Below are positions 1-64,000 of a stretch of 64,000 bases of DNA, in pieces. The position numbers and the translations under genes were made by a program. Location of the stretch: NCBI RefSeq assembly GCF_016860525.1, contig NZ_BNEA01000001.1:248001-312000 (forward strand), given 5' to 3'. The notes below the pieces were generated by a model. It searched no databases. It saw nothing but the letters and a program-made list of their open reading frames with translations, and was not told where the DNA came from. The DNA is from Streptomyces rubradiris. Lineage in GTDB: Bacteria; Actinomycetota; Actinomycetes; Streptomycetales; Streptomycetaceae. Positions within the stretch are counted from its first letter, which is position 1. Each line of letters starts with the position of its first letter.

Positions 1-237
1 GCCGTCCGCCGCGCCGGAGTCCCCGCCCTCGTCGACCACGCAGCCCGCGCATGGCAGGCCGCCAAGACCCAGCCCTACAGCGCCAAGTACTTCCTCCGCG
101 GCTGGACCGGCCTCCAAGAACCCACCACCTACACCGGCCCCCGCCCCGTCGCCGGCCCCAGCAAGACGACCGAGTACCTCGAAGACATGGCCGCTATCGC
201 CGAAGAGCTGCGGCAGCAGAAGTCGAAAGGCGCCTGA
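1..237 (+). CDS. C-terminal fragment of a phage early protein, possibly of the replication module
   Basis: The frame is open from base 1 to the TGA at 235-237 and gives 78 residues. It has an Ala/Arg-rich helix, a hydrophobic KYFLRGWTGL segment and a charged helical tail ending KSKGA. The stop shares its A with the ATG of the next gene, so the two are translationally coupled. The shape recalls C-termini of actinophage helix-turn-helix replication proteins, but the diagnostic N-terminal part lies outside the window. Function is therefore inferred only from position. Confidence 0.5.
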   Translation, partial: AVRRAGVPALVDHAARAWQAAKTQPYSAKYFLRGWTGLQEPTTYTGPRPVAGPSKTTEYLEDMAAIAEELRQQKSKGA

Positions 238-932
238 TGGAGCCCGAGCAGATCCCCCACCTGATCGCGCAGATCGCACTCGCTGATCCCCGCGTCCGTC
301 GCGAAGACCCCACCGAACGTCGCGCCCAGATCCTCATGTGGGCCGGCATCCTCACTGACGTCCCCTACGACTACGCCGTCCAGGCCGCGCAAGAGCACTA
401 CGCCACCAGCACCTGGCCGATTCTTCCCGCCGAGATCGCCACCCGCTGGGCCGCCACCGTTCGCGACCGCATGAACCGCCACAACGGCACCTTCGAGCCC
501 ACAGCCCACCCCGAGCTGGATCCCGACGACATCAGTGGCTACATCACCGCCCTGCGCAACGAGCGACAGGCCGTCGTCCGTGGTGAAGCCGCCCCCGCTG
601 CCGTCAAAGAGATCACCGCAGGGACCGCCGCAGAAGAAGCGGAACGTCGTCTCGAACAACTCGGTAGCTACGTGCCCCGCCACGTCGACGAAGTCCTCGA
701 CGGCTACCGCCCCATCAAGGCGTCACGGCGCGCAGCCATAGCCGCAGGACTCCCCGACCCCCTCGCGGTCACCTGCGACTGGTGCCACGCCCCCGCTGGC
801 GAGCCGTGCCGCTCCCGCCGTGTCGATCCCAAGGGGGCCACCACCAGCCGCCGCCGTACCAAGCCGCACCCCAGCCGCCTTGAAGCCGCCAGCCACGCCA
901 CCCTCCAGCCCCGCACCGAGGAGACCGCATGA
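237..932 (+). CDS. Early phage protein with C-terminal zinc-finger-like motif (231 aa)
   Basis: The start is ATG 237, overlapping the upstream stop; the frame is open further upstream, but that part is the shadow of the previous gene. The N-terminal ~110 residues are helical and of ordinary composition, with a segment PYDYAVQAAQEHY. Near residue 180 lies CDWCHAPAGEPC, a compact CxxC..C cluster that may bind zinc, followed by a basic tail. The next gene but two carries nearly the same finger (CPHCHAPAGRPC). Such proteins are common in Streptomyces phages, usually without assigned function. A nucleic-acid-binding role is possible but not shown. Confidence 0.8.
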   Translation: MEPEQIPHLIAQIALADPRVRREDPTERRAQILMWAGILTDVPYDYAVQAAQEHYATSTWPILPAEIATRWAATVRDRMNRHNGTFEPTAHPELDPDDISGYITALRNERQAVVRGEAAPAAVKEITAGTAAEEAERRLEQLGSYVPRHVDEVLDGYRPIKASRRAAIAAGLPDPLAVTCDWCHAPAGEPCRSRRVDPKGATTSRRRTKPHPSRLEAASHATLQPRTEETA

Positions 933-1228
933 CCACGCTGTTCGTCGTCGCGCTCATCCTCGCCTGGCTCGGGGGATACGGCATCGGTCGCGGCCGACCC
1001 GTACACCGCGCCCTCAACTGGGCCAACTGGCAGCTCTACAGCACCACCCGGGCCACCGGCCTCCGCCGAGCAGCCGTCTGGACGCTCCTGTCCGTCGAGA
1101 ACATCGCCTGGCTCATCACCCACCCCGTCCAGGGCTGGCACGCCTGGCAGCACCGCAACGACCCGCTCCCACCCCGCAGCCCCGCCGTCACCATCCGCCG
1201 CACCAACGACACCGAGGAGACCGCATGA
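929..1228 (+). CDS. Small single-pass membrane protein (99 aa)
   Basis: ATG 929 overlaps the upstream stop in an ATGA arrangement. Residues 2-20 form one hydrophobic segment with a GGYGIGRGR border, consistent with an N-terminal membrane anchor. A second weakly hydrophobic stretch around 68-85 contains Trp residues. The remainder is basic and soluble. No family is recognised; the coupling shows it belongs to the early operon. Confidence 0.7.
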   Translation: MTTLFVVALILAWLGGYGIGRGRPVHRALNWANWQLYSTTRATGLRRAAVWTLLSVENIAWLITHPVQGWHAWQHRNDPLPPRSPAVTIRRTNDTEETA

Positions 1229-1695
1229 ACGCCGACCAGCTCGCCGAGCTGAAGCCCCTCGCCGCCGTCATCGAAGCCGCTATCGCCGAGACCCCGATCC
1301 GGCTCGGCACCGACGACTGGGGCACCGTCCTCGGAGCCCGCCTCCTCGCTGACGTCGCCGCCTACATGGGCCGCACCCTCGGCCCCGACGCCCCGATCCT
1401 CGGCGAGATCCAGGCTGAGCGCGCCCGCCAGGACGCCAAGTGGGGCGAGAAGAACCACCCCGACGGCACTGGCAACAAGAGCCAGCAGGACCGCGCCGAG
1501 GCAGCGCGCCGCTGGTGCGAGAGCGCCTTCGGATCGGGATACGGCACCTGGGCCGACATCCTCACCGAGGAGGTCGCAGAGGCCGAGGCAGAACGGGTCC
1601 CGGCCCGACTGCGCGCCGAGCTGATCCAGGTCGCCGCTGTCGCTGTCGCGTGGATCGGCGCTATCGACCGCCGCACCGGCGGCGAAGCCCGGTGA
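1225..1695 (+). CDS. MazG-like nucleotide pyrophosphohydrolase-type protein (156 aa)
   Basis: The start is ATG 1225, in a 4-base overlap with the previous gene. The C-terminal half has the pattern seen in phage MazG-like proteins: EIQAERARQDAKWGEKNHPD, then WADILTEEVAEAEAE with an acidic EExxE-type helix, then LIQVAAVAVAWI. MazG-fold enzymes hydrolyse (d)NTPs to monophosphates using Mg2+ held by such acidic clusters. A second MazG-like gene lies at 2471. The specific substrate cannot be read from sequence; a role in nucleotide pools or against alarmone signalling is inferred from the family. Confidence 0.7.
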   Translation: MNADQLAELKPLAAVIEAAIAETPIRLGTDDWGTVLGARLLADVAAYMGRTLGPDAPILGEIQAERARQDAKWGEKNHPDGTGNKSQQDRAEAARRWCESAFGSGYGTWADILTEEVAEAEAERVPARLRAELIQVAAVAVAWIGAIDRRTGGEAR

Positions 1696-1713
1696 CCACC
1701 CGCAAGCCCGGCG

Positions 1714-1986
1714 TTGCGCGCCCTCATCCACAGCACCACCACCCACCCCGCCCGCACCATCGCCTGCCCCCACTGCCACGCACCCGCCGGCCGACCCTGC
1801 ACCCTCCGCACCACCGGCCAACACCTCCCCGAACCCCACCCGAAGCGCATCTCCGCCTGGGCGCAGCAGACCGCCGTCTGCCCCACCTGCCAAGTCGAGC
1901 CCACCGTGCCCTGCCACGACGACGGCCGCGCCCGCCACACCGTCCACAACCGCCGCTACCAGGAAGCCGAGGAAACCGCCGCATGA
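1714..1986 (+). CDS. Double zinc-finger-like small protein (90 aa, TTG start)
   Basis: The upstream gene ends at 1695 in this same frame, and the first usable start after that stop is TTG 1714. Two related cysteine clusters are visible: CPHCHAPAGRPC near residue 18 and CPTCQVEPTVPC near residue 56, each followed by a basic His/Arg stretch. The first is nearly identical to the finger in the 237-932 product, suggesting domain duplication within the phage. A GTG at 1692 opens a different, Pro/His-rich frame that looks like a shadow. Function is unknown; nucleic-acid binding is plausible. Confidence 0.7.
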   Translation: MRALIHSTTTHPARTIACPHCHAPAGRPCTLRTTGQHLPEPHPKRISAWAQQTAVCPTCQVEPTVPCHDDGRARHTVHNRRYQEAEETAA

Positions 1987-2255
1987 CCACCACGCCCACC
2001 CCCATCGAAGGCCAGTGCGAACGCTGCAAGCAGCCCCGCCCCCTCTTCACCTACCAGCCTGAACACGACTGCATCGACGTCGCCGGACTCGTGCGCCTCC
2101 CCGAAGCCCTGGAGTGGATCGAGCAGATCGAGGACACCGACGACCGCTGGTGCTCACGGCGCCTCCACCACAAGCCTCAGGCCAAGCTCTGCATCCGCTG
2201 CCACGACAAGGAGCGCGAGGACGAGGAGCGGCACATCAAGGACCACCAGCTGTGA
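1983..2255 (+). CDS. Cys-rich small phage protein (90 aa)
   Basis: ATG 1983 overlaps the upstream stop. Cysteine pairs appear at CERCKQPRPLF near residue 12 and CIRCHDKE near residue 75, with single cysteines between, so one zinc-ribbon built from distant CxxC pairs is likely. The centre is acidic (EALEWIEQIEDTDDRW). No enzyme motif is seen. It is coupled to its neighbours on both sides by overlaps. Confidence 0.7.
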   Translation: MTTTPTPIEGQCERCKQPRPLFTYQPEHDCIDVAGLVRLPEALEWIEQIEDTDDRWCSRRLHHKPQAKLCIRCHDKEREDEERHIKDHQL

Positions 2256-2455
2256 GCCCCCTCGACCGGCTCCTCGCCGAGACCATCCCCATCCGCCCCC
2301 AACCCGCACCCGGCACCCAGGCCCGCGACCACCAGCCCAGCCACTGGACCCAGGCCCAGCGTGACGCCCACTGGCAGGCCCTCTGCGACGCCGTCGGAAC
2401 ACCCGGGGCCGCACGCCCCGCCGAACGCGTGAACGCCCGCCAGAACGCCGCCTAA
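2252..2455 (+). CDS. Hypothetical phage protein (67 aa)
   Basis: GTG 2252 overlaps the upstream TGA. The product is short and basic, with PIRPQPAPGTQARDH followed by an amphipathic helix (WTQAQRDAHWQALCDAVG). No motif is recognised. It is retained because codon use, position and the GTGA overlap match the operon. Confidence 0.6.
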   Translation: MSPLDRLLAETIPIRPQPAPGTQARDHQPSHWTQAQRDAHWQALCDAVGTPGAARPAERVNARQNAA

Positions 2456-2470
2456 CCCCGAAGGAGACCC

Positions 2471-2794
2471 ATGCTCACCCCCGACCAGTGGACAACAATC
2501 CACAACCTCACCACCTGGCTCGACCAGCAGAACGGCCGCTCCCAGCAGGAGATCACCCTCCGCATCCTCAAGCTGACCGAGGAGGCCGGCGAGGTCGCCC
2601 AGGCCTGGATCGGCACCGTCGGCCAGAACCCCCGCAAGGGCACCACCCACACGACCGCCGACGTCGCCGACGAACTCGTCGACGTGATCGTCACCGCCAC
2701 GGTCGCTCTCACCTCCATCACCGACCAACCAGAAACCGTCCTCGCCCACAAGCTCAAGGCGATCGCAGACCGGCCCCGCACCCCCACCACCTGA
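2471..2794 (+). CDS. MazG-like family protein (107 aa)
   Basis: The start is ATG 2471 behind the ribosome site GAAGGAGA. The product covers a whole MazG-like four-helix domain. The first acidic box is LKLTEEAGEVAQA (about residues 35-47) and the second is DVADELVDVIVTA (about 64-76), which together would hold Mg2+. The length matches single-domain MazG-like proteins common in Streptomyces. It probably hydrolyses nucleoside triphosphates. With the gene at 1225 it gives the phage two divergent MazG-type proteins. Confidence 0.8.
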   Translation: MLTPDQWTTIHNLTTWLDQQNGRSQQEITLRILKLTEEAGEVAQAWIGTVGQNPRKGTTHTTADVADELVDVIVTATVALTSITDQPETVLAHKLKAIADRPRTPTT

Positions 2795-2835
2795 CCCCGC
2801 ACACCGCAACCCCAACCACCAAGGAGCACGCCGCC

Positions 2836-3132
2836 ATGACTCCCGAAGCCGCGGACTGGATCCGCCTCACCGTCCTACCGCCCATGCGGCGTGCGAACGA
2901 CGGCATCGACGAACTCCGGACCTGCCTCTGCCAAGCCCCGCCGTCCGACTGGCTCGGAGGCGTGACCGAACCCGCGGCCCGCCTGTGGAACCGCGACGGC
3001 ATGCCCATCGCCTGGGGCCTGGCCAGCGAGCAGACCAAGTTCCTCGGTCCCCGGCACCTCGTACAGGTCTGGCACACCGACCGCGTCTGCACTCGTCGCC
3101 GCCCTGCCGCCCAGCCGCAGCCCACCGTCTAA
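2836..3132 (+). CDS. Hypothetical phage protein (98 aa)
   Basis: The start is ATG 2836 after AAGGAG at about 2821. The product is a small mixed alpha/beta protein with conserved-looking aromatic residues (DWLGGVTEPAARLWNRDG, LVQVWHTDRV) and a basic tail. There are no membrane segments or catalytic motifs I recognise. It stands 41 bases after the MazG-like gene in the same operon. Confidence 0.65.
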   Translation: MTPEAADWIRLTVLPPMRRANDGIDELRTCLCQAPPSDWLGGVTEPAARLWNRDGMPIAWGLASEQTKFLGPRHLVQVWHTDRVCTRRRPAAQPQPTV

Positions 3133-3160
3133 CCACCCGCCTCACACCCCTGGAGACCTG

Positions 3161-4003
3161 ATGCCACACGACCCGCAGCCCCTCGACCTCGACGAGATCG
3201 AAGCCCGCGCGGCCGGCCTGTACGAGTACGCGACCGGCCTCGACGCTGCTTGGCAGGACGAGGCCGACATCCTCGCCGGGACCGACGTGCCTCAGATGGC
3301 CGCCGAGATCCGCCGCCTCCGCGTTGACGCGAGCGAGCAGCAAGCCGAGATCGCGAAGCTGATCCGCTGGCACGGCGAGGACGAGACCGCGATGAAGAAG
3401 ATGCGCGGCACGATCGAGCGCCTCCGCGCCGAACGTGCCGGCCAGCGCGCATACGAGCAGCGTCTCCGCGAGCAGCACGACCTCGACGTGGCCGAGCTGA
3501 ACAGGCTCCGCGCCGGACTCGCCACCGCGCGCGAGCAGGCGATCACGGATGTCGGTAACTGGCTGAGCGAGCACGGCCAGAAGGTCCCGGCGTACCTGGT
3601 GCGCACCGTCGACATTCCCACCGCCGTGGAGACGCTCGTCGTCGCCGACGACAGCGACGAGATGGCCGCGAGCCTCCGCCGCGACGGATTCGGCGACGAC
3701 GAGATCGCCAACATCCTCGGCCCCGGCGTCACAGACGGAGACGCGCCCGAGCCCACGCTGCTCCGCTGGGGCCTGGACGACGTCATGTGGGGCGACGACG
3801 ACAGCGTCACCGTGCTGCTGTCCGGACCCGCTGGCGAACCGTACTGGCTGGAGCTGGACCCGGAGCGGGCCACCGCGTTGCGGGAGAACCTCGCCGGACC
3901 GGACGAGGAAGAAACACACGTGGTCGCCGACGACAGCGACGACCCCGAGCACGTGGACGACTGCCCCGGGTGCGAGACCGCGGAGAGCGAGGCCCGCCGA
4001 TGA
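3161..4003 (+). CDS. Coiled-coil phage protein of unknown function (280 aa)
   Basis: The start is ATG 3161 after CTGGAGAC. Residues ~45-130 are strongly charged and helical, with heptad-like Leu/Ala spacing (IRRLRVDASEQQAEIAKLI, ELNRLRAGLATAREQ), predicting a coiled coil. The C-terminal third is acidic and holds two copies of VVADDSD (near 179 and 249), plus a terminal CPGC. No family is recognised. The acidic repeats suggest a scaffold or binding role, which is inference only. Confidence 0.7.
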   Translation: MPHDPQPLDLDEIEARAAGLYEYATGLDAAWQDEADILAGTDVPQMAAEIRRLRVDASEQQAEIAKLIRWHGEDETAMKKMRGTIERLRAERAGQRAYEQRLREQHDLDVAELNRLRAGLATAREQAITDVGNWLSEHGQKVPAYLVRTVDIPTAVETLVVADDSDEMAASLRRDGFGDDEIANILGPGVTDGDAPEPTLLRWGLDDVMWGDDDSVTVLLSGPAGEPYWLELDPERATALRENLAGPDEEETHVVADDSDDPEHVDDCPGCETAESEARR

Positions 4004-4200
4004 GCGACCTTGCCCGCATCCCGGCCGACCAGATCGTCCGCTACAGCCCGGAGACCATCATCGACTGGCTGATCGCCCGCAGCGAGGACCGGTCCGCACG
4101 GCTGCGGGCCGCCTGCCAGTCGCTCCGTGCCGCCGCTGCCGATGAGGCGCGCGCCATCGAGAACCTCCGAGCCGCCGTGTCTGACGCCGCCCGGCCGTGA
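4000..4200 (+). CDS. Small helical protein (66 aa)
   Basis: ATG 4000 overlaps the upstream TGA (ATGA). The product is almost wholly helical and Ala/Arg-rich (LIARSEDRSARLRAACQSLRAAA), compatible with a short coiled coil. No motif is recognised. Its stop lies inside a 25-bp sequence that recurs exactly at 4951-4975. Confidence 0.6.
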   Translation: MSDLARIPADQIVRYSPETIIDWLIARSEDRSARLRAACQSLRAAAADEARAIENLRAAVSDAARP

Positions 4201-4214
4201 CCACACCCACACCA
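4190..4214 (+). repeat. 25-bp exact direct repeat, copy 1
   Basis: This sequence is identical base for base to 4951-4975. Both copies span the last codons and TGA of a small gene and the start of the following untranslated gap. That suggests a past duplication or recombination that shuffled gene cassettes at gene boundaries. Confidence 0.9.
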
Positions 4215-4226
4215 CCGGAGACGACC

Positions 4227-4418
4227 ATGCACACCTACACCGTCCGCCTCACCGTTGAGTCCCGCACCGGCCACAGCTGGACCCCGGTCACCGCCACCTG
4301 CAACGGCATCATCGCCGCTGCCAACTGGCGCGACCGCATGCGCGCCTGGTGCGACACCCACCCGCTGCCCGCCGGCCTGGAGTTCGTCATCCCGCTGCCC
4401 CGGCTGCACCGCCACTGA
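4227..4418 (+). CDS. Hypothetical phage protein (63 aa)
   Basis: I chose ATG 4227 because GGAG at 4217-4220 lies at good spacing. An in-frame GTG at 4197 overlapping the upstream stop would add ten Thr/Pro-rich residues. The product begins MHTYTVRLTVESRTG and has alternating beta-type residues followed by an amphipathic helix (AAANWRDRMRAWCDTH). It looks like a small globular protein; no family is recognised. Confidence 0.6.
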   Translation: MHTYTVRLTVESRTGHSWTPVTATCNGIIAAANWRDRMRAWCDTHPLPAGLEFVIPLPRLHRH

Positions 4419-4473
4419 CTGTCAGACCCCACCGCTACCGTCCCAAAACGACACAAAACAGGAGGAAATGACC

Positions 4474-4782
4474 ATGCAGTTCTACGACGAGATGCCCGAC
4501 ACCTGGGTCCGTGAGGTCGCCGCCGCCATCGAGGTCTACGACCACACCGTGGTCGACGCCCACGAGTCCGCGATCGTCATCGACCTCACCCCCCACGCGA
4601 TGCGCGTCCTGGACGCCGACCCGGGCGAGCAGCTGGTCATCGGCTGGACCGAGCGGTACGGCGTCGACTGGGGACTCGGCCGCGTCGACCAGGTCGGCGA
4701 CCCGCAGTCGCTCGACGCCGCCACGCCGGCCGAGATCGCCGCCCGCGTGCACCTGCTCCTCACCACCGGGAGCCCGTCGTGA
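4474..4782 (+). CDS. Hypothetical phage protein, DUF6292-like appearance (102 aa)
   Basis: GGAGG at 4461-4465 stands 8 bases before ATG 4474; ATG 4468, two codons earlier, is too close to that site. The chain has an N-terminal helix (TWVREVAAAIEVYD), beta strands (SAIVIDLTPHAMRVL; QLVIGWTERYGVDWGLGRV) and a final helix (TPAEIAARVHLLL). This layout resembles small Streptomyces proteins filed as DUF6292, but the match is from memory and weak. It is coupled to the next gene by a GTGA overlap. Confidence 0.65.
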   Translation: MQFYDEMPDTWVREVAAAIEVYDHTVVDAHESAIVIDLTPHAMRVLDADPGEQLVIGWTERYGVDWGLGRVDQVGDPQSLDAATPAEIAARVHLLLTTGSPS

Positions 4783-4961
4783 TCCTGCACCGCGTCCCCT
4801 ACGTGCAGCCGTCCCCGGCCTGCCGCTGCCCGGTCCAGGTGTGCGGCGGGATCATCCCCGACCCCGACTGCCCCGACCACGGCGACCGCAAGTCGCCGGC
4901 GATGGAGCGGCACGAGGCCGACGGCGAGCGCTGCCGGGAACTGCGATCCACCCGGCCGTGA
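4779..4961 (+). CDS. Cys-rich small protein (60 aa)
   Basis: GTG 4779 overlaps the upstream stop. Cysteines fall as CRCPVQVC, then PDPDCPDH, then ERC, which could form a small metal-binding knuckle. The tail is charged. Its final codons and stop lie in the second copy of the 25-bp repeat. Confidence 0.6.
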   Translation: MILHRVPYVQPSPACRCPVQVCGGIIPDPDCPDHGDRKSPAMERHEADGERCRELRSTRP

Positions 4962-4975
4962 CCACACCCACACCA
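4951..4975 (+). repeat. 25-bp exact direct repeat, copy 2
   Basis: Identical to 4190-4214 and 761 bases away from it. As in copy 1 it starts within the final codons of a small gene and runs past its TGA. The bases after the copies differ. Confidence 0.9.
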
Positions 4976-4993
4976 GCCACCAGGAGCAGCAAC

Positions 4994-5437
4994 GTGACCG
5001 AGACACCCCACGCCCCCTACATCTCCACCGTCATCCAGGCGCTCACCACCGCCGGCCACCACATCGAGGACGCCTGGACCACCACCGCCGACGGCCCCGG
5101 CACCCACCCCCAGCTCACCGCCGTCATCACCCTCGACACCAGCCCGTGGCCCGACGGCATCCTCCTCCGCTGGGAATGGCACGGCACCGACCCCGACGGC
5201 ATCTACCCGCCCGGCCCGTCCTGGGAGTGGCTGCGCCGCCACGACACCGGCACCCACAGCGAGCCGGCTGCCCTTCGGGTCGACGGCTGGGCCGACCCGG
5301 CCAGCGTGCTCGCCGCCGTCCACAGCCTGCTCAACACCGGCCATCCCACCGGTTCGCAGCGCGCCGGCCGGTGGGATGGCGCTGCTGCCCTGGAGCGGGT
5401 CATCCAGCAGTGGGCCGCCACCATGGAGACGGCGTGA
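4994..5437 (+). CDS. Hypothetical phage protein (147 aa)
   Basis: The start is GTG 4994 after CAGGAGCAGC. The N-terminal half predicts helix then strands (ISTVIQALTTAGHHIEDAW, LTAVITLDTSPWPDGILLRW). A Trp-rich middle (GPSWEWLRR) and a C-terminal helix (LERVIQQWAATM) follow. The fold layout is similar to the 4474 product, so the two may be distant paralogues. Function is unknown. Confidence 0.7.
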   Translation: MTETPHAPYISTVIQALTTAGHHIEDAWTTTADGPGTHPQLTAVITLDTSPWPDGILLRWEWHGTDPDGIYPPGPSWEWLRRHDTGTHSEPAALRVDGWADPASVLAAVHSLLNTGHPTGSQRAGRWDGAAALERVIQQWAATMETA

Positions 5438-5607
5438 CTGCCACCGACCCGATCACCATCGCCTGCCTCGAATGGATCCGCCGGGCCACACCGGACCAGC
5501 GGCGCGAGTACCTGGCCACCGGGTCACGCGGCGCTGGCCTGCCCATCGATACCCGGCCAGCCGCCTTCCGCACGCGGGATCTTGCTCGTGCCCTCCGCGG
5601 CCGCTGA
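5434..5607 (+). CDS. Hypothetical phage protein (57 aa)
   Basis: GTG 5434 overlaps the upstream stop (GTGA). The product is a short helical, basic protein (ITIACLEWIRRATPDQRREYL) ending in RALRGR. No recognised motif. A strong hairpin follows 15 bases after the stop. Confidence 0.55.
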   Translation: MTATDPITIACLEWIRRATPDQRREYLATGSRGAGLPIDTRPAAFRTRDLARALRGR

Positions 5608-5622
5608 GCACCCGAACGCAAG

Positions 5623-5653
5623 GGCCCGGCCGCGTTCGTACCGCGGCCGGGCC
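5623..5653 (+). terminator. Strong hairpin, perfect 12-bp stem
   Basis: The 12-base arm at 5623-5634 is the exact reverse complement of 5642-5653, with a 7-base loop. It sits between the stop at 5607 and the next gene at 5704. No T-run follows, as is usual in Streptomyces, so it may only attenuate. Confidence 0.75.
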
Positions 5654-5703
5654 GGCCCAGCCTCCCACACCCCGACCGACCGCACCAGCCGCCAGGAGTG
5701 ACC

Positions 5704-6411
5704 GTGAACGAACCGACCACCGACCGCGCCGACTGGCGGAACGCTATTGAGGAACGCCAGGCCGCCCGGCGTGCTCTCCAGGACAGTGACGCGTCGTGCA
5801 CGTGCAGGCATCCGAAGGATCGCCACGTCAAGCTCGGCGGGGTCTACTGCCAGTGCCAGTGGTACTACGGGCGCGGGGAGGGGAAGTGCCCCTGCGGCGG
5901 GTACCAGCCCCAGCCCGAGGACCTGGCCGACCAGACGCAGCCCACCCCGCCCGCGGACCAGGCCACCCAGCCGCCCGCTGGATGCCAGCCGCAGGACAGC
6001 TGCGGTGACCCGGCCGCCCACCTGACCGCCCGCCTGGCGCCCGCCACCGCCCGGGAGGCGCTGCGGGGGCGAATCGCCGAGGTGCTGCTCACCACCCGGC
6101 GTGCGGACTACGCCGACCTCGGGGTGAAGGCCAACCACCGGGAGTACCGGTTCGACGCCCGCTGCGCCCTTTGCACCTACGACGTGGAAGCCCTCGCCGA
6201 CGCGGTCCTGGCCGTGCTGCCCGCGCCCGACCAGGAGGCCGTCCCAGACGTCCGCCCGCAGACCCTGACCAGCCTCGCCGCGCACCTCGACGCCCGAGCC
6301 GTCGCCATCCTCCGCCCCGAGAGCCAGACCTACGCCGAGTGGCAGACGGTAATCGGCTGGCTGCGTCGGCTGGCTGACGAGGCGCGGTCCGGGCAGCCCG
6401 AGACGGACTGA
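5704..6411 (+). CDS. Cys-rich phage protein with zinc-knuckle-like N-terminus (235 aa)
   Basis: AGGAG at 5694-5698 favours GTG 5704; the in-frame GTG 5698 overlaps the ribosome site. Near residues 35-72 is a dense cysteine-rich zone (CTCRHPKDRHVKLGG, CQCQWYYGRGEGKCPCGGY), and around residue 155 a further CALC pair. The latter half is helical with repeated ADAVLAVLPAPDQE-type segments. Function is unknown; zinc binding is likely from the cysteine spacing. Confidence 0.7.
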   Translation: MNEPTTDRADWRNAIEERQAARRALQDSDASCTCRHPKDRHVKLGGVYCQCQWYYGRGEGKCPCGGYQPQPEDLADQTQPTPPADQATQPPAGCQPQDSCGDPAAHLTARLAPATAREALRGRIAEVLLTTRRADYADLGVKANHREYRFDARCALCTYDVEALADAVLAVLPAPDQEAVPDVRPQTLTSLAAHLDARAVAILRPESQTYAEWQTVIGWLRRLADEARSGQPETD

Positions 6412-6418
6412 GCCTGCC

Positions 6419-6444
6419 GGGGCCGCGTGAGACTGCGCGGCCCC
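6419..6444 (+). terminator. Hairpin, perfect 9-bp GC stem
   Basis: Arms 6419-6427 and 6436-6444 are exact reverse complements around an 8-base loop, starting 7 bases after the stop at 6411. About 120 non-coding bases with nothing else recognisable separate it from the next start. Confidence 0.65.
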
Positions 6445-6564
6445 CACAGAGGGGCTGCACGGGCCTGTGCGCCCCGAACAGTCCTGCCCGGCCCCTCACT
6501 TCACCCCGCACCGCCAACGCGCCACAGGCAGGCGCACAGAGCCCCACACTCCGAGGAGAGACCC

Positions 6565-7035
6565 ATGACCGAACAGCCCCGCCGCTTCCACCTTCAGCGC
6601 ACCACCGACATCACCGGCGTCTCCGGCACCGGCCGGGTCGCCGACGGCGTCCGGTGGCCTGACGGGACCGTGTCCATCCGTTGGCGCGGAGAACGGCCGT
6701 CCACCGTCTTCTGGGAGAGCCTGGCGGACGCCGAAGCCGTCCACGGACACGGCGGCCACACCCGCATCGTCTGGGACGACCCCGCCGCCGACGACCCAAT
6801 CGCTGTCCTGCGCGCCATCGAGGACGCACCCCGCTACGAACTGGTGCCCGGCTGCCCCCACTGCCCCGACGGCCACACCCCGCCCGACCACGGCCAGCCC
6901 TGGGGCGCCCGCATCGGACCCGAGCGGGACGGTTACGGGCAGCCGACCCAGATCATCGTCGCCCGAGTCGCAGGCGCGCACGTCGCCGAGTCCGACGCCG
7001 ACTGGATCCGCGCACGCCTCAACTCCCAGCCATAA
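6565..7035 (+). CDS. Hypothetical phage protein (156 aa)
   Basis: The start is ATG 6565 after CGAGGAGAG. Residues 7-60 are beta-rich (FHLQRTTDITGVSGTGRVAD, WPDGTVSIRW), a layout seen in several uncharacterised Streptomyces proteins. A CPHC pair lies near residue 99, and the C-terminus predicts helix. A short copy of its first codons (MTEQP) recurs at 7458 as a dead mini-ORF. Function is unknown. Confidence 0.75.
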   Translation: MTEQPRRFHLQRTTDITGVSGTGRVADGVRWPDGTVSIRWRGERPSTVFWESLADAEAVHGHGGHTRIVWDDPAADDPIAVLRAIEDAPRYELVPGCPHCPDGHTPPDHGQPWGARIGPERDGYGQPTQIIVARVAGAHVAESDADWIRARLNSQP

Positions 7036-7054
7036 CCCACATCGAGGAGAACCC

Positions 7055-7405
7055 GTGACACCCGCCGACGAAATCCGAACCGCCGCCGAGAAGCTCCGGG
7101 CGCTCGCCACCGCAGCAGCCGACAACAGCGGCAGCAGCACCTGGCATGCCACCCGCCACTTCCCCGACCAACCCGACTCCACCTTCACCACCCTGTGGGC
7201 GACCGGAGCGCGCCCGCTCCTCGGCGGAGGCGGCAGAGGCCGAGTCCCCTACGTCCACGCCCCCGTCGGCAACTACGCCGCCGCCATGGACCCCGCCGTC
7301 GGCCTCCTGCTGACCGACCTACTGGACGACCTCGCCGACGGCGACGACGAGGGCGTGGTCAACCCGTGGGCCCTCGCCGTGGCCCGCGCCCTCAACAAGC
7401 AGTAG
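7055..7405 (+). CDS. Hypothetical phage protein (116 aa)
   Basis: The start is GTG 7055 after CGAGGAGA. An N-terminal helix (ADEIRTAAEKLRALATAAAD) is followed by a Gly-rich loop and a C-terminal helical region. This small protein type recurs in Streptomyces phages and genomic islands, from memory, without known role. There are no membrane segments. Confidence 0.75.
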   Translation: MTPADEIRTAAEKLRALATAAADNSGSSTWHATRHFPDQPDSTFTTLWATGARPLLGGGGRGRVPYVHAPVGNYAAAMDPAVGLLLTDLLDDLADGDDEGVVNPWALAVARALNKQ

Positions 7406-7492
7406 GCCGCCGCCCGCCCGGCACACCCGGGCGGCCCACACCACCAGGAGCAGCAGCATGACCGAACAGCCGTAACCGAAGGAGAACCCGCC

Positions 7493-7759
7493 ATCAACAC
7501 CGACAAAGACACCGAAGCACGGAAGGCCATCGCAGCCTTCACCACCGAGACCATGACCATCCGCTACGCGGTCGGCACCACCGAACACACCGCTGAAGTC
7601 CTCACCGGCGGCATGACGCTGATCGACCACCTCGAACGACTCGACCCCCGCAACAGGAGCGGCGGTGAATTGGCCACCTTCATCCTCGCTGGCGGCAGTG
7701 AGATCGCACTCCGCGACAGCGCCATCATCGCCATCGAACGACACCCCACCGAGCCCTGA
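7493..7759 (+). CDS. Hypothetical phage protein with apparent ATC start (88 aa; 68 aa from ATG 7553)
   Basis: GAAGGAGA at 7478-7485 stands 7 bases before ATC 7493, which is in frame with the rest of the product. The conventional ATG at 7553 has no ribosome site. Residues 1-20 read from ATC are charged and protein-like (NTDKDTEARKAIAAF). Either an AUC codon initiates here, or the native ATG mutated and translation moved to 7553. The body is a small alpha/beta protein with no recognised family. Confidence 0.55.
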   Translation: MNTDKDTEARKAIAAFTTETMTIRYAVGTTEHTAEVLTGGMTLIDHLERLDPRNRSGGELATFILAGGSEIALRDSAIIAIERHPTEP

Positions 7760-7768
7760 CCTGACCAC

Positions 7769-7792
7769 GGCCGCCCCCGCGCGGGGGCGGCC
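7769..7792 (+). terminator. 24-bp perfect GC palindrome
   Basis: 7769-7780 is the exact reverse complement of 7781-7792, with no loop beyond the central bases. It lies 10 bases after the stop at 7759 and 21 bases before the next GTG. It likely acts as a weak terminator or RNA-stabilising hairpin. Confidence 0.65.
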
Positions 7793-7812
7793 CCTCCCAC
7801 CAGGAGCAGCAC

Positions 7813-8064
7813 GTGACCGAGCAGCAGATCCGCGACATCCTCCGCCCCTACCGCGACGGCGGCTCCATCAGCCGCCTCTACGCCACCGGCGAGATCTCCG
7901 AACACACCATCCCTGCACTCGTGGACCTGATGGCCAGCCTCGACCTGGACGACAGGGACACCGAGATCGATCAGATCCACGACGTCATCGACTACGTCAC
8001 CCAGGTCGGATGCCGGCCGCCCGTTACCCGCTGGACGACCGCCGCGACCAGGGAACAGAAGTGA
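7813..8064 (+). CDS. Hypothetical phage protein (83 aa)
   Basis: The start is GTG 7813 after CCAGGAGCAGC. The N-terminal part reads like a small helical domain (QQIRDILRPYRDGGSISRLY), the middle is acidic (LDLDDRDTEIDQIHD) and the tail is basic. No family is recognised. It overlaps the next gene by 4 bases. Confidence 0.65.
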   Translation: MTEQQIRDILRPYRDGGSISRLYATGEISEHTIPALVDLMASLDLDDRDTEIDQIHDVIDYVTQVGCRPPVTRWTTAATREQK

Positions 8065-8348
8065 CCGACCGCCGGACCGCGTCCACGATCACCGATACCG
8101 AACTCGACCAGCTGTACGACGCCCTCAACGCGCTCCGCGAAGTGGCGCGCGGCTACTGCGAGCACTGCGGGCGCGGCGACGCCACACCACCACCCGAGGC
8201 CTACGAGGAGCAGCGGGCACGGGCGGCGCGCGCCGAAGCCGCCCTTACCCGAGTCCGCGCCCTCGCCGGATGGGCCCTCAACGGCTGGTCGGACCTCAGC
8301 CCCCGCAAGATCCTCGACACCATCGACCAGGAGCAGCCCCATGACTGA
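8061..8348 (+). CDS. Small helical protein with CxxC pair (95 aa)
   Basis: GTG 8061 overlaps the upstream stop. An N-terminal helix (DTELDQLYDALNALREVARG) is followed by CEHCGRGD near residue 32 and a charged helix with Ala/Arg. The single CxxC pair could pair with another chain for metal binding. Function is unknown. Confidence 0.65.
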   Translation: MTDRRTASTITDTELDQLYDALNALREVARGYCEHCGRGDATPPPEAYEEQRARAARAEAALTRVRALAGWALNGWSDLSPRKILDTIDQEQPHD

Positions 8349-8541
8349 CCCGCACGGCTGGGCCGTGACCCCGTGGGAGTGCGTCTGCGGGCGCTCCCAC
8401 GCCCCGTGGTGGCGTAGCACTCCGCCACCAACCTGCCCGCACGGCTGGCCCGTCCCGCCCGAGCGGGTGTCTGAACCCGTCTGGTTCCAGAACCTCGTCC
8501 AACTGCTCGTCGTCGCCACCCAGGGAGACGATCGTGCCTGA
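8341..8541 (+). CDS. Cys/Trp-rich small protein (66 aa)
   Basis: ATG 8341 overlaps the upstream gene by 8 bases. The product has CVCGRSH near residue 14 and CPHGWPV near residue 33, with many Trp and Pro residues. The C-terminus is hydrophobic (LVQLLVVATQ). No family is recognised. Confidence 0.6.
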   Translation: MTDPHGWAVTPWECVCGRSHAPWWRSTPPPTCPHGWPVPPERVSEPVWFQNLVQLLVVATQGDDRA

Positions 8542-8650
8542 CCTGCACGGCTGGATCACCCGCCGCATCGACGTCGTTGGTTGCTGGCTCGTGGAACGCG
8601 GCCACCTTCTCGCCGCCGAGCTGCTGTGGCGGGCCTGCCGCATGTGGTGA
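8534..8650 (+). CDS. Very small basic protein (38 aa)
   Basis: GTG 8534 lies 8 bases inside the previous gene, behind AGGGAGACG, a good ribosome site. The product begins VPDLHGWITRR, a phrase echoing the DPHGWAVTP start of the gene before, and ends in a hydrophobic helix (HLLAAELLWRACRMW). It may be a tiny membrane-associated peptide. It is called from its ribosome site and operon spacing only. Confidence 0.5.
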   Translation: MPDLHGWITRRIDVVGCWLVERGHLLAAELLWRACRMW

Positions 8651-8702
8651 ACTCAAGCCGCTGCCGTGCCATCCTGAACTCAGCCGTCCGAAGGGGGAGA
8701 CC

Positions 8703-8873
8703 ATGCCCGTCCAAATCATCAAGCCCCGACCGAACCCGAAGACCGCGCAGCGCGTAACCGAGGTCGGCGCCGCTCTGGGCGCCATGGTCCGCGCCATGGC
8801 CCCGGCTGTGCAGAAGGCGGGCGAAGAGATGGGGCGCAGCTTCGAGCGGCTGCGTACCCAGCGCCCGGCTTGA
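8703..8873 (+). CDS. Small helical protein (56 aa)
   Basis: The start is ATG 8703 after GAAGGGGGAG. A basic N-terminus (MPVQIIKPRPNPKTAQRV) leads into an amphipathic Ala/Met-rich helix. No known family. It is the last plus-strand gene before a convergent terminator. Confidence 0.6.
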   Translation: MPVQIIKPRPNPKTAQRVTEVGAALGAMVRAMAPAVQKAGEEMGRSFERLRTQRPA

Positions 8874-8968
8874 CGGCCGTGGCATCCTGAGCGTGGCAGT
8901 ACGGCACCCAGGGTGGTGTCGACCGATCGGCTGCCAAGCACCGGAGTAGCTACCCGGCGCACAGCCTT

Positions 8969-8999
8969 CCGCCCCGTCTCCACGGTTGAGACGGGGCGG
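8969..8999. terminator. Bidirectional terminator, perfect 12-bp stem
   Basis: Arms 8969-8980 and 8988-8999 are exact reverse complements with a 7-base loop. The hairpin sits between the plus-strand operon ending at 8873 and the minus-strand gene whose stop is at 9007, so it can serve both. Confidence 0.85.
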
Positions 9000-9006
9000 T
9001 CGTGCG

Positions 9007-9294
9007 TCAGTACTCGTAGTACGCCGTCTTCAGCAGGATGTCCTGCCCCGGGAACATCACCTTGAGCCGACGCTCCAACCGCGTCTCCAATTCCCGAGCA
9101 GCATCCGCCGCCGCAGCATCACCGAGGCCCAACAGGTGGGCGACGTAGTGCAGCGCACGCGCTTCCCCGAACGTCAGCAGCGGCATCAACTCGCCGCCCT
9201 CGTCCAGCAGCTTCGACAGTTCCTCGTCTACCGGCTCCATGCCCTGCCAACGGCCGGCCGCCGCCGACGGCACGGGATTCTCGCGCCGTGTCAC
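9007..9294 (-). CDS. Hypothetical helical phage protein (95 aa)
   Basis: The minus-strand frame opens at GTG 9294; an ATG at 9240 (77 aa) behind GCAGGG is an equal candidate. The product is mostly helical and acidic (VDEELSKLLDEGGELMPLL, ARELETRLERRL), ending AYYEY. No domain is recognised. It is the last gene of a minus-strand block that runs back to 10,307. Confidence 0.6.
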   Translation of the reverse strand: MTRRENPVPSAAAGRWQGMEPVDEELSKLLDEGGELMPLLTFGEARALHYVAHLLGLGDAAAADAARELETRLERRLKVMFPGQDILLKTAYYEY

Positions 9295-9315
9295 CCGCCC
9301 GGCAGATAGCCCCGG

Positions 9316-9522
9316 TCAGTGCTCCCACGCGTCCGGTCCGCCGCCCCGCCACTCGATCCAGCCGGCTGTCACCACGTCGGTGTCCTCGATCGTGTCCAGG
9401 CCGGCCCGGCGTAGGAACTCGACCATGTCCTTCAGCCCGAACGCGCGGCCCGAGATCTCTCCGTCGACTCGGATGCGCCGGCCGCCTTCTTCGTCGGGCG
9501 GGTACACGATCACCACAGGCAT
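9316..9522 (-). CDS. Small conserved-type phage protein (68 aa)
   Basis: The start is ATG 9522 on the minus strand, giving MPVVIVYPPDEEGGRRIRV at the N-terminus; the longer frame upstream looks non-coding. The product reads as a small beta-alpha protein ending GWIEWRGGG. I recall very similar short proteins in many Streptomyces genomes and phages, always without function. Its neighbours are all on the minus strand. Confidence 0.7.
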   Translation of the reverse strand: MPVVIVYPPDEEGGRRIRVDGEISGRAFGLKDMVEFLRRAGLDTIEDTDVVTAGWIEWRGGGPDAWEH

Positions 9523-9677
9523 GGTGGACAGCCTGCCGCACGGCACTGACAACGGCCTGCTGGGTACGGCCGGACGGAGCGCCGCTTGACAGGGGTGTGA
9601 TTCTGGGAGTGCTGCCGGGCGGACCAGCTGCTCGCGCACCGGCAGCACTGCTACGGCGCCTGGAACCCGCCCAGCAT

Positions 9678-9715
9678 GACGATAGCCCCGGCCACAGTGG
9701 ACCGGGGCTATCGTC
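9678..9715 (-). terminator. Strong hairpin, perfect 14-bp stem
   Basis: 9678-9691 and 9702-9715 are exact reverse complements around a 10-base loop. It lies 3 bases beyond the minus-strand stop at 9719, so it most likely ends the HTH-regulator transcript. Confidence 0.85.
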
Positions 9716-9718
9716 TGT

Positions 9719-10015
9719 TCAAGATCCGAAGCGTTCCAGATATCGGCACCGCTGACAGGTACCCATCGGACATACGTCCGCCCGGTGCTCCCGTCGCCAG
9801 TTCTCGCAGCCCGGCGCCGTCGGCATCCAGCTCACATCCTTCATCGGCGTCTCATCGCCCATGAGCATCGTGCTGGTCCTCTTGAACGCCTCGTGCGTTT
9901 CATGGTGGAGCCGCATCCCCTCTGGAGACGGATCGCTGTACAGGAACTCGCTTACCTCGTGCAGCAGCTTCCGCAGGCGGGACACCTCGTCACGCCACTT
10001 CGCCAGCTCATCCAT
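9719..10015 (-). CDS. Hypothetical phage protein with Cys-rich C-terminus (98 aa)
   Basis: The start is ATG 10015 on the minus strand, overlapping the upstream gene's end by 8 bases. The N-terminal half is a charged helix (MDELAKWRDEVSRLRKLL). The C-terminal part has four Cys (GCENW, VCPMGTCQRC) that may bind metal. It is translated together with the HTH protein and may act with it. Confidence 0.7.
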   Translation of the reverse strand: MDELAKWRDEVSRLRKLLHEVSEFLYSDPSPEGMRLHHETHEAFKRTSTMLMGDETPMKDVSWMPTAPGCENWRREHRADVCPMGTCQRCRYLERFGS

Positions 10016-10307
10016 CCGACGCCTCCTTCTTCGGTCGCACGGTCCCCGACCCCTTGTAGCCACGGAAGACGTCCTGCACCGTGCTGAGCTTGATCCCGAG
10101 GCGGTCGGCGATCTGCCGATACGAGAGCCCGTTGCCGTCGTTCCACAGCTCGCGGATCAGCTCGCTGCGCTCCTGCGCCCAGACCTTATTTCGGCGGACC
10201 TGCTCAGCCATGATCTTGCTCTGGGCTCTGACCCGCTCTTCCCGGTCCGCGATCTGTTCGACCGCATCGAGGGCGTCTGACACGCGGCGCACCTCCTCGT
10301 CGTCCAT
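10008..10307 (-). CDS. Helix-turn-helix DNA-binding protein (99 aa)
   Basis: The start is ATG 10307 (MDDEEVRRVSDALDAVEQI); a start at 10340 would add 11 residues. Residues ~30-60 are a charged helix. Residues ~60-85 carry an HTH of the sigma-region-4/homeodomain-like type (LSYRQIADRLGIKLSTVQDV) with a basic tail. It is transcribed away from the operator region 10,334-10,389 and from the plus-strand operon at 10,461, so it probably regulates itself and that operon. The target is inferred from position. Confidence 0.75.
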   Translation of the reverse strand: MDDEEVRRVSDALDAVEQIADREERVRAQSKIMAEQVRRNKVWAQERSELIRELWNDGNGLSYRQIADRLGIKLSTVQDVFRGYKGSGTVRPKKEASDG

Positions 10308-10333
10308 CCCTGGCCCTTCATTCGTGGGGCCGC

Positions 10334-10389
10334 TTGCCAAGAGCGTAGGGGACCCCTACAGTCATGGGCAAGCGACCGGGAGTCGCTTA
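10334..10389 (+). promoter_or_regulatory. Sigma-70-type promoter with nested palindromic operator
   Basis: TTGCCA at 10335-10340 and TACAGT at 10358-10363 are separated by exactly 17 bases, a good primary-sigma promoter pointing into the plus-strand operon that starts at 10,461. The spacer and -10 are covered by a perfect 15-bp palindrome, GTAGGGGACCCCTAC (10346-10360). A second perfect 7-bp inverted repeat follows (10371-10377 with 10383-10389). CTTGCC/GGCAAG (10334-10339, 10368-10373) forms an outer pair. The HTH gene ending at 10,307 is divergent, which fits an operator. Confidence 0.75.
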
Positions 10390-10460
10390 ACAGAACGGCC
10401 CCGGCCGGAGTTCGCACCTCCGCCGGGGCCAGCCTTCCCCTGATCAGACCAGGAGAGACC

Positions 10461-10670
10461 GTGCCCGATCGTACCCAGCCCCAACCGGCACAGCCCACCC
10501 CCGGCAACCTGTACGTGGCCGCCGCCCGCGCCTACCACTTCACCCACTGCACCCGCTGCCGGGAGATCAACGCCGCCAGCGAGGCCACGGCCACCGAGAA
10601 CGCCGAGTCCATCGCGCGCCGCGACCGCCGCACCCTCGGCCTGCGCCGCACCACAGCGGTGACCGCATGA
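10461..10670 (+). CDS. Small Cys-containing phage protein (69 aa)
   Basis: The start is GTG 10461 after CCAGGAGAG, about 90 bases downstream of the predicted promoter. The product has HFTHCTRCREI near residue 30 and a basic helical C-terminus. No family is recognised. It is the first gene of the operon leading to the membrane cassette. Confidence 0.6.
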   Translation: MPDRTQPQPAQPTPGNLYVAAARAYHFTHCTRCREINAASEATATENAESIARRDRRTLGLRRTTAVTA

Positions 10671-10909
10671 GCACCCAGCAGCCCAGCAGCATCAACGACG
10701 GCACCCCCACCCGCGACCACGCCGCCGCCCTCCACTGGGCCGCCGTCGCCCTCGGCCTCGCCGAAGCCCGCGCGCAGCAGGGCAACCCCCTCACCGACGA
10801 CGAACGGACCGCGTTCGACCGCTACCAGGCCGCCGCCCACGGCCACGGCTTCAGCAACGAGCAGATCCGCTGCTACCTCGACACGCTGCGCCCGGCGGTG
10901 ACCCGATGA
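10667..10909 (+). CDS. Hypothetical phage protein (80 aa)
   Basis: ATG 10667 overlaps the upstream TGA. The product is helical and Ala-rich (HAAALHWAAVALGLAEARAQ) with a charged C-terminal half (TDDERTAFDRYQAAAHGHG). No motif is recognised. Confidence 0.6.
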   Translation: MSTQQPSSINDGTPTRDHAAALHWAAVALGLAEARAQQGNPLTDDERTAFDRYQAAAHGHGFSNEQIRCYLDTLRPAVTR

Positions 10910-11157
10910 TCCAGCAGCCCGTCTCTACCCCGTGGCAGGTCCCATGGCCCGAGGGCACCATCGCCCGCTACTGGACCGTCGCAGGGGCCACCGTCGACCT
11001 CACCGACAACGGGCGCGCCGGGAGCCGGCGCTACGACACCAAGTGCACCGGCTGCCCCCACGAGGACAGCTTCAAATTCGAGGACTCCGCGCACCGCCAG
11101 GCCCAGGCCCACGCCGAGCGCTGCCGCGCCCTGCCCCGCCCCGAGGTGACCCCGTGA
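10906..11157 (+). CDS. Hypothetical phage protein with CxxC pair (83 aa)
   Basis: ATG 10906 overlaps the upstream stop. The product begins with a Trp/Pro-rich strand region (PWQVPWPEGTIARYWTV), then KCTGCPHEDSF near residue 46 and a His/Cys-containing helix (HRQAQAHAERC). The CxxC..H..C spacing suggests a mononuclear zinc site. Function is unknown. Confidence 0.65.
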   Translation: MIQQPVSTPWQVPWPEGTIARYWTVAGATVDLTDNGRAGSRRYDTKCTGCPHEDSFKFEDSAHRQAQAHAERCRALPRPEVTP

Positions 11158-11282
11158 CCGCCCCCACATGCCAGGGCTGCGGCGGCCAAGGCGGCTTCCC
11201 CGAAACCACACCGAAGCCCGACGGCGGACACGTCACCGTCTGGCGACCCTGCACCACCTGCGGCGGCAGGGGGACCACCTGA
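11154..11282 (+). CDS. Rubredoxin-like/DnaJ-type zinc knuckle microprotein (42 aa)
   Basis: GTG 11154 overlaps the upstream stop. Nearly the whole chain is a four-cysteine unit, CQGCGGQGGF then CTTCGGRG, of the CxxCxGxG type seen in DnaJ zinc fingers. Such orphan knuckles are common in actinophages. Function is unknown. Confidence 0.65.
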   Translation: MTAPTCQGCGGQGGFPETTPKPDGGHVTVWRPCTTCGGRGTT

Positions 11283-11359
11283 TGCGCGCCTTCTACCTCC
11301 TCGCCATGGCCTGGCCGCTGATCCTCGGCGCCATCCTCCTCGGCCGTCACCTCCACTGA
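11282..11359 (+). CDS. Tiny membrane peptide (25 aa)
   Basis: ATG 11282 shares its A with the upstream TGA. Apart from the first two and last four residues the peptide is one hydrophobic helix (FYLLAMAWPLILGAILLG), enough to cross the membrane once. It sits directly before the five-gene membrane cassette and may belong to it. The call rests on overlap and hydrophobicity only. Confidence 0.5.
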   Translation: MRAFYLLAMAWPLILGAILLGRHLH

Positions 11360-11370
11360 CCCACCAGACC

Positions 11371-11414
11371 GCCGGCCCCCGCACCCCAACCCAACCCCGT
11401 CCGCGGGGGCCGGC
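11371..11414 (+). terminator. Perfect 12-bp inverted repeat before membrane cassette
   Basis: Arms 11371-11382 and 11403-11414 are exact reverse complements separated by 20 pyrimidine-rich bases. The hairpin lies between 11,359 and the start at 11,433 and could partly insulate the cassette from upstream transcription. Confidence 0.65.
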
Positions 11415-11432
11415 ACCTCAGAAAGGAACCCG

Positions 11433-12557
11433 ATGAAACGCATCCGTGCCACCGCGGCGCGGCTCGACGTGTTCGCCGTCGTGGAGACGCTCCTCACCCT
11501 GGCCGCGCTCGCCCTCGTGGCCATCACCGTCGGCGGCCAGCTCGGCCCCATGCTCGGCCTGCACGGCAAGCTGGGCATGATCGTTGGCTGGTCCGTCGCC
11601 CTCGTTTACGACGCCCTGTGGATCGGCTCCCTCCGCATGTCGGAAGTTGCGATCCGGCAGCGCTCCCGCATCGGCATGACCGTGATGCTCGGGCTGTCCG
11701 CGCTCGCACTCGGCGTCTCCACCAGCACCCTGTTCATCCTCGGCCACGCCAAGGTGTTCGCCTTCGTCCCCGTCGCCGCCGCCCTCTTCATGGGGCTCAG
11801 GTTGTTCGCCGGGAACGTCCTCGCCGACGGCGCCACCGCCGACAAGATCGCCGCCCAGTCCGCCGCCGACCGCAACGCCCGCGCCCTCGCCGCCGCCGAC
11901 GCCCGGCACCTACGGTCCGAGGCCACCACCGACGTCCTCACCGAGACCGCTGGCCACCTCGCGGAGATGGAGCGGCAGATCGCCCGCGCCGAGACGCTCA
12001 CGAAGGCGGAGAAGCGGATCAGCAAGGTCCGCGCCGAGGCGGAGCAGCGGCTGCGGAAGTCCGACAAGGAGCACGGCGAGCTGGCGGCAGCGTTCGCGGC
12101 ACGGCCCCTGGCACTGGCCGTCACGGCACCCGGCACGCCCGCCCTCCCCACCGGCACGGACCGTGCCGCCGACGACACGGACCCCACCGTGCACCCGGCT
12201 CCTCAGCCCGCCCTCGACACGGATGTCCCTGAGCCCGTGACGGACACCGACACGCAGGTCAACGACCACACCGACCCGGATCCCGGCACGGTCGACACGC
12301 CCCTGGTACCCCCCGTCACGCTCGCCGACCTCGCCGCCGTGACGGGCGTGCCGACCCCCGTGCCGGGTGAGCCGCTCACGGACGAGCAGCTCGATGTCGT
12401 GCTGCGGTTCCTGCGCTACTCCGACGACCCTCCCCGCTCCTACCGGCAGGCCAGCGCCGACTTCCGCGACCTCGGATTCGTCGGCAGCGAGGAGCGCGTC
12501 CGCCGCGCCTGGGCCGCCCTGATGACGAAGGAAGAGACCGCTCCCGCAGGCGAGTAG
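11433..12557 (+). CDS. Four-TM membrane protein with coiled coil and C-terminal winged-helix-like domain (374 aa)
   Basis: The start is ATG 11433 after GAAAGGA. Hydrophobic segments lie at about 14-34, 47-67, 80-102 and 106-126. Residues ~165-220 are a charged coiled coil (ERQIARAETLTKAEKRISKV). An acidic, Pro/Thr-rich linker follows. Residues ~305-365 read like a winged helix (LTDEQLDVVLRFLRYSDD, RSYRQASADFRDLGFVGSEE). The membrane part resembles DUF2637-type proteins found beside transfer genes of Streptomyces plasmids (from memory, weak). It is first of five membrane-protein genes in a row. Confidence 0.75.
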   Translation: MKRIRATAARLDVFAVVETLLTLAALALVAITVGGQLGPMLGLHGKLGMIVGWSVALVYDALWIGSLRMSEVAIRQRSRIGMTVMLGLSALALGVSTSTLFILGHAKVFAFVPVAAALFMGLRLFAGNVLADGATADKIAAQSAADRNARALAAADARHLRSEATTDVLTETAGHLAEMERQIARAETLTKAEKRISKVRAEAEQRLRKSDKEHGELAAAFAARPLALAVTAPGTPALPTGTDRAADDTDPTVHPAPQPALDTDVPEPVTDTDTQVNDHTDPDPGTVDTPLVPPVTLADLAAVTGVPTPVPGEPLTDEQLDVVLRFLRYSDDPPRSYRQASADFRDLGFVGSEERVRRAWAALMTKEETAPAGE

Positions 12558-12718
12558 CCCAGCGTCCGGCACCACCAGTGAGGGCCAGCACCACCCGGGT
12601 CTGGCCCTCGCTGCGACTGCCGGAAGCAGTCCAGGGACGGCGAGTGACCGGCGAGCACCCCGTGCAGACCCGGCGAGCAGACCCCGACCTACCCACTCCG
12701 ACCCGTGAGGACCGCCGC

Positions 12719-13198
12719 ATGACCAGCGAGGGCGCCGACGAGCTACGCGCCCGCCACTACCTCCGTGGTCTAGGCGCCCGCCCCCTCGGCCATCAGGAGC
12801 CCACCGTGGAGCCACGCCTCGTGACCCCCACCCGCATCATCCCCGCCGGCGCGCTGCTGCCCGTTGGGCCACCGGCCCGCCCGCCTTCCCGCCCCGAAGG
12901 GCCACCCTCAATGCTGCTCGCCCTGCTCGCCGCGGCACTGCTGCCCGGCGCTATCACCACCTGGCTGATGCGCCACCGAGGATGGGCCATCGCCCTCCTC
13001 GCCGGCATCGGAGCCACCGCAGCCCTGCCGTTCTTGCTGCTCACCGCCTTGGTCGTGTTCCCGCCGCTCGGGTTCGCGGTCGGTATCGCCGCTGGCCTGG
13101 CCGCGCTGGACGCGTTCGGCGCCGGCCGGATCTGGGCCGCAACTGCCCTGGCCACCGTCTCTGCCGTGGCGCTCGCCTGCGCGGGGTGGTCGCTGTGA
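12719..13198 (+). CDS. Four-TM membrane protein with TPTRIIPAG motif (159 aa)
   Basis: I chose ATG 12719 (MTSEGADELRARHYLRGLG); the open frame upstream looks non-coding. Residues 35-48, VTPTRIIPAGALLP, recur with small changes in the next gene product. A Pro-rich stretch follows, then hydrophobic segments at about 66-83, 90-112, 115-131 and 138-157. It overlaps the next gene by 4 bases. No family is recognised. Confidence 0.7.
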   Translation: MTSEGADELRARHYLRGLGARPLGHQEPTVEPRLVTPTRIIPAGALLPVGPPARPPSRPEGPPSMLLALLAAALLPGAITTWLMRHRGWAIALLAGIGATAALPFLLLTALVVFPPLGFAVGIAAGLAALDAFGAGRIWAATALATVSAVALACAGWSL

Positions 13199-13770
13199 GC
13201 GGTCGTCACCCGATCACCCCAACCCGAGTCATCCCCGCGGGGGAGGCGCTGCCCGCGCCGGGCACGCCCCCGCCACCTCCTCCACCCCCGCCTCCGTTCC
13301 CGCCCGCCCCGGGCCCCGGTCCGGACTGGTGGCGGCACCGCCCGCGACCGGCCGTCGTACCGCCTCAGCCGGTCCCGGTCGACGTCCACGTCCACGTCAC
13401 CATCGACGCCGGACCGCCTGAGCCGCCCCCGGATCCACCCTGGTGGCGCCGGATCCGCTGGGGCTACCACGCGGTGATGGCCCTCGCCGCGTTCCCGCTG
13501 TCCGGGCCGTGGGCCTGGGTCCTCGCCGATGTCCGCGAGCAGGCCTCCCTCACCGGGACCTGGGTGATCGCGGTCACCCCACTGGCCATCGTCGCCTGGT
13601 GGGACAACGCCGCCCGGATCCAGGCCCGGCACGCTGACCCGGACCTGTGGGGGCCCAAGGTCCGCGCCACCGCGGCCCGGCTCGTCCTGTACGCCACCGC
13701 CGAGGCCACCGCCCTGACTCTCCCGATCACCACGCTCGTCTTCTGGACCACCGGAGTGCACACGTCATGA
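13195..13770 (+). CDS. Membrane protein with TPTRVIPAG motif and polyproline arm (191 aa)
   Basis: GTG 13195 overlaps the upstream stop. Residues 7-20, ITPTRVIPAGEALP, match the motif in the preceding product. Residues 24-45 are almost pure proline. A His/Val strand region (VDVHVHVTIDAG) precedes three hydrophobic segments near 92-114, 121-140 and 165-187. A polyproline arm ahead of membrane helices would suit reaching through or along the envelope, or binding a partner domain; that is inference. Confidence 0.7.
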   Translation: MSGRHPITPTRVIPAGEALPAPGTPPPPPPPPPPFPPAPGPGPDWWRHRPRPAVVPPQPVPVDVHVHVTIDAGPPEPPPDPPWWRRIRWGYHAVMALAAFPLSGPWAWVLADVREQASLTGTWVIAVTPLAIVAWWDNAARIQARHADPDLWGPKVRATAARLVLYATAEATALTLPITTLVFWTTGVHTS

Positions 13771-14351
13771 ACCAATTCGCGACCAGCACGGTCACAACCG
13801 CTGGCTTCGCCCTCGCCCTCGGCCTCCTCGGCGCTGAGCTGTGGCAGTGGTGGAAGGGCGGAAGTGGGGGAGGCGGCAAGGGCAAGGCAGGCGCCCCCGC
13901 CGAGGCCGGCGGCCCAGCCCGTGACCCCAAGGCCCTGATCCCCCTGGTCTTCGGCATTGTCTTCGGCATCCTCATGGTCGGGTGCCCCTCCGGAGCCCTC
14001 GGCAAGGCGGGCAGCGTGCTGCGCTGGGGCGGCAACGGGGCTGGCGGCGCCATCATGGGGTTCGTGACCGGCCAGGACGGCGCCGAGTTCGCACAGGCCA
14101 CCGCGCCGCGCCTTGACGAGTACGGTGCCGTCCTTGTCACCGCCCTTGTCATCGCCCTCTGGATCGTCCGGAAGAAGATCCCCAAGCTGCCCAAGGGCAA
14201 GTGGAAGAAGGGCGTCTTCATCGGCCTGATGCTGTGCATCAGCACCGGCACGGCCGCGCTCGTCGCGCAGACCGTCATCGGCGGCACCAACGACCTCGGG
14301 CGCCAGGCCTTCGGCATCATCAAGAATGCGGACCTCGGGGATCTGGCGTGA
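13767..14351 (+). CDS. Four-TM membrane protein with Gly-rich loop (194 aa)
   Basis: ATG 13767 overlaps the upstream stop. Hydrophobic segments lie at about 8-27, 56-73, 119-136 and 149-169. Between the first two is a GGSGGGGKGKAG loop, and a basic patch (RKKIPKLPKGKWKKG, 135-149) precedes the last. The layout recalls small Gly-rich spread proteins of Streptomyces plasmids, but identity is not established. Confidence 0.7.
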   Translation: MNQFATSTVTTAGFALALGLLGAELWQWWKGGSGGGGKGKAGAPAEAGGPARDPKALIPLVFGIVFGILMVGCPSGALGKAGSVLRWGGNGAGGAIMGFVTGQDGAEFAQATAPRLDEYGAVLVTALVIALWIVRKKIPKLPKGKWKKGVFIGLMLCISTGTAALVAQTVIGGTNDLGRQAFGIIKNADLGDLA

Positions 14352-15184
14352 GCGCCCCGACCACCGCCCAGTGGCTCCGCGCGGCCGTCGACCGGGTCGC
14401 CGTCGGCAGCCCACGGCTGGGCGCCCACTGGGCGCGACGCACGATCCAGCGGCTGCGCCGCACGAGCCGGCGCGCCAGGACCTGGGTGGGCGAGGCGTCC
14501 GGGTTCGACAAGGCATTCCGTCTGGCGCTGCTGGCCGCCGCCGTCTGGATCCTCCGCAAGGTCGGCGTTCGGCTGGGCGGGTGGGCGTACCACCGGATCG
14601 AGTCCGGCGCCTGGTGGTGGCTGCTGGCCGCGTGCTCGACGGTGTGGATCGCCGCGGCGTACCGCGCCGGCCGGGCCGACTGGCAGCCGGCTCCGGTCCC
14701 GGCGCCAGCTGACGTTGTACCCGGCGGGGACGACGCGGCTGAGGCGAAGCAGGCGCCGTCGGAGCCCGCCGTCGAGCAGGTCCCCGCCTCCGCTGGTCCG
14801 CCGCCCGTCTCCCCTGTCGCGCTCATTGCCGCAGTCCGGGACATCGGCACCCCGCACGCCCAACTCGTCCCCCTCGCCGAGCACCTCGGCACCACCACCG
14901 AGGCGGTGCGCACCGCAGCCGCCGGGATGGGGTGGCCGGTGAAGGACGTCCGGATGAAGGGCCGGTCGTCGGCGGCCGGCCTGCGCGGGGATGAGGTCCC
15001 CTCCCTACCCCCTGTCGACCCCTCTTCGGGTGTCGTCGGTGCAGGTCAGCCCGCCGACGACAACGACGACGACAGCGGTGAAGAGGGACCCGGAGAGGGG
15101 GTGCGTGTAGTGCGCACCGATGGCGGGCTGATCGTCTACGACCTCGCTGACACCCACCGCCGACGCGGCACCGTCCGCGCATAA
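14348..15184 (+). CDS. Two-TM membrane protein with cytoplasmic winged-helix-like tail (278 aa)
   Basis: GTG 14348 overlaps the upstream stop. Residues 1-50 are strongly basic (RRTIQRLRRTSRRART). Hydrophobic segments lie near 56-74 and 88-106. After an acidic Pro/Ala linker, residues ~155-215 form a probable winged helix (VALIAAVRDIG, LVPLAEHLGTTTEAVRTAA, GWPVKDVRMKGRSS). The end is acidic and Ser/Pro-rich. It is the second cassette member to join membrane anchoring to a DNA-binding-like domain, as in transfer or partition proteins. Confidence 0.72.
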   Translation: MSAPTTAQWLRAAVDRVAVGSPRLGAHWARRTIQRLRRTSRRARTWVGEASGFDKAFRLALLAAAVWILRKVGVRLGGWAYHRIESGAWWWLLAACSTVWIAAAYRAGRADWQPAPVPAPADVVPGGDDAAEAKQAPSEPAVEQVPASAGPPPVSPVALIAAVRDIGTPHAQLVPLAEHLGTTTEAVRTAAAGMGWPVKDVRMKGRSSAAGLRGDEVPSLPPVDPSSGVVGAGQPADDNDDDSGEEGPGEGVRVVRTDGGLIVYDLADTHRRRGTVRA

Positions 15185-15189
15185 AGCCC

Positions 15190-15207
15190 CCGGGGCAGCC
15201 GCCCCGG
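15190..15207 (+). terminator. Short hairpin after membrane cassette
   Basis: CCGGGGC (15190-15196) pairs exactly with GCCCCGG (15201-15207) across a 4-base loop, 6 bases after the stop at 15,184. It marks the end of the membrane operon. Confidence 0.6.
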
Positions 15208-15228
15208 TTCAACCAGAGAGGACCCGTC

Positions 15229-15399
15229 ATGGACAAGCAGACCGCGATCGAGGAAGCCGCCCGAGTGGTGCTCGCGCACGGTGGGCCGGACTGCCTCACC
15301 GATCCGCACATCCCCATGGAAGCGATCAAGCAGGCGTTCGCCGCTGGCGCCAACTCCGACGAGATCGCCGCTGAGATGCGTCGCCAGCGCGGCGCCTGA
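15229..15399 (+). CDS. Small helical protein (56 aa)
   Basis: The start is ATG 15229 after GAGAGGAC. The product is helical (DKQTAIEEAARVVLAHGG, IKQAFAAGANSDEIAAEMR). The last 20 residues have the spacing of a short helix-turn-helix but are too few to assign. The gene lies between two hairpins, so it may be a separate transcript. Confidence 0.6.
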   Translation: MDKQTAIEEAARVVLAHGGPDCLTDPHIPMEAIKQAFAAGANSDEIAAEMRRQRGA

Positions 15400-15410
15400 C
15401 CGACCAGATC

Positions 15411-15451
15411 CCGGGGCGGCCGACTGCTGCCAGGCGACCCGGCCGCCCCGG
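15411..15451 (+). terminator. Hairpin, perfect 12-bp stem
   Basis: 15411-15422 and 15440-15451 are exact reverse complements with a 17-base loop, 11 bases after the stop at 15,399. Confidence 0.7.
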
Positions 15452-15487
15452 TTCCCATCCCGATTCAGGAGACAGGAGACCGCCATC

Positions 15488-15625
15488 ATGGCACTCGGCT
15501 GGAAGAAATCCCCAGAGCCCACCGACCCCCGGCTGAAGGGCCACGAGACGACGTACAGCAGTTCGCGCGGTGGCTGGGTGAAGCGTGCCGAAAAGCCCGT
15601 CCCCGGCACGCCGAAGAAGGGATGA
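15488..15625 (+). CDS. Small basic protein (45 aa)
   Basis: The start is ATG 15488 after CAGGAGAC. The product is short, polar and basic (GWKKSPEPTDPRLKGHE, VKRAEKPVPGTPKKG), probably unstructured. It overlaps the next start by 4 bases. Function is unknown. Confidence 0.55.
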   Translation: MALGWKKSPEPTDPRLKGHETTYSSSRGGWVKRAEKPVPGTPKKG

Positions 15626-15900
15626 TGGGCACCATGACTGAGGGGACCGCCGTGCTTCTGGTCGACTCGTACTCCACCAAGTGCAGCAAATGCGGGAAGG
15701 GGACGCGCATCGAGGACACCCATCACACCCGCCTCATGTCCGGCTGGGGCACCCCCGATCCAGAAGCCCGGCCCTGCGGCGCCCGCTTCGTAGCAATCTC
15801 GACCAGGCGCCTGGAGTACACGGTCGAGTTCCTCAACGAGCTGCGCCCGGACCTCCCCGCCTACGCCGCAGGCAAAGTTCCCCGCGACCTCACCACCTGA
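15622..15900 (+). CDS. Small protein with CxxC pair (92 aa)
   Basis: Coupled start ATG 15622 overlaps the upstream stop; ATG 15634 is an alternative. KCSKCGKGTRIEDTHH near residue 20 looks like half of a zinc site, with a later single Cys. The rest is a small alpha/beta chain (LEYTVEFLNELRPDL). No family is recognised. Confidence 0.6.
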   Translation: MMGTMTEGTAVLLVDSYSTKCSKCGKGTRIEDTHHTRLMSGWGTPDPEARPCGARFVAISTRRLEYTVEFLNELRPDLPAYAAGKVPRDLTT

Positions 15901-15922
15901 TCGACTGCCAGACTGAGTTGTG

Positions 15923-15954
15923 AGACCCCCGCCGTCCCCCGTCGGCGGGGGTCT
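15923..15954. terminator. Bidirectional terminator, perfect 12-bp stem
   Basis: Arms 15923-15934 and 15943-15954 are exact reverse complements with an 8-base loop. It stands between the plus-strand stop at 15,900 and the minus-strand stop at 15,953, and its last bases overlap the latter. Confidence 0.85.
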
Positions 15955-16138
15955 ACTGCTGTCCCGGCTCGGGCGCGCGGTCGGCCGGCGGGACGGCGCG
16001 GGCGCGGGCGAGCCAGCCGTTGCCGAAGGTGTCGGAGGGCAGCATGGCGGGGCTCGCGCCGAGCCGCTCACACAGCTCGGTCAGCGCCTGCATGCACTCC
16101 TCGCGGGTGTCTGCCTGGACTCCGTACCTGATCGCCAT
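15953..16138 (-). CDS. Small phage protein (61 aa)
   Basis: The minus-strand start is ATG 16138 (MAIRYGVQADTREECMQAL). The product has an N-terminal strand, then a helix with TELCERLGASP and a polar tail. I recall close relatives in Streptomyces prophages without function. It is isolated on the minus strand between a terminator and the lipoprotein gene. Confidence 0.6.
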   Translation of the reverse strand: MAIRYGVQADTREECMQALTELCERLGASPAMLPSDTFGNGWLARARAVPPADRAPEPGQQ

Positions 16139-16281
16139 GAGCAGCAGTGTGCCGGGGGCGCGCGGGTGGGGCCACCGGTTCGCTCGAACGAGGGTCGGTC
16201 ACAGATCAGTGACGACGCCTTCACGCGGCCTACACGGCAGCGGATGATGCGGCGGACGATTGCCGCCACCTGGGGGGACCC

Positions 16282-16692
16282 ATGCGCCGCCGCACCACCG
16301 CCGTCACCGCCCTGCTCACCGCCATGCTCGCGCTCGCCGGGTGCGGAGAGAGCGGCGGCGAGACAGCCAAGACGAAACCGAGCCCGACGCCGACCGTCGA
16401 CAAGCGGGAGACGTTCCTGACGGCGGCCCGCTCGGCGGGCATCCAGAGCTGGATCGACAAGCCGCCGTCCGACGAGGAGTTGGCCGCGCTCCCGGGCCAG
16501 TGGTGCGCCGGCCTGGAGCAGGGGCACAGCGTGAACTGGCTGTTCGGCGAGGGCGGCTTGTACCCCTACGGGTCGGACTGGGGGACGCCGAAGGATGCTG
16601 CGTACGAGTTGCTGGTGATGGGGGTGCGGGTGTACTGCCCGAAGCACCAGGGGCAGGTGAAGAAGGAGTTGCGGGAGATGGGCGAGTACTGA
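16282..16692 (+). CDS. Phage-encoded lipoprotein, DUF732-like (136 aa)
   Basis: The start is ATG 16282 after GGGGGGA. Signal peptide MRRRTTAVTALLTAMLALAG is followed by Cys 21 in a clear lipobox (ALAGC), so the mature protein should be lipid-anchored outside the membrane. After a Pro/Thr linker comes a small domain with FLTAARSAGI, WCAGLEQGHS and GVRVYCPKH, the layout of DUF732 secreted proteins. Two Cys may form a disulfide. Prophage lipoproteins often act in superinfection exclusion; here that is inference from location. It has its own terminator. Confidence 0.75.
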   Translation: MRRRTTAVTALLTAMLALAGCGESGGETAKTKPSPTPTVDKRETFLTAARSAGIQSWIDKPPSDEELAALPGQWCAGLEQGHSVNWLFGEGGLYPYGSDWGTPKDAAYELLVMGVRVYCPKHQGQVKKELREMGEY

Positions 16693-16708
16693 CCCCAGGA
16701 TGTGCAGC

Positions 16709-16738
16709 GGCCCCGCACCGGATCGTCCGGGCGGGGTC
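16709..16738 (+). terminator. Terminator hairpin after lipoprotein gene
   Basis: Outer arms 16709-16716 and 16731-16738 pair with one G-T, and inner CCGGA (16718-16722) pairs with TCCGG (16726-16730), making one long stem 17 bases after the stop. Confidence 0.7.
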
Positions 16739-16842
16739 GTCGTCATGCGGTGGGCTCAGACATACTCGCCCGGCTTGAACGGGCGCCCCGGGCACGGGCC
16801 GCCCGCCCACTGTGCGTGCGGAAGCTGGCAGCGGGTGCACCG

Positions 16843-17166
16843 CTAGACGTGGCCGTCGCCGCGCTGGAAGTCGTGGTCGTCTCCGGTGACGGGCTCCTCG
16901 TCCGGGCGCACCGGGCCCGCCCCAACGTGGGAGTCGATGAGGTCGGCGAGGTAGTCACGCGCCATCACCGCGCCCTCGGCGTGCTCCTCGTACCAGTCGA
17001 AGCCCACCGCCCGCTGCTGATTCGCGAGTTCATGCACGTAGGCGTGGAGCATCCGTTGACGGACAGCCGCCATCTCCGCGCGCTGCTCCTCCGTCGGGCT
17101 GTCGGCGTGGCTCGCGAGGATCTGAAGCGACTCGATCCAGCGCTCGACGGTCTCCAGGGCATTCAC
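16843..17166 (-). CDS. Phage protein ending at an amber codon with conserved-looking in-frame tail beyond (107 aa)
   Basis: The minus-strand start is GTG 17166 with AGGAGA ahead, overlapping the upstream stop. The body is helical (ALETVERWIESLQILASHAD, MARDYLADLIDSH). The frame meets TAG at 16843-16845, but the same frame continues without a start codon for 28 residues to a TGA at 16756. That tail, RCTRCQLPHAQWAGG then PCPGRPFKPGEYV, is a typical phage CxxC..C zinc ending. Either the tail was lost by a nonsense mutation or the amber codon is sometimes read through. Confidence 0.65.
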   Translation of the reverse strand: MNALETVERWIESLQILASHADSPTEEQRAEMAAVRQRMLHAYVHELANQQRAVGFDWYEEHAEGAVMARDYLADLIDSHVGAGPVRPDEEPVTGDDHDFQRGDGHV

Positions 17167-17414
17167 CCGGTCTTCTCCTTTCGTGGCCTGCCGCCCTTGC
17201 GTGCGCGGCGTTCGGCCAGCTCCTGTTCGGCGGCAGCCAGTTCGGCTAGTTCGTGGTCGTTGCCGTGCTGCTTGATGAACGAGCGGACGTGGTCGACCAG
17301 GTCGGCGCTGCGGTCGATTCCTTGGCGGTCGGCGGCTGTTCCGTAGGCGTCCCACATGCGGCGGGGGATGCGGAAGCGGGTGGCGAAGGTGTGGTCCTTG
17401 TCGTCTGGGGCCAT
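17163..17414 (-). CDS. Small basic protein, possible ribbon-helix-helix regulator (83 aa)
   Basis: The minus-strand start is ATG 17414. After a short strand (TFATRFRIPRRMWDAYG) come two helices (SADLVDHVRSFIKQHG; ELAAAEQELAERRAR) and a basic tail. A strand followed by two helices fits an Arc/MetJ-type fold but is not diagnostic. It is divergent from the gene at 17,517 across a perfect 14-bp inverted repeat, so it is the obvious candidate to bind there. It overlaps the next minus-strand gene by 4 bases. Confidence 0.6.
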   Translation of the reverse strand: MAPDDKDHTFATRFRIPRRMWDAYGTAADRQGIDRSADLVDHVRSFIKQHGNDHELAELAAAEQELAERRARKGGRPRKEKTG

Positions 17415-17420
17415 ACCTCA

Positions 17421-17493
17421 TGTTCCCACACGGATTTTTCGCGACAACCCCTTGTGTGGGTACACGGTTAACGATTACCGTGTACCCACAAGG
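17421..17493. promoter_or_regulatory. Divergent promoter region with 14-bp inverted-repeat operator
   Basis: TGTGGGTACACGGT (17455-17468) is the exact reverse complement of 17477-17490, with an 8-base AT-rich spacer TAACGATT. A third half-site, TGTTCCCACACGG (17421-17433), matches TGTACCCACAAGG (17481-17493) at 11 of 13 positions. The region is AT-rich for this genome and lies between divergent starts at 17,414 (minus) and 17,517 (plus). This looks like an operator with one full and one half site. Confidence 0.8.
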
Positions 17494-17516
17494 TTAAAGA
17501 AACCGAGGGGGACCAG

Positions 17517-17855
17517 ATGATCAGTGCCAACCGCACCCGCCGCGCCATCCTCCGCGCCCGCCGCACCCAGCACCAGGCCGCCGCGAAGATCCGCCGCCAA
17601 GGCACCGGCACCCTCGCCACCCACTGTCTGGCCGCTGGGCTCCCCGTCCGTGAGGCCCGCTCGGTCGCCGGCTCCCTCCGCAAGAACGCCACCAAGGCGG
17701 GCGTCACCGGCACCCCCTCCGTCAGCTACACCCACGGCCGCGCCCGCCAGTGCACCCGGTACACGCCGGCCGAGGTCGCCCGCATTGCCGTCATCTACCG
17801 GCCGCGCAAGCCGCAGTTCAAGGCCGCCCGCGCCCGCCTCACCCTCGCTGCTTGA
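17517..17855 (+). CDS. Basic protein, possible DNA-binding (112 aa)
   Basis: The start is ATG 17517 after GAGGGGGAC. The product is very basic (RTRRAILRARRTQHQAAAK, RKNATKAGVTG) with an HTH-length helical stretch (LATHCLAAGLPVREARSVAG). It is transcribed divergently from the putative ribbon-helix-helix gene and shares its operator. A regulatory or DNA-binding role is likely but unproven. Confidence 0.65.
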   Translation: MISANRTRRAILRARRTQHQAAAKIRRQGTGTLATHCLAAGLPVREARSVAGSLRKNATKAGVTGTPSVSYTHGRARQCTRYTPAEVARIAVIYRPRKPQFKAARARLTLAA

Positions 17856-17898
17856 CCCCCGCCATACGCTCAACCCACCGCCACGAAAGGACTCTGCC

Positions 17899-18576
17899 GT
17901 GATCCGTCGGACCCGTGAGACCTACGCGTTCATCAACGAGCACCCGGAGCCGTCCACTCCGGAGGAGGCGCTTGCGCACGTGCTCGCCGTCTACAAGGAC
18001 GAGGACGACACCCGCCTGATGGTGGAGGCCACCCGCAACATCTACGGCGACGGCGTCGCCACCGGCCTCACGATGGGCGACCTCCGCGCGCTCGCCGCCG
18101 CGCCTGCGCTGCCCTCCCGCTTCCATGCCACGCCCACCGAGATCGACGCCTACCTCCGCACGATCCTCGACGAGGACGTCTACCTCCGCTTCCAGCAGAC
18201 CATCGGCGAGCACGCGATCGCCCAGACCGTCGAGGACGCGGGCGCGGTCCGGGCGGGCGCGGACAACGAGGGGCTCTACAGCAACGACTGGCGCGAGGGC
18301 TGGGACGACTTCCGGGACCGCGTCGACCCCGACCAGAACGGCCCGTACCCGGTGGCGTTGGTGGACTTCCGGGAGGAGGGCGCGCCGCAGCCCGTGGCCG
18401 GGGTGCTCCCGCCGCGTGACGCGATCTGTGCGAACCCGGAGTGCGGGCACTCGGGAGCCGACCACCACCACAGTGGCAGGAGTTGCTGGGTCAACCTGCC
18501 TCGGGACCGCCAGCCGGACGGCACCTTGGGGCCCATCCAGGTCTGCCCCTGCACCGCCTTCCAGCCCACCGTCTGA
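17899..18576 (+). CDS. Hypothetical phage protein with Cys/His-rich C-terminus (225 aa)
   Basis: The start is GTG 17899 after GAAAGGAC. The N-terminal 150 residues are helical and acidic (STPEEALAHVLAVYKDEDD, VYLRFQQTIGEHAIAQTVED). The C-terminal 45 residues contain CANPECGHSGADHHH, then GRSCWVNLP and VCPCTAF, a probable zinc module. No family is recognised. It starts a run of five small plus-strand genes before the terminase. Confidence 0.7.
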   Translation: MIRRTRETYAFINEHPEPSTPEEALAHVLAVYKDEDDTRLMVEATRNIYGDGVATGLTMGDLRALAAAPALPSRFHATPTEIDAYLRTILDEDVYLRFQQTIGEHAIAQTVEDAGAVRAGADNEGLYSNDWREGWDDFRDRVDPDQNGPYPVALVDFREEGAPQPVAGVLPPRDAICANPECGHSGADHHHSGRSCWVNLPRDRQPDGTLGPIQVCPCTAFQPTV

Positions 18577-18591
18577 CGAAAGGAGCCTGTC

Positions 18592-18951
18592 ATGGCCGCT
18601 ACCGGACTCGCCAACGTGAAGGTCGGCGACCCGCTGATCCTCGTCACCGGCAACCGCTTCCGAGGAGACGAGCCCGTCACGGTCTCCCGGATCGGCACGA
18701 GGTACCTGTACGTCACCCTGCACGGTCACGAGCGCCGCGAGCGGTTCGATCGCAAAACGGGAGTCGAGGAGGGCAACCGCGGTATCCGTGCGCGCCTGAT
18801 GACGCAGCAGCAGTACGACGACATGAAGCAGCGTGCGGCGCTGTTCATGGAGCTGTCGGCGGCCGGGATCGACGTCAAGGACGAGGCGCGTCCCAAGGTG
18901 ACGACGGACCAGCTCCGCGCCCTGCTCGCCGTCATCAAGCCCACCACCTGA
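18592..18951 (+). CDS. Hypothetical phage protein (119 aa)
   Basis: The start is ATG 18592 after GAAAGGAG. The N-terminal half is a small beta barrel-like sequence (VKVGDPLILVTGN, PVTVSRIGTRYLYVTLHG). The C-terminal half is helical (MKQRAALFMELSAAGIDV, DQLRALLAVIK). The KOW-like first half hints at nucleic-acid contact, but this is weak. Confidence 0.65.
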   Translation: MAATGLANVKVGDPLILVTGNRFRGDEPVTVSRIGTRYLYVTLHGHERRERFDRKTGVEEGNRGIRARLMTQQQYDDMKQRAALFMELSAAGIDVKDEARPKVTTDQLRALLAVIKPTT

Positions 18952-18979
18952 CCGCCCACCATCACGAGAGGACTCCGCC

Positions 18980-19405
18980 GTGATCAGCAAGTTGGGCCGC
19001 TACTGGTCCACCGGAATCACCGTCACCTACAGCCCGCTCGCCGAACGCATTCATGGCGAGCCCTACGGAGGCTGGCACGCCAAGCTCGACTACATGGACG
19101 ACGGGTTCGCCGACAACGACCCTGAGACCGGACAGGTCTCCACCGAGGGCACGCTCCAGACCCGTTATCCGGTACGCAACGCCAAGATCCGCAGCGGGCT
19201 GTCCATCGCCGTGGACACCCTGCTTGCTGACGCCAAGCGGCTCGGCATCGAGTTCATCGCGGTCGGGGCCGACTCCGAACCGTGGCTGTACTACCAGGGT
19301 GACGGCAAGGACGCCGAGCACCCGCCGCCGGACGGCTGGCGCGAGACGCTGGCCGCTGAAGCCGCGCGCATCGGGTTCCGGTCCTACGCGACCCCCGCCG
19401 CCTGA
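18980..19405 (+). CDS. Hypothetical phage protein (141 aa)
   Basis: The start is GTG 18980 after GAGAGGAC. The sequence is ordinary alpha/beta with YPVRNAKIRSGLSIAVDTL and a strand GIEFIAVGADSEPWLYY. No motif is recognised. It lies in the pre-terminase cluster with short gaps on both sides. Confidence 0.65.
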   Translation: MISKLGRYWSTGITVTYSPLAERIHGEPYGGWHAKLDYMDDGFADNDPETGQVSTEGTLQTRYPVRNAKIRSGLSIAVDTLLADAKRLGIEFIAVGADSEPWLYYQGDGKDAEHPPPDGWRETLAAEAARIGFRSYATPAA

Positions 19406-19431
19406 CCGCCCGACACGACAGGACGAACCCC

Positions 19432-19653
19432 ATGCTCGCTACCCCCGAACGCATCCGAGGTGACGGTGGCCTGACCGAGATGCTGGTCTGGCACAAACCG
19501 GTCGGCCGCGTGATCGAGGAGTTCCAGGCGATCGCCTGCTCCGATACCGAGGGCATCGTGATGCCGTGGCCCAAGCAGGACGTGCCGCTCAAGCTCGACA
19601 AGCCGGGCGAGCGCTGGTGCTCGGATTGCCTCGCAATCATCCGCTCTGCCTGA
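19432..19653 (+). CDS. Hypothetical phage protein (73 aa)
   Basis: The start is ATG 19432 after GACAGGAC. The product is a small protein with a strand-rich start (EMLVWHKPVGRVIEEFQAI) and RWCSDCLAIIRSA at the end, a CxxC pair at the C-terminus. Function is unknown. Confidence 0.65.
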   Translation: MLATPERIRGDGGLTEMLVWHKPVGRVIEEFQAIACSDTEGIVMPWPKQDVPLKLDKPGERWCSDCLAIIRSA

Positions 19654-19684
19654 CCACCCGAAACGACAGGACGAGAGGAACCCC

Positions 19685-19837
19685 ATGCCCGACGACAGCT
19701 ACGAGGACTGGGAACACACGGACGTCCCCGACAACTACTGCCCCTTCCACCCCGGCGGCGGATGCGCCCCCGAGGACCACTTTCCGCCCGAGCAGGCTAT
19801 CGAGCAGTGGCGACTCATGACCTACTACGACGACTGA
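19685..19837 (+). CDS. Small acidic Cys/His protein (50 aa)
   Basis: The start is ATG 19685 after GAGAGGAAC. The chain is acidic and aromatic (MPDDSYEDWEHTDVPDNY, EQWRLMTYYDD), with CPFHPGGGC in the middle that could bind a metal. It is short, but the ribosome site and spacing match its neighbours. It is followed by a strong terminator. Confidence 0.6.
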   Translation: MPDDSYEDWEHTDVPDNYCPFHPGGGCAPEDHFPPEQAIEQWRLMTYYDD

Positions 19838-19851
19838 CCCCCGCGAACTGA

Positions 19852-19882
19852 AGGCCCCGCACACGCCACCGGTGCGGGGCCT
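19852..19882 (+). terminator. Terminator hairpin before late operon, perfect 11-bp stem
   Basis: 19852-19862 and 19872-19882 are exact reverse complements with a 9-base loop, 14 bases past the stop at 19,837. It separates the early transcript from the late operon. Confidence 0.85.
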
Positions 19883-19950
19883 CCGTCCTGCGCGCGCCCT
19901 CAGCCGCCACCCCGGTTGCACGCATCACCTACCATCAAACCACGCCAACC

Positions 19951-19964
19951 GTTATACGTATAAC
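19951..19964. promoter_or_regulatory. 14-bp perfect palindrome upstream of terminase genes
   Basis: GTTATACGTATAAC is perfectly palindromic and strikingly AT-rich in a GC-rich genome. It lies 19 bases before the GTG of the small terminase gene, between the early terminator and the late operon. It could be a late-promoter operator or a packaging-related site. Confidence 0.65.
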
Positions 19965-19982
19965 TACACGAGAGGGGCCACC

Positions 19983-20501
19983 GTGACCGCCAACCACGAC
20001 CCCGACTACGACTTCCGCGCCCGCCCCCGCGACGGCAACGGCAAATTCCAACGCAGCATCGACACCGTCAAACGCGACGCCGCAGCCGCCCAATACCTCG
20101 CCGACCACCCCGGCACCACCTTCCAGCAGATCGCCGACCTCTTCGGCTACCACGACCGCAGCGGCGCCTGGCGAGCCATCCAAAACGCCAAGGCCGACGT
20201 CATCAGACCCGCCGTCGAAAAGCTGATTCAGACCGAGTCCGAACAGCTGGACGAGCTGTACCTCCTCGCCCGCGAGATCATCGACCGCAACCACGTCGTC
20301 GTCAGCCACGGCAGGATCGTCGTCGGCGACGACGGCCAACCCCTCCCCGACGACGGGCCCCGCATGCAGGCCATCCAGACCGCCCTCCGAATCCGCGAGA
20401 GCTACCGCAAACTCCACGGCGTCGACCAGCCCGCCAAGACGGAAGTCTCCGGCGGCGTGACCTACCAGCTCGTCGGTGTCGACCCAGAGGATCTCGTGTG
20501 A
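19983..20501 (+). CDS. terS: Terminase small subunit (172 aa)
   Basis: The start is GTG 19983 after GAGAGGGG. It directly precedes the large terminase gene with a 4-base overlap. Residues ~35-75 contain an HTH-like unit (DHPGTTFQQIADLFGYHDR, GAWRAIQNAKADVI), as expected for recognition of the packaging site. Residues ~80-140 are helical (LIQTESEQLDELYLLAREI), fitting the oligomerisation core of small terminases. Identity rests on position and layout. Confidence 0.8.
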   Translation: MTANHDPDYDFRARPRDGNGKFQRSIDTVKRDAAAAQYLADHPGTTFQQIADLFGYHDRSGAWRAIQNAKADVIRPAVEKLIQTESEQLDELYLLAREIIDRNHVVVSHGRIVVGDDGQPLPDDGPRMQAIQTALRIRESYRKLHGVDQPAKTEVSGGVTYQLVGVDPEDLV

Positions 20502-21811
20502 CCTCCACAGTCGTCCGGTACGAACCCCGCGGCGGCGCCAAGACCCTGCTGTCCGCGCGCGATCAGGAGATCTGCATCGCCGGGCCGGCGGGCACTGGGA
20601 AGTCCCTGGCGATGCTCCAGAAGGCGTTCTACACCTCGCTGATGGTGCCGGGCTGCCGCAGCCTGATCGTCCGGCAGACCCACGCCAGCCTCACCGGGTC
20701 GACGCTGGTGACGTTCGAGCAGCAGGTCGCGCCGGCCGCGCTCGCCGAGGGCGTCGTGAAGTGGTTCGGCGGTTCGCCCAGGAAGCCGGCGGCGTACCAG
20801 TTCGCGAACGGCGCCGAGATCCTCGTCGGCGGGTTGGACAGGCCGGAGAAGTTCCTTAGTACCGAGTTCTCCCGGATCTACGTGGACGAGGCCACCCAGA
20901 TCACGCTGACCGCGCTGGAGACCCTGATCACCCGGCTCCGCGGGACCGCGCCGACGTACCGGCAGATCGTCCTCGCCTGCAACCCCGACCACCCGAAGCA
21001 CTGGATCAAGCAGCGGTGCGACGAGGGCACCATGCGGATGCTGCACAGCCTGCACCGCGACAACCCCCTCTACGTCCGCGAAGACGGGTCGTTGACCGAG
21101 CGTGGCGTCGACTACATGGCCAAGCTCGACGCATTGACGGGCGTCCGCCGGCTCCGCTACCGCGACGGCATCTGGGCTGCCGCAGAGGGCCTGGTCTACG
21201 AGGGCTGGTCCGAACCGGTGCACGTCATCGAACCGTTCGACGTGCCCGCCGGCTGGACGCGGTGGGTCACGATCGACTTCGGATACACAGCGCCATTCGT
21301 CGCTCAACTCTGGGCCGAGGACCCCGACGGCCGGCTCTACCTCATCCGCGAATGGGTCCGTACCCGCATGCTGGTTGAGGACCACGCCGACGTCATCCGC
21401 GACCGGCTCCTCGCCGGGCAGCCCCGCCCGCGCGCCGTCATCACCGACCACGACGCCGAAGACCGCGCCACCCTGGAGCGGAAACTCGGCATGGGCACAC
21501 AGGCCGCACACAAGGGCGTCTCGGACGGCATCCAGGCGCTCCAGTCCCGGCTGAAGGTCCAGCCCGACGGCCGCGCGCGGCTGCACGTCTTCCGGGACGC
21601 CTTGCTGGAGCGCGACCCAGAGATGGACGCGCAGTCCCTCCCGATCGGCCTCGCCGAGGAAGTCTCCGGCTACGTCTGGGCCGTGAAACCCGGCAACGTC
21701 GGCGGGCTGAAAGAGGAGCCGGTCAAGGCCAATGACCACTCGATGGATGCCGCCCGGTACATGGTCGCCGCGCGGGATCTCCTCGGTCGGCCGCGGGTTC
21801 GCTGGCTGTAA
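20498..21811 (+). CDS. terL: Terminase large subunit, ATPase-nuclease (437 aa)
   Basis: GTG 20498 overlaps terS. Walker A is GPAGTGKS (29-36), Walker B RIYVDEAT (126-133) and the coupling motif LACNP (159-163). The nuclease half has VTIDFGYT (Asp 260), ITDHDAED (Asp 317/319) and NDHSMDAARYM (Asp 413/416), the acidic triad of RNase H-fold terminase nucleases. The length and order fit the PBSX/Terminase_3 type. It pumps phage DNA into the prohead through the portal. Confidence 0.95.
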   Translation: MTSTVVRYEPRGGAKTLLSARDQEICIAGPAGTGKSLAMLQKAFYTSLMVPGCRSLIVRQTHASLTGSTLVTFEQQVAPAALAEGVVKWFGGSPRKPAAYQFANGAEILVGGLDRPEKFLSTEFSRIYVDEATQITLTALETLITRLRGTAPTYRQIVLACNPDHPKHWIKQRCDEGTMRMLHSLHRDNPLYVREDGSLTERGVDYMAKLDALTGVRRLRYRDGIWAAAEGLVYEGWSEPVHVIEPFDVPAGWTRWVTIDFGYTAPFVAQLWAEDPDGRLYLIREWVRTRMLVEDHADVIRDRLLAGQPRPRAVITDHDAEDRATLERKLGMGTQAAHKGVSDGIQALQSRLKVQPDGRARLHVFRDALLERDPEMDAQSLPIGLAEEVSGYVWAVKPGNVGGLKEEPVKANDHSMDAARYMVAARDLLGRPRVRWL

Positions 21812-21856
21812 GAGTGTCGAAACCATACATGCCGCCACCGACGAGACGAGGACGCA

Positions 21857-22057
21857 ATGACCAGCCGAAACGATCGATTCCGCAGGTGGGCCCTGTTGTG
21901 GCGGAAGTTGGCGCCGTTCTTGCTTGACACGGCTGGGATCATCCTATTGTCGGGTTCCGCCATGGTGTGGCTGGGCCTGGCAGCAGGCATGGCAACAGCA
22001 GGCATCGGGTGCTTCGTCCTCAACTTCCGGATCCACGAGGGCAGACGCAGCCAGTAG
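21857..22057 (+). CDS. Small two-TM membrane protein (66 aa)
   Basis: The start is ATG 21857 after GACGAGGACGC. After a basic N-terminus (SRNDRFRRWALLWRK), two hydrophobic segments follow at ~18-37 and ~38-56, then a basic tail. It sits between terminase and portal, an unusual place for a membrane protein. Role unknown; it might be a moron or holin-like accessory. Confidence 0.6.
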   Translation: MTSRNDRFRRWALLWRKLAPFLLDTAGIILLSGSAMVWLGLAAGMATAGIGCFVLNFRIHEGRRSQ

Positions 22058-22072
22058 CGAACTGGAGGGGCG

Positions 22073-23545
22073 TTGGCACGGACCCTCCTCGGCGCGCTCC
22101 TCAACCGAGCAGCCACGGCAGCTCAGACCCCGGTCCCCTTCGCCTCCCGCTCCCAGTCCTACGGCCGCGGCCTGTTCGGCGCCAACCGCAGTACCACGGC
22201 CCAACTCAACGCCATGGGCTCCGTCGGCACCCTCTTCGCCATCGTCAACAGGACCGCCAAGGCCGAAGCCGGCGTCGAGTGGGGCCTCTTCCGTAAGGCG
22301 AGATCGGGCAAGAAGGAAGACCGCGTTCAGGTCACGTCGCACGCGGCCCTGGAGCTGTGGAACCGGCCGAACGACTTCTACACGCAGTCCGTGTTCGTGG
22401 AAGCCGGCGCGCAGCACAAGCTGTTGACCGGTGAGCAGTGGTGGGTCGTAGCGCGCCGGGAGGGCGTGAACCTGCCGCTGGAACTCTGGCCCGTGCGCCC
22501 GGACCGCATGACCCCCGTACCCGACCCGGACACTTTCCTCGCCGGGTACATGTACACATCCCCGGACGGGCAGCAGATCGCGCTCCGCAAGGAAGACGTG
22601 ATCTTCATCAGGACCCCACACCCCACCGACCCCTACCGCGGGATCGGCCCGGTGCAGGCGATCCTCACCGACCTCGATGCGGTCCGCTACTCCGCCGAAT
22701 GGAACCGCAACTTCTTCCTCAACAGCGCCGAGCCGGGCGGCATCCTCCGCTTCGACCAGCGCCTGGACGACGACCAGTTCAACGAGATCCGCGACCGCTG
22801 GAACGAACAGCACAAGGGCATCGCCAACGCCCACCGCGTCGCCATCCTCGAACAGGGTGAGTGGATCGACCGCAAGTACAGCCAGCGCGACATGCAGTTC
22901 GCCGAGCTGCGCGGCATTGGCAGCGAAGTCATCCGCGAGGCGTTCGGGTTTCCCAAGCCCATGCTCGGATCCGTGGACGACGTCAACCGGGCCAACGGCG
23001 ACGCCGGGGAGAGGATGTTCGCTCGCTGGCTCGTCGTCCCCGACCTCGAAGCGATCCGGGACGCGCTCAACCACCAGCTGCTGCCGCTGTACGGCGCGAC
23101 CGGGCAAGGCTTGGAGTTCGACTTCGTCAACCCTGTCCCGGACGACGCCGAGACGGAGGCCATGCAGCTTACGGCCCGCGCGAACGCGGCCAAGGCGCTC
23201 GCGGACGCTGGTGCGTGGGACCCCGACGACATCCTCTCGGCGGTTGGTCTGCCGGAGATGCGGCGCGTTTCGGCCCCGGCTGCGACGGCCGCGTGGCGTG
23301 AGTCGGTGGCCGGCCTGCTGGGTGAGGACATCGAGAACGCGCAGCGGTGGGTCGTGGTCACGACGGACGACGACGACCGGTGCGAGCCGTGCGCGGAGCA
23401 GGACGGCCGCACGTACAGGAACCGCGCGCAGGCGTACCGGGACTACCCGGGCGGCTCCGGCTACGTGCACTGCGAGGGCGCCCGGTACGGCAACGACTGC
23501 CGCTGCAAGGTCGTCAAGCGCGGCCGCAAGGGAGAGGGCTCATGA
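22073..23545 (+). CDS. Portal protein with MuF-like C-terminal cysteine module (490 aa)
   Basis: The start is TTG 22073 behind GGAGGGG at 22064-22070. Residues ~40-370 follow the HK97-type portal pattern (FAIVNRTAKAEAGVEWGLF, GYMYTSPDGQQIALRKEDV, IFIRTPHPTDPYRGIGPV, FGFPKPMLGSVDDVNRAN). Residues ~437-478 carry CEPCAEQDGRTY, then YVHCEGARYG and CRCKVVKR, the Cys pattern at the end of MuF head-morphogenesis proteins. The chain therefore looks like a portal with part of a minor head protein fused on. It forms the DNA-entry ring of the capsid. Confidence 0.92.
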   Translation: MARTLLGALLNRAATAAQTPVPFASRSQSYGRGLFGANRSTTAQLNAMGSVGTLFAIVNRTAKAEAGVEWGLFRKARSGKKEDRVQVTSHAALELWNRPNDFYTQSVFVEAGAQHKLLTGEQWWVVARREGVNLPLELWPVRPDRMTPVPDPDTFLAGYMYTSPDGQQIALRKEDVIFIRTPHPTDPYRGIGPVQAILTDLDAVRYSAEWNRNFFLNSAEPGGILRFDQRLDDDQFNEIRDRWNEQHKGIANAHRVAILEQGEWIDRKYSQRDMQFAELRGIGSEVIREAFGFPKPMLGSVDDVNRANGDAGERMFARWLVVPDLEAIRDALNHQLLPLYGATGQGLEFDFVNPVPDDAETEAMQLTARANAAKALADAGAWDPDDILSAVGLPEMRRVSAPAATAAWRESVAGLLGEDIENAQRWVVVTTDDDDRCEPCAEQDGRTYRNRAQAYRDYPGGSGYVHCEGARYGNDCRCKVVKRGRKGEGS

Positions 23546-23811
23546 GCGAGCGCCAACCGCGCACGCTGCGGATCAACAAGCCAACTGGTCGAGCCGGGTG
23601 GGCCGTCGAACTGGACGGTCACGACATCTCCCGGGCGCTGGTCGGACTGTCGCTGAAGCTCGACAGCAGCCCGCTCGCAGAGGCCCGTCTCGATGTGATC
23701 GCCGAGGAGCTTCCGATCGAGGCGCAGGTTCATGTCGTCCTGCCGGACGCAACGAAGGAATTGCTGGTCCGGCTCGGCTGGACCCCGCCTGCCGAGGAGG
23801 CGCAGCCATGA
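23542..23811 (+). CDS. Small head-region protein (89 aa)
   Basis: ATG 23542 overlaps the portal stop. The product is a short beta-rich protein (AGWAVELDGHDISRALVGL, AQVHVVLPDATKELLVRLG) of the kind often found between portal and protease in Streptomyces phages. Function is unknown. Confidence 0.7.
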   Translation: MSERQPRTLRINKPTGRAGWAVELDGHDISRALVGLSLKLDSSPLAEARLDVIAEELPIEAQVHVVLPDATKELLVRLGWTPPAEEAQP

Positions 23812-24881
23812 TGATCACGTTGCCCGGTAAGGCGGCCACCTTCCAGGCCAGCCAGCGCGAGCAGGCCGACCGAGAGCGCGCACGCCTCGGCGTGGAGGCC
23901 CGCTCGTGGTACCGGATCAGCAACGCGGCGTCGGCGGACGAAGCCGAGGTCATGCTGTACGACGAGGTGGGCGGTTGGCTCGGCGCGACAGCGGACGAGT
24001 TCATCGCGGACCTACGCGGCATCACCGCCCCCAGCATCCGGCTGCGAGTCAACAGCCCCGGTGGCAGCGTGTTCGAAGGCGTGGCCATCGCCAACGCCCT
24101 CCGCTCGCACCCGGCGCAGGTCACCGTGCAGGTCGACGGGATCGCCGCCTCCATCGCTTCCGTCATCGCGATGGCCGGGGACCGGATCGAGATGGCCCCG
24201 AACACCATGCTCATGATCCACGACGCCAGTGGTGTGTGTATGGGCAACGCGGCCGACATGGAAGAGATGGCCGAACTCCTCGATCTGATCAGCGACAACA
24301 TCGCCGACGCCTACGCTCAGCGCGCGGGCGGCACCCGCGACGAGTGGCGGGCCCGGATGCGCGCCGAGACCTGGTACCTCCCCGAGGACGCCGTCGCCGC
24401 TGGCCTCGCCGACGAGGCCGTGCAGGCGCCGAAGGCAGGCACCCCCGCGGAGCCCGATGAGGCTGAGCCGGACATGCACCGCGCCTACGACCTCGCCGCC
24501 TACGGCTACACCGGGCCGCGCCGCGAAGAGCCGAAGGCCGAGACCGACAAGCCGGAGCCCCAGCTCGTCATCAGCATCGCCGACCTCCTCGATGAGACAA
24601 CCGTGGCCAAGTTGCGCGAGGCCGTCCGCGAACGCAGCGCCGAGGAACTAGGCGGCACCACGACCCCGCCCGCCGAGGACACGGCCGCGTGTGAGCCGGT
24701 CGCCGAGGCCACGCCCGTCGAACCCGCCCCGGCACCGGCCAGCGAGCCGGCCCCAGAAGCACCCGTAGACGAGTGGGCGGCGCTCACCGCCCACCTCACC
24801 CAGGACGAGCCCGACGCGTGGTCGGTGCTGGTCTCCCACCTCACCACCACGGCGTCGTCCAGCGCGGCGACGGAAGCCTGA
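23808..24881 (+). CDS. Prohead maturation protease, ClpP-like S14 family (357 aa)
   Basis: ATG 23808 overlaps the upstream stop. The protease domain spans ~30-210: RLRVNSPGGSVFEGVAIA (substrate-binding loop), VDGIAASIASVIAMAGD with catalytic Ser 115, and MLMIHDASG with His 138. An acidic residue in YLPEDAVAAGLADEA (~190-204) likely completes the triad. Residues 210-357 are an acidic Pro/Ala/Glu-rich extension that may act as an internal scaffold. It cleaves the capsid precursor during head maturation. Confidence 0.93.
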   Translation: MMITLPGKAATFQASQREQADRERARLGVEARSWYRISNAASADEAEVMLYDEVGGWLGATADEFIADLRGITAPSIRLRVNSPGGSVFEGVAIANALRSHPAQVTVQVDGIAASIASVIAMAGDRIEMAPNTMLMIHDASGVCMGNAADMEEMAELLDLISDNIADAYAQRAGGTRDEWRARMRAETWYLPEDAVAAGLADEAVQAPKAGTPAEPDEAEPDMHRAYDLAAYGYTGPRREEPKAETDKPEPQLVISIADLLDETTVAKLREAVRERSAEELGGTTTPPAEDTAACEPVAEATPVEPAPAPASEPAPEAPVDEWAALTAHLTQDEPDAWSVLVSHLTTTASSSAATEA

Positions 24882-24892
24882 AGGAGGCACTT

Positions 24893-26257
24893 GTGGCACC
24901 CACCACCATCCCGCGCAACGCCGACGAACTGGCGGAGATGCTCGCGGACCCGGCCAAGGCCAAGGACGTCGTCAGCTCCCCGCAGGACCTGACGAACTTC
25001 ATCAAGGCGTATGCCGAGAAGCAACAGGGCGACGGCACCGACCTCCAGCGGCAGGTAGACGAAGCCGTGCAGGCTGGCTTCGCGAACTTCCTCCGCGAGC
25101 AGGGAGCCGAGGACATCAAGCGGCCCGACCTGCGCGCCGCAATGCCCGACCCGTACGCCCAGGCCACGAAGACCGAGCGGTCGAAGGGCCTTTACAACAG
25201 GGCCGCGCTCGGCGCCAAGGTCGACAACCTCTTTGCCAGCTCGGGCGAGTACTTCCACGCCATCTGGCGCGGCAGCTCCAGCCGGGACACCGCCGAGGCG
25301 CAGGCTAAGCTCGCCCAGCTGAAGAACTTCAGCAGCGACGTGCCGGCCGACGGCGGGTTCCTCATCCCCGAGAGCCTCCGGTCCGAGATGCTGAAGGTCG
25401 CACTGGAGCAGTCCGTGGTCCGCCCGCGTGCCCGCGTCATCCCGATGGAGACGCTGCGGGTGCCGTTCCCGGCGATCGACTCCACCAGCAACGTCAACTC
25501 GGTGTACGGCGGTATCACCACGTACTGGACCGAGGAAGGCGGGAAGCTCCAGGGGAGCAAGCCGCGCTTCGGGCGGATCGTCCTGGACGCGAAGAAGCTC
25601 ACCGCGTACACGGAGATCCCGAACGAGCTGCTCACGGACTCCCTGATCAGCCTCACCGCGTTCGTGGACGAGGCGTTCCCCGAGGCGCTGGCTTTCGCCG
25701 AGGACCAGGCGTTCCTTACCGGCGACGGCGTCGGGAAGCCGCTCGGCATCCTCAACGGCAACGCCGCGATCAGCGTGACCCGCACCAGCACATCGAAGAT
25801 CGACTTCCTCGACGTCATCAACATGTACTCGCGGATGCTGCCCCAGTCGATCGCGCGCTCCGTCTGGCTCGCGGCACCCGACACGTTCCCGCAGCTCGCC
25901 CAGATGGCCATGACCCGCGGCACCGACGGCATCGCCTCCCCGGCCATGTGGATGACCGGCGGCCAGGCCATCGACGCCCCGCCCCTCACCCTGATGGGCC
26001 GCCCCGTGATCTTCACCGAGAAGGTTCCGGCGCTCGGCAGCGCGGGCGACCTGTCCCTGGTGGACTTCGGGTTCTACCTCGTTGGTGACCGGCAGGTGAT
26101 GCAGGCCAAGCAGTCCGACGACTTCAAGTTCGATACCGACGAGGTCGCCTTCAGAGTGATTGAGCGGGTCGACGGCCGACCGTGGCTCCAGTCCGCGATC
26201 ACCCCCGCCAACGGCAGCACCAGCACGCTGTCCCCGATCGTCAAGCTCGCCGCCTGA
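24893..26257 (+). CDS. HK97-fold major capsid protein (454 aa)
   Basis: The start is GTG 24893 after AAGGAGG. Residues 1-~125 form a helical acidic delta domain (DELAEMLADPAKAKDVVSS) expected to be removed by the protease. The mature part shows the capsid signature: PADGGFLIPESLRSEMLKVA, TYWTEEGGKLQGSKPRFG, LTAYTEIPNELLTDSL, FLTGDGVGKPLGILNG and the C-terminal FDTDEVAFRVIERVDGRP. It assembles the icosahedral shell. Confidence 0.95.
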   Translation: MAPTTIPRNADELAEMLADPAKAKDVVSSPQDLTNFIKAYAEKQQGDGTDLQRQVDEAVQAGFANFLREQGAEDIKRPDLRAAMPDPYAQATKTERSKGLYNRAALGAKVDNLFASSGEYFHAIWRGSSSRDTAEAQAKLAQLKNFSSDVPADGGFLIPESLRSEMLKVALEQSVVRPRARVIPMETLRVPFPAIDSTSNVNSVYGGITTYWTEEGGKLQGSKPRFGRIVLDAKKLTAYTEIPNELLTDSLISLTAFVDEAFPEALAFAEDQAFLTGDGVGKPLGILNGNAAISVTRTSTSKIDFLDVINMYSRMLPQSIARSVWLAAPDTFPQLAQMAMTRGTDGIASPAMWMTGGQAIDAPPLTLMGRPVIFTEKVPALGSAGDLSLVDFGFYLVGDRQVMQAKQSDDFKFDTDEVAFRVIERVDGRPWLQSAITPANGSTSTLSPIVKLAA

Positions 26258-26279
26258 CCGGCGCCCGGAGGAGAACACC

Positions 26280-26693
26280 ATGGAAGCGCTCGGAAGGCTC
26301 TTCAACATCGTGCCGACCGCCGACGCGGTCGAGGTCAGCCTGACTGGCGCCTCGGCAGTCACATTCGTCTGCGTCGGCGCCGACACCTACACCATCCAGC
26401 AGGCCAAGGACGCCGCCGGAACCGGCGCCACCAACCTGCCCGTCATCGACCACTACTACGCCAACGGCAACGTCGACGGTGCCGGCACCTGGACACGGAC
26501 CGCCGTGAGCCCGGTGGGCGCGGCGGTGACGATCGCGCTCGGGTGCGCGGTCATCCACGTGCCCGTCGCCGCGCTGGACGACGGGTTCGACTACATCCGC
26601 TGCTCGTCCACCGCGGGTGGCCTGGTCACGGCGATCGTCCACGACCTGACCGTGCAGCGCGCACCGGACCTGCTGCCGGCGCTGGGTGTGTGA
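26280..26693 (+). CDS. Probable head decoration or minor head protein (137 aa)
   Basis: The start is ATG 26280 after CGGAGGAG, immediately after the capsid gene. The chain is beta-rich with Ser/Thr/Gly (AVEVSLTGASAVTFVCVGAD, GLVTAIVHDLTVQRAP), as expected for a capsid surface protein. Assignment is by position and composition. Confidence 0.65.
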   Translation: MEALGRLFNIVPTADAVEVSLTGASAVTFVCVGADTYTIQQAKDAAGTGATNLPVIDHYYANGNVDGAGTWTRTAVSPVGAAVTIALGCAVIHVPVAALDDGFDYIRCSSTAGGLVTAIVHDLTVQRAPDLLPALGV

Positions 26694-26694
26694 C

Positions 26695-27111
26695 GTGGCG
26701 CTGCGGGTCTGTCTGGACTGCACAGCGCGGTTCGCAGTGGGGGCGCCCTGGTGCCCCCACTGCGGGTCGGAACGCCACGTTGAGCAGCACGAGGCGGAGG
26801 CGCTCGGGGTGCAGGAAGGCGGGGTCATCGAGGAGGACAGCATGCCGAAGATCAGCCGCCACGGCGGCGCCAGCATCGCCGATGAGGCGACCGACGTACA
26901 GGACGGTGAGGGCGTATCAGCTGGTACGGACTCCTCGACATCCTCCGGGAAGGCGTCGACCTCGCCCGAGCCGAGCGAGAAACAGGGCCGATCGCGTGCC
27001 CGGAAGACGGCGAGCCGCTCCGGACGGGCCCGGACGGACTCCTCTACTGCCCCTACGACGGATGGCGGCCCGGAGGCCGGTACGTCGGCGACCGACTCCG
27101 CTGACGCCTGA
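26695..27111 (+). CDS. Zinc-ribbon head-region protein with low-complexity tail (138 aa)
   Basis: I chose GTG 26695 (VALRVCLDC); GTG 26686 overlapping the upstream stop is an alternative. CLDCTARFAVGAPWCPHCG (~6-24) is a four-Cys zinc ribbon. A segment MPKISRHGG follows, then a Ser/Thr/Pro-rich tail. The tail region is overlapped in another frame by a protein-like ORF (26916-27104), so the low-complexity tail may be shaped by the second frame. It lies between capsid and connector genes. Confidence 0.7.
   Translation: MALRVCLDCTARFAVGAPWCPHCGSERHVEQHEAEALGVQEGGVIEEDSMPKISRHGGASIADEATDVQDGEGVSAGTDSSTSSGKASTSPEPSEKQGRSRARKTASRSGRARTDSSTAPTTDGGPEAGTSATDSADA
26916..27104 (+). CDS. Overlapping small protein in alternative frame, ATC start or minus-1 frameshift (62 aa)
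   Basis: Frame 3 from ATC 26916 to TGA 27104 lies entirely inside the previous gene. It reads as a convincing protein: SWYGLLDILREGVDLARAER, then IACPEDGEPLRTG and GLLYCPYDGWRPG, a CP-x-D-GEPL..YCPYDGW zinc-ribbon pattern I recall from small head-region proteins of other Streptomyces phages. There is no ATG/GTG/TTG; GGTGAGGG precedes ATC at normal spacing. Expression by AUC initiation or by minus-1 frameshifting from the host gene is inferred. Confidence 0.6.
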   Translation: MSWYGLLDILREGVDLARAERETGPIACPEDGEPLRTGPDGLLYCPYDGWRPGGRYVGDRLR

Positions 27112-27149
27112 CCAGCACGACCACCTGCACCCGAGGGAGGTGACGAGAG

Positions 27150-28205
27150 ATGAGCACACCGTGGTACGTGACCCGCGAGGAGATCAAGGCCGAGCTGGAC
27201 GTCAAGGAGACGGCCCGCTCGAACGCGCGGATTGATCGGGCGCTGGCGGACGCGACGGAGTCCGTGCACGGGCTGCTGCACCGCCGGTTCTACCCGGTCG
27301 TGGCCACGCGCTACTTCGACTGGCCCTACGCCGAGTACCGGCCGTCGTGGCGGGTCTGGCTGGACGACAGCGAGCTGATCTCCCTCACCTCCGTCACCTC
27401 CGGCGGCGTGGCGATCCCCCTGGACGACATCCTGCTGGAACCCAACAGGACGGGCCCGCCGTACACGCGCGTCGAGATCAACATCGGCACCAACGCGGTC
27501 TGGGGCGGCGGCGACTCCTACCAGCGGGACATCACCCTCACCGGCCTCTGGGGCTACCGCAACGACGAGACCACCCTCGGCGCCACGGTCGAAGCCCTGG
27601 ACGCCACCGAGACCAGCATCGACGTGGACGCCGCCACCAGCGCGGCCGTCGGCGTCGGCTCCCTCCTCCGGATCGACTCCGAGCGCGTCATCGTCACCGG
27701 CCGGACTCAGCTCGACACCGGGCAGACGCTCGGCGGCAGTGGCCTCACCAACATCAACAACAGCGTCACCGTGGCAGTCCAGTCCGGTGCCGCGTTCGCG
27801 GCCGGTGAGACGATCCTCATCGACGGGGAGCGGATGCGCGTGGACGACATCGCGGGCAACACGCTCGTCGTCACCCGCGCCTGGGACGGCTCCACCATCG
27901 CCGCCCACGCGGCCGGCGCGGCCATCTACGCTCCGCGCGCCCTGACGGTGGAGAGGGGCGCGCTCGGCACCACCGCGGCGACCCACACGAGCGGCGCCAC
28001 GGTGTCCCTGTGGGGGCCGCCGGGCCCGGTCCGACAGCTCACCATCGCCGAAGCGCTCACCGACCTCCTCCAGGGCCGCTCCGGGTACGCGCGCACCGCC
28101 GGGTCCGGGGAGAACGAGCGGGAGACGTCCGGCAGAGGCCTGCGGGATCTCCGCGCCCGCGTCTACACGAGCCACGGGCGCAAGGCCCGAATGAGGAGCG
28201 TGTGA
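27150..28205 (+). CDS. Head-tail connector (neck) protein, gp6-like with insert (351 aa)
   Basis: The start is ATG 27150 after GGAGGTGACGAG. Residues 1-60 are helical and fit the gp6/gp15 head-completion fold (WYVTREEIKAELDVKETARS, RIDRALADATESVHGLLHR). Residues ~75-300 are beta-rich repeats with Asp/Val/Thr, and the C-terminal helix LRDLRARVYTSHG is typical of Streptomyces connectors. It plugs the portal and receives the tail. Confidence 0.82.
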   Translation: MSTPWYVTREEIKAELDVKETARSNARIDRALADATESVHGLLHRRFYPVVATRYFDWPYAEYRPSWRVWLDDSELISLTSVTSGGVAIPLDDILLEPNRTGPPYTRVEINIGTNAVWGGGDSYQRDITLTGLWGYRNDETTLGATVEALDATETSIDVDAATSAAVGVGSLLRIDSERVIVTGRTQLDTGQTLGGSGLTNINNSVTVAVQSGAAFAAGETILIDGERMRVDDIAGNTLVVTRAWDGSTIAAHAAGAAIYAPRALTVERGALGTTAATHTSGATVSLWGPPGPVRQLTIAEALTDLLQGRSGYARTAGSGENERETSGRGLRDLRARVYTSHGRKARMRSV

Positions 28206-28579
28206 TGCTGCTCGACGTCTCCACCAACGCCCGCGGCCCGCTCTTCGATGGCCGGGCACGCGCGCTCGCCAACGCCTACGTGGACCGGCTGGAACGCAAC
28301 CTCGCCGAAGAGGGCCTGTCGATCCTGAAGCGCGAGATGCGCGCCGTCTTCCGGAACCCGACCGGCTACTACGAGTCCCGGTGCGTCGTGGTCGACGGCC
28401 ACAAGATCTGGGACTCCCGCGTCGTCTACGGCCCGTGGCTGGCCGGCGTCGGCTCCCGGAACTTCCCGGTGACCCGGTTCAAGGGCTACGACCACTGGAT
28501 CAAGACACGGCACGAGCTGAACTCCCGTAAGCGCGGCATCGGCGAACGCCTGCTCCGCCGGTACACGGGACGGATGTGA
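28205..28579 (+). CDS. Probable head-closure or minor neck protein (124 aa)
   Basis: ATG 28205 shares its A with the upstream TGA. An amphipathic helix (ARALANAYVDRLERNLAEEG) precedes a central region with FRNPTGYYESRCVV and a basic tail. Position after the connector and before the tail genes suggests a neck or HK97 gp10-like protein. No firm family match. Confidence 0.7.
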   Translation: MLLDVSTNARGPLFDGRARALANAYVDRLERNLAEEGLSILKREMRAVFRNPTGYYESRCVVVDGHKIWDSRVVYGPWLAGVGSRNFPVTRFKGYDHWIKTRHELNSRKRGIGERLLRRYTGRM

Positions 28580-29046
28580 TCGCCGTGGCACTCGACCTCA
28601 CCACCTACCGCGACGTGCTCACCTCACACGCTCAAGCGACGGGCCTGTTCGGGACTGTCCTCTCGCACGAGCCCGTGTCCGCACCGGACAGTGGCCTGAC
28701 AGCCGCGTTCTGGGTGTCCCGGATCGGCCCCACCCCCACCGGCTCGGGTCTGACCGCGACGACGGCGCGTCTGGAAATCATGGCGCGCGTGTTCGAACCG
28801 GCGGACACGGAGCCGCAGGACAGCGTGGACATGGACCTCGTCGGGGCGGTAGATGCCCTGCTGACCGCCTACTCCGGCGACTTCGAGGTGGGCGGCAACG
28901 CCCGCATGATCGACCTCCTGGGCGCTTACGGAACCGCGCTCCAGGCGACGTTCGGTTACACGAGCTTCGCGGGCGGCACGACATTCCGCATCGCAACCCT
29001 GACCATCCCACTGATCATCAACGACGTCTGGGGGCAGGCGGCATGA
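28576..29046 (+). CDS. Probable tail terminator or tail-completion protein (156 aa)
   Basis: GTG 28576 overlaps the upstream stop; GTG 28585 is an alternative. An N-terminal helix (LDLTTYRDVLTSHAQATG) is followed by strands with LEIMARVFEP and a C-terminal half ending TLTIPLIINDVW. This is the layout of small tail terminator proteins that cap the tube before joining the head. Assignment is by order and general fold. Confidence 0.7.
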   Translation: MIAVALDLTTYRDVLTSHAQATGLFGTVLSHEPVSAPDSGLTAAFWVSRIGPTPTGSGLTATTARLEIMARVFEPADTEPQDSVDMDLVGAVDALLTAYSGDFEVGGNARMIDLLGAYGTALQATFGYTSFAGGTTFRIATLTIPLIINDVWGQAA

Positions 29047-29792
29047 AAACGAGCGGCCTCGGCGACAACCTCTACATCGCCGGCTTCGATGCGAGCGGCG
29101 ACATCCAGGCCCTCGGCACCATCGGCGGTGGCCCGGCCCTGCTGAATCGGACGCCGATCAACAAGGCGGCCTACCAGCGGGAAGGCGGCCTGCTCAGCGG
29201 TCAGTTCGAGATGACGACGTTCTTCAACTCGGACCCGGTCAACGGCGGCACGCACGAGAAGCTGTCCGCGCTGCCCCGCAACGACGTGATCATGACGTAC
29301 TGCCGCGGTACCAACCTCGGCGACCCGTCCGCCAGCCTCGTCGCCAAGCAGGTCAATTACGACCCCACCCGCGGCGACGACGGGATGTTGACCTTCGCCG
29401 TGAGCGCACAGTCCAACGGCTACAGCATCGAGTGGGGGCGCCAGCTCACCGCGGGCGTGCGCACGGACACGGCGGCCACGAACGGCACGAGCATCGACAC
29501 CACGGCCGCAGCCTCGTTCGGCGCGCAGGCGTACCTCCAGGTGTTCAGCTTCGTCGGTACGGATGCCACGGTGAAGATCCAGGACTCCGCCGACAACAGT
29601 GTGTTCGCCGATGTCGCCGGACTGGCCTTCACGCCCATCACGGCCGGCCCGACCACGGAGCGGATCGCGGTCTCCAACACGACAACGATCCGCCGCTACG
29701 TCCGCGCAGTGACCGTGACGACCGGCGGGTTCACCTCGCTGGCGTTCTCCGTGAACTTCATCAAGAACGAGAACGCTGGGGTGACCTTCTGA
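29043..29792 (+). CDS. Tail tube or tail-surface protein (249 aa)
   Basis: ATG 29043 overlaps the upstream stop. The first ~135 residues are a beta-sandwich type with MTTFFNSDPVNGGTHEKLS, and the remaining ~110 residues are Thr/Ala/Val-rich (SFVGTDATVKIQDSADNSVF), like Ig-like decoration domains on tube proteins. It is a candidate for major tail protein; the gene at 30,245 is a second candidate. Confidence 0.72.
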   Translation: MKTSGLGDNLYIAGFDASGDIQALGTIGGGPALLNRTPINKAAYQREGGLLSGQFEMTTFFNSDPVNGGTHEKLSALPRNDVIMTYCRGTNLGDPSASLVAKQVNYDPTRGDDGMLTFAVSAQSNGYSIEWGRQLTAGVRTDTAATNGTSIDTTAAASFGAQAYLQVFSFVGTDATVKIQDSADNSVFADVAGLAFTPITAGPTTERIAVSNTTTIRRYVRAVTVTTGGFTSLAFSVNFIKNENAGVTF

Positions 29793-30238
29793 TGAGCGCA
29801 CAGCTGTTCCGTATCCAACCCCAGATGCCCCCCGAGGCGTACAGGACGTTCGCGATCGTCTCCCCGGTCGAGACGCACATGCGGCGTGCGACCTGCGAAG
29901 AGGTCGGCTGCGAGCACTACCTGAACGGCTGGCGCGTCCGTGTCGAGAACCTGACCCCGCAGATGCTCCACGCCGCCCGAACCTCCGGCCGCAAGTATGT
30001 GGAGCACCGCATCGCCGAGGGCGAGACCTGGCTTGTGTACGAGGCCGGACAGCCCTGCTTCAAGGCGACGGAGCACCGGGCGCCGATCGGCCGGCCGCCG
30101 CTCTACCTGGTACGCGACGGCGATTACCGGGGGAACCCGCGCGGGACGAAGGCCCGGCTGTACCAGCGGCCGGATCAGTGGGTGGACGACTTCGCCACTC
30201 ATCAGCAGAACCTCGCCGACGAGATCAGGAAAGGGTGA
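29792..30238 (+). CDS. Hypothetical tail-region protein (148 aa)
   Basis: ATG 29792 shares its A with the upstream TGA. The product has MRRATCEEVGCEHYLNGWRV near residue 30 (two Cys) and YLVRDGDYRGNPRG near residue 110. I recall homologues at this exact place in Streptomyces phage tails, with unknown function. The C-terminus is a helix (QWVDDFATHQQNLADEIRK). Confidence 0.75.
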   Translation: MSAQLFRIQPQMPPEAYRTFAIVSPVETHMRRATCEEVGCEHYLNGWRVRVENLTPQMLHAARTSGRKYVEHRIAEGETWLVYEAGQPCFKATEHRAPIGRPPLYLVRDGDYRGNPRGTKARLYQRPDQWVDDFATHQQNLADEIRKG

Positions 30239-30244
30239 CCACCC

Positions 30245-30652
30245 ATGGCGAAGAGCAGTGGCCTCGGCCAGACCACACTGTCCGTGGACGACGCGTCGGG
30301 TACCGCGCGCGACATCCGGAACGACGTCACGAACTGGCAGATGAGCACGCCGCGCGGCGTGCAGGACATCACCGGCGTTGACAAGAGCGCGAACGAGCGG
30401 CTGCTGCTGCTCGCGGACGCGTCGATCACCCTGAACGGCGTGTTCAACCCGGCCGCGAACCGGCAGCACGACGTCTTCAAGACCGTCCCCAGCACCTCGG
30501 TGCAGCGGACCGTCACGCAGACCGTGAACGGCGTCACCCTCGCCTTCGAAGCGGTCTTCTCCGACTACCAGCTCAGCCGCAGCGACAGCGGCGAACTGAC
30601 CTGGTCCGCGCCCGGCTCCCTCGCCGACGGCACCGTCCCCACCTGGGCGTAA
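30245..30652 (+). CDS. Probable major tail tube protein (135 aa)
   Basis: The start is ATG 30245 close behind GGTGACC. It is a small beta-rich protein with TTLSVDDASGTARDIRNDV, MSTPRGVQDITGVDKSA and DASITLNGVFN, the sequence style of compact tube proteins. It is immediately followed by the tail assembly chaperones, the usual order. It would polymerise around the tape measure. Confidence 0.75.
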   Translation: MAKSSGLGQTTLSVDDASGTARDIRNDVTNWQMSTPRGVQDITGVDKSANERLLLLADASITLNGVFNPAANRQHDVFKTVPSTSVQRTVTQTVNGVTLAFEAVFSDYQLSRSDSGELTWSAPGSLADGTVPTWA

Positions 30653-30662
30653 GGAGCAGCGC

Positions 30663-31070
30663 ATGGGATACAAGGTCAAGCCCAAGACGTACCTGATCCG
30701 ATTCGCCGAGGGACACGAGTTCCACGGCGCCGAGGCCCGGCTCCGGGGCATGAGCCTCGGCGAGTACATGGAAGCCACCGGCCAGGACGGCGGCGAAGGC
30801 GACACCGGCGCGGGCGCCGCAATCAACCGGTTCCTGGAGCACCTCATCTCCTGGAACCTGGAAACCGAGGACGGCCAGCCGATCCCAACCACCAAGGACA
30901 GCGTCACCCTTGTCGACCACGACCTGGTAGTGGCCCTGAACAACGCCTGGATCCAGCAGCTCATCGGGGTCCACGATGCCGACCCTTTGCCCGAGACCTC
31001 GCCCTCTGGCGAGCCGTCCCAGGTGGCATCGATTCCCATGGAAGCACTGTCACCGAGCCTGGCGAGCTGA
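30663..31070 (+). CDS. Tail assembly chaperone, unshifted product (135 aa)
   Basis: The start is ATG 30663 after AAGGAGC. It begins with strands and a helix (YKVKPKTYLIRFAEGHEF, RLRGMSLGEYMEATGQ) and has the acidic style of lambda gpG-type chaperones. It directly precedes the tape measure gene. A minus-1 slippery heptamer at 30983-30989 allows a longer product. The last 26 residues of the zero frame are low-complexity Ser/Pro. Confidence 0.85.
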   Translation: MGYKVKPKTYLIRFAEGHEFHGAEARLRGMSLGEYMEATGQDGGEGDTGAGAAINRFLEHLISWNLETEDGQPIPTTKDSVTLVDHDLVVALNNAWIQQLIGVHDADPLPETSPSGEPSQVASIPMEALSPSLAS

Positions 31071-31222
31071 CAAGGGCCCGGTATCTGCTCGGGCTGCTGG
31101 AGCGGTTTCCGGGCTACACCCTGTCCTCCCTCCTCGCGGAGGACACCGAACTCATGCGCCTCGTAGCCATCGAGCAACTGGGCGGCGCCCGCGACCAAGG
31201 AGAGGGGGTGGACGATGTCTGA
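30663..31222 (+). CDS. Tail assembly chaperone, minus-1 frameshift product (about 186 aa)
   Basis: If ribosomes slip back one base at CCCTTTG (30983-30989), residue 109 is followed by 77 further residues in the new frame, ending at the TGA 31220-31222 inside the tape measure start. The shifted part reads as real protein: ARDLALWRAVPGG, then EPGELTRARYLLGLLERFPG and AEDTELMRLVAIEQLGG. The G/GT arrangement is conserved in siphophages; the longer form chaperones the tape measure. Confidence 0.85.
30983..30989 (+). other. Programmed minus-1 frameshift slippery site CCCTTTG
   Basis: The heptamer obeys X XXY YYZ in the reading frame (C CCT TTG). Slippage re-pairs as CCC TTT. The open minus-1 frame runs from here to 31222. 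Confidence 0.85.
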
Positions 31223-34200
31223 CGACGTAACGATCACAGTCCGGGTCAACAACCAAACGGCCTCGGGCTTCCGGGACATCAACGGCCAGCTCAGGACGCT
31301 GGACGGCCGGTTCGCCTCCTCTGCCGGGAACATGCGCCGCTCCTCGGACGGCATCACCCGCGCCCTGGTCGACGTCCGCGCCTCCCTGCTGTCACTCGCG
31401 CCAGCCGCAATCCCGGTGGCCGCGTCGCTGGCACCGATCGCGGTCCAGGCGGGCGCGGCCGGCGCGGCGGTGGCCGCGTTCGGCGCCGCAGTGGTCCCGC
31501 AGATCGCGAACCTGTCCGAGGCGGCGAAGGCGCAGGACAAGTACAGCCAGGCGGTACAGCAGTACGGGGCGCACTCGAAGCAGGCGATCCAGGCCCAGCA
31601 GCAGGCGGCGCAGACGCTGGCCGCCATGCCGAGGGCGACCCAGCAGGCAGCGGCGGCGTACTCGAATCTCCGGGACCAGTTCAAGAGCTTCTCGGATTCG
31701 ACAGCCCGGTTCACCATGCAGCCGGTGGAGCACTCGTTCGCGGTGCTCGGGGCGATCCTGCCGAAGTTGAAGCCCATGGTCGAGGGCACGTCGACCCAGC
31801 TTGACCGGTTGGTGAAGGTCGCGGGCGGCGGCATCAACACGTCGGCGTTCGACGGGCTGGCGAAGCGGTTCAGCGACCTCGCGAACAACAGCCTCAAGAG
31901 CGCCACTGACGGTGCGATCCACTTCATGCGAGTCCTCTCCGAGGGCAACGCGCGCGGGCCGTTCACCGAGTTCATGGATTACGCCCGCGCTCAGGGACCG
32001 GCGGTGAAGGAACTGCTGTCGAACCTGATGCAGGCCTTTGGGAACCTCGCGGCCGGCGCGGCGCAGGCGGGGCCCGGTCTGCTGACGATCGTCAACGCGT
32101 TCGCGAAGCTCGTGGCTGCTGTGCCGCCGGAGCTGATCGGGAACCTGATGCAGCTCTACGCCGCGTTCAAGCTGATCACTTTGGCCGGGGCTGGGATCGG
32201 CGCTGTGGCGGGCGGGGTACAGGCGCTGGCGGTGCGGCTCGGCGCGTTGAATGCGGCGGCGGCTGCGGCGGGCGGCGGCCTGGCGGGGCTGCGAGCGGCG
32301 TTCGCGGGGCTCGGCGCGGCGGCGAAGGCGTCGATCGTGGTCGCGGGGATCGCCGCAGCGGCGGTCGCGATCAAGAAGCTGTCGGACATGGGCCGGGACG
32401 CTCCGCCGAACGTCGACAAGCTGACGACGTCGCTGGGGAACCTGGGCCGGACGGGGAAGACGAGCGGCGAGGCCGCGCGCGTGTTCGGCCGGGACTTGGG
32501 CGAGTTGTACGACTCGGTGCGGTCGCTGACGGATCCGTCGATGGCGGACAAGATCCAGCAGGGCATCGTCAAGTCCCTGTCGCTGGGGAACTGGGACTCG
32601 ACGCCGGTCAAGGACGCCAAGGAGAAGTTCGACGCGATCGACAAGTCCCTGGAGAACCTCGTCCGGGGCGGCAAGGGCAAGCTCGCAGCCGAGGCGGTCA
32701 AGGACCTCGCGGCGGCATACGTCAAGGGCGGCGGCAGCGCGAAGGACTTCCAGTCCAAGTTGGAGGGCTACAAGTCGGCGCTCGCGGACCAGGCGTTCGA
32801 GCAGAAGCTCGCGGCGGAGTCGCAGGGCCTGTTCGGTGCGGCGGCGCAGGCGACGGCAGCGAAGCTCGACCAGCAGAAGGCCAGCGCGGACGGTCTGCGG
32901 GGTGCGATCCAGGCCCTGAACGACGTCAACCGCGCGGGCCTGGGCGGCATGATCGGGTTCGAGGCCGCGATCGATGCTGCGGCGCAGGCGGCGAAAGACA
33001 ACGCGGGCGCCCTGTCGATGTCGGGTGGCGTGCTGGACCTGAACAGCGAGAAGGCGCGCTCGGCGGCGTCGGCGCTTCAGGATCTCGCGGACAAGACGGA
33101 CGGCGCGGCAGCGAGCGCGCGGGAGTCGGGCTCGTCGTGGGAGACGGTCAACGGGATCTACAGCCGGGGCCGTAGCGAGCTGATCAAATCGGCCGAGGCG
33201 ATGGGCTTGGGCCGGGAGCAGGCCGCCCAACTCGCGGACCAGATCCTGCGGATCCCGGACAAGCACGCCAAGGTCCGGATGGACACCGAGGACGCGCGCG
33301 TGGGCCTCGAAGCCTTCAACGCTGCGGTGAAGCGCACCCCCGGCAGCAAGAGCGTGACGCTGAAGACCCTCTCCTCGTCAGCCGAGAAGGTGCTGGAGGC
33401 ATTCGGCTTCCGCGTCAAGCGGCTCCCCAACGGCTCGGTCACGGTCACCGCTGCGACCGGCGGCGCGCTGCGGGGGATCGGCTCGGTGCAGGCGGCGATC
33501 AACTCACTGCGCGACAAGAGCGTCACGATCACCACCAACCGCGTCACCAAGTTCACCAGCGTGCAGGGCGGCGTGACGGTCGCGAAGCGCGACTACGCCT
33601 CGGGCGGCCGGGTCAAGGGGTACGCCGACGGCGGTGACGTGCAGGTGGCCCCGACCGGTCTGGTGAGCGGCCCGGGGACGGGCACGTCGGACGACATCCT
33701 CACGATGTTCGCCAGCGGCGCCGTCGGCCGCATCAGCAACACCGAGTTCGTCGTCAACGCGCGGTCCACGAAGAAGTACCTGCCGCTGTTGGAGGCCATC
33801 AACCAGGACCGGCTGCCAGGGTTCGCGAAGGGCGGCAAGGTCTCGGCCCAGGCCAAGGCTGAAGCCGAGGCCCGCCGCGATGCTATGGGCGACCTCACGG
33901 TCTCGCACTTCGGCTACATGGCAGGCTACCGCCGCTCCGAGTTCGGGAACGCGCTCGGCAAGCCGGACAGCGTCGGCAGTCTGGTGTCGACGCTGAACCA
34001 GTGGCGCGGCATCATCCAGAAGGCCACCCACGGCTCGGCGGAGTCCCGGCTGCTCAAGCAGCTCGACTCGGCTGGCCGGTCGCTGTTCAAGTGGGAGCGG
34101 CAGCTCAACTCGGTCACCAAGTCGCTGGACTCGGCGAAGTCCAAGCTGTCCGACCTGAAGAACGCCTCGTCGCAGCTCGCCGCCTCGGTGAAGGGCAACC

Positions 34201-35009
34201 TCCTCAGCAGCGCGAACATCACCCGAGGCGCGTCCGGGGACAGCACGGTGACGCTGTCCTCGATCCGCTCCGGGATGAGGAACTCGAAGGACAAGGTCAC
34301 GGCGTTCGCCGCCGCCCTGAAGCAGCTCAGGTCGAAGGGCTTCTCCGCCAGCATCATCCAGCAGGTCGCCGAGGCCGGCATCGACGGCGGCGGCCTGGAG
34401 ACTGCGGGCGCTCTGCTCCAGGCGTCCGGGTCCGAAGTGCAGACCTTCAACCAGACGCAGTCGGAGATTGAGGCTGCTGCCGGGTTGGCCGGGAAGTCGG
34501 CGGCGGACGCTGTGTACGAGCGGCAGATCAAGGCCCAGGAGCGCTACGTCAAGTCCCTGGAGGCCCAGCAGAAGAAGCTGACCCAGTCCATGGACAAGCT
34601 CGGCCAGGCCATGGAGAAGGCCATCGAGAAGGCGTTCGGGAAGAAAGCGGCGGGCGGCATCGTCGGCGCCGCAGCATCCGGCGGACTCCGCTCCAGCCTG
34701 ACCTGGGTGGGCGAGCAGGGCCCTGAACTGCTGGACCTGCCGGCCGGATCGAGGGTGTGGAGCAACCCGGACTCGCGGCGGAAGTTGGCGGCTGCGGAGG
34801 CGCCGTGGGCGTCGATGCTCACCTCACCCCGCCGCGCGCCGGCCGCGAGCACGGCTGCTGCGGGTGCCCCGGCGGCGAGCCAGCCGATCGTGATCCGCCT
34901 CCAGCTCGGGCGGCACGAGTTCGAGGAGATCTGGGTCGACGTTGGGCGCCGCGCGGTGCAGGCCCGCGGCTCGATCGAAGCAACGCTCAGGCCGCCGCGC
35001 GGCCGGTAG
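31215..35009 (+). CDS. Tail tape measure protein (1264 aa)
   Basis: ATG 31215 overlaps the frameshift product. It is the largest gene of the window, helical and Ala/Gly/Lys-rich. Hydrophobic stretches lie near 58-100 and 315-390 (VVAGIAAAAVAIKKLSDMG), the latter possibly entering the host membrane at injection. C-terminal coiled coils (FKWERQLNSVTKSLDSAKSK) follow, then AGGIVGAAASGG and GEQGPELLDLPAGSRV, a typical tape measure ending. It sets tail length and is ejected ahead of DNA. Confidence 0.95.
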   Translation: MSDDVTITVRVNNQTASGFRDINGQLRTLDGRFASSAGNMRRSSDGITRALVDVRASLLSLAPAAIPVAASLAPIAVQAGAAGAAVAAFGAAVVPQIANLSEAAKAQDKYSQAVQQYGAHSKQAIQAQQQAAQTLAAMPRATQQAAAAYSNLRDQFKSFSDSTARFTMQPVEHSFAVLGAILPKLKPMVEGTSTQLDRLVKVAGGGINTSAFDGLAKRFSDLANNSLKSATDGAIHFMRVLSEGNARGPFTEFMDYARAQGPAVKELLSNLMQAFGNLAAGAAQAGPGLLTIVNAFAKLVAAVPPELIGNLMQLYAAFKLITLAGAGIGAVAGGVQALAVRLGALNAAAAAAGGGLAGLRAAFAGLGAAAKASIVVAGIAAAAVAIKKLSDMGRDAPPNVDKLTTSLGNLGRTGKTSGEAARVFGRDLGELYDSVRSLTDPSMADKIQQGIVKSLSLGNWDSTPVKDAKEKFDAIDKSLENLVRGGKGKLAAEAVKDLAAAYVKGGGSAKDFQSKLEGYKSALADQAFEQKLAAESQGLFGAAAQATAAKLDQQKASADGLRGAIQALNDVNRAGLGGMIGFEAAIDAAAQAAKDNAGALSMSGGVLDLNSEKARSAASALQDLADKTDGAAASARESGSSWETVNGIYSRGRSELIKSAEAMGLGREQAAQLADQILRIPDKHAKVRMDTEDARVGLEAFNAAVKRTPGSKSVTLKTLSSSAEKVLEAFGFRVKRLPNGSVTVTAATGGALRGIGSVQAAINSLRDKSVTITTNRVTKFTSVQGGVTVAKRDYASGGRVKGYADGGDVQVAPTGLVSGPGTGTSDDILTMFASGAVGRISNTEFVVNARSTKKYLPLLEAINQDRLPGFAKGGKVSAQAKAEAEARRDAMGDLTVSHFGYMAGYRRSEFGNALGKPDSVGSLVSTLNQWRGIIQKATHGSAESRLLKQLDSAGRSLFKWERQLNSVTKSLDSAKSKLSDLKNASSQLAASVKGNLLSSANITRGASGDSTVTLSSIRSGMRNSKDKVTAFAAALKQLRSKGFSASIIQQVAEAGIDGGGLETAGALLQASGSEVQTFNQTQSEIEAAAGLAGKSAADAVYERQIKAQERYVKSLEAQQKKLTQSMDKLGQAMEKAIEKAFGKKAAGGIVGAAASGGLRSSLTWVGEQGPELLDLPAGSRVWSNPDSRRKLAAAEAPWASMLTSPRRAPAASTAAAGAPAASQPIVIRLQLGRHEFEEIWVDVGRRAVQARGSIEATLRPPRGR

Positions 35010-35023
35010 AGGGAGGAACGCGA

Positions 35024-35530
35024 GTGCACCGGTACAAGATCTGGAACGCGGCGGCGCCGACAACAGCGGCGATCGCCAAGGTGGCCACGGGCACGAGCAT
35101 CAAGACGATGCTCCAGCTCGCCACGCCCAGCACCAGGCAGATACAGCTCATCTCGTGGGGCTACAGCTTCGACGCCGGCCCGTCGTCCGCGGGCCTGGTG
35201 GAGCTGATCCAGACCGATGTGGCGGCGACCGTGACCGCGCACGTGGTGTCCGGGGTGCAGCCGCTGGACCCGAATGCGCCGGCCAGCCTGCTCACCCTCG
35301 GGACGACCGGGACCGGCTACACGGCCACTGCGGAGGGGACGACGACGGCGTCCCGCTCGCTCGACACGGTGCTGGTGGCGCCGTCCAGCAGCTCGGCGCC
35401 GTCGGTCTGCTACTCGTACCAGTGGATGCCGGATGAGCGGCCCATCATCGCCGTCTCGAAGTTCCTCAGGGTGCGCGCAACGATGGGCAGCAGCGTCAAC
35501 ATGCTCTGCTGGATCTGCTGGGACGAGTGA
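35024..35530 (+). CDS. Tail protein following tape measure (168 aa)
   Basis: The start is GTG 35024 after GGGAGGAACGCG. The chain is beta-rich and Ser/Thr-rich (WGYSFDAGPSSAGLVELIQT, TVLVAPSSSSAPSVCYSYQW), without clear motifs. By position it could be a distal tail or tail-surface component. I recall similar proteins after the tape measure in other Streptomyces phages. Confidence 0.7.
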   Translation: MHRYKIWNAAAPTTAAIAKVATGTSIKTMLQLATPSTRQIQLISWGYSFDAGPSSAGLVELIQTDVAATVTAHVVSGVQPLDPNAPASLLTLGTTGTGYTATAEGTTTASRSLDTVLVAPSSSSAPSVCYSYQWMPDERPIIAVSKFLRVRATMGSSVNMLCWICWDE

Positions 35531-35533
35531 CGC

Positions 35534-38401
35534 GTGCCGGGGAGTATCGCAGCGCAGGTGATGGCCTGGCAGCGCCGCATGGGCGGCGTCGCCGGACCAC
35601 TCTCCGCCGCACCCAGCGCCTCTGGGGAAGCCGACAACGGCACGCCCGTGCAGGTCGAGATGTTGGTGTCCGGTACGTGGGTGGACATCACCAGCTACAC
35701 CATGGTCCGCGACAACAGCGGCCAGATCGCCATCACCCGCGGCATCCGAGACGAGGGCTCCCAGACCGAGGCCGGCACGTGCGCGCTGGAGCTGAAGAAC
35801 CAGGACGGGCGGTTCTCCCCGCGGACCCCGTCGGGCCCGTACTACGGGCTGATCGGTCGCAACACCCCGATCCGGATCAGCGTCCCAGACGGCAACGGCG
35901 GCAAGAGCTACCGGATCTGGAGCGAGGCGTCGGAGTGGGCGCCGAGCTGGGATACCACCGGTACAGACGTGTGGACGGACCTGTCCGCTGGCGGCATTCT
36001 GCGTCGCCTCGCGCAGGGCCCGGCGCCGGAGCGATCGGTCATCTACCAGGCCGTCACCAGCCCACTGCCGTCGAGCGTGGTGGCGTACTGGCCGTGCGAG
36101 GACGCATCCGGAGCTACCCAGCTGGCGTCAGCGCTGACCAGCGGGTCGGCGATGACGTGGACCGGCACGCCCACCCTCGCCTCCTACTCCGGGTTCGCCG
36201 CCTCCGATCCGCTGCCCGACCTCACCAGCGCCAGCCTGTCCGGCGGCATCCCCAAGTACGACGACCCGGCGGCTACCCAGGTGCGGTTCCTCGCCTACAT
36301 CCCTGCGGCTGGCCTGTCGTTGGGGAAGGTGCTCGTTGCGATCGACCAGCTCGAATACAGCGCCGGAAGCAGCCAGTTCTGGGAGGTGTACTACGACACC
36401 GCCACCCGCAGCCTGACGATCCGCACCTGCGCGAGCGACGGCACTGTCCTCGGCGCAGAGCTACAGCACACCCTGGACGTTCGCGGGCGGCTGCTGTACG
36501 TCAGCGTGGAACTCCAGGAGTCCGGCGCCAACATCAGCAGGACGCTGCGCCTCAAAGACGTCAACACCGGCCAGGTCTACAGCGTCAGCGACACGGTGTT
36601 CGTCACCCAGCTGACTAGGGTCGTGAAGATCCAGTTCGGGCCCGCCTCGCGCGCGGTGTCCGGCGCGGCCGGTACGTCCAACCTGCCGGGTGTCGCGGTC
36701 GGCCACGTGACGGTGGAGAACGCGATCACGCCGATCGACGCGCTTGGTGTCCGCCTCAACCCGATCGGCGAGACCGCGGGCCGCCGAATCCAGCGGCTGT
36801 GCGACGAGGCCGGGCTCGCCTACGAGTGGAACGGCGACCTGGACGACACCGTGCCGATGGGCGCGCAGCCCAAGGCCAACTTGCTGTCGCTGGTCCAGGA
36901 GTGCGTGCTCGCGGACGGCGGCCTGCTGTACGAGCTCACGGGCACGCTTGGCCTCGGCTACCGCACCCGCGCGAGTCTGTACAACCAGGACCCGGCGCTC
37001 GTCCTTGACTACCCGTCCGGCCAGCTCGCACAGATCCCGACACCGGTCGAGGACGACCGGTACATCCAGAACAAGGTCACCGTCACCGTGGGCGGCGTCT
37101 CGGAGACGTACGAGGAGACCAGCGGCACGCTGAGCACCGCGCTCCCGCCGGCCGGTGTGGGCGCCTACGGCGGCGAGATCACGCTCAACCTGGCCAGCAC
37201 GGACGCCGGGACGCTCCAGGACCAGGCGGCATGGCGGGTGCACCTGGGCACGGTGGACGAGGCACGGTTTCCCCAGGTCAGCGTGAACTTGGCGCACCCG
37301 AGCATCACTCCGACGATGCGCCGCGCGATCCTCGGTATCCGGCTCGGCGACCGCATCGAGATCACCAACCCCCCGAGCTGGCTTCCCCCCGACACCATCG
37401 ACCAGCTCGTCCTCGGGATCAGCGAGACGATCACCCACTTCGAGCACAAGCTGACGTTCACGTGCGCGCCGGCCAGCCCGTACAGCAGCATCGGGTTCCT
37501 GGACGCGACGGAGGCGCGGGTCGACACGGACGGCTCGGAGCTGGCCGCGAACATCAGTTCGTCGGCGGCTGCGATCGCGGTGCAGCCGTCGGCCGGGGCT
37601 GACGTGCTGTGGACCAAGGACCTCTCCGATTTTCCCCTGGACATTCGGGTGGGCGGCGAGGTCATGCGCGTGACCAGCATCAGCGACCTGGTCACGGACA
37701 CGTACACCCGGACCGTGGCGGGCAGCTGGGGCACCAACGACTCGGGGTTCACGTGGACGTTGAGCGGCGGGTCGGCGTCCGACTACTCCGTGGGGAGCGG
37801 GGTCGGCGCGCACCTGCTGGCCACAGCCGGGGTACCACGCCGCTGCCTCCTGCCCACGGTTGCCGCAGACTTCGACTTCTACGTCTCCGTGACCGCCGAC
37901 CAGCTCGCTACTGGCGCTGCGCTCACCGGCGCCTTGGTGGCCCGCTACACGGACGACAGCAACCTGTACTCGGCACAGGTGCAGGCCACTACGGCGAACG
38001 CGGTCACGTTGCTGCTGTTCAAGCGAGTCAGCGGCACTGAGACGATCCTGGGGAGCTACACACTGCCCGGTACGACGTTCGTGGCGGGTGTGTTCTATCG
38101 GATCAGGTTCAAGCTCCAGGGCTCGCTGCTGCGGGCGAAGGCCTGGGCGCACGGCGGTGTGGAGCCGCCGGAGTGGCACGTCACCGCAGTGGACACCGAG
38201 CTGACCAGCGGCCCGTGGGTGGGGGTCCGGTCGCTCGCTGTCTCCGGGAACACCAACGTCACCGCGAGCGTCCAGTACGAGAACTTCCAGATCGTCTCGC
38301 CTCAAATGTTCACGCTGACTCGCAGCATAAACGGCGTCGTGAAATCCCATTCGGCGGGCGAAGACGTCCGTCTCGCACACCCGACAATCCTTGCCCTGTA
38401 G
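35534..38401 (+). CDS. Tail-tip/minor tail protein with lectin-like insert (955 aa)
   Basis: The start is GTG 35534. Residues 1-~150 contain TWVDITSYTMVRDNSGQIAI and LELKNQDGRFSPRTPSGPYY, the usual N-terminus of Streptomyces phage tail-tip proteins. A jelly-roll-like insert lies at ~170-390. Residues ~400-690 continue the hub-like core. A second beta-sandwich is at ~710-920 (ALTGALVARYTDDSNLYSA). The ending FTLTRSINGVVKSHSAGEDV is typical of this family. It probably combines hub function with glycan binding on the host surface. Confidence 0.88.
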   Translation: MPGSIAAQVMAWQRRMGGVAGPLSAAPSASGEADNGTPVQVEMLVSGTWVDITSYTMVRDNSGQIAITRGIRDEGSQTEAGTCALELKNQDGRFSPRTPSGPYYGLIGRNTPIRISVPDGNGGKSYRIWSEASEWAPSWDTTGTDVWTDLSAGGILRRLAQGPAPERSVIYQAVTSPLPSSVVAYWPCEDASGATQLASALTSGSAMTWTGTPTLASYSGFAASDPLPDLTSASLSGGIPKYDDPAATQVRFLAYIPAAGLSLGKVLVAIDQLEYSAGSSQFWEVYYDTATRSLTIRTCASDGTVLGAELQHTLDVRGRLLYVSVELQESGANISRTLRLKDVNTGQVYSVSDTVFVTQLTRVVKIQFGPASRAVSGAAGTSNLPGVAVGHVTVENAITPIDALGVRLNPIGETAGRRIQRLCDEAGLAYEWNGDLDDTVPMGAQPKANLLSLVQECVLADGGLLYELTGTLGLGYRTRASLYNQDPALVLDYPSGQLAQIPTPVEDDRYIQNKVTVTVGGVSETYEETSGTLSTALPPAGVGAYGGEITLNLASTDAGTLQDQAAWRVHLGTVDEARFPQVSVNLAHPSITPTMRRAILGIRLGDRIEITNPPSWLPPDTIDQLVLGISETITHFEHKLTFTCAPASPYSSIGFLDATEARVDTDGSELAANISSSAAAIAVQPSAGADVLWTKDLSDFPLDIRVGGEVMRVTSISDLVTDTYTRTVAGSWGTNDSGFTWTLSGGSASDYSVGSGVGAHLLATAGVPRRCLLPTVAADFDFYVSVTADQLATGAALTGALVARYTDDSNLYSAQVQATTANAVTLLLFKRVSGTETILGSYTLPGTTFVAGVFYRIRFKLQGSLLRAKAWAHGGVEPPEWHVTAVDTELTSGPWVGVRSLAVSGNTNVTASVQYENFQIVSPQMFTLTRSINGVVKSHSAGEDVRLAHPTILAL

Positions 38402-38410
38402 GAGGCACCC

Positions 38411-38968
38411 GTGGCCGCAGAGGCCTACCCGACGCCCCACGCGGGGCAGCGGATAACCGCAAGCCTGCTCCGCTCGATGCAGCCGCAGGTGGCTCGGAAA
38501 ACGAGCGATACGAGCCGGGCTGCAACGACGGCGACGACCGCCGATCCGCATCTGCAATTCACCGTGGTCGCGGGCGCGGTGTACGTGTGGTGGGGCTGGA
38601 TCAAATACGACGCGGCGACCGGCGGTGACCTCGTTATGACGTTTGAGGCACCCTCGGGATCGCTTGGTGAATGGGGCGGGCACGGCCCCGGTAGCGTTGT
38701 CATTTCTTCGAGTTCCACGCCGACGCTGCAAACGGATAGCGTCACGACGCAGGGCTACATGCTGCGCATCGAATCCAACGACGTCACACAGTTTCGCACC
38801 TTCGGCGGTCTCGGTGCGGGGACCGCGCTGACGGTGCCCATCAACGGCACTCTTCGCGTGGGCTCCACCGGCGGTACGTGGGCCCTGGCCTGGGCGCAAT
38901 CAGTGTCCAACGCGACCGCCACAACGCTTTACACGGACAGCTACATTTGTCTGCAACGAACCGCCTGA
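38411..38968 (+). CDS. Tail fibre or baseplate-associated protein (185 aa)
   Basis: The start is GTG 38411 after TAGGAGG. After an N-terminal YPTPHAGQRITASLLRSMQP segment, a usual start of Streptomyces phage tail accessory proteins, the chain is beta-rich with Gly/Ser/Thr (YVWWGWIKYDAATGGDLVM), consistent with a C-terminal receptor-binding head. DNA here is slightly less GC-rich than in its neighbours. Assignment is by context. Confidence 0.72.
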   Translation: MAAEAYPTPHAGQRITASLLRSMQPQVARKTSDTSRAATTATTADPHLQFTVVAGAVYVWWGWIKYDAATGGDLVMTFEAPSGSLGEWGGHGPGSVVISSSSTPTLQTDSVTTQGYMLRIESNDVTQFRTFGGLGAGTALTVPINGTLRVGSTGGTWALAWAQSVSNATATTLYTDSYICLQRTA

Positions 38969-38981
38969 GAAAGGGGATGAG

Positions 38982-39179
38982 ATGGCCACCTATGTGGTGA
39001 CTGGCAGGACCAGTGGCGGGGAGCCGCTGGTATCGGTGGGGATCTCCGGAATAAACCAGGAGGGCACCGTCGTGCAGGAACTCGACGTCGTGAACGCCAT
39101 CCGTGAACTGCTCGCCAGGACAGCACGCGTGGTCTCGGTGGAGGCGCAAAAGCACGAGCAGGTCATAACCGTCGTCTGA
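38982..39179 (+). CDS. Small tail-region protein (65 aa)
   Basis: The start is ATG 38982 after AAAGGGGATGAG. A strand-rich N-terminus (TYVVTGRTSGGEPLVSVGIS) leads into a helix (LDVVNAIRELLARTARVVSV). It sits between the tail fibre and endolysin genes. No function is known. Confidence 0.65.
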   Translation: MATYVVTGRTSGGEPLVSVGISGINQEGTVVQELDVVNAIRELLARTARVVSVEAQKHEQVITVV

Positions 39180-39198
39180 CGGTAGAAAGAAGGCAAGT

Positions 39199-40077
39199 AT
39201 GGCCACCCCGATGACGGCAACTCAGGTCGTCGCGCAGCTGAAAAAGTGGGGCCTGAAGTACGTCGAGATTCCCGGCTGGGCCACCCACAACCGCAACTCC
39301 AAGGGGGCGTGGGGCCCGGTCCACGGCTTCGTGTGGCACCACACCGGCGCAGACGTGAAGGACGCCCGCTCGTACGCCGGCAGCACCCTGTACAACGGCC
39401 TGTCGACGCTGCCGGGCCCGCTCTGCCACTTCTCCATCGGCACCGACGGCACCGTCTACCTGGTCGGCTGGGGCCGCACGAACCACGCGGGCGGTGGCGA
39501 CCCGGCGGTGCTCGCGCACGTGCAGGCGGAGGACTACAGCGGGCAGCTGAAGCCGACCCGCGGCAACTCCAACGGGGTCGACGGCAACGCGCACTTCTAC
39601 GGCGTCGAGATCCAGTACTCCGGGTCGCACGAGATGAGCCCGGCGCAGTACACGGCCGCCCGCCGACTGTCCGCGGCAATCCTGTCCTTCCACGGCTGGT
39701 CGGAGCGCTCGGTGATCGGGCACGGGGAGTGGTCGTCGGACAAGTGGGACCCCGGCTACGCGGCCGGGAAGATCATGCAGATGCCCACCGTGCGCGCGGA
39801 CGTGAAGGCCACGCTTGCCGCCGGCCCCGGCAAGACGACGCCGCCCGCGCCGTCGAAGCCGGCGCCGTCGCCTGCCGCGTTGACGGTGCAGGCGATCGCT
39901 GACGCGGTGTGGGCGGAGCCGCTGGTGTCCCCGACGGCCCCGCCAGGGACCAACGCGACCCGCGCGGCGGGGACGTACTTGCGCTGGCAGGACCAGCATC
40001 ACGCCGAGGTGATGCGCAAGCTGGACGACCTCACGAAGGCCATCGAGGGCCTGGCCTCGGCCATTACCAAGAGCTGA
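39199..40077 (+). CDS. Endolysin, N-acetylmuramoyl-L-alanine amidase (292 aa)
   Basis: The start is ATG 39199 after GAAAGAAGG. The Amidase_2 domain covers ~15-195: GFVWHHTGADV with zinc ligand His 47, then HFSIGTDGTVYLVGWG, then GVEIQYSG and VIGHGEWSSDKWDPG with His 175 and Asp 184, which complete the site. A Pro/Ala linker (~203-227) joins a C-terminal segment (TVQAIADAVWAEPLVSPTA, RWQDQHHAEVMRKLDDL) common in Streptomyces phage endolysins. It has no signal peptide, so it needs the holins at 40,095 and 40,322. It cuts the amide bond between muramic acid and the stem peptide. Confidence 0.93.
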   Translation: MATPMTATQVVAQLKKWGLKYVEIPGWATHNRNSKGAWGPVHGFVWHHTGADVKDARSYAGSTLYNGLSTLPGPLCHFSIGTDGTVYLVGWGRTNHAGGGDPAVLAHVQAEDYSGQLKPTRGNSNGVDGNAHFYGVEIQYSGSHEMSPAQYTAARRLSAAILSFHGWSERSVIGHGEWSSDKWDPGYAAGKIMQMPTVRADVKATLAAGPGKTTPPAPSKPAPSPAALTVQAIADAVWAEPLVSPTAPPGTNATRAAGTYLRWQDQHHAEVMRKLDDLTKAIEGLASAITKS

Positions 40078-40094
40078 CAGACGAGGAGTGGATC

Positions 40095-40325
40095 ATGCGA
40101 GATGAGACGAAGACGACCGTGCGGACGGTCCTCCAGACCCTGGTGGGTGTGGCGGTGGCGCTGCCGGGGATCGTGGCGGCGTCGGGGGTGCCGGAGTCGC
40201 TGCCGTGGGTGGCGGGTGCGTTGGCGGTGGCGGGCGGTTTCGCGCGGGTGATGGCGCTGCCGAGCGTGCAGGGGCTGCTGCCGGGCTGGCTGCGGACGGG
40301 TGAGGGTGCGGGGGCGAGAGAGTGA
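40095..40325 (+). CDS. Probable holin, two hydrophobic segments (76 aa)
   Basis: The start is ATG 40095 after CGAGGAGTG. The chain has hydrophobic segments at ~12-30 and ~36-54 with a short turn (SGVPESLPW), flanked by charged ends. It directly follows the endolysin. Such small two-helix proteins form pores that release the endolysin. Its stop overlaps the next start. Confidence 0.8.
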   Translation: MRDETKTTVRTVLQTLVGVAVALPGIVAASGVPESLPWVAGALAVAGGFARVMALPSVQGLLPGWLRTGEGAGARE

Positions 40326-40582
40326 GCGTGCCGGACTCGGGCGTGTATATCGCGCCTGCCCAGATGTATCAGGAGTTGCGGTCGTTGAGCGATGGCCTAA
40401 CCCGGGTCGAGACGAAGTTGGATGGGATCGGCCAGGGCCTCACGGAGCTGGGTAAGGACGTCGCGGACCATGAGACCCGGATCAGGGCGCTGGAGAAGGC
40501 CCGGTGGCCGTTGCCGTCGCTGGCGGCCGTGGTCTCGGTGGGGGCGCTGGGGCTGACGCTGTGGCAGGCGGCAGGGCGCTGA
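40322..40582 (+). CDS. Holin-associated coiled-coil protein with C-terminal TM (86 aa)
   Basis: GTG 40322 overlaps the upstream stop. Residues ~15-60 are a coiled coil (LSDGLTRVETKLDGIGQGLT, DHETRIRALEKARW) and residues ~63-82 one membrane helix, the architecture of XhlA-type haemolysin/holin accessory proteins. It probably acts with the holin and endolysin in lysis. Confidence 0.78.
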   Translation: MSVPDSGVYIAPAQMYQELRSLSDGLTRVETKLDGIGQGLTELGKDVADHETRIRALEKARWPLPSLAAVVSVGALGLTLWQAAGR

Positions 40583-40593
40583 CCGTTCGGTGA

Positions 40594-40622
40594 GGCCCCG
40601 TCCGCAGCGCGCGGGCGGAGCC
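40594..40622 (+). terminator. Terminator hairpin ending late operon
   Basis: Arms 40594-40605 and 40611-40622 pair along 12 positions with one wobble and one mismatch and a 5-base loop, followed by TTCT. It lies 12 bases after the lysis cassette. Confidence 0.7.
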
Positions 40623-40640
40623 TTCTGCCATGCTGGAGGT

Positions 40641-40847
40641 ATGAGCTACCGTCCGTTCCCGAACCGTGAGCGCGCCACGAAGTACGCCTACTTCCACGGC
40701 GTGCACTACATCCGGATCCGGGTCCCGGCTACGGCCAAGTTCCCAGACGACGGTACCGTGGAGCAGGCCGTGGCCACGCTCCCGAGTGGCACCATGCAGT
40801 TCAGCGCGCAGTTCCCGGTCGGCGAGTACCGCATCTCGACTCGCTGA
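40641..40847 (+). CDS. Small phage protein (68 aa)
   Basis: The start is ATG 40641 after TGGAGG. It is strand-rich and basic (YRPFPNRERATKYAYFHG, VHYIRIRVPATAKFPDDG, MQFSAQFPVGEYRIS). It stands alone between the late terminator and convergent minus-strand genes. Function is unknown; a moron is possible. Confidence 0.6.
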   Translation: MSYRPFPNRERATKYAYFHGVHYIRIRVPATAKFPDDGTVEQAVATLPSGTMQFSAQFPVGEYRISTR

Positions 40848-40857
40848 TCCGGTCGCG

Positions 40858-41040
40858 CTACGCCGCCGCTGTCACGTCCCCGCGCTGCACCCGGGCCAGC
40901 TCGGCGCACAGCCGCCAGTACTCCGCCCGCTGCCCATCCGTGAGCGACACTTGCGGATGCGACCACAGGGCCCGGATCGCCCGGTTGATCTCGGCAGCAG
41001 ACCGTGCTGGACCAGAGCAGGTCACAAGATCGGGGGACAT
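40858..41040 (-). CDS. Small helical protein (60 aa)
   Basis: The minus-strand start is ATG 41040. The product is helical (SAAEINRAIRALWSHPQVSL, RAEYWRLCAELARVQRG). It lies 9 bases downstream of the flavoprotein gene on the same strand, so the two are probably co-transcribed. No family is recognised. Confidence 0.6.
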   Translation of the reverse strand: MSPDLVTCSGPARSAAEINRAIRALWSHPQVSLTDGQRAEYWRLCAELARVQRGDVTAAA

Positions 41041-41049
41041 GACCCCAGC

Positions 41050-41598
41050 CTACGCGCCCGCTCCGACAAGCCGCTCGGCTTCATCCAGCACCAGAGGCCA
41101 CGGATACTCGCGAGGCTTCCCCCGACCCGGCTGGTTCGGCACGAACCCACCCGGCCCGAATAGCACCCGCACGCCCATCTCCCTCAGTTCACCGACACTC
41201 CGCTCGAACTGCCGATGCCGGGCGTAGGCCGCGTTCACGCAAGGCATCGCCACCATCGGAATACCCTTCCCGATGCCTTCCGCGACCACCCCGACCACGA
41301 AGTCCCGGGTGATCCCCAGCGCCCACGCGTTGATCGTGTTGAACGTGGCCGGCGCGAAGGCGATCACGTCCGCCTTCGGCCACACGTCGGGCTCGCCGGG
41401 CACCTTGTACTCGGATCGCACCGGACGCCCGGTCAGCTCGGCGAGTGCCGGGAGCCGGTCGCCGAGCCATCGGTTCGCCGTCGGCGTCAGCCCGAGGCAC
41501 ACGTCGAAGCCGCGCTCCTGCGCGTCCCGGATCACGTCAGCTACGTCGAAGACCGGCGGGGCCGCCGCCCCGAACAGGTACAGCACACGAGAGGTCAT
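41050..41598 (-). CDS. Flavoprotein of the PPC-decarboxylase (HFCD) family (182 aa)
   Basis: The minus-strand start is ATG 41598. The chain starts with a Rossmann strand (VLYLFGAAAPP) and carries FAPATFNTINAWALGITRD at ~81-99, which corresponds to the FMN-binding APASANTIAKLANG motif of phosphopantothenoylcysteine decarboxylase-like proteins, and VAMPCVNAA at ~116-124, equivalent to the PAMN loop. I could not place the catalytic His found in true decarboxylases near the N-terminus, so the substrate is unclear. It is divergent from an XRE regulator, a pairing I recall in Streptomyces. Confidence 0.82.
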   Translation of the reverse strand: MTSRVLYLFGAAAPPVFDVADVIRDAQERGFDVCLGLTPTANRWLGDRLPALAELTGRPVRSEYKVPGEPDVWPKADVIAFAPATFNTINAWALGITRDFVVGVVAEGIGKGIPMVAMPCVNAAYARHRQFERSVGELREMGVRVLFGPGGFVPNQPGRGKPREYPWPLVLDEAERLVGAGA

Positions 41599-41621
41599 AA
41601 CCCCTATCCGACCATATGCAA

Positions 41622-41652
41622 CCGCCCCCGCTCCGGGCGGAGCCGGGGGCGG
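41622..41652. terminator. GC-rich hairpin, 13-bp stem with one bulge
   Basis: 41622-41634 pairs with 41639-41652 except for one bulged C. It lies upstream of both the flavoprotein gene and the XRE gene, so it is in the 5-prime region of divergent transcripts, where it may be a regulatory structure instead of a true terminator. Confidence 0.55.
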
Positions 41653-41671
41653 CACACCCGCACCCACGTTT

Positions 41672-41685
41672 CGGTATGGGTACCG
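41672..41685. promoter_or_regulatory. Short inverted repeat between divergent flavoprotein and XRE genes
   Basis: CGGTATGGGTACCG reads as CGGTA, four spacer bases, TACCG. It lies 31 bases upstream of the XRE start and 74 bases upstream of the flavoprotein start, and may be the regulator's own operator. Confidence 0.5.
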
Positions 41686-41716
41686 TTCCAAGTGGCTGCT
41701 CAGAACGGAGACCAGT

Positions 41717-42901
41717 ATGCCCAAACTGGACGACGACCACACCGGCGCGCGGATTCGCGAACAACGGAAACTCGCCGGGCTCACACAGCGCGCGCTTGCC
41801 GCTCGCATCCCCTACTCCTACAGCCTGCTCAACCAGGTGGAGTGCGGCGCCCGCCCCGCAACCAGCGACTTCATCGCGGCCGTGGCACGCGCCCTGAACA
41901 TCGACGTCACCACTCTCACGGGACAGCCCTACGTGACCGAACTCCAACGCGACCGCCTCGCCGAGCTGGTACGCCCCATCCGAGAAGCGCTCGACCTATA
42001 CGACCTAGGACCCAACCCCGACCTCCGCGCCCGGCCAGCCGCCGAGCTGGTTGCGGAGGCAGACCGGCTATGCGCCGAGGTCCGCGCCACGCATCTCCGG
42101 AACGCGGCCCGCGCGCTGCCCGGGGCCATCGCCGAACTCACCCACACGGCATCGCTGACGCCGGCAACCGAGCTGTGGCAGGCCCTCGCCTCCATGTACC
42201 GGACGGCGCACGACATCACGGTCAAGCTCGGCTACTACGACCTGTCCGCTGTGGCCCTGGACAGGATGGCCTGGGCTGCCGAGCGCGCCTCCGACCCGTG
42301 CCTGGGCGCGGTCCGGCAGTACATGCGCGCCCTCGTCTACTTCCGGGAGGGCGAGTACACCATCGGGCAACGCCTCATTGCCTCCGGGCACGGCATCATC
42401 AGACAAGCCGAGGAGACCCGCGAGGCTCTCGCTGTCTGCGGACAGCTCCATCTCGGGGCGTCCGTCATCGCCGCCCGAGCGGCCGACGCAACGGCCGTCG
42501 ACCAACACATCAGCGAGGCCCAGACGCTCGCGAAGCGGACGCGCGACGCCTCCGATGTTCACTGGCTGTCCTTCGGCCCGGCGAACGTGCGGCTGCACCG
42601 CATGTCCGCCGCAGTGGAAATGGGCCAGTACGACAACGCGCTCAAGCAGGCCCGCACTATGCGACTGCCAGCCTCACTGGCGACGTCTCGGCGCGCGCAC
42701 TTCCTTATCGATCGGGCCCGCACGGAGATGGAGACCGGGCACACGGAGGCCGCGCTGGAGCACTTGGTGGAGGCACGTCGGGCGGCCCCGGAGCAGACCC
42801 GCTACCACCCCGGCGCCCGCGAGACGATTCGAGGACTCGTGCATGTGGCCCGTCGTACCCCGGACACGTTGAATCACATGGCTGCCTGGGTCGGCCTCTG
42901 A
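41717..42901 (+). CDS. XRE-family regulator with TPR-like sensor domain (394 aa)
   Basis: The start is ATG 41717 after CGGAGACC. Residues ~10-65 are an XRE HTH (GARIREQRKLAGLTQRALAA, LLNQVECGARPATSDFIAAV). The remaining ~320 residues are helical repeats with Ala/Leu spacing (LDRMAWAAERASDPCLGAVR, MGQYDNALKQARTMRL), as in Streptomyces XRE-TPR regulators that bind a peptide or small ligand. It flanks perfect inverted repeats on both sides (41,672 and 42,905) and probably controls both the flavoprotein and the next gene. Confidence 0.85.
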   Translation: MPKLDDDHTGARIREQRKLAGLTQRALAARIPYSYSLLNQVECGARPATSDFIAAVARALNIDVTTLTGQPYVTELQRDRLAELVRPIREALDLYDLGPNPDLRARPAAELVAEADRLCAEVRATHLRNAARALPGAIAELTHTASLTPATELWQALASMYRTAHDITVKLGYYDLSAVALDRMAWAAERASDPCLGAVRQYMRALVYFREGEYTIGQRLIASGHGIIRQAEETREALAVCGQLHLGASVIAARAADATAVDQHISEAQTLAKRTRDASDVHWLSFGPANVRLHRMSAAVEMGQYDNALKQARTMRLPASLATSRRAHFLIDRARTEMETGHTEAALEHLVEARRAAPEQTRYHPGARETIRGLVHVARRTPDTLNHMAAWVGL

Positions 42902-42904
42902 CGC

Positions 42905-42956
42905 TCACAGCGCTCACAGATTTGTGAGCGCTGTGACCTTGTTCGGCTTCTACGGT
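42905..42956 (+). promoter_or_regulatory. 32-bp inverted-repeat operator over an apparently leaderless promoter
   Basis: TCACAGCGCTCACA (42905-42918) is the exact reverse complement of 42923-42936 with spacer GATT; GCTCACAG also occurs twice as a 9-base-phased direct repeat. A -10-like TACGGT at 42951-42956 ends 7 bases before GTG 42964, so the transcript would start at or near the start codon. No -35 is seen; the palindrome occupies its place. Confidence 0.72.
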
Positions 42957-42963
42957 CAGTTGC

Positions 42964-43464
42964 GTGAACGGAACGCACTCGTGGAGGCCCTACGTGCAAG
43001 GGACAGACCGGTTCATCATCGAGTGGTTGGCCCGCGCAGCTGACGATCCCGGCCAAGCCCACCAGGAGTGGGACAGACAGGGTGTGGCCCTGCTGCGCAG
43101 CGGGCGTTCCTTCAGCGTCGTACGGATCCCAGCCAACTTGGTGCACGCGGCCCTGGGCGCAGAGTTCACCGCAGCCGAGTTGGCATCCCAGCTCGATGGC
43201 GCCGTCATCCACGACGGACCCGAGAGCCCGTACTGGGTCCTCATCCGCAATCACGCCGGGCTCGTCTGGGACGAAGGCGACGACGTCCCGTCTTTGGGCA
43301 CGAACCACTATCTCGGCGTTCCGAGCGTCGCGCGGCGGACGCCGCCTGGCCTGCACTGGGCAGTGGCGCCACGGTTCGACGGCGACGTCTGCCGCCCGTC
43401 AACGCTACGGACCTTCATCGCGCGTGCGCGACAACAACTGGCTGTTACGTCGGCGGAGGCGTGA
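42964..43464 (+). CDS. Hypothetical protein paired with XRE regulator (166 aa)
   Basis: The start is GTG 42964 without a ribosome site, fitting a leaderless mRNA. The sequence has RSFSVVRIPANLVHAALG, then PYWVLIRNHAGLVWDEGDD and HYLGVPSVARRTPPGLHWAV, a pattern I recall in uncharacterised Streptomyces proteins encoded beside XRE regulators. There is no membrane segment or signal. It is probably repressed or activated through the adjacent operator. Confidence 0.75.
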   Translation: MNGTHSWRPYVQGTDRFIIEWLARAADDPGQAHQEWDRQGVALLRSGRSFSVVRIPANLVHAALGAEFTAAELASQLDGAVIHDGPESPYWVLIRNHAGLVWDEGDDVPSLGTNHYLGVPSVARRTPPGLHWAVAPRFDGDVCRPSTLRTFIARARQQLAVTSAEA

Positions 43465-43625
43465 TGATCTGCGCGCGCTGTGACGAACCGATCCTCCAGG
43501 ACGAGGGTTACGACACGGTCATCCACCACGGCGCGACCGGGGTCGCACCGACGCTGTACGTCCACAAGCGGCCCTGCGAGGCTCCGCCACGGCGCAGGTC
43601 GCTCCCGCACCGTCTCCGCAGGTAG
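43461..43625 (+). CDS. Small zinc-ribbon-like protein (54 aa)
   Basis: GTG 43461 (with ATG as second codon) overlaps the upstream stop. ICARCDEPILQDEGYDTVIH gives one CxxC pair, followed by VHKRPCEAPPRR; together these may bind one zinc. It is co-expressed with the 42,964 gene. Function is unknown. Confidence 0.65.
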   Translation: MMICARCDEPILQDEGYDTVIHHGATGVAPTLYVHKRPCEAPPRRRSLPHRLRR

Positions 43626-43695
43626 CGGCCACAGTTTCCGGCGCCAGAGGTGGGCGTCGGCGGCTACCCGCGAAGGGCCTGCCCGGGTGGCCACG

Positions 43696-43731
43696 GGCCC
43701 GCCGTCGGCTTCCCCTGGCTGGCGGCGGGCC
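43696..43731. terminator. Bidirectional terminator, perfect 9-bp stem
   Basis: GGCCCGCCG (43696-43704) and CGGCGGGCC (43723-43731) are exact reverse complements. It lies between the plus-strand stop at 43,625 and the minus-strand stop at 43,731. Confidence 0.7.
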
Positions 43732-43958
43732 TACCTCACCAGGTCGGCGAGCGGGACCCCGAGCGCGTCGGCGATGAGCAGCAGGTCAGTGAGGTCGGGG
43801 GCCCTGTGGGCGTTCTCCCACCGGCTGATGCTCTTGTGGTCGCGGCCGATGCGTTCCCCGAGTTGAACTTGGGAGAGGCGAGCTGCGCGGCGGGCATCGC
43901 GGATGCGATTCCCGATCTCGGCGCGGCGGCGGGGTACCCAGTCGGGGAGGTCGTGCAC
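43731..43958 (-). CDS. Small XRE-family repressor-like protein (75 aa)
   Basis: The minus-strand start is ATG 43958. The product is little more than one XRE domain: IGNRIRDARRAARLSQVQLG, ERIGRDHKSISRWENAHRAP, then DLLLIADALGVPLADLV. Size and place at the prophage edge fit a Cro/CI-like or accessory regulator. An 18-bp operator-like palindrome lies 35 bases upstream of its start, suggesting autoregulation. Confidence 0.8.
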   Translation of the reverse strand: MHDLPDWVPRRRAEIGNRIRDARRAARLSQVQLGERIGRDHKSISRWENAHRAPDLTDLLLIADALGVPLADLVR

Positions 43959-43992
43959 CCGCCTGATGCTCTGGTGATCTTGCGTCGATGTC

Positions 43993-44010
43993 TTTACCCG
44001 CCTGGGTAAA
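43993..44010. promoter_or_regulatory. Operator-like palindrome upstream of small XRE gene
   Basis: TTTACCC (43993-43999) and GGGTAAA (44004-44010) form a perfect 7-bp inverted repeat around GCCT. It is 34 bases upstream of the minus-strand start at 43,958 and AT-rich compared with its surroundings. Confidence 0.7.
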
Positions 44011-44393
44011 TCTCATCCGGCGCGGGGGGTCGACAGATATATGCACGTCAGGTACCAATTAGATCAGCACGGTCTGTAGCAAACCCGCACACACTGTGCT
44101 GAGATGGCATATGCCGGAACGCACATGCGTTCGATCCGGCCGAACCTTGACGCCTACATCTGCCACCCCCCAGCAGACCCGGCGCGGCACCGCCGTGCCG
44201 GATGGGCCGCCTGCCTGCCGCGAGCACCCCCTCGCGCGACAGGCAGGCTGGCCCCTTTGCACCCGTCGACCGCAGCCCGCATTCGCTCGTCCAAGCGAGT
44301 GACACGCGCGTGATGCACGCGTTACACAGACGGGGCCAGGGTGGGGGTGATGTCTGCCTCCGCGGGTGGCCAACCCCCGCCCTGGTCCTACAA

Positions 44394-44430
44394 GGATGGC
44401 CCTCGACGCATCGCGCGCCGAGGGCCATCC
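44394..44430. terminator. Hairpin, perfect 12-bp stem
   Basis: 44394-44405 and 44419-44430 are exact reverse complements with a 13-base loop. No gene ends immediately before it, so it may insulate the prophage from the chromosome. Confidence 0.75.
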
Positions 44431-44479
44431 GCCCCTCTCCCCATGGGGAACCGATGGGGAACAGATCTTGTGAGCCAAG

Positions 44480-44519
44480 GTCAACTCAAACCAACTACGG
44501 TCAACCTAAGTCAACCCCT
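44480..44519 (+). repeat. Four 10-bp-phased direct repeats with core CAAC
   Basis: Successive 10-base units start at 44480 (GTCAACTCAA), 44490 (ACCAACTACG), 44500 (GTCAACCTAA) and 44510 (GTCAACCCCT); a fifth weaker unit may start at 44470. Repeats spaced one helical turn apart suit cooperative protein binding, such as integrase arm sites or excisionase sites. They lie at the inferred prophage end. Confidence 0.7.
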
Positions 44520-44527
44520 CGCGGCGG

Positions 44528-44559
44528 GTTTCCCCAGCTAGCCCCCCACCTGGGGAAAC
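44528..44559. repeat. 10-bp perfect inverted repeat at prophage-chromosome junction
   Basis: GTTTCCCCAG (44528-44537) and CTGGGGAAAC (44550-44559) are exact reverse complements around 12 bases. It ends 25 bases before the first chromosomal start. It could be a terminator or the recombination-site region. Confidence 0.65.
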
Positions 44560-44584
44560 GCCACTCGCGTATGTCATGCCCTGC

Positions 44585-45262
44585 ATGAAGGGTGATCTTT
44601 TTTCCAGTCAGCACGTGGTGCGGCCGGCCGTGGCGCCGGGAATGTCCGTCGAGAACGCCAAGTGCATCAAGTACGCGGTGAACGGCGAGATGTACGCCCG
44701 GCAGGGCGCGATGGTCGCCTACCGCGGCGACTTGGCGTTCGAGCGCAAGGGGCAGGGCGTCGGTGGCATGCTCAAGCGTGCGGTGACCGGTGAGGGACTG
44801 CCCCTGATGGCGGTCCGCGGACAGGGCGAGGCATGGTTCGCGCACGAGGCGCAGAACTGCTTCGTCGTCGATGTCGAGCCCGGTGACCAGTTCACCGTCA
44901 ACGGCCGCAACGTACTGTGTTTCGACGCGTCGCTGTCGTACGAGATCAAGACGGTGAAGGGGTCGGGCATCACCGGCGGCGGCCTGTTCAACAGCGTGTT
45001 CACCGGGCAGGGCCGACTCGGCCTGGTCTGCGACGGCAACCCGCTGGTCATCCCCGTGTCCGAACAGGCCCCGGTGTACGTCGACACGGACGCGGTGGTG
45101 GGCTGGACCACGCAGCTGCGGACCTCGCTGCACCGCTCGCAGTCCATCGGCTCGATGCTGCGCGGCGGTTCCGGGGAGGCCGTGCAACTGATGTTCCAGG
45201 GCGAGGGTTTCGTGGTGGTGCGCCCGAGCGAGCTGACGCCCCAGAAGAGCCAGCAGCACTGA
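44585..45262 (+). CDS. AIM24 family protein (225 aa)
   Basis: I chose ATG 44585 (MKGDLFSSQHVV); ATG 44576 adds three residues. No ribosome site is visible. The chain is all-beta and typical of the family: YAVNGEMYARQGAMVAYRGD, ERKGQGVGGMLKRAVTGEG, WFAHEAQNCFVVDVEPGDQF. In bacteria AIM24 proteins form trimeric beta-solenoids of unknown role. From memory, Streptomyces species often carry two or more AIM24 genes in tandem; here the upstream neighbour is prophage, so insertion may have split an operon. Confidence 0.88.
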   Translation: MKGDLFSSQHVVRPAVAPGMSVENAKCIKYAVNGEMYARQGAMVAYRGDLAFERKGQGVGGMLKRAVTGEGLPLMAVRGQGEAWFAHEAQNCFVVDVEPGDQFTVNGRNVLCFDASLSYEIKTVKGSGITGGGLFNSVFTGQGRLGLVCDGNPLVIPVSEQAPVYVDTDAVVGWTTQLRTSLHRSQSIGSMLRGGSGEAVQLMFQGEGFVVVRPSELTPQKSQQH

Positions 45263-45382
45263 GTCCCGCGCCGCCGGAACGCGGACCCGGCCATGATCCG
45301 GAACGGCGTTGACCGGCACCCTCCCGGCGGGTCAAGGTGCGAGCGGCACGGCTCCCGACCCGTGCCGGAAGGATGAAGCGTC

Positions 45383-46366
45383 TTGATCTCCCACTCGGAC
45401 AGCGCCCTGATCGGCCTCGCGGACATCGAAGCCGCCGCCCGGCACATCGCCGGTCACGTCGTACGCACGCCGACGGTGCCGAGCCCCGGGCTCACCGGCC
45501 TGCTCGGCGTCCCCGTCACCGCCAAGCTCGAACTGCTCCAGCGCACCGGCTCGTTCAAGGCGCGCGGCGCCACGGCGAAGCTGCTGTCGCTGACCGCGGC
45601 CGAGCGGGCGGCGGGCGTGGTCGCGGTGAGCGGCGGCAACCATGGGATCGCGCTCGCGGTGATGGCGGCGGCCCTCGATGTGAAGGCCACCGTCGTCATG
45701 CCGCGCACCGCGCCCGCCCGCTCCCTCGCGCTCGCCGAGGAGGCCGGGGCGTCGGTGCGCCTGACCGACGGCATGGACAGCGCCTTCGAACTGGTGACAC
45801 GGTTGCGGGACGAGGGGCTGACCCTGGTCCACCCGTTCGACGACCCGGCCGTGATCGCCGGACAGGGCACCGTGGGTCTGGAGCTGGCCGAGGACGCCGG
45901 GGAGCTGACCGACGTCGTCGTCAGCGTGGGCGGCGGCGGTCTGATCGCCGGGATCGCGGCGGCCCTGCGCGCGCGGCGGCCGGGGGTACGGGTGTGGGGC
46001 GTGGAGACCGAGGGCGCGGAGGCGATGTCCGGCGCGCTCCGGGCGGGCGGCCCGGTGCGGGTGCCGTTGTCCTCCGTGGTCACCACGTTGAGCGCGCCCT
46101 CGGTGTCACGGCTGACGTACGACCATGTGTCCGCCCTCGTCGAGGAGGTCCTGGTGGTGCCCGACCGGGAGGCGGTGCGCGGCTGTCTGGACCTCGCCGA
46201 CCACGCCAAGGTGTGGGCCGAGCCGGCGGCGGGCTGCCTGCTGCCCGCGGCCCGGCAGGTGGCGGAGCGGGTCGGCGCCGGTGCCCGGATCGGGCTCGTG
46301 GTGTGCGGCGGCAACACGACACCCTCGGAAATCATGGGGTGGGCGGACCGGTTCGGGCTCCTGTGA
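45383..46366 (+). CDS. PLP-dependent threonine/serine dehydratase-like enzyme (327 aa)
   Basis: The start is TTG 45383 behind GGAAGGA at 45367. Lys 59 in GSFKARGA is the pyridoxal phosphate lysine. SGGNHGIALA (83-92) binds substrate, and VSVGGGGLIAGIA (~180-193) is the phosphate-cradling Gly loop. The fold type II length of about 325 residues lacks a regulatory ACT domain, as in catabolic dehydratases and serine racemase relatives. It would deaminate L-Thr or L-Ser to 2-oxoacids. The precise substrate is not readable. Confidence 0.88.
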   Translation: MISHSDSALIGLADIEAAARHIAGHVVRTPTVPSPGLTGLLGVPVTAKLELLQRTGSFKARGATAKLLSLTAAERAAGVVAVSGGNHGIALAVMAAALDVKATVVMPRTAPARSLALAEEAGASVRLTDGMDSAFELVTRLRDEGLTLVHPFDDPAVIAGQGTVGLELAEDAGELTDVVVSVGGGGLIAGIAAALRARRPGVRVWGVETEGAEAMSGALRAGGPVRVPLSSVVTTLSAPSVSRLTYDHVSALVEEVLVVPDREAVRGCLDLADHAKVWAEPAAGCLLPAARQVAERVGAGARIGLVVCGGNTTPSEIMGWADRFGLL

Positions 46367-46511
46367 GCGGCTACTGAACGCAGCGCCCCGCGTACTCCTG
46401 GGACCTGGGACGACGCGGGGAACCGGGTGGCGCTGGCGACGTCCGGGGTACCGCGGGAGTGATCCGCGCCGCGGGCCGTTTTCCGGACGCCGAGCCGGGG
46501 ACTCGCTGGAT

Positions 46512-47483
46512 ATGGTGCAAATCGGATACACGATGATGACCGAGCAGGCAGGTCCCCGGGACCTGGTGGAGCACGTGGTGGGCGCCGAGGAGGTGGGGTT
46601 CGACTTCTCGGTGATCTCGGACCACTACTTCCCGTGGCTGCGCGCGCAGGGGCACGCCTCCTACGCGTGGAGCGTGCTGGGCGCCGCCGCCCAGGCCACC
46701 TCGCGGATCCCCCTGATGACCTACGTCACCTGTCCCATCCTGCGCTACCACCCGGCGATCGTGGCGCAGAAGGCGGCGACCGTGCAGTTGCTGTCGGAGG
46801 GCAGGTTCCGGCTCGGTCTCGGCGCCGGCGAGAACCTGAACGAGCATGTCGTGGGCGGCGGCTGGCCCCCGGTGGACGTCCGCCACGAGATGCTGGAGGA
46901 GTCGGTGCGGATCATCCGCGCGCTGTTCGAGGGCGGCCATGTCACCCACCACGGACAGCACTACGACGTGGAGTCGGCCCGGCTGTGGGATCTTCCGGAG
47001 CAGGCGCCGCCGATCGGCATCGCCGTCTCCGGCGACCAGTCCTGCGAACTGGCCGGACAGCTGGCCGATCTGGTGATCGCGACCGAGCCGAAGGCGGGCC
47101 TGCTGGAGGCCTTCGACCGGCACGGCGGCGGCGGCAAGCCACGGGTGGGGCAGCTGCCGGTGAGCTACGACCCCGACCGGGACACGGCGGTGAAGCGCGC
47201 CCACTCCCAGTTCCGCTGGTTCGGCCTGGGCTGGAAGGTGAACGCCGAACTGCCGCACCCCGACTCGTTCGAGGCGGCGACGCAGTTCGTCACCGAGGAC
47301 GACGTGGCCTCCTCCATCCCGTGCGGTGACGACCCGGAGGCCTTCGTGGAGGCCGTACGGCCGTACGCGGAGGCCGGGTTCGGGGAGATCGCGCTGGTGC
47401 AGATCGGCGGTGACGCGCAGCGGGAGTTCCTGGACTGGTCGGCGAAGACCCTGCTGCCGGCGCTGCGGGAGGAGTTCGGCTGA
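46512..47483 (+). CDS. LLM-class F420-dependent oxidoreductase (323 aa)
   Basis: The start is ATG 46512. The TIM-barrel pattern is clear: MVQIGYTMMTEQAGPRDLV, EEVGFDFSVISDHYFPW, RIPLMTYVTCPILRYHPAIV and SEGRFRLGLGAGENLNEHVV, matching the G6PDH/F420 group of luciferase-like enzymes. It should transfer hydride with coenzyme F420 in the cytoplasm. The substrate is unknown. Confidence 0.88.
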   Translation: MVQIGYTMMTEQAGPRDLVEHVVGAEEVGFDFSVISDHYFPWLRAQGHASYAWSVLGAAAQATSRIPLMTYVTCPILRYHPAIVAQKAATVQLLSEGRFRLGLGAGENLNEHVVGGGWPPVDVRHEMLEESVRIIRALFEGGHVTHHGQHYDVESARLWDLPEQAPPIGIAVSGDQSCELAGQLADLVIATEPKAGLLEAFDRHGGGGKPRVGQLPVSYDPDRDTAVKRAHSQFRWFGLGWKVNAELPHPDSFEAATQFVTEDDVASSIPCGDDPEAFVEAVRPYAEAGFGEIALVQIGGDAQREFLDWSAKTLLPALREEFG

Positions 47484-47589
47484 CGGTCCGTCCAGCGGTG
47501 CGGCGCAGGAATCAGCCACTCGGGTGAGCATCCTGGGCGATGCGGGGGTACTAGAGGTCTCTACGCCGATCGTCTGCCGGAGGCCCCGC

Positions 47590-48018
47590 GTGAACCCGTT
47601 CGTGCACAAGACCCTGGTGGTGCAGCTCCTGGCGCCCGGCACCGGGCGGTGTCCGGTGCTGGCCCATCTCGGCTACGCCGCCGACGACCCGTTCGCCGTC
47701 ACCGCCGCCTTCGCCCACGACGGCCGGGTGCTGGCCTGCTGGCGGCTGGACCGGGAGATGCTCTCCGCGGGCCTGGCCGGACCGGTCGGCGTGGGCGACG
47801 TACGGCTGCGGCCGCAGGGCAGCGGGCCGTGCCACGAGCTGCGGCTGGAGTTCCTCGGAGACAGCCGGCCGGACGGCAGCCGGCACCGGGCGGTGGTGCT
47901 GGCGTGGGCGCCCGCGGTGGCGGCCTTCCTGCGCGAGACACACCAGGTCGTGCCACCGGGCCGGGAGCGCGTCGACGTCGACGAGCTGCTGGCGGAGATC
48001 CTCTCCGGGGCCGAGTAG
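47590..48018 (+). CDS. SsgA-like protein (SALP), sporulation/cell division regulator (142 aa)
   Basis: GGAGG at 47579-47583 stands 6 bases before GTG 47590. The sequence follows the SsgA family: PVLAHLGYAADDPFAVTAAF, CWRLDREMLSAGLAGPVGVG, DVRLRP and ETHQVVPPGRERVDVDELLA. SALPs are actinomycete-specific and guide septum placement and spore wall formation with partners such as FtsZ and MreB. Which paralogue this is cannot be told from sequence alone. Confidence 0.85.
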   Translation: MNPFVHKTLVVQLLAPGTGRCPVLAHLGYAADDPFAVTAAFAHDGRVLACWRLDREMLSAGLAGPVGVGDVRLRPQGSGPCHELRLEFLGDSRPDGSRHRAVVLAWAPAVAAFLRETHQVVPPGRERVDVDELLAEILSGAE

Positions 48019-48321
48019 CCGTCCTTCATGCCCGGGGAAGGCGTCCGCGCCGTGGTGCCACGCCGGCGAAGACGGTGGGCGGGTGCACGGCGTGGCGTCC
48101 GGAGCGGGGCGGAATGCACCGCGGTCACGGCGGGACTGCTTGGCTGAGGCGTCGTGGGGCCCCATGGTGGCGCCGGGCCGGGTGGGGCGCCGGTCAGAGC
48201 GCGGAACATGTCCTACTGGGTGTCCCAGGAATCGCCGTGGGGCGAGCAAGCCCCTGACCCTGGCCGGCCGCCTCCACGACCGCCGACTGCTGACCTTGCG
48301 GGCGTCTGCGGCCGCCCGCGG
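48019..48321. other. Intergenic stretch without recognised features
   Basis: About 300 bases between convergent genes. All frames give low-complexity Arg/Pro translations without ribosome sites. I see no hairpin strong enough to name as a terminator. Confidence 0.6.
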
Positions 48322-48816
48322 TCAGTCCCCCGACCCACCCCTGTTCCTCCGGCGGGCCCACAGGGGCAGGGCGTACCAGCACAGGACGTACCAGGCTACG
48401 ACGGCTGTCACCAGGTAGGGCACGTAGCCGTCGTGGGTGGCCACGCGGAGGATCAGGAGGAGGGACGAGGTCATCGTGGCGAGCAGGAGGGCGAGGCCGA
48501 CCAGGGTCATCCGGGAGGCCAGCCGTACCGCCCTCGGTTTGACACGGTGGCCGGAGACCAGGCGGTGCAGGGACACCGGTCCGACGAGGGCGCCGGTGGC
48601 GCAGGCGCCCATGACGACGGTCACGATGTAGATCGCCTGGTCGGTGTCGGCCAGACGGCCGTACTTCGGCTGGAAGACCACGGTCAGCAGGAAGCCGAAC
48701 AGGATCTGTACACCCGTCTGTGCGACGCGGACCTCCTGGATGAGTTCGGCCCACATCCGGTCGGCCCGCTCCTCCTCGGTCTCGTCGCGCCCTGTGCGCC
48801 GCCCATCACGCGTCAT
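48322..48816 (-). CDS. Four-TM membrane protein, DUF6328-like (164 aa)
   Basis: The minus-strand start is ATG 48816; an in-frame start at 48849 adds 11 residues. An acidic N-terminus (GRDETEEERADRMWAELIQE) is followed by VRVAQTGVQILFGFLLTVVF, a stretch characteristic of DUF6328 proteins. Three more hydrophobic segments follow (IYIVTVVMGACATGALV; MTLVGLALLLATMTSSLLLI; YLVTAVVAWYVLCWYA). It is an integral membrane protein of unknown function. Confidence 0.8.
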   Translation of the reverse strand: MTRDGRRTGRDETEEERADRMWAELIQEVRVAQTGVQILFGFLLTVVFQPKYGRLADTDQAIYIVTVVMGACATGALVGPVSLHRLVSGHRVKPRAVRLASRMTLVGLALLLATMTSSLLLILRVATHDGYVPYLVTAVVAWYVLCWYALPLWARRRNRGGSGD

Positions 48817-48882
48817 GCGGTGCCGTGTAACCGTCCGTCCGTTCGTCAAACGGCGGCGGGCGGCGCGGGGCCGTGCGGACCG

Positions 48883-49866
48883 CTACCAGCGGTGTTCGAC
48901 CTGGTCCTTGATCCGGCGGTCGTACAGCTCGCGGATCGCGGTGAACGTCTGCGGCGGCAGGGGCGGCAGCTTGGCGGCGGCGGCGTTGGTGCGGGCCTGC
49001 TCCGGGTCGCGGGCGCCGGGGATCACGGTGGTGACGCCCTCCTGCTCGATGATCCAGCGCAGCGCGAGCTGGGCCGGGGTGTACCCCTCGGGGGCCAGCG
49101 CGGCGAACTCGGCGGCGGCCTCCACACCGGTGGCGTAGTCGACCCCGGAGAAGGTCTCGCCCTGGTCGAACGCCTCACCGTGCCGGTTGTAGGTGCGGTG
49201 GTCGTCGGCCGCGAACACCGTGTCCTTGGTGTACTTCCCGGACAGCAGCCCGGAGGCGAGCGGTACCCGCGCGATGATGCCGACGCCGGCCTCGCGCGCG
49301 GCGGGCACCACCTCGTACAGCGGCTTCATGCGGAACGGGTTGAGGATGATCTGCACGCTGGCCACGCCCGGCCGGGCGATCGCGGTGAGCGCCTGCTCAC
49401 AGGTCTCCACGCTCACCCCGTAGGCGGCGATCCGCTCCTCCGCCACCAGGGTGTCCAGGGCGTCGAACACCTCGTCGGAGGAGTAGACGGGGGTGGGCGG
49501 GCAGTGCAGCTGCACCAGGTCGATGCGGTCGACACCGAGGTTGCGGCGCGAACGGTCGTTCCAGGCGCGGAAGTTGTCCAGGACGTAGTTCTGCGGGAGC
49601 TGCTCCACCCGGCGGCCCATCTTGGTGGCCACGAGGACGTGCAGGTCGGGCCGGCCGCGCAGGAAGGAGGCGATGGTCTGTTCGCTGCGCCCGTCGCCGT
49701 ACACGTCGGCGGTGTCGAAGAAGGTCACCCCGGCCTCGGCCGCCGCCTCGAGGACGGACAGGGCCACCTTGTCGTCCACGTCGCCCCAGTCGGCGCCCAG
49801 CTGCCATGTGCCGAGCCCGACCACCGATGCCCACTGACCCGACCTGCCGATCACGCGTTCGTCCAT
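48883..49866 (-). CDS. Aldo/keto reductase (327 aa)
   Basis: The minus-strand start is ATG 49866. The catalytic tetrad is visible: Asp 51 and Tyr 56 in FFDTADVYGDG, Lys 82 in VATKMG and His 121 in LVQLHCPP. The C-terminal half has GVSVETCEQAL and TTVIPGARDPEQARTN, typical of NADPH-binding AKRs of the YajO/Tas type. It reduces aldehydes or ketones; the substrate is unknown. It follows the ligase gene on the same strand, 50 bases away. Confidence 0.9.
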   Translation of the reverse strand: MDERVIGRSGQWASVVGLGTWQLGADWGDVDDKVALSVLEAAAEAGVTFFDTADVYGDGRSEQTIASFLRGRPDLHVLVATKMGRRVEQLPQNYVLDNFRAWNDRSRRNLGVDRIDLVQLHCPPTPVYSSDEVFDALDTLVAEERIAAYGVSVETCEQALTAIARPGVASVQIILNPFRMKPLYEVVPAAREAGVGIIARVPLASGLLSGKYTKDTVFAADDHRTYNRHGEAFDQGETFSGVDYATGVEAAAEFAALAPEGYTPAQLALRWIIEQEGVTTVIPGARDPEQARTNAAAAKLPPLPPQTFTAIRELYDRRIKDQVEHRW

Positions 49867-49916
49867 GGCCTCAGTCTGTCATCCGGTACGGCACCCCGTG
49901 CACCTGGCGGGCCGGT

Positions 49917-51461
49917 TCAGCCGGTCAGCAGGGTGCGCAGCCGCCGCTTGTCCGGTTTGCCCGCCGCCGTCAGCGGGATGTCCGGCACCAGGTGCAGGGT
50001 GCCGGGGGCGTAGAGGCGTCCCTTGCGGGCGGTGACGAAGTCCCGGATCTCCTCCAGCGTGGGCCGCTGTCCGGCGGCGGGCACCACGGCGGCGTGGACG
50101 TGTTCCACCGCGTCGCCGTCCCGGCTGCCGAACACCGCGCAGCGGCCGACGGCGGGGTGGCTCAGCAGCAGTTCCTCCAGCTCCGCCGGGTAGACGTGGC
50201 CGCCGACGACCACGATCATCTCCTTGATCCGGTCCACCAGATAGAGGTAGCCGTCCTCGTCGAGGTAGCCGACGTCGCCGGTGTGCACCCAGCCGTCCCG
50301 CAGCACCTCGGCGGTCAGCTCCGGCTGCTTCCAGTAGCCGCCCATCACATACGGCGAGCGCACCAGCACCTCGCCCCGCTCCCCGGGCGGCAGGACGGTG
50401 CCGTCGGCGTCCCGGACGGTGATCTCCACGCCCGGCAGGGCCCGGCCGACCGTCAGCTGGCCGCCACGGCCGGTCACCTCGTGCTCCTCGGGGCCGGTCT
50501 GGGTGATGAGCTGTGTCTCGGCCTGTCCGTACATGCCGTGCAGCACCGGCCCGAGGACCCGGGCGGCCTGCCGCATCCGGGCCGGTGAGGCGGGCGTGCC
50601 GCCGTAGCTGATCCGGCGTAGTGCGGACAGGTCGGTGCGGGGCAGGGCGGGGTGGTCCAGCAGCCGGTAGAGCAGGGGCGGCAGCAGCCAGGTGTGGGTG
50701 ACGCGTTCGCGCTGCATCGTCGCCAGCACGTCCCCGGGTTCGAAGCCCTGCCGCAGCACCACCGAGCCGCCCTGGTAGAGCGCCAGGTCGGCGAAGATCC
50801 CGGCGAGATGGGCGAGGGCGGTGCAGGCCAGGAAGCGGGGCGGGTCGCCGGCGACCGCGAACCCCTGGTCCATGCTCAGCCGGTAGGCGCCGTGGGTCAT
50901 GCGGATGCCCTTGGGAACGCCGGTGGTTCCGCCGGTGTGCCGGACGCACCAGTCGTCGTCGGGGCCCACCCGTCCGCTCATCGGCCGGGCCGGGTGCCGC
51001 GCCGCCGCGGCGAGCAGGTCCTCCGCGTCGCCGTCCGGCCCCAGCGAGCACACCTCGGGGGTGCCGGGGAGCCGGGACAGCTGCCGGGCCGCCTCCCGCT
51101 GCCGGTCGTCCACCAGCAGCAGGGAGCAGTCCACGCTCGCCATCACCCGCGCCATGACCGGCGGGCTCATGCCCTCGTAGAGGACGACCACGCGGGCGCC
51201 GGTCAGGTTGGCGGCGTAGCGGGCCACCAGGGCCTCCACGGTGTTGCCGGTGAGCAGGGTGACCGTGGTGCCGCGGCCGACCCCGCGCCCGGCCAGTTCC
51301 CAGGCCAGCCGGTGCACCTGGTCGCGGAACTCGCCGGCGCCGACCACCCGTCCCTCGGCGGTGGTGACCGCCGCCCGTGACGGCTGGGCGGACAGCACGT
51401 CGAGGACGGCCTCCGCGTAGCTGCGGAACCCGGCCCGTACATCAGCATGTCGCTCGCTCAT
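49917..51461 (-). CDS. Acyl-adenylate-forming ligase, class I (514 aa)
   Basis: The minus-strand start is ATG 51461 with GGGAGA ahead. The core motifs are complete: HTGGTTGVPKGIRMTH (AMP binding, A3), SYGGTPASP, HGMYGQAETQLIT (A5), TGDVGYLDEDGYLYLVDRIK (A7/A8) and the catalytic Lys in PLTAAGKPDKRRL (A10). Acyl or aryl acids are activated with ATP, usually to CoA esters. With the downstream-reading hydroxylase at 53,448 it may serve an aromatic acid pathway; that link is inference. Confidence 0.88.
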   Translation of the reverse strand: MSERHADVRAGFRSYAEAVLDVLSAQPSRAAVTTAEGRVVGAGEFRDQVHRLAWELAGRGVGRGTTVTLLTGNTVEALVARYAANLTGARVVVLYEGMSPPVMARVMASVDCSLLLVDDRQREAARQLSRLPGTPEVCSLGPDGDAEDLLAAAARHPARPMSGRVGPDDDWCVRHTGGTTGVPKGIRMTHGAYRLSMDQGFAVAGDPPRFLACTALAHLAGIFADLALYQGGSVVLRQGFEPGDVLATMQRERVTHTWLLPPLLYRLLDHPALPRTDLSALRRISYGGTPASPARMRQAARVLGPVLHGMYGQAETQLITQTGPEEHEVTGRGGQLTVGRALPGVEITVRDADGTVLPPGERGEVLVRSPYVMGGYWKQPELTAEVLRDGWVHTGDVGYLDEDGYLYLVDRIKEMIVVVGGHVYPAELEELLLSHPAVGRCAVFGSRDGDAVEHVHAAVVPAAGQRPTLEEIRDFVTARKGRLYAPGTLHLVPDIPLTAAGKPDKRRLRTLLTG

Positions 51462-51549
51462 CGCTGTTCTCCCTCGTCCGGAGCGGTGGTCACGGTCTGA
51501 CGCTAAGGGGAAGGCGTTCATGCCTTCCACGACCGGTTCGGCCATGTGT

Positions 51550-52437
51550 TCATGACGCGAGGGGCATGAGCCGTTCCCGGGCCAGCCGACGGAAGTCCCG
51601 GGCGGCGGGCGAGAGATAGGCGTTCCGCCGCCACACCAGGGTCAGCGTGCGGTGGCAGTCCGGGGCGTCCAGCCGCAGCCAGGCCACCGGCCCGTCCTCG
51701 CCGATGGCCCGCCGGGCGACGGCCGGCAGCAGGCAGAGGCCGAGTCCGGCGCCGACCAGCTCGGGAGTGGCGGCCGCCTCGTCGCCCTCGCAGACCACCC
51801 GCGGGGTGAGGCCCTCGCGGGCGAACAGCCGCTCCAACAGGGCGCGTTGCCAGTGTCCGGCGCGGGTGCTGACGAAGTCCTCGCCGGCCAGTTCGGCCAC
51901 CGCGACGCTCCCCCGGCCGGCCAGCGGATGCCCGGCCGGTACGGCCAACAGGACCTCTTCGCGGGCCAGTCGCAGCGTGGACAGGCCGGGTCCGGCGAGC
52001 GGCTGGGAGGCGATGGCGAAGTCCACCTCGCCCGCGCGCAGATGGCGGTGCATGGCGTCCGCCGGGGCCTGGAACAGGCGCACCCGCACCCCGGGCCGCA
52101 GCGCGCGGAACGCGGACAGCACACCGGACAGCTGGAGCAGGGTCTCGGCGGCCACGGCGACCCGGCCGGGACCGGGCCCGGCGGCGTCGGCCAGCTCCCG
52201 CCGGGCGTCGTCGAGTTCGGCCAGCGCCCGGTCGACCCGGGCCAGGAAGGCGGCGCCGTGGTCGTTGAGCCGTATGCGGCGGCCCTGACGGTCGAACAGC
52301 GGCACGCCGAGTTCGGTCTCGAGCCGGAGGATGGTCCGGCTCACCGACGGCTGGGCGACCCGTAGTTCCTCGGCGGCCCGGCTGATGTGCTGGTGCCGGG
52401 CGACGGCCTGGAAATAGCGCAGGGACAGCAGATCCAT
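51550..52437 (-). CDS. LysR-family transcriptional regulator (295 aa)
   Basis: The minus-strand start is ATG 52437. Residues 1-60 carry the LysR winged HTH (LRYFQAVARHQHISRAAEEL, AQPSVSRTILRLETELG). Residues ~90-290 form the periplasmic-binding-like effector domain with VGAGLGLCLLP. It lies 88 bases upstream of the ligase gene in the same direction, so it may control that gene. The gap holds no second gene. Confidence 0.88.
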   Translation of the reverse strand: MDLLSLRYFQAVARHQHISRAAEELRVAQPSVSRTILRLETELGVPLFDRQGRRIRLNDHGAAFLARVDRALAELDDARRELADAAGPGPGRVAVAAETLLQLSGVLSAFRALRPGVRVRLFQAPADAMHRHLRAGEVDFAIASQPLAGPGLSTLRLAREEVLLAVPAGHPLAGRGSVAVAELAGEDFVSTRAGHWQRALLERLFAREGLTPRVVCEGDEAAATPELVGAGLGLCLLPAVARRAIGEDGPVAWLRLDAPDCHRTLTLVWRRNAYLSPAARDFRRLARERLMPLAS

Positions 52438-52493
52438 GCCGGTCAGTGTCGCCGGACCCGCGCGCTCGCCACGCCGGGCACCTGCCGGGCGGC

Positions 52494-53315
52494 TCAGGCC
52501 AGGTTGTGTTCCAGGGCGGCGAGGTAGTGGCGCATGAGGTGGTCGCGGACGCCGTCGGCGGCGGGGGCGGAGGGGTCCGCGGTCAGGCCCCTGGCCCGGT
52601 CGCCCAGCGCCGGCAGCAGCGGCATGGACTCGTGCAGCCTGCCCTTGGAGTCGAAGTAGCGCAACGCCCTGACGTGGGTGTAGACCGGCTCCGGCGGGAG
52701 CTGCGGGACGATGTCGTTGTTGTTGACGAAACGGTACATCCGGCCGCCGAAGCCCTTGTGAAAGGCCTCCGCCAGCAGCCGGTCGCAGGTACGGGGCTGG
52801 CCGTAGGTGTAGACCCCGTCGGCGGCCAGGTACGGCTCCTCCAGGTACAGCCGCGCGCCGGCCAGCATCGCGAGGGCGCCGCCGAGGCTGTGCCCGGTGA
52901 AGTAGACCGCCTGGCCGTCGGTGCGCAGTTCGGCGAGCGCGTCGTGGACGGCCGGGTAGACGGAGTCCAGGGCCTGGGCGAAGCCGTGGTGAACGTAGCC
53001 GGTGCCGCCGGGGCCGGGCAGCGGCGGGGTGGTGGCGTCGGAGAGCCAGTCCTTGATCTGCGTCGGTTCGGTGCCGCGGAAGGCGGTGACGATCATCCGG
53101 TCGCTCGCCAGCGTGTACGCCTGGGTGTCCTGGAGCGGGAAGGGCGGGGTGAAGCGGGTGTGGTGGTGGCGGACCTCCTCGAAGCCCCACCGGGCGGCCT
53201 GTTCCTCGATGGCGGCCTCGTCCTGGTAGGCCAGCTCGGCGGCGCGGGCCAGCCAGTAGGCGCGCTGGAGGCTGTAGCCGGACGGGGTGTGGTCGAACTG
53301 GGCGGGTACGGCCAT
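52494..53315 (-). CDS. Class 3 lipase-family hydrolase (273 aa)
   Basis: The minus-strand start is ATG 53315 after AAGGAG. The alpha/beta hydrolase nucleophile elbow is FTGHSLGGALAML with Ser 143. MIVTAFRGTEPTQIKDWLSD holds the oxyanion part. Asp in VNNNDIVPQLPP and His in YTHVRALRYFD fit the Asp and His region of fungal-type lipases. There is no signal peptide, so it is probably intracellular or surface-associated. It would hydrolyse lipids or esters. Confidence 0.85.
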   Translation of the reverse strand: MAVPAQFDHTPSGYSLQRAYWLARAAELAYQDEAAIEEQAARWGFEEVRHHHTRFTPPFPLQDTQAYTLASDRMIVTAFRGTEPTQIKDWLSDATTPPLPGPGGTGYVHHGFAQALDSVYPAVHDALAELRTDGQAVYFTGHSLGGALAMLAGARLYLEEPYLAADGVYTYGQPRTCDRLLAEAFHKGFGGRMYRFVNNNDIVPQLPPEPVYTHVRALRYFDSKGRLHESMPLLPALGDRARGLTADPSAPAADGVRDHLMRHYLAALEHNLA

Positions 53316-53366
53316 GGGGGGCTCCTTGTCTGTGTGGACAGGCATGCGCGGGAGGCGGTCAATGGG

Positions 53367-53474
53367 GCGCTCGGGTCAGCGAGGGCGCCCGGTTCAGCGG
53401 GAGCGCCCGGTTCAGCGAGCGCGCCCGGTTCAGCGAGCGCGCCCGGTTCAGCGGGAGCGCTCGGTGCGTGCGTG
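53367..53474 (+). repeat. 18-bp tandem repeat, four good and two decayed units
   Basis: Units starting GCGCCCGGTTCAGCG lie at 53385, 53403, 53421 and 53439, exactly 18 bases apart and almost identical. Decayed units stand at 53367 and 53457. The array covers the last residues and stop of the monooxygenase gene and the intergenic space up to the lipase, so unit gain or loss could change that gene's end. Confidence 0.85.
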
Positions 53475-54638
53475 CAGGGCACGGGCGGCGCGGGGGCCGA
53501 GCCAGCGCTTGAACCTGCGCAGCGGCTCCAGCCGTCCGGCCGCCTTGTCCAGGCCGTAGTACAGCTGCGGCGGGACGTACGGCAGCAGGGGCGAGTGGCG
53601 CTGGCCGAGCAGGGCGAACATCCGGTGCGGGGGCAGGTGGATGTAGCGGGGCAGGTTCTCGTACCAGCGGGCGCTGTAGCGTGCGGCGCTCTGCGCGGAC
53701 AGCAGGGCGGTCCGGCGCCGGCGCTCGTAGACGGCGAGTGCCTCGGGCAGGGGGTGCGCGCGCAGGGCGTCGGCCAGGCACATGGCGTCCTCCAGGGCGA
53801 GGGTGGTGCCGGCGCCGATGGAGTAGTGGGTGGTGTGGGCGGCGTCGCCGAGCAGGACCACGTCGCCGTCGTACCAGGTGCGGTTGGTGACGGTGCGGAA
53901 GGTTCCCCAGGAGGCGCCGGGGCGGGCGACGAGGGGGTGGCCGTCGAGGACGCGGGCGAAGAGCTTCTCCAGCGGGGCGAGGTCCTCGCCGGGCGGGGTC
54001 CGGTCCAGTCCGAGTCCGGTGAGGGTCTCCGGGGAGCACTCGACGACACAGGTGCTGTGGTCGCCGCTGTAGCCGTAGCCGTAGGCCCAGATCCAGCCGT
54101 GCGCGGTCTCGGTGAAGGCGAAGGTGAAAGCATCGAAGACCTTGGTGGTGCCGAGCCAGAGGTAGGGGTTGCGGCCCGGGGTGACGCGGGTGCCGAAGTG
54201 CTCGGCGCGGCGGGTGCGCAGGGCGCTGTGGACGCCGTCGGCGGCGACGACGAGGTCGGCTCCGGTGGGCGGCCGGGTGAGCGCGCTGCCGTACTCCAGG
54301 CGCACGCCGAGGGCGCGGGCCCGGGCGGCGAGCAGGCCGAGCAGCCGGTGCCGGCCGATGCCGAAGCCTTCGTCGCCGTGGTGCCGGGTGGTCCGGTCGC
54401 CGATGTGGGCGACGCCGTCCGTCCACCGGACGGAGTGTGCCTCGATGGCGCGGGCGGTCTCGGGGTCGTGGGCCCGGAGCCGGTCCAGCAGGCCGCGCCA
54501 GTACGTCACGCCCCAGCCGTAGGTGGAGCCTTCGGGGTCGCGTTCGTGGACGGTGATGTCGTGGGCCGGGTCCTGCCGCTTGAGCAGGAGGGCGAGGCAG
54601 AGGCCGGCGGGCCCGCCTCCGACGCAGACGACCTTCAC
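53448..54638 (-). CDS. FAD-dependent monooxygenase, salicylyl-CoA/anthraniloyl-CoA hydroxylase-like (396 aa)
   Basis: I chose GTG 54638 (KVVCVGGGPAGLCLALLLKR), since family members begin MKVVCVGGGPAG; a start at 54668 adds ten residues. The GxGxxG motif is followed by YGWGVTYWRGLLDRL, the DG motif VVAADGVHSALR and the GD motif VVLLGDAAHTTHYSIGAGT, all close to the N-terminal domain of aromatic acyl-CoA hydroxylases such as SdgC. FAD and NAD(P)H would hydroxylate an aromatic thioester or phenol. The stop lies in an 18-bp repeat array. Confidence 0.85.
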   Translation of the reverse strand: MKVVCVGGGPAGLCLALLLKRQDPAHDITVHERDPEGSTYGWGVTYWRGLLDRLRAHDPETARAIEAHSVRWTDGVAHIGDRTTRHHGDEGFGIGRHRLLGLLAARARALGVRLEYGSALTRPPTGADLVVAADGVHSALRTRRAEHFGTRVTPGRNPYLWLGTTKVFDAFTFAFTETAHGWIWAYGYGYSGDHSTCVVECSPETLTGLGLDRTPPGEDLAPLEKLFARVLDGHPLVARPGASWGTFRTVTNRTWYDGDVVLLGDAAHTTHYSIGAGTTLALEDAMCLADALRAHPLPEALAVYERRRRTALLSAQSAARYSARWYENLPRYIHLPPHRMFALLGQRHSPLLPYVPPQLYYGLDKAAGRLEPLRRFKRWLGPRAARALHARTERSR

Positions 54639-54974
54639 GCGCACACCCCTGTCAGTCACCGTTCGCATCCGAACGGCACCGGAGGGTAGCAGGGCCGCGT
54701 CACGTGATCGCGTCAGTCTGGAGGGGTGAGCCGCGCCACTCGGCCGGACCGCCCCCGGAAAGGATCAAGGAAAACCGGGGCACTCCAGCAAGGAATTTCC
54801 CGTTCCGGTGCCGATCGGGCCACCACCCCAACAAGATCATCTTTGTTGAACTCTGTATGACATGTGGTTAATTGTCCGGATCACAGCCAACCGGTTCTGG
54901 CGGATTTCTTCCGCTCCGGGTGCTGTCGATAGGCATGCGTCGTCACGAAATCTTCACTCTTCCGGAGGACCCGC
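54639..54974. other. Intergenic region with melC promoter
   Basis: Divergent starts flank this stretch: the monooxygenase on the minus strand and melC1 on the plus strand. Between about 54,835 and 54,880 the sequence is AT-rich for this genome (TTTGTTGAACTCTGTATGAC, then GTGGTTAATTGTCCGG), which suits a promoter for melC. I could not fix -35 and -10 boxes with confidence. Confidence 0.5.
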
Positions 54975-55355
54975 ATGCCCGAGATCACCCGGCGCCGCGC
55001 GCTCACCGCGGCAGCCGCCGTCGCCGCGACCGCCTCGGCGGCCGTCACCCTCGCCGCCCCCGCCGCGTCGGCCGCGGGCCACCACGAGACCGCCGTGCCC
55101 GAGTCCTTCGACGAGGTCTACAAGGGCCGCCGGATACAGGGCCGTCCGGCGGACGGCGGCGCGCACCACCACGAACACGGCGCCGGCTACGAGGTGTTCA
55201 TCGACGGCGTACAGCTGCACGTGATGCGCAACGCCGACGGCACCTGGATCAGCGTCATCAGTCACTACGACCCGGTGCCCACCCCGCGCGCCGCCGCCCG
55301 TGCCGCGGTGGACGAGCTGCAGGGCGCCCCGCTGCTGCCGTTCCCCGCCAACTGA
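54975..55355 (+). CDS. melC1: Tyrosinase copper chaperone MelC1 (126 aa)
   Basis: The start is ATG 54975 after GGAGG. A Tat signal peptide is clear ([13 protein letters not shown], then AAPAASAAG), so the chaperone carries the signal-less tyrosinase through the Tat system. The mature part holds HHHEHG and [16 protein letters not shown]; Tyr 98 in [11 protein letters not shown] matches the caddie tyrosine known to occupy the enzyme active site. It forms an operon with melC2, 34 bases downstream. Confidence 0.95.
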
Positions 55356-55389
55356 CCACCCCAGCAAGGACTTCGGAGCACCAAGCACC

Positions 55390-56211
55390 ATGACCGTACG
55401 CAAGAACCAGGCCACCCTGACCGCCGACGAGAAGCGCAGGTTCGTCGCCGCCGTCCTCGAACTCAAGCGCAGCGGGCGCTACGACGAGTTCGTCCGCACG
55501 CACAACGAGTTCATCATGTCGGACACCGACAGCGGGGAGCGGACCGGCCACCGCTCCCCCTCGTTCCTGCCCTGGCACCGCAGATTCCTGCTCGACTTCG
55601 AGCAGGCGCTGCAGTCCGTGGACTCCTCCGTCACGCTGCCGTACTGGGACTGGTCCGCCGACCGGACCGTGCGGGCCTCGCTGTGGGCGCCGGACTTCCT
55701 CGGCGGCACCGGGCGCAGCACCGACGGCCGGGTGATGGACGGGCCGTTCGCCGCGTCCACGGGCAACTGGCCGATCAACGTGCGCGTCGACGGCCGGACG
55801 TTCCTGCGCCGCTCGCTCGGCACGAGCGTGGCCGAACTGCCCACGCGCGCCGAGGTGGAGTCGGTGCTGGCGATATCGGAGTACGACCTGCCGCCGTACA
55901 ACAGCGCCTCGGAGGGCTTCCGCAACCACCTGGAGGGCTGGCGCGGGGTCAATCTGCACAACCGGGTCCACGTGTGGGTCGGCGGCCAGATGGCCACCGG
56001 GGTCTCCCCCAACGACCCGGTGTTCTGGCTGCACCACGCCTACGTCGACAAGCTGTGGGCCGAGTGGCAGCGGCGGCACCCGGACTCCGCGTACGTGCCG
56101 ACGGGCGGCACGCCGGACGTGGTGGACCTCAACGAGACCATGAAGCCCTGGAACACCGTGCGCCCGGCGGATCTGCTGGACCACACCGCGTACTACACGT
56201 TCGACGCCTGA
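55390..56211 (+). CDS. melC2: Tyrosinase MelC2 (273 aa)
   Basis: The start is ATG 55390. All six copper ligands are present: His 38 (RTHNEF), His 54 (TGHRSPS) and His 63 (PWHRRF) for CuA; His 190 and His 194 (NLHNRVH) and His 216 (LHHAYVD) for CuB. The length equals that of known Streptomyces tyrosinases. It oxidises tyrosine and catechols to quinones, giving melanin. Export depends on MelC1. The 3-prime end overlaps the convergent RNase H gene by 19 bases. Confidence 0.97.
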   Translation: MTVRKNQATLTADEKRRFVAAVLELKRSGRYDEFVRTHNEFIMSDTDSGERTGHRSPSFLPWHRRFLLDFEQALQSVDSSVTLPYWDWSADRTVRASLWAPDFLGGTGRSTDGRVMDGPFAASTGNWPINVRVDGRTFLRRSLGTSVAELPTRAEVESVLAISEYDLPPYNSASEGFRNHLEGWRGVNLHNRVHVWVGGQMATGVSPNDPVFWLHHAYVDKLWAEWQRRHPDSAYVPTGGTPDVVDLNETMKPWNTVRPADLLDHTAYYTFDA

Positions 56212-56906
56212 TCAGTCTCGGCGGTACGGCACTCCGGGTGGCCCCAGCCCTGCGCGTTCTTGGCGATCTTCTCGCCGGCCGCGTAGGACCGCCCGCACAG
56301 GCAGCGGCCGGGGAACTTGGCCTTGATCGTCCGGGAGGACGACGAGGCCGCGCCGGCGCCGGTGCGGCGGGGTGCCTTCCGGCGCGGCGCCCCGGCCGCC
56401 GCCGGGGTGTCCGGCGACGGCGGGGGCTCCGGGGAGCCCAGTTCGCTGCCGGCGGACTCCTGGACGGAGGCCGCCTGGCTGGCCGCGCGGTCGGCGAAGT
56501 CGTTCAGCGGGTCGCCGTCGACCTGGTGGGCGGGTACGTAGCGGAACTCGACGGACCGGCCGCCGAGGAGTTCGTCGATGCGGACCACCAGGTCCTGGTT
56601 GGCGACGGGCTTGCCGGCGGCGGTCTTCCAGCCGTTGCGCTTCCAGCCGGGCAGCCAGGTGGTGACGGCCTTCATCGCGTACTGGGAGTCCATCCGGATC
56701 TCCAGCGGCACGTCCGGGTCGACGGCCGTGAGCAGCCGCTCCAGCGCCGTCAGCTCCGCGACGTTGTTGGTGGCCCGGCCGAGCGGGCCCGCCGCCCAGC
56801 GGGCGGGGGTCCGCTCGTCGCCGTCCGAGACCACCCACGCCCATCCGGCCGGTCCCGGGTTTCCCTTCGAAGCCCCGTCGCACGCGGCCACCACACGTTC
56901 ACGCAT
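56193..56906 (-). CDS. Ribonuclease HI-family protein with C-terminal Cys module (237 aa)
   Basis: The minus-strand start is ATG 56906. Asp 10 (ACDGASKGNPGPAGW), Glu 51 (NNVAELTAL), Asp 73 (RMDSQYAM) and an Asp in LNDFADRAA give the RNase H carboxylate set. His 127 lies in YVPAHQVDGD. After a Pro/Ala linker, a C-terminal unit (GRCLCGRSYAAGEKI, HPEC) looks like a zinc-binding or nucleic-acid-binding module. It cleaves RNA in RNA-DNA hybrids. It is convergent with melC2 and overlaps its end. Confidence 0.9.
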   Translation of the reverse strand: MRERVVAACDGASKGNPGPAGWAWVVSDGDERTPARWAAGPLGRATNNVAELTALERLLTAVDPDVPLEIRMDSQYAMKAVTTWLPGWKRNGWKTAAGKPVANQDLVVRIDELLGGRSVEFRYVPAHQVDGDPLNDFADRAASQAASVQESAGSELGSPEPPPSPDTPAAAGAPRRKAPRRTGAGAASSSSRTIKAKFPGRCLCGRSYAAGEKIAKNAQGWGHPECRTAETDQASNV

Positions 56907-56952
56907 GCGCTCGATGATGCCATGGCCGCCGGCGGGGCCGTGCCGGGGCCGG

Positions 56953-57747
56953 TCAGACGTCCCTGATCGCGGGCATCCGTCCCTCCGTGGTGGTGATGTC
57001 GATCACCGAGAAGTCGGCGCCCTGCGGGTCGCTGAGCGCCGCGAACCGCCCGAAGGGGCTGCTCATCGGCCCGAAGCGGAGGATACCGCCGAGCTCGACC
57101 GCCCGCGCGACGGCCGCGTCGCAGTCGTCCACGGCGAAGTAGACGTTGATGTACGAGGGCACCTCGGGCGGGAAGTCCTCGGTCATCCGCATCCGGCCGA
57201 GGACGGTGTCCTCGCCGATGCCGAACATCCGGAAGTCCACCGCGTCGTCCTCGATCTCCTTCATCCGGTAGGGGAAGACGGAGGCGAGGAAGGCGTCCGC
57301 CTGCTCCGGCTCCCTGGTGAAGACCTCGGCCCAGCAGTAGGCGCCGGGCGTGGCCGTCGCCTCGAAGCCCTCGTGGGTGCCGGCCTGCCACACGCCGAAC
57401 ACGGCGCCGCTGGGTTCACGGGCCAGGCACATCGTGCCGAAGTCGCCGACCCGCATCGGCTCCAGCAGCACCTCGCCGCCGCACTCCCCGATCCTGCGGG
57501 CGGTGGCCGCGGCGTCCGGCGAGGCCAAGTACAGACACCACTGCGACTGGCCCTCCTGGCCGGGCATGGGCGGAACGACGGCCGCGACGGCCTTGCCGTC
57601 GGCGTAGGCCTGGGTGTAGTTGCCGTACTCCGACGAGGACTCGCCGAAGGTCCAGCCGAGGACGTCGCCGTAGAACCGCTTGGCTCCCTCGACGTCACTG
57701 AACATCGCATCGGCCCAGCAGGGCGTTCCTTCGGGTTGTACGGCCAT
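56953..57747 (-). CDS. VOC (glyoxalase-like) family protein, two domains (264 aa)
   Basis: The minus-strand start is ATG 57747. Two beta-alpha-beta-beta-beta repeats are visible: residues ~8-122 (PCWADAMFSDVEGAKRFYGD through SGAVFGVWQAG) and ~130-255 (GAYCWAEVFTREPEQADAFL through PQGADFSVIDI). It is similar to Streptomyces VOC proteins tied to hydroxylation or resistance, but the substrate is unknown. Metal-binding His/Glu residues are not complete in each half. Confidence 0.85.
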   Translation of the reverse strand: MAVQPEGTPCWADAMFSDVEGAKRFYGDVLGWTFGESSSEYGNYTQAYADGKAVAAVVPPMPGQEGQSQWCLYLASPDAAATARRIGECGGEVLLEPMRVGDFGTMCLAREPSGAVFGVWQAGTHEGFEATATPGAYCWAEVFTREPEQADAFLASVFPYRMKEIEDDAVDFRMFGIGEDTVLGRMRMTEDFPPEVPSYINVYFAVDDCDAAVARAVELGGILRFGPMSSPFGRFAALSDPQGADFSVIDITTTEGRMPAIRDV

Positions 57748-57851
57748 GCCGGCGGCCCTCCTGAGATGGTGTGTCCTCCCGTTTGTTCACGCTAGCCACC
57801 GCGGGTCGGGCCCGCGCGCCGAGCCGGGGCCCCTGTCGGCGCCGGGGGCCG

Positions 57852-58334
57852 CTACTCGCCCGCGTACGCCCGCTCCAGCCCGGCCGCGTCGGGCTTGCCC
57901 ATGCCCATCATGGCGCGCAGGACGCGTCCGGCCCGCTCCGGGTCCGGGTCGGCGATCATGCCGGGCAGCGGGGCGTAGACGACCTGCCAGGACAGGCCGT
58001 ACCGGTCCTTGAGCCAGCCGCAGGGGCCGCCCTCGCCGCCGTTCCCGGTCAGTTCCGTCCAGTAGTGGTCGATCTCCCGCTGGCCGGCGCAGTGGATCTG
58101 GAGGGAGACGGCCTCGTTGAACGTGAACTCGGGGCCGGCGTCGAGCGCGACGAACCTCTGGCCGCCCGCCGTGAACTCCACGGACAGCACGGCACCGGCC
58201 GGGCCGGGCCCGGACTCGGGCCACCGCACGACGCGCTCGACGGCGGAGTTCTCGAAGACGGACACGTAGAAGTTCGCGGCCTCCTCCGCCTTGCCGTCGA
58301 ACCAGAGACAGGTGGTGAACGTGTCGGTGGTCAT
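57852..58334 (-). CDS. PhnB-like VOC protein (160 aa)
   Basis: The minus-strand start is ATG 58334 (MTTDTFTTCLWFDGKAEEAA) after GGAGGC. The single VOC domain has NFYVSVFENSAVERVVRW, FTFNEAVSLQIHC and GPCGWLKDRYGLSWQVVYAP, the PhnB/3-demethylubiquinone methyltransferase-like type. These proteins have no proven activity. It stands alone, with the upstream VOC gene on the same strand. Confidence 0.85.
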   Translation of the reverse strand: MTTDTFTTCLWFDGKAEEAANFYVSVFENSAVERVVRWPESGPGPAGAVLSVEFTAGGQRFVALDAGPEFTFNEAVSLQIHCAGQREIDHYWTELTGNGGEGGPCGWLKDRYGLSWQVVYAPLPGMIADPDPERAGRVLRAMMGMGKPDAAGLERAYAGE

Positions 58335-58501
58335 GGGCGCCTCCCGGGGCGTGGAACGGGTCGGGGAACACGGTCGTGGGGGCAGACCGTGCCACGCCGC
58401 GGAACTCATCGGCCCGGCCACCGGTTCATTCGAACTGGTGAAAGATTCCGAGGCGCCGGGGTCCGGCCCGGCGGCGGGACCCCGGCGCGCCCGGTACCGG
58501 G

Positions 58502-58583
58502 CTCAGCCGGCCAGGCAGAGCCCCCGGTACGCCCGGCCCGGGCTCAGGCGGCGAGGCAGAGACCGCGGTACGAGCCGTGCCGC
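58502..58583. repeat. Imperfect 41-bp tandem duplication at 3-prime end of XRE gene
   Basis: 58502-58542 and 58543-58583 are clearly similar: both begin CTCAG, then share a pattern with AGGCAGAG and CGGTACG. The second copy (58543 on) encodes the real C-terminus of the minus-strand regulator; the first lies beyond its stop and is one base out of frame. Confidence 0.75.
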
Positions 58584-58936
58584 GGGGCCGCCGCCCGGTG
58601 GTGGCCGGCCGTACGGCGGGACAGCTCGCCGTGGGCCCGCGCCAGCAGGTCGCCGAGGCTCAGGCCGAGGGCGTGCGCCGCGGCCGCGAGGACCTCGGAC
58701 GACGCCTCCTTGCGGCCCCGCTCGATCTCCGACAGGTACGGCAGCGAGATCCGGGCCGCGTCGGCCACGTCCTTCAGGGTGCGCTCCTGCTCCCGCCGCT
58801 CGCGGCGCAGCACCTCGCCGACCAGATCACGCCACAGGGGCTCCCTGGGGGCGGGCTCGCTCTCCGGCGCCGCCGGGCGGGCCGGTGCCGGTCGCAGGGG
58901 GATCACTCGGGCTTCGTCGCTCACCGGGTTGCTCAT
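58544..58936 (-). CDS. ClgR/PopR-like XRE regulator with C-terminal LAA degron (130 aa)
   Basis: The minus-strand start is ATG 58936. After a Pro/Ala/Glu-rich N-terminus, residues ~35-95 form an XRE HTH: VGEVLRRERREQERTLKDV, RISLPYLSEIERGRKEASSE, AAHALGLSLGDLL. The YLSEIERGRKEASSE segment is close to ClgR, the activator of clp protease genes. The chain ends RGLCLAA, an ssrA-like tail as in PopR/ClgR, which Clp proteases recognise. So the protein is probably unstable and Clp-controlled. Targets are inferred. Confidence 0.78.
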   Translation of the reverse strand: MSNPVSDEARVIPLRPAPARPAAPESEPAPREPLWRDLVGEVLRRERREQERTLKDVADAARISLPYLSEIERGRKEASSEVLAAAAHALGLSLGDLLARAHGELSRRTAGHHRAAAPRHGSYRGLCLAA

Positions 58937-59229
58937 CCCGTCAGCCTAGGAGCGGTGCCGTCCGGGGCAAGGGCCGGGCGTTGCGCCCTGAGGGAAATCC
59001 CGGTCCGCACCACGCCCGACCGGCCGTTTCGCGCCAGTGCGGCGCGGCGGGGGCATGCGATGCGTCACCATGGGTACCCGCGCCGTGAGCGGCTCCGCGA
59101 GGAGGCATGATCCGCCGCGCAGCGGGTACTCGCCGGAGACGCTGCCTGGACACTGGAGCCGGCCCCACCGGGTGCCGGCCCGGAGGCCGGACAGGGAGAG
59201 GTCGAACCGTGACTTTCGTGGGAGAGGTA
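58937..59229. other. Intergenic region upstream of sigma factor gene
   Basis: Divergent starts of the XRE regulator and sigma factor flank about 290 bases. The open frames here look non-coding. No clear -35/-10 pair is seen, though SigB-type genes often autoregulate from a nearby GTTT-N-GGGTAT promoter, which I did not find intact. Confidence 0.5.
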
Positions 59230-60120
59230 ATGGACACCGCCGCCGGGATCCGGTCGGAAGCCGAGGTCGTCGAGCAGACCGAGCAGGACAGGACGGGCGA
59301 GGGGTCCCTGCCTGGCATCACGGACCCGGCGTCCGTCGCCCCGCGCGACGCGCGCGAGCTGTCCCGTCAGTTCTTCCGCCGCCTGGCCGAGCTGGAAGAG
59401 GGAACGCACGAGTACCAATATGCGCGCAACACACTCATCGAGATGAACATGTCGCTCGTGCGGTTCGCGGCCGGACGGTTCCGGGGCCGCGGCGACGACA
59501 TGGACGACATCGTCCAGACCGGCATGATCGGCCTGATCAAGGCCATCGACCGGTTCGAGCTGTCGCGCGAGGTCGAGTTCACGTCGTTCGCGCTGCCGTA
59601 CATCGTCGGCGAGATCAAGCGGTTCTTCCGGGACACCACCTGGGCCGTCCACGTGCCGCGCCGGCTCCAGGAACTGCGGGTGGAGCTCGCCAAGGCGCGC
59701 GAGGAGCTGTCCAGCCGGCTGGACCGGGACCCGACGGTGACGGAACTCGCCACGCTGATGAACATCCCCGAGAAGGAGGTGGTCGAGGCCCAGTTGGCCT
59801 CGAACGGCTACAACTCCGCCTCCCTGGACGCCGCGCTCACCGGTGACGGCCCCGAGGACGGCGAGGCGGTGCTCGCCGACTTCATCGGCGTGGAGGAGGA
59901 GGGGCTGCGGCTCGTCGAGGACTTCCACGCGCTGGCCCCGCTGATGGCGGAACTCAGCGAACGCGACCGGCAGATCATCCATCTGCGGTTCGTGGAGGAG
60001 GCCACCCAGGCCGAGATCGGCGAGCGGCTGGGCTGCTCCCAGATGCACGTCTCCCGGCTGATCAAGCGGATCATCACCCGGCTGCGCCAGGGGATGCTCG
60101 GCGAACTGGGCTGCGCCTGA
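59230..60120 (+). CDS. SigB/SigF-family RNA polymerase sigma factor (296 aa)
   Basis: ATG 59230 follows GGGAGAGG; GTG 59209 would add seven residues. Region 2 lies at ~63-135 (SLVRFAAGRFRGRGDDMDDI, VQTGMIGLIKAIDRFE, SFALPYIVGEIKRFFRD), region 3 at ~140-215 and region 4 at ~235-292 (LSERDRQIIHLRFVEEATQA, QMHVSRLIKRIITRLRQG). This is the stress/sporulation sigma group of Streptomyces with at least nine paralogues, so the exact name is open. It faces an RsbW-like gene downstream. Confidence 0.9.
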   Translation: MDTAAGIRSEAEVVEQTEQDRTGEGSLPGITDPASVAPRDARELSRQFFRRLAELEEGTHEYQYARNTLIEMNMSLVRFAAGRFRGRGDDMDDIVQTGMIGLIKAIDRFELSREVEFTSFALPYIVGEIKRFFRDTTWAVHVPRRLQELRVELAKAREELSSRLDRDPTVTELATLMNIPEKEVVEAQLASNGYNSASLDAALTGDGPEDGEAVLADFIGVEEEGLRLVEDFHALAPLMAELSERDRQIIHLRFVEEATQAEIGERLGCSQMHVSRLIKRIITRLRQGMLGELGCA

Positions 60121-60125
60121 CATCC

Positions 60126-60191
60126 GGGGCCGGACCGGTACCCGGCGGGCTCGGTCCGGCCCCTGACGGCCCCGCCGCCGACGGCGGGGCC
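60126..60191. terminator. Two adjacent hairpins between convergent genes
   Basis: First stem: 60126-60136 with 60153-60163 (perfect 11 bp). Second stem: 60168-60177 with 60182-60191 (perfect 10 bp, 4-base loop). Together they can end the sigma gene transcript and the minus-strand transcript from 60,693. Confidence 0.85.
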
Positions 60192-60240
60192 CAGCGGTCC
60201 AAGCGGGGCTCAGCGGCTCGGCAAAAACTCAGCGGGGAGC

Positions 60241-60693
60241 TCAGCGGCTCAGGGGAAAGACGGCCCGTACCCGCTTGCCCACGGGAACGCGTTCCACGGT
60301 GACCTCGGCGGCCAGCGCGTGCACGATCTCCAGCCCGTGCCGCCCGACGCGCTCGGGGTTCTTCGGGAAACGGCGGGGCAGGGCCGTGCTGCTGTCGTAC
60401 ACGGACACCACGACCGCGCTGTCCGTGCCCTCCAGTTCCAGGATGTAGGGTCCCTTGCTGTGCTGGTCGGCGTTGGTGACCAGTTCGCTCACCACCAGCA
60501 GCAGCTCGCCGTCGGCGCGGTCGTCGACGCCGGCGCACCACTCGGTCCGCAACTGCTGGAGGAACCGGTCGGTGAAGGCGCGTGCCTCGGCGATGCAGCC
60601 GGGCGCGCCGGTGTAGTGCGCCGCGCGCCGCAGCGGCTCCACGGGTACGTCGAAGCCAGTCGGTATCACTGCCCCGCCCAGGTGCTCGATCAT
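60241..60693 (-). CDS. RsbW-like ATP-binding protein (possible anti-sigma factor, 150 aa)
   Basis: The minus-strand start is ATG 60693 after GAGAGA. The GHKL kinase N-box is present (LLVVSELVTNADQHSKG) and the G2 box is GRHGLEIVHALA, but the G1 box DxG is altered to YDSST, so ATP binding may be changed. Proteins of this size act as serine kinases/anti-sigma factors for SigB-like sigmas. It is convergent with a sigma gene of that family; partnership is inferred from proximity only. Confidence 0.8.
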   Translation of the reverse strand: MIEHLGGAVIPTGFDVPVEPLRRAAHYTGAPGCIAEARAFTDRFLQQLRTEWCAGVDDRADGELLLVVSELVTNADQHSKGPYILELEGTDSAVVVSVYDSSTALPRRFPKNPERVGRHGLEIVHALAAEVTVERVPVGKRVRAVFPLSR

Positions 60694-60850
60694 GCTGTTC
60701 TCTCTCGGAAAGGCCCGGTGCGGCCGGTCGCCGTCGCTCCAGTCCTGGTACCCCGAGCCCGGCCCGGCAGTCCCCCGACGCGTTCGCCGACCGCGCACAG
60801 GAGCAGCGGTCACTACGGGGCTCGCGACGGGGTGCCCGGCGGCGCGCCGG

Positions 60851-61261
60851 TCAGGCTACGGGGACGATCAGCGCCGGTATGGTCCGCTGCATCCGCACCG
60901 CGTCGACGGACTCCGCGAGCAGCTCGTACTCGGTGGTGTCGTCGCCGGTCGCAAGCCGCACCAGCCTGCCCGCGGCCAGCTCGTCGGCGACCAGTTCCTG
61001 CCGGTCCGGGTCGCCGCACCAGGCACGCAGCACGGTCGGCACGTCGGGCGCGGTGTCCGCGACGGGGACCAGCGCGCCGGGCGGGAAGTGCGCGGCCTCC
61101 GGGCGGGGGTCGAGCCGGTCGGCGATCCAGTTCGCCCGGTCGCGCAGCCACCACAGGGCGAGCGCGAGCGTGGGGGCCCGGTAGGTGCCGAGCGGTACTC
61201 CGATGCGCTGTCCGCCGCAGGTGCCGTACGCGGTGACATGGCACAGGAACTCGTCGTGCAT
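60851..61261 (-). CDS. Hypothetical protein (136 aa)
   Basis: The minus-strand start is ATG 61261 (MHDEFLCHVTAYGTCGGQRI). The chain reads as alpha/beta with PLGTYRAPTLALALWWLRDR and GDDTTEYELLAESVDAVRMQ. I do not recognise a domain, signal peptide or membrane segment. It is a single gene with its own intergenic spaces, typical of orphan Streptomyces proteins. Confidence 0.7.
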   Translation of the reverse strand: MHDEFLCHVTAYGTCGGQRIGVPLGTYRAPTLALALWWLRDRANWIADRLDPRPEAAHFPPGALVPVADTAPDVPTVLRAWCGDPDRQELVADELAAGRLVRLATGDDTTEYELLAESVDAVRMQRTIPALIVPVA

Positions 61262-61518
61262 GCGCACTCCCCCGTCGCGTCGTTCGCCTGCGGGCCGGCC
61301 TCGCTTTCGCTGCGGCTCGTGTGCGGTGCGTGATCGGGGCCTCGCTGGAAGTGAAGCCCGCACAGTCGAGTATGTTCACTGCTGAACCAGTGTCACCATG
61401 GCTTTCCGGCCAGTCTGCCGGCATATTCCGCGCCCGCTGTGACTGGAATCGCGCGGTACGGCGACGGCCCTGTTCCGGGTGTGCCGCCCGCCCGGCGCCC
61501 GAGGGCCTCGCACGCGCC

Positions 61519-61550
61519 GAGCCCGGCCGCCGGGGCGGGCGGCCGGGCTC
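61519..61550. terminator. Strong hairpin, perfect 13-bp stem
   Basis: 61519-61531 and 61538-61550 are exact reverse complements with a 6-base GGGGCG loop. It lies downstream of the minus-strand aldo/keto reductase stop at 61,600 and probably ends that transcript. Confidence 0.85.
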
Positions 61551-61590
61551 GTGCGATTCCGGTGGGGCCGGGCTCGTGCGGTTCCGGTGG
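61541..61590. repeat. 25-bp tandem repeat, two copies with one mismatch
   Basis: 61541-61565 and 61566-61590 differ at one base (A or G after GTGC-G). The first copy overlaps one arm of the terminator hairpin, so the repeat is a recent duplication of that arm and its flank. Confidence 0.85.
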
Positions 61591-61599
61591 GTCAGGGCG

Positions 61600-62634
61600 T
61601 CACGGCTTGACGATGGCGTCGATCCGCGCCAGCTCCTCGGGGTCGAACTCCAGATTCCGGACGGCCGCCACGCTGTCCTCGATCTGGCGGGCGCTGCTCG
61701 CGCCGACCAGTGCGGACGTCACCCGGCCGCCGCGCAGCACCCACGCGAGCGCCAGCTGGGCCAGCGTCTGGCCGCGGGACTTGGCCAGCTCGTCCAGCGC
61801 GCGCAGCCGGGCGACCAGGTCCTCGGTCACCGCGTCCGAGTTCAGGAACGGGCTGTCGCTCGCGGCCCGGGAGTCCTCGGGGATGCCGTCGAGGTAGCGG
61901 CCGGTGAGCAGGCCCTGCTCCAGCGGGGAGTAGACGATGGAGCCGACCTGGAGTTCGTCCAGGGCGTCGAGCAGGCCCTCGTCCTCGGGGCGCCGGTCGA
62001 GCATCGAGTAGCGCGGCTGGTGGATGAGGAGCGGGGTGCCGAGGTCGGCGAGGATGCGGGCGGCCTCGCGGGTCTGCTCGGCGGAGTAGTTGGAGACGCC
62101 GACGTAGAGGGCCTTGCCCTGCTGCACCGCCGAGTGCAGGGCGCCCATCGTCTCCTCCAGCGGAGTGTCCGGGTCGGGGCGGTGCGAGTAGAAGATGTCG
62201 ACGTAGTCCAGGCCCATCCGCTTCAGGCTCTGGTCGAGCGAGCCGAGCAGGTACTTGCGCGAGCCCCACTCGCCGTACGGGCCGGGCCACATCAGATAGC
62301 CGGCCTTGGTGGAGATCACCAGCTCGTCCCGGTAGCGGGCGAAGTCCTCCTTCAGCGCCGCGCCGAAGGCGGACTCGGCGGCGCCGGGCGGCGGGCCGTA
62401 GTTGTTCGCCAGGTCGAAGTGCGTGACGCCGAGGTCGAAGGCGCGGCGCAGGATGGCCCGCTGGGTCTCCACCGGCCGGTCGGGGCCGAAGTTGTGCCAC
62501 AGGCCGAGGGACAGGGCGGGGAGCTTCAGGCCGCTGCGTCCGGTGCGCCGGTAGGGCATGTCGGCGTAGCGGTCGGGGTGTGCGGTGTACAACGCGACTC
62601 CATGAGGGGTGGGCACGGGATCTACCGGTTCCAC
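61600..62634 (-). CDS. Aldo/keto reductase, L-glyceraldehyde-3-phosphate reductase (YghZ) type (344 aa)
   Basis: The minus-strand start is ATG 62634. The tetrad is Asp 74 and Tyr 79 in HFDLANNYGPPPG, Lys 110 in ISTKAGY and His 151 in FYSHRPD. The segments LALAWVLRGG and SALVGASSARQIEDS and the overall length fit the YghZ/Mgr group that clears reactive aldehydes such as methylglyoxal or L-GAP. It is divergent from a LysR gene 70 bases away, which may regulate it. Confidence 0.9.
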   Translation of the reverse strand: MEPVDPVPTPHGVALYTAHPDRYADMPYRRTGRSGLKLPALSLGLWHNFGPDRPVETQRAILRRAFDLGVTHFDLANNYGPPPGAAESAFGAALKEDFARYRDELVISTKAGYLMWPGPYGEWGSRKYLLGSLDQSLKRMGLDYVDIFYSHRPDPDTPLEETMGALHSAVQQGKALYVGVSNYSAEQTREAARILADLGTPLLIHQPRYSMLDRRPEDEGLLDALDELQVGSIVYSPLEQGLLTGRYLDGIPEDSRAASDSPFLNSDAVTEDLVARLRALDELAKSRGQTLAQLALAWVLRGGRVTSALVGASSARQIEDSVAAVRNLEFDPEELARIDAIVKP

Positions 62635-62704
62635 TGTTCCCCGGGCGGTGGGCAGCGGTCCAACAGAAGAATCCGATGAGATTCAGCGGCTAGGCTGATC
62701 AATC

Positions 62705-63586
62705 ATGGAACTGCGCCATCTCCAGCACTTCGTGGCGGTCGCCGAGGACCGGCATTTCACCCGGGCCGCCGAACGCCTGATGGTGTCCCAGTCGGGCCTG
62801 TCGGCGTCCATCCGGGCGCTGGAGCGGGAGTTGCGGGCGCCGCTGTTCGTGCGGACCACGCGCCGGGTAACGCTGACGGAGGCGGGGCGGGCGCTGCTGG
62901 TGGAGGCCGAGCGGATCCTCGCCCAGGTGCGGGCGGCGCACGACGCGGTGGCAGCGGTGCAGGGGGTGCTGCGCGGCACGCTCGCCCTGGGCACCGAGCA
63001 GTGCATCGCCGGGGTGCGGGTGGCCGAGCTGCTGGCGGCCTTCCGGGGCCGGCACCCGGATGTGGAGATCCGGCTGCGGCAGGCCGGCTCGGGCGAGCTG
63101 GCGGAGGAGGTCGCGGCCGGGCGGCTGGACCTGGCCTTCGCCTACCGCACCCGGGCCGACAGCGACCAGCTGCGCTCGGTGTCGCTGGCCGACGAGCCGA
63201 TGACGGTGCTGTGCCACCCCGGCCACCGGCTCGCCGCGGCGCCGGCCGTGCTCGGCCCGCACGACCTCACCGGTGAGGTGTTCGTGGACTTCCACCCCGA
63301 CTGGGGTCCGCGCCGCACCACCGACGCCGCGTTCGCCGCGGCCGGGGTCCGGCGCACCGTCGCGCTGGAGGTCAACGACGTGCACAGTCTGCTGGACCTG
63401 GTGGACGAGAACCTGGGGATCGCGGTCGTGCCCCGGCACTTCCGGCACAAGCGCCCCTCGCTCACGGCCCTGCCGCTGAAGGGCACCGGCGAGGCGCGGT
63501 ACGAGACGGTGGCCCTGCTGCCGCCGGAGCGGGCCACGAGCCCGGCCGCCCGAGCACTGGTCGCCCTGCTCGGCACGGGCACCTGA
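62705..63586 (+). CDS. LysR-family transcriptional regulator (293 aa)
   Basis: The start is ATG 62705. The winged HTH is at 1-60 (MELRHLQHFVAVAEDRHFTR, VSQSGLSASIRALEREL), and the effector domain at ~90-290 includes VHSLLDLVDENLGIAVVP. It is divergent from the aldo/keto reductase; the 70-base gap contains AATCCGATGAGATT, which has the ATC/GAT symmetry of LysR sites. It probably controls both genes. Confidence 0.88.
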   Translation: MELRHLQHFVAVAEDRHFTRAAERLMVSQSGLSASIRALERELRAPLFVRTTRRVTLTEAGRALLVEAERILAQVRAAHDAVAAVQGVLRGTLALGTEQCIAGVRVAELLAAFRGRHPDVEIRLRQAGSGELAEEVAAGRLDLAFAYRTRADSDQLRSVSLADEPMTVLCHPGHRLAAAPAVLGPHDLTGEVFVDFHPDWGPRRTTDAAFAAAGVRRTVALEVNDVHSLLDLVDENLGIAVVPRHFRHKRPSLTALPLKGTGEARYETVALLPPERATSPAARALVALLGTGT

Positions 63587-63644
63587 CGCACCGGCCGACG
63601 GATTCCGGGCGCGGGAGTGGCGGCGGTTTGCGATGGTGGTCGGT

Positions 63645-64000
63645 ATGCATGCCAAGGACATCCTCATCGACGGCTACGGCCGCATCCGGGAAGAGGTCCA
63701 CGCCGTCCTCGACGGCCTCGGCCCCGAGGAGCTGCACCACCGCCCGGCCCCCGGCGCCAACAGCGTCGCCTGGCTGGTCTGGCACCTCACCCGGGTGCAG
63801 GACGATCACATCGCCGACGCCTTCGACCTCGACCAGGTGTGGCTCGCGCAGGACTGGCAGAAGCGGTTCGGGCTCGACCTGCCCCGGCACGACACGGGCT
63901 ACGGGCACACCCCGGCCAAGGTCGCGAGGGTGCGGGTGGAATCGGCCGGCCTCCTCACCGGGTACTACGACGCCGTCCACGAGCAGACCCTCGGGGTCCT
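63645..64000 (+). CDS. DinB-family protein, truncated by window end (118 aa visible)
   Basis: ATG 63645 (MHAKDILIDGYGRIREEVHA); in-frame ATG 63633 is possible. The chain shows the DinB four-helix pattern with LDGLGPEELHHRPAPGANSV, AWLVWHLTRVQDDHI (a His for the metal site) and YYDAVHEQTL. DinB/DUF664 proteins are often thiol-dependent (mycothiol) transferases. The C-terminus lies outside the window. Confidence 0.8.
   Translation, partial: MHAKDILIDGYGRIREEVHAVLDGLGPEELHHRPAPGANSVAWLVWHLTRVQDDHIADAFDLDQVWLAQDWQKRFGLDLPRHDTGYGHTPAKVARVRVESAGLLTGYYDAVHEQTLGV

Follow-up and report, generated by a model that had tools for sequence, protein, structure and literature searches.

A prophage membrane-gene cassette of Streptomyces rubradiris related to plasmid spread operons, with a conserved clt-like element in its intergenic gap

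Little is known about the ways in which phages deal with a host that is multicellular and divided by septa, and five consecutive membrane genes within an integrated prophage of Streptomyces rubradiris raise the question of what such a set does for a phage in mycelium. The window analysed here, by which we mean the whole stretch of 64,000 nucleotides (assembly GCF_016860525.1, contig NZ_BNEA01000001.1, positions 248,001 to 312,000 of the forward strand), carries these genes, O1 to O5, at 11433-15184 (+), flanked by small early-type genes on one side and by terminase, portal and head genes on the other. The cassette suggests that phage DNA may be anchored at the walls that separate the cells, or may pass across them.

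Gene order, coding evidence and recurrence

It is noted that the five genes are real and stand in the order given by the earlier sequence-only reading, between early and structural genes, with the open reading frames and the codon-position GC in agreement: third-position GC is 0.85-0.93 in O1-O5, and codon-position GC favours coding for all five. O1 (11433-12557, +, 374 amino acids, ATG start) encodes an SpdB2-like membrane protein and is followed by an intergenic gap of 161 bases, after which come O2 (12719-13198, +, 159 amino acids, ATG), a small membrane protein; O3 (13195-13770, +, 191 amino acids, GTG), with a proline-rich N-terminus and membrane segments; O4 (13767-14351, +, 194 amino acids, ATG), a membrane protein; and O5 (14348-15184, +, 278 amino acids, GTG), with N-terminal hydrophobic helices and a predicted winged helix. 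Overlaps of 4 bases occur at O2/O3, O3/O4 and O4/O5. In searches of Pfam, NCBIfam and PHROGs, O2 to O5 match PHROGs of unknown function (phrog_34269, phrog_15316, phrog_16379 and phrog_24067, respectively), while O1 gives nothing reliable.

A simple hydropathy scan finds four hydrophobic segments in O1, three in O2, two in O3, three in O4 and one in O5. The presence of such segments in all five proteins would be expected if these were ordinary phage membrane genes, for example holins or lysis helpers. However, the endolysin-type amidase sits elsewhere (39199-40077), no holin match for O1-O5 is given by Pfam, PHROGs or NCBIfam, by which small holins are often missed, and O1 and O4 are homologous to plasmid proteins, as discussed below. 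We consider this reading very improbable indeed.

The set had been regarded as unusual and unexplained by standard phage modules, which is not supported, with O2-O5 recurring in Streptomyces prophages behind interchangeable first genes. Among the 27 loci compared, which include some prophages more than once (e.g., L022/L043 and L020/L041), O4 and O5 are adjacent in 24 and O2-O5 occur together in 14, and thus the cassette is not a chance assembly. The same gene order is therefore found elsewhere as far as O2-O5 are concerned, with the first gene exchanged: the first-gene families vary and have different DNA-binding-type tails, while O4 and O5 are kept. DUF2637 proteins, for which it had been proposed to look, do occur as the first gene in certain relatives (L044, L049 and L051), and neither the DUF2637-type nor the c46 first genes have a profile-level match to O1. 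The search with the cassette DNA returned no phage match, tblastn with O1, O4 and O5 no phage record, and tblastn with O4 and O5 no plasmid record, in collections that may omit records near the window's genome.

Relation to plasmid spread proteins

The protein O1 has four hydrophobic segments, a long helix, a linker and an all-helical tail (residues 297-368), and it is thus predicted to be a membrane protein with a soluble tail, as are SpdB and SpdB2. It matches 54 plasmid records; among the 40 listed, every match lies within residues 259-370, with identities of 51-78% in this C-terminal domain. In the detailed comparison with three plasmid homologues the C-terminal domain is 67-77% identical and the N-terminal part 28-33%, and with one plasmid homologue 372 columns are aligned at 33% identity (E 3e-37). 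The 'spdB2-like' protein of SLP2 (L001) is 73% identical to O1 over 75 C-terminal residues. Moreover, profile comparison with plasmid SpdB, suggested before as a check, gives a match of O1 to pIJ101 SpdB (95%, E 3e-8). From these sequence comparisons, O1 is a homologue of the SpdB2-like spread proteins and a more distant one of pIJ101 SpdB.

It had also been claimed that both O1 and O5 carry winged-helix-like tails. This holds for O5 alone, because the tail of O1 is predicted to be all-helical (pLDDT about 85-89, in a full model that is weak, with mean 64.6), and Foldseek and VIA give no confident match for this tail either way. In the AlphaFold model of O5, residues 156-213 form a predicted winged helix (block pLDDT 84-95), and two more long helices follow the first hydrophobic one.

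The second link to plasmids is O4, which is homologous to a plasmid membrane protein of 166-172 amino acids encoded beside an FtsK-like translocase. The profile-profile comparison gives E 7.5e-9 and a score of 58.8 versus at most 17.0 in 21 controls, from which it follows at the sequence level that O4 and the plasmid pre-FtsK protein share ancestry. The O4-like gene lies directly 5' of the FtsK-like gene in all nine plasmid operons inspected, taken from 21 plasmid records, among which are L058 and a number of S. cellulosae plasmids that hardly differ from one another. Matches of the O4 superfamily, which connects many unannotated prophage and plasmid proteins, are present in 72 of 392 Streptomyces genomes, and among the Actinomycetota genomes sampled the family is confined to the window's taxonomic family; one homologue (P0327) comes from a bin named Dormibacteraeota. 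This restriction is in favour of the role proposed below, yet phage host range could explain it instead of mycelial growth. For O3, the profile similarity to the plasmid protein preceding the O4-like gene is weak (23.2 versus 18.2 for the reversed sequence, best of 20 shuffles 16.5, probability 3.7%), and the N-terminal extension of O2 resembles the beginning of the O3-type protein of L180. No plasmid homologue is demonstrated for O2, O3 or O5.

To the extent that PF01580 and profiles of the plasmid Tra proteins would reveal one, the cassette has no motor. PF01580 has no match in the window or in 14 related phage records, some of which are fragments, and five Tra/FtsK profiles match none of the 27 phage-type loci (the window and 26 related ones). 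O1 is thus not encoded beside a TraB/FtsK-type translocase, and in the place where plasmid operons of the L058 type end with an FtsK-like translocase there is O5, which has no profile match to the plasmid translocases. FtsK-family matches are present on other contigs of the window's genome, one of them in an open frame of 538 amino acids. The earlier analogy to Spd proteins is therefore upheld in one part, the homology of O1 to SLP2 spdB2-like protein and pIJ101 SpdB and of O4 to a plasmid-operon protein, and not in the other, because, with no TraB/FtsK motor seen, the cassette does not encode a Spd/TraB machine that could work autonomously.

The conserved element 3' of O1

The interval between O1 and O2 was previously taken as a plain gap, but it carries a conserved element with clt-like anatomy, which is a newly recognised feature of the cassette. 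The non-coding gap (12558-12718, +, 161 bases) contains a conserved hairpin at 12566-12623 (+), with the outer stem 12566-12571/12618-12623 and the inner stem 12578-12588/12601-12611, then the inverted hexamers GACTGC/GCAGTC at 12615-12631 (+), which overlap the outer stem on its 3' side and allow an alternative pairing, and then direct repeats at 12638-12684 (+), namely CGGCGAG at 12638, 12649 and 12671 and CAGACCC at 12665 and 12678. The hairpin-plus-repeat element is common to this gap and to the gap 3' of spdB2 in all six plasmids compared. It lies 3' of 18 of the 30 O1-family genes (protein matches returned with sequence, the window's own copy being among the 18) versus 1 of 112 other genes, with a recognisable copy missing after the remaining 12. 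Conversely, an O1-family gene is immediately 5' of the element in 24 of 25 element loci, the exception being L176 (L135 and L173 are one place, and L177 and L179 are identical there). At least two CAGACCC repeats occur in 24 of these 25 loci versus 1.3% of 5000 random 190-base stretches. The element does not belong to the module in general, since the exact pattern is found in none of the cassettes with c8, c46 or DUF2637-type first genes, the latter two types giving no match to O1 at the profile level.

Clt sites are described (PMC3583192) as lying next to tra and being built of both inverted and direct repeats. By its anatomy the element resembles such a transfer site, for which it is a candidate. 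It could also be an RNA structure, an attenuator or processing site that controls the downstream genes and is unrelated to DNA transfer. In the hairpin, 25 cells are changed on both sides versus a shuffled mean of 7.8, as would be expected for such a structure, but this covariation is explained equally well by a DNA inverted repeat; the direct repeats are conserved outside the stem and Rfam gives no match, and we regard control at the RNA level as unlikely.

If the element is a site of transfer, a resident SLP2-like plasmid or AICE may use it: its TraB would recognise the element on the excised phage circle or the lysogen chromosome and would transfer the element-bearing DNA to another mycelium, aided by the phage SpdB2-type protein. 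This would be consistent with the near-identity of the element core in phages and plasmids (40 invariant columns across 23 sequences), with its position between spdB2 and the FtsK gene in SLP2, and with a phage that shows no motor of its own in a genome where FtsK-family matches lie on other contigs. However, CAGACCC occurs two or three times in the phage copies, with spacing somewhat unlike that of the plasmids, and the cassettes with other first genes have no exact copy of the element. Such hitch-hiking appears decidedly unlikely.

Proposed role and comparison with known systems

We propose, with a confidence somewhat short of even, that the cassette, carried by a phage and devoid of a motor of its own, is related to the Spd-Tra operons and tethers phage DNA for a borrowed motor. 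The homology to plasmid spread genes is well supported by sequence; the function is what we infer from it. In this proposal, phage DNA would be bound by O5 and by O1, for which the element may be the target; the five proteins would form a complex in the membrane, probably located at hyphal cross-walls, where the excised phage genome would be held; and a motor of the host (FtsK-type) or of a resident plasmid or AICE (TraB) would pass the phage DNA to neighbouring compartments, so that the phage may spread or be maintained in mycelium before or without lysis. A bolder form, in which a phage with a transfer site and cognate spread protein moves as naked double-stranded DNA between compartments or mycelia by FtsK/TraB, free of virions, we find fairly unlikely. 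Counting against the proposal are that no motor is found with the profiles used, that O2, O3 and O5 have no plasmid homologue demonstrated by the comparisons above, that the element does not appear after 12 of the 30 O1-family genes or in cassettes with other first genes, and that the prophage is integrated, because in a lysogen plasmid-like maintenance is unneeded.

Two other roles for the same proteins should be weighed. The complex may be a membrane-bound platform on which replicating or packaging phage DNA is anchored, with no intercellular step. The early-to-late position 5' of the terminase genes would fit this, as would the reduced stability of an SLP2 spdB2 mutant, as stated in PMC4170104; by contrast, spread and transfer are the processes with which the homologues are associated, and the shared element adjoins plasmid transfer genes. 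We view this role as rather doubtful. Alternatively, the phage Spd-type copies and a decoy element would poison TraB-driven transfer of plasmids or AICEs, by which the lysogen would be shielded or competing elements would be kept from entering. A dominant-negative inhibitor should look like this, with motorless homologues of transfer subunits and an element in cis that is shared. However, the swapping of the first gene while O4 and O5 persist suits self-recognition at least equally, and the site just 5' of the terminase genes suggests that the cassette is expressed once the phage is induced and not in the lysogen. Exclusion of this kind seems distinctly unlikely.

Returning to the motorless spread complex, we note that a membrane protein and its partner, as well as a cis element, are common to the module and to the spread operons of plasmids. 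This offers a concrete test of whether phage DNA passes from one side of a hyphal cross-wall to the other, and of whether phages are moved by conjugative elements. Moreover, a family of spread proteins may have its DNA target in the element, which is linked to one SpdB2-type domain.

Among known systems, the SpdB2-like proteins of the linear plasmid SLP2 and other Streptomyces plasmids have the same overall layout as O1 and the same element after the stop codon. The gene that follows is different: an FtsK/SpoIIIE gene lies directly 3' in four of the five plasmids fetched via O1 (L001, L002, L059 and L060, with L058 as the exception), whereas O2-O5 follow in the phage. For pSVH1 SpdB2, PMC4170104 describes an oligomerising membrane protein that binds double-stranded DNA non-specifically and interacts with TraB. 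The likeness of pIJ101 SpdB to O1 is at the profile level, chiefly in the C-terminal motif; it is shorter (291 amino acids) and has spdA and a large Tra-type gene as neighbours. The clt loci of pIJ101, pJV1, pWTY27 and pSVH1 are like the element in being non-coding, with inverted and short direct repeats and spread or transfer genes as neighbours, but the phage element has no adjoining tra gene, and the repeat sequences vary between plasmids. In Streptomyces phage TurkishDelight (gp97-gp100) and a similar cluster of plasmid pSITFR-21c, a c8/SpdB-type first gene and an O5-type last gene enclose two middle genes with no detectable relation to O3 or O4, and there is no exact element pattern. Finally, the plasmid operons of L058 and L064-L071 run from a DUF2637, SpdB2-like or long coiled-coil gene through one or more small to mid-sized genes, an O3-like and an O4-like gene to an FtsK-like translocase. 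They are like the cassette in gene order, O4 homology and the exchangeable first gene, with the difference that they end in an ATPase-type protein of 750-780 amino acids (split in L065) while the cassette ends in O5.

The first gene of the cassette and the element behind it

It is noted that O1 (11433-12557, plus strand), the first of the five membrane-protein genes O1-O5 (11433-15184), has tblastn relatives in 54 plasmid records, 52 of Streptomyces and 2 named Kitasatospora. None of the 54 reaches 80% query coverage of O1, and among the 40 of these matches that were listed all lie within residues 259-370. The gene of plasmid SLP2 annotated as spdB2-like, which is directly followed by an FtsK/SpoIIIE gene, has 73% identity to O1 over 75 residues (tblastn), and a homologue on another linear plasmid has 33% across 372 alignment columns. 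Compared with three plasmid proteins, O1 has 28-33% identity in its N-terminal part (80/243, 73/258 and 69/220 aligned) and 67-77% in its last 78 residues (55/78, 60/78 and 52/78). In profile comparison, pIJ101 SpdB is linked to the O1 family (95%, E 3e-8), which agrees with the likeness to Spd proteins proposed in the sequence-only reading. First genes of some other phages are also linked to it (gp97 family, 95%; family c8, 80%), and no link was found for family c46, DUF2637 and other first-gene types. In the searches made here the window has its relatives among Streptomyces genomes and plasmids. Separately, any match to O1 occurs in 75/295 Streptomyces genomes, and matches confined to the tail (about residues 286-363), at 33-47% identity, occur widely in Streptomyces beyond the close family.

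The 161-base gap after O1 (12558-12718) holds a hairpin with inverted and direct repeats, and all six plasmids compared have them too, in the gap that follows their SpdB2-like gene. An alignment of 23 sequences has 40 invariant core columns. The inner stem covaries: both sides are changed in 25 cells, where shuffling gives a mean of 7.8 and none of 500 shuffles reaches 25. Sliding the partner side lowers the paired cells from 94.8% to 20-41%; several copies, many from phages, have inner-stem mismatches. The outer stem never varies in the element alignment and is thus uninformative on pairing. At least two CAGACCC repeats follow in 24/25 copies; of 5000 random stretches of 190 bases, 1.3% have as many. 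In 24 of the 25 element loci the end of an O1-family gene lies 7-34 bases upstream. Surveyed from the protein side, the element stands after the stop of 18/30 O1-family loci, the window itself counted among the 18, against 1/112 other genes of the same loci. Moreover, a 23-base core pattern with one mismatch allowed is found in 35/295 Streptomyces genomes at 45 places, 13 of them exact; since the reversed pattern, used as a control, had matches in 7 genomes, some of the inexact matches are due to chance. The exact pattern also has a copy in six IMG/VR contigs. No Rfam family matches the element, and its covarying hairpin may alternatively act at the RNA level.

Prophage setting and the search for a translocase

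In the 9.05-Mb source genome (window at G000:C1:248001-312000), O1-O5 are within an integrated prophage spanning about 54 kb from an integrase-type gene to the endolysin, because they are flanked by these two genes and by the terminase, portal, head and tape-measure genes. The integrase-type gene (L062:6173-7534, some 12.5-13.8 kb to the left of the window) matches Phage_int_SAM_3 with 24.7 bits, the cut-off being 22.6, and has no match to the Pfam profile PF00589. The terminase, portal, major head and tape-measure genes are at 20498, 22073, 24773 and 31215, respectively, and the amidase endolysin gene is at 39199-40077. Exact prophage ends were sought at this locus and not found. Note also that the cassette operon is faced by a minus-strand gene block at 9007-10340 that includes an HTH protein (10008-10340). 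Relatives repeatedly have related minus-strand genes, of type c7, upstream of their cassette; the block is possibly a lysis-lysogeny switch.

FtsK family matches are present elsewhere in the source genome, with none within the window or in 14 related phage records, some of which are fragments. In addition, profiles of plasmid translocases, pIJ101 TraB and two FtsK genes of the source genome matched 0 called genes in the window and 26 related phage-type loci.

The O2-O5 block and its plasmid counterpart

We compared 27 loci, namely the window, 12 IMG/VR loci and 14 genome loci, some being copies of one prophage. O4 (13767-14351) is followed by O5 (14348-15184) in 24/27, O3 (13195-13770), O4 and O5 are together in 22/27, and O2-O5 (from 12719) in 14/27, with the differences between the O4-O5 and O2-O5 counts arising partly from contig ends; L050 has only fragments of the cassette, and L046 and L052 have none. 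The first gene is variable among relatives, being of the c8, c46 or DUF2637 type or encoding other membrane proteins with HTH-type tails. In several loci, six of which were read, the product of the gene after O4 has just 93-138 residues and no winged helix. Reduced cassettes in L107, L109, L110, L116, L119 and L140 combine a 47-53 residue two-helix protein, an O4-type protein and a 93-138 residue protein at the O5 position that shares an SDSSA- or SDWSA-type motif and lacks the winged helix, and in four of the six a 247-280 residue membrane protein comes first. The N-terminal extension of O2 (GADELR... TPTRIIPAG, 12719-12870) is like the start of the O3-type protein that L180 encodes 3' of its element. 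The starts of O2 and O3 are also linked by a repeat of 40 bases (12824 and 13216, 80%); these are signs that the block has recombined or been duplicated at its 5' end.

In the 48-kb IMG/VR contig L180, O1 and the element come with relatives of O3, O4 and O5, all arranged as in the window; in L177, L179, L181 and L182 O1 and the element are followed by genes that by eye are more like those of phage TurkishDelight. As these downstream sets differ, O1 plus the element behaves as a unit combined with varying sets. It is also seen that the 103-kb plasmid pSITFR-21c (NZ_CP134608.1) has a cluster like gp97-gp100 of TurkishDelight (NC_073473.1), from which it may be a phage-plasmid.

An O4 profile that included one plasmid row matches 72/392 Streptomyces genomes; order-wide it matches 49/293 genomes in 2/9 genera, both in the family of the window, and phylum-wide 8/396 genomes, all eight in the window's genus (1/236 genera). 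Among the homologues listed, one (P0327) is from a bin named Dormibacteraeota. Of forty O4-profile loci fetched, 21 are accompanied on the same strand by relatives of terminase or portal genes, 2 by the plasmid translocase and 17 by neither within the fetched stretch; in one of the 17, L140, a gene of tape-measure type is seen by eye on the opposite strand.

On plasmids, relatives of the O4-like protein of L058 are encoded in 21 Streptomyces records, L058 included. All nine operons inspected (L058, L064-L071) have a first gene for a membrane or coiled-coil protein, then at least one gene of small or middle size, an O3-like gene, an O4-like gene and a gene for a protein of 750-780 residues, which is split in two in L065. 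The last protein is below the Pfam FtsK threshold and is matched at the profile level to pIJ101 TraB (76%, E 2e-5); its L058 member scores 52 bits with the SLP2-type Tra profile, and profile-profile comparison of SLP2-type Tra with the family gave no match. Compared with each other, the O4 profiles of phages and plasmids give E 7.5e-9 and a score of 58.8; the reversed control scores 12.3, and none of 20 column shuffles exceeds 17.0. For O3 the likeness between the two kinds of operon is only suggestive. As side observations, L128 and L135 have two O4-like stretches in tandem ahead of a plasmid-type translocase, and genomes G075 and G149 have two O4 matches side by side.

A proposed spread module without its motor

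The simplest reading is that the phage cassette is a motorless spread module which was acquired from plasmids or swapped with them, because the protein, the site and the partner are all common to phage and plasmids. The cassette would then tether phage DNA in the membrane and would depend on a host or resident translocase. The cassette could instead inhibit plasmid transfer, or it could anchor DNA at the membrane solely for replication. The literature searched, most subscription journals lying outside its coverage, gave no paper that reports phage-borne Spd-type genes, and Spd is not mentioned in passages of PMC11302927; this is weak evidence that such genes are new in phages. An independent hint of plasmid-phage exchange is that the conjugative plasmid pWTY27 bears a phage-capsid-like gene, according to a passage of PMC3583192.

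Finally, we compare the spread-module reading with known systems. Passages of PMC4170104 describe SpdB2 of pSVH1 as an oligomerising integral membrane protein with non-specific DNA binding and with TraB and Spd79 as interaction partners, and a spdB2 mutant of SLP2 as having reduced stability. The clt sites, in passages of PMC3583192, are non-coding sequences adjoining tra with inverted and direct repeats, and the TraB of pSVH1 is cited there as reading repeats via a winged helix. The element after O1 has the same anatomy; its identity with the clt of SLP2 is our inference. In operons of the L058 type the translocase takes the position that O5 holds in phages, and O5 gives no match to plasmid translocases in profile comparison.
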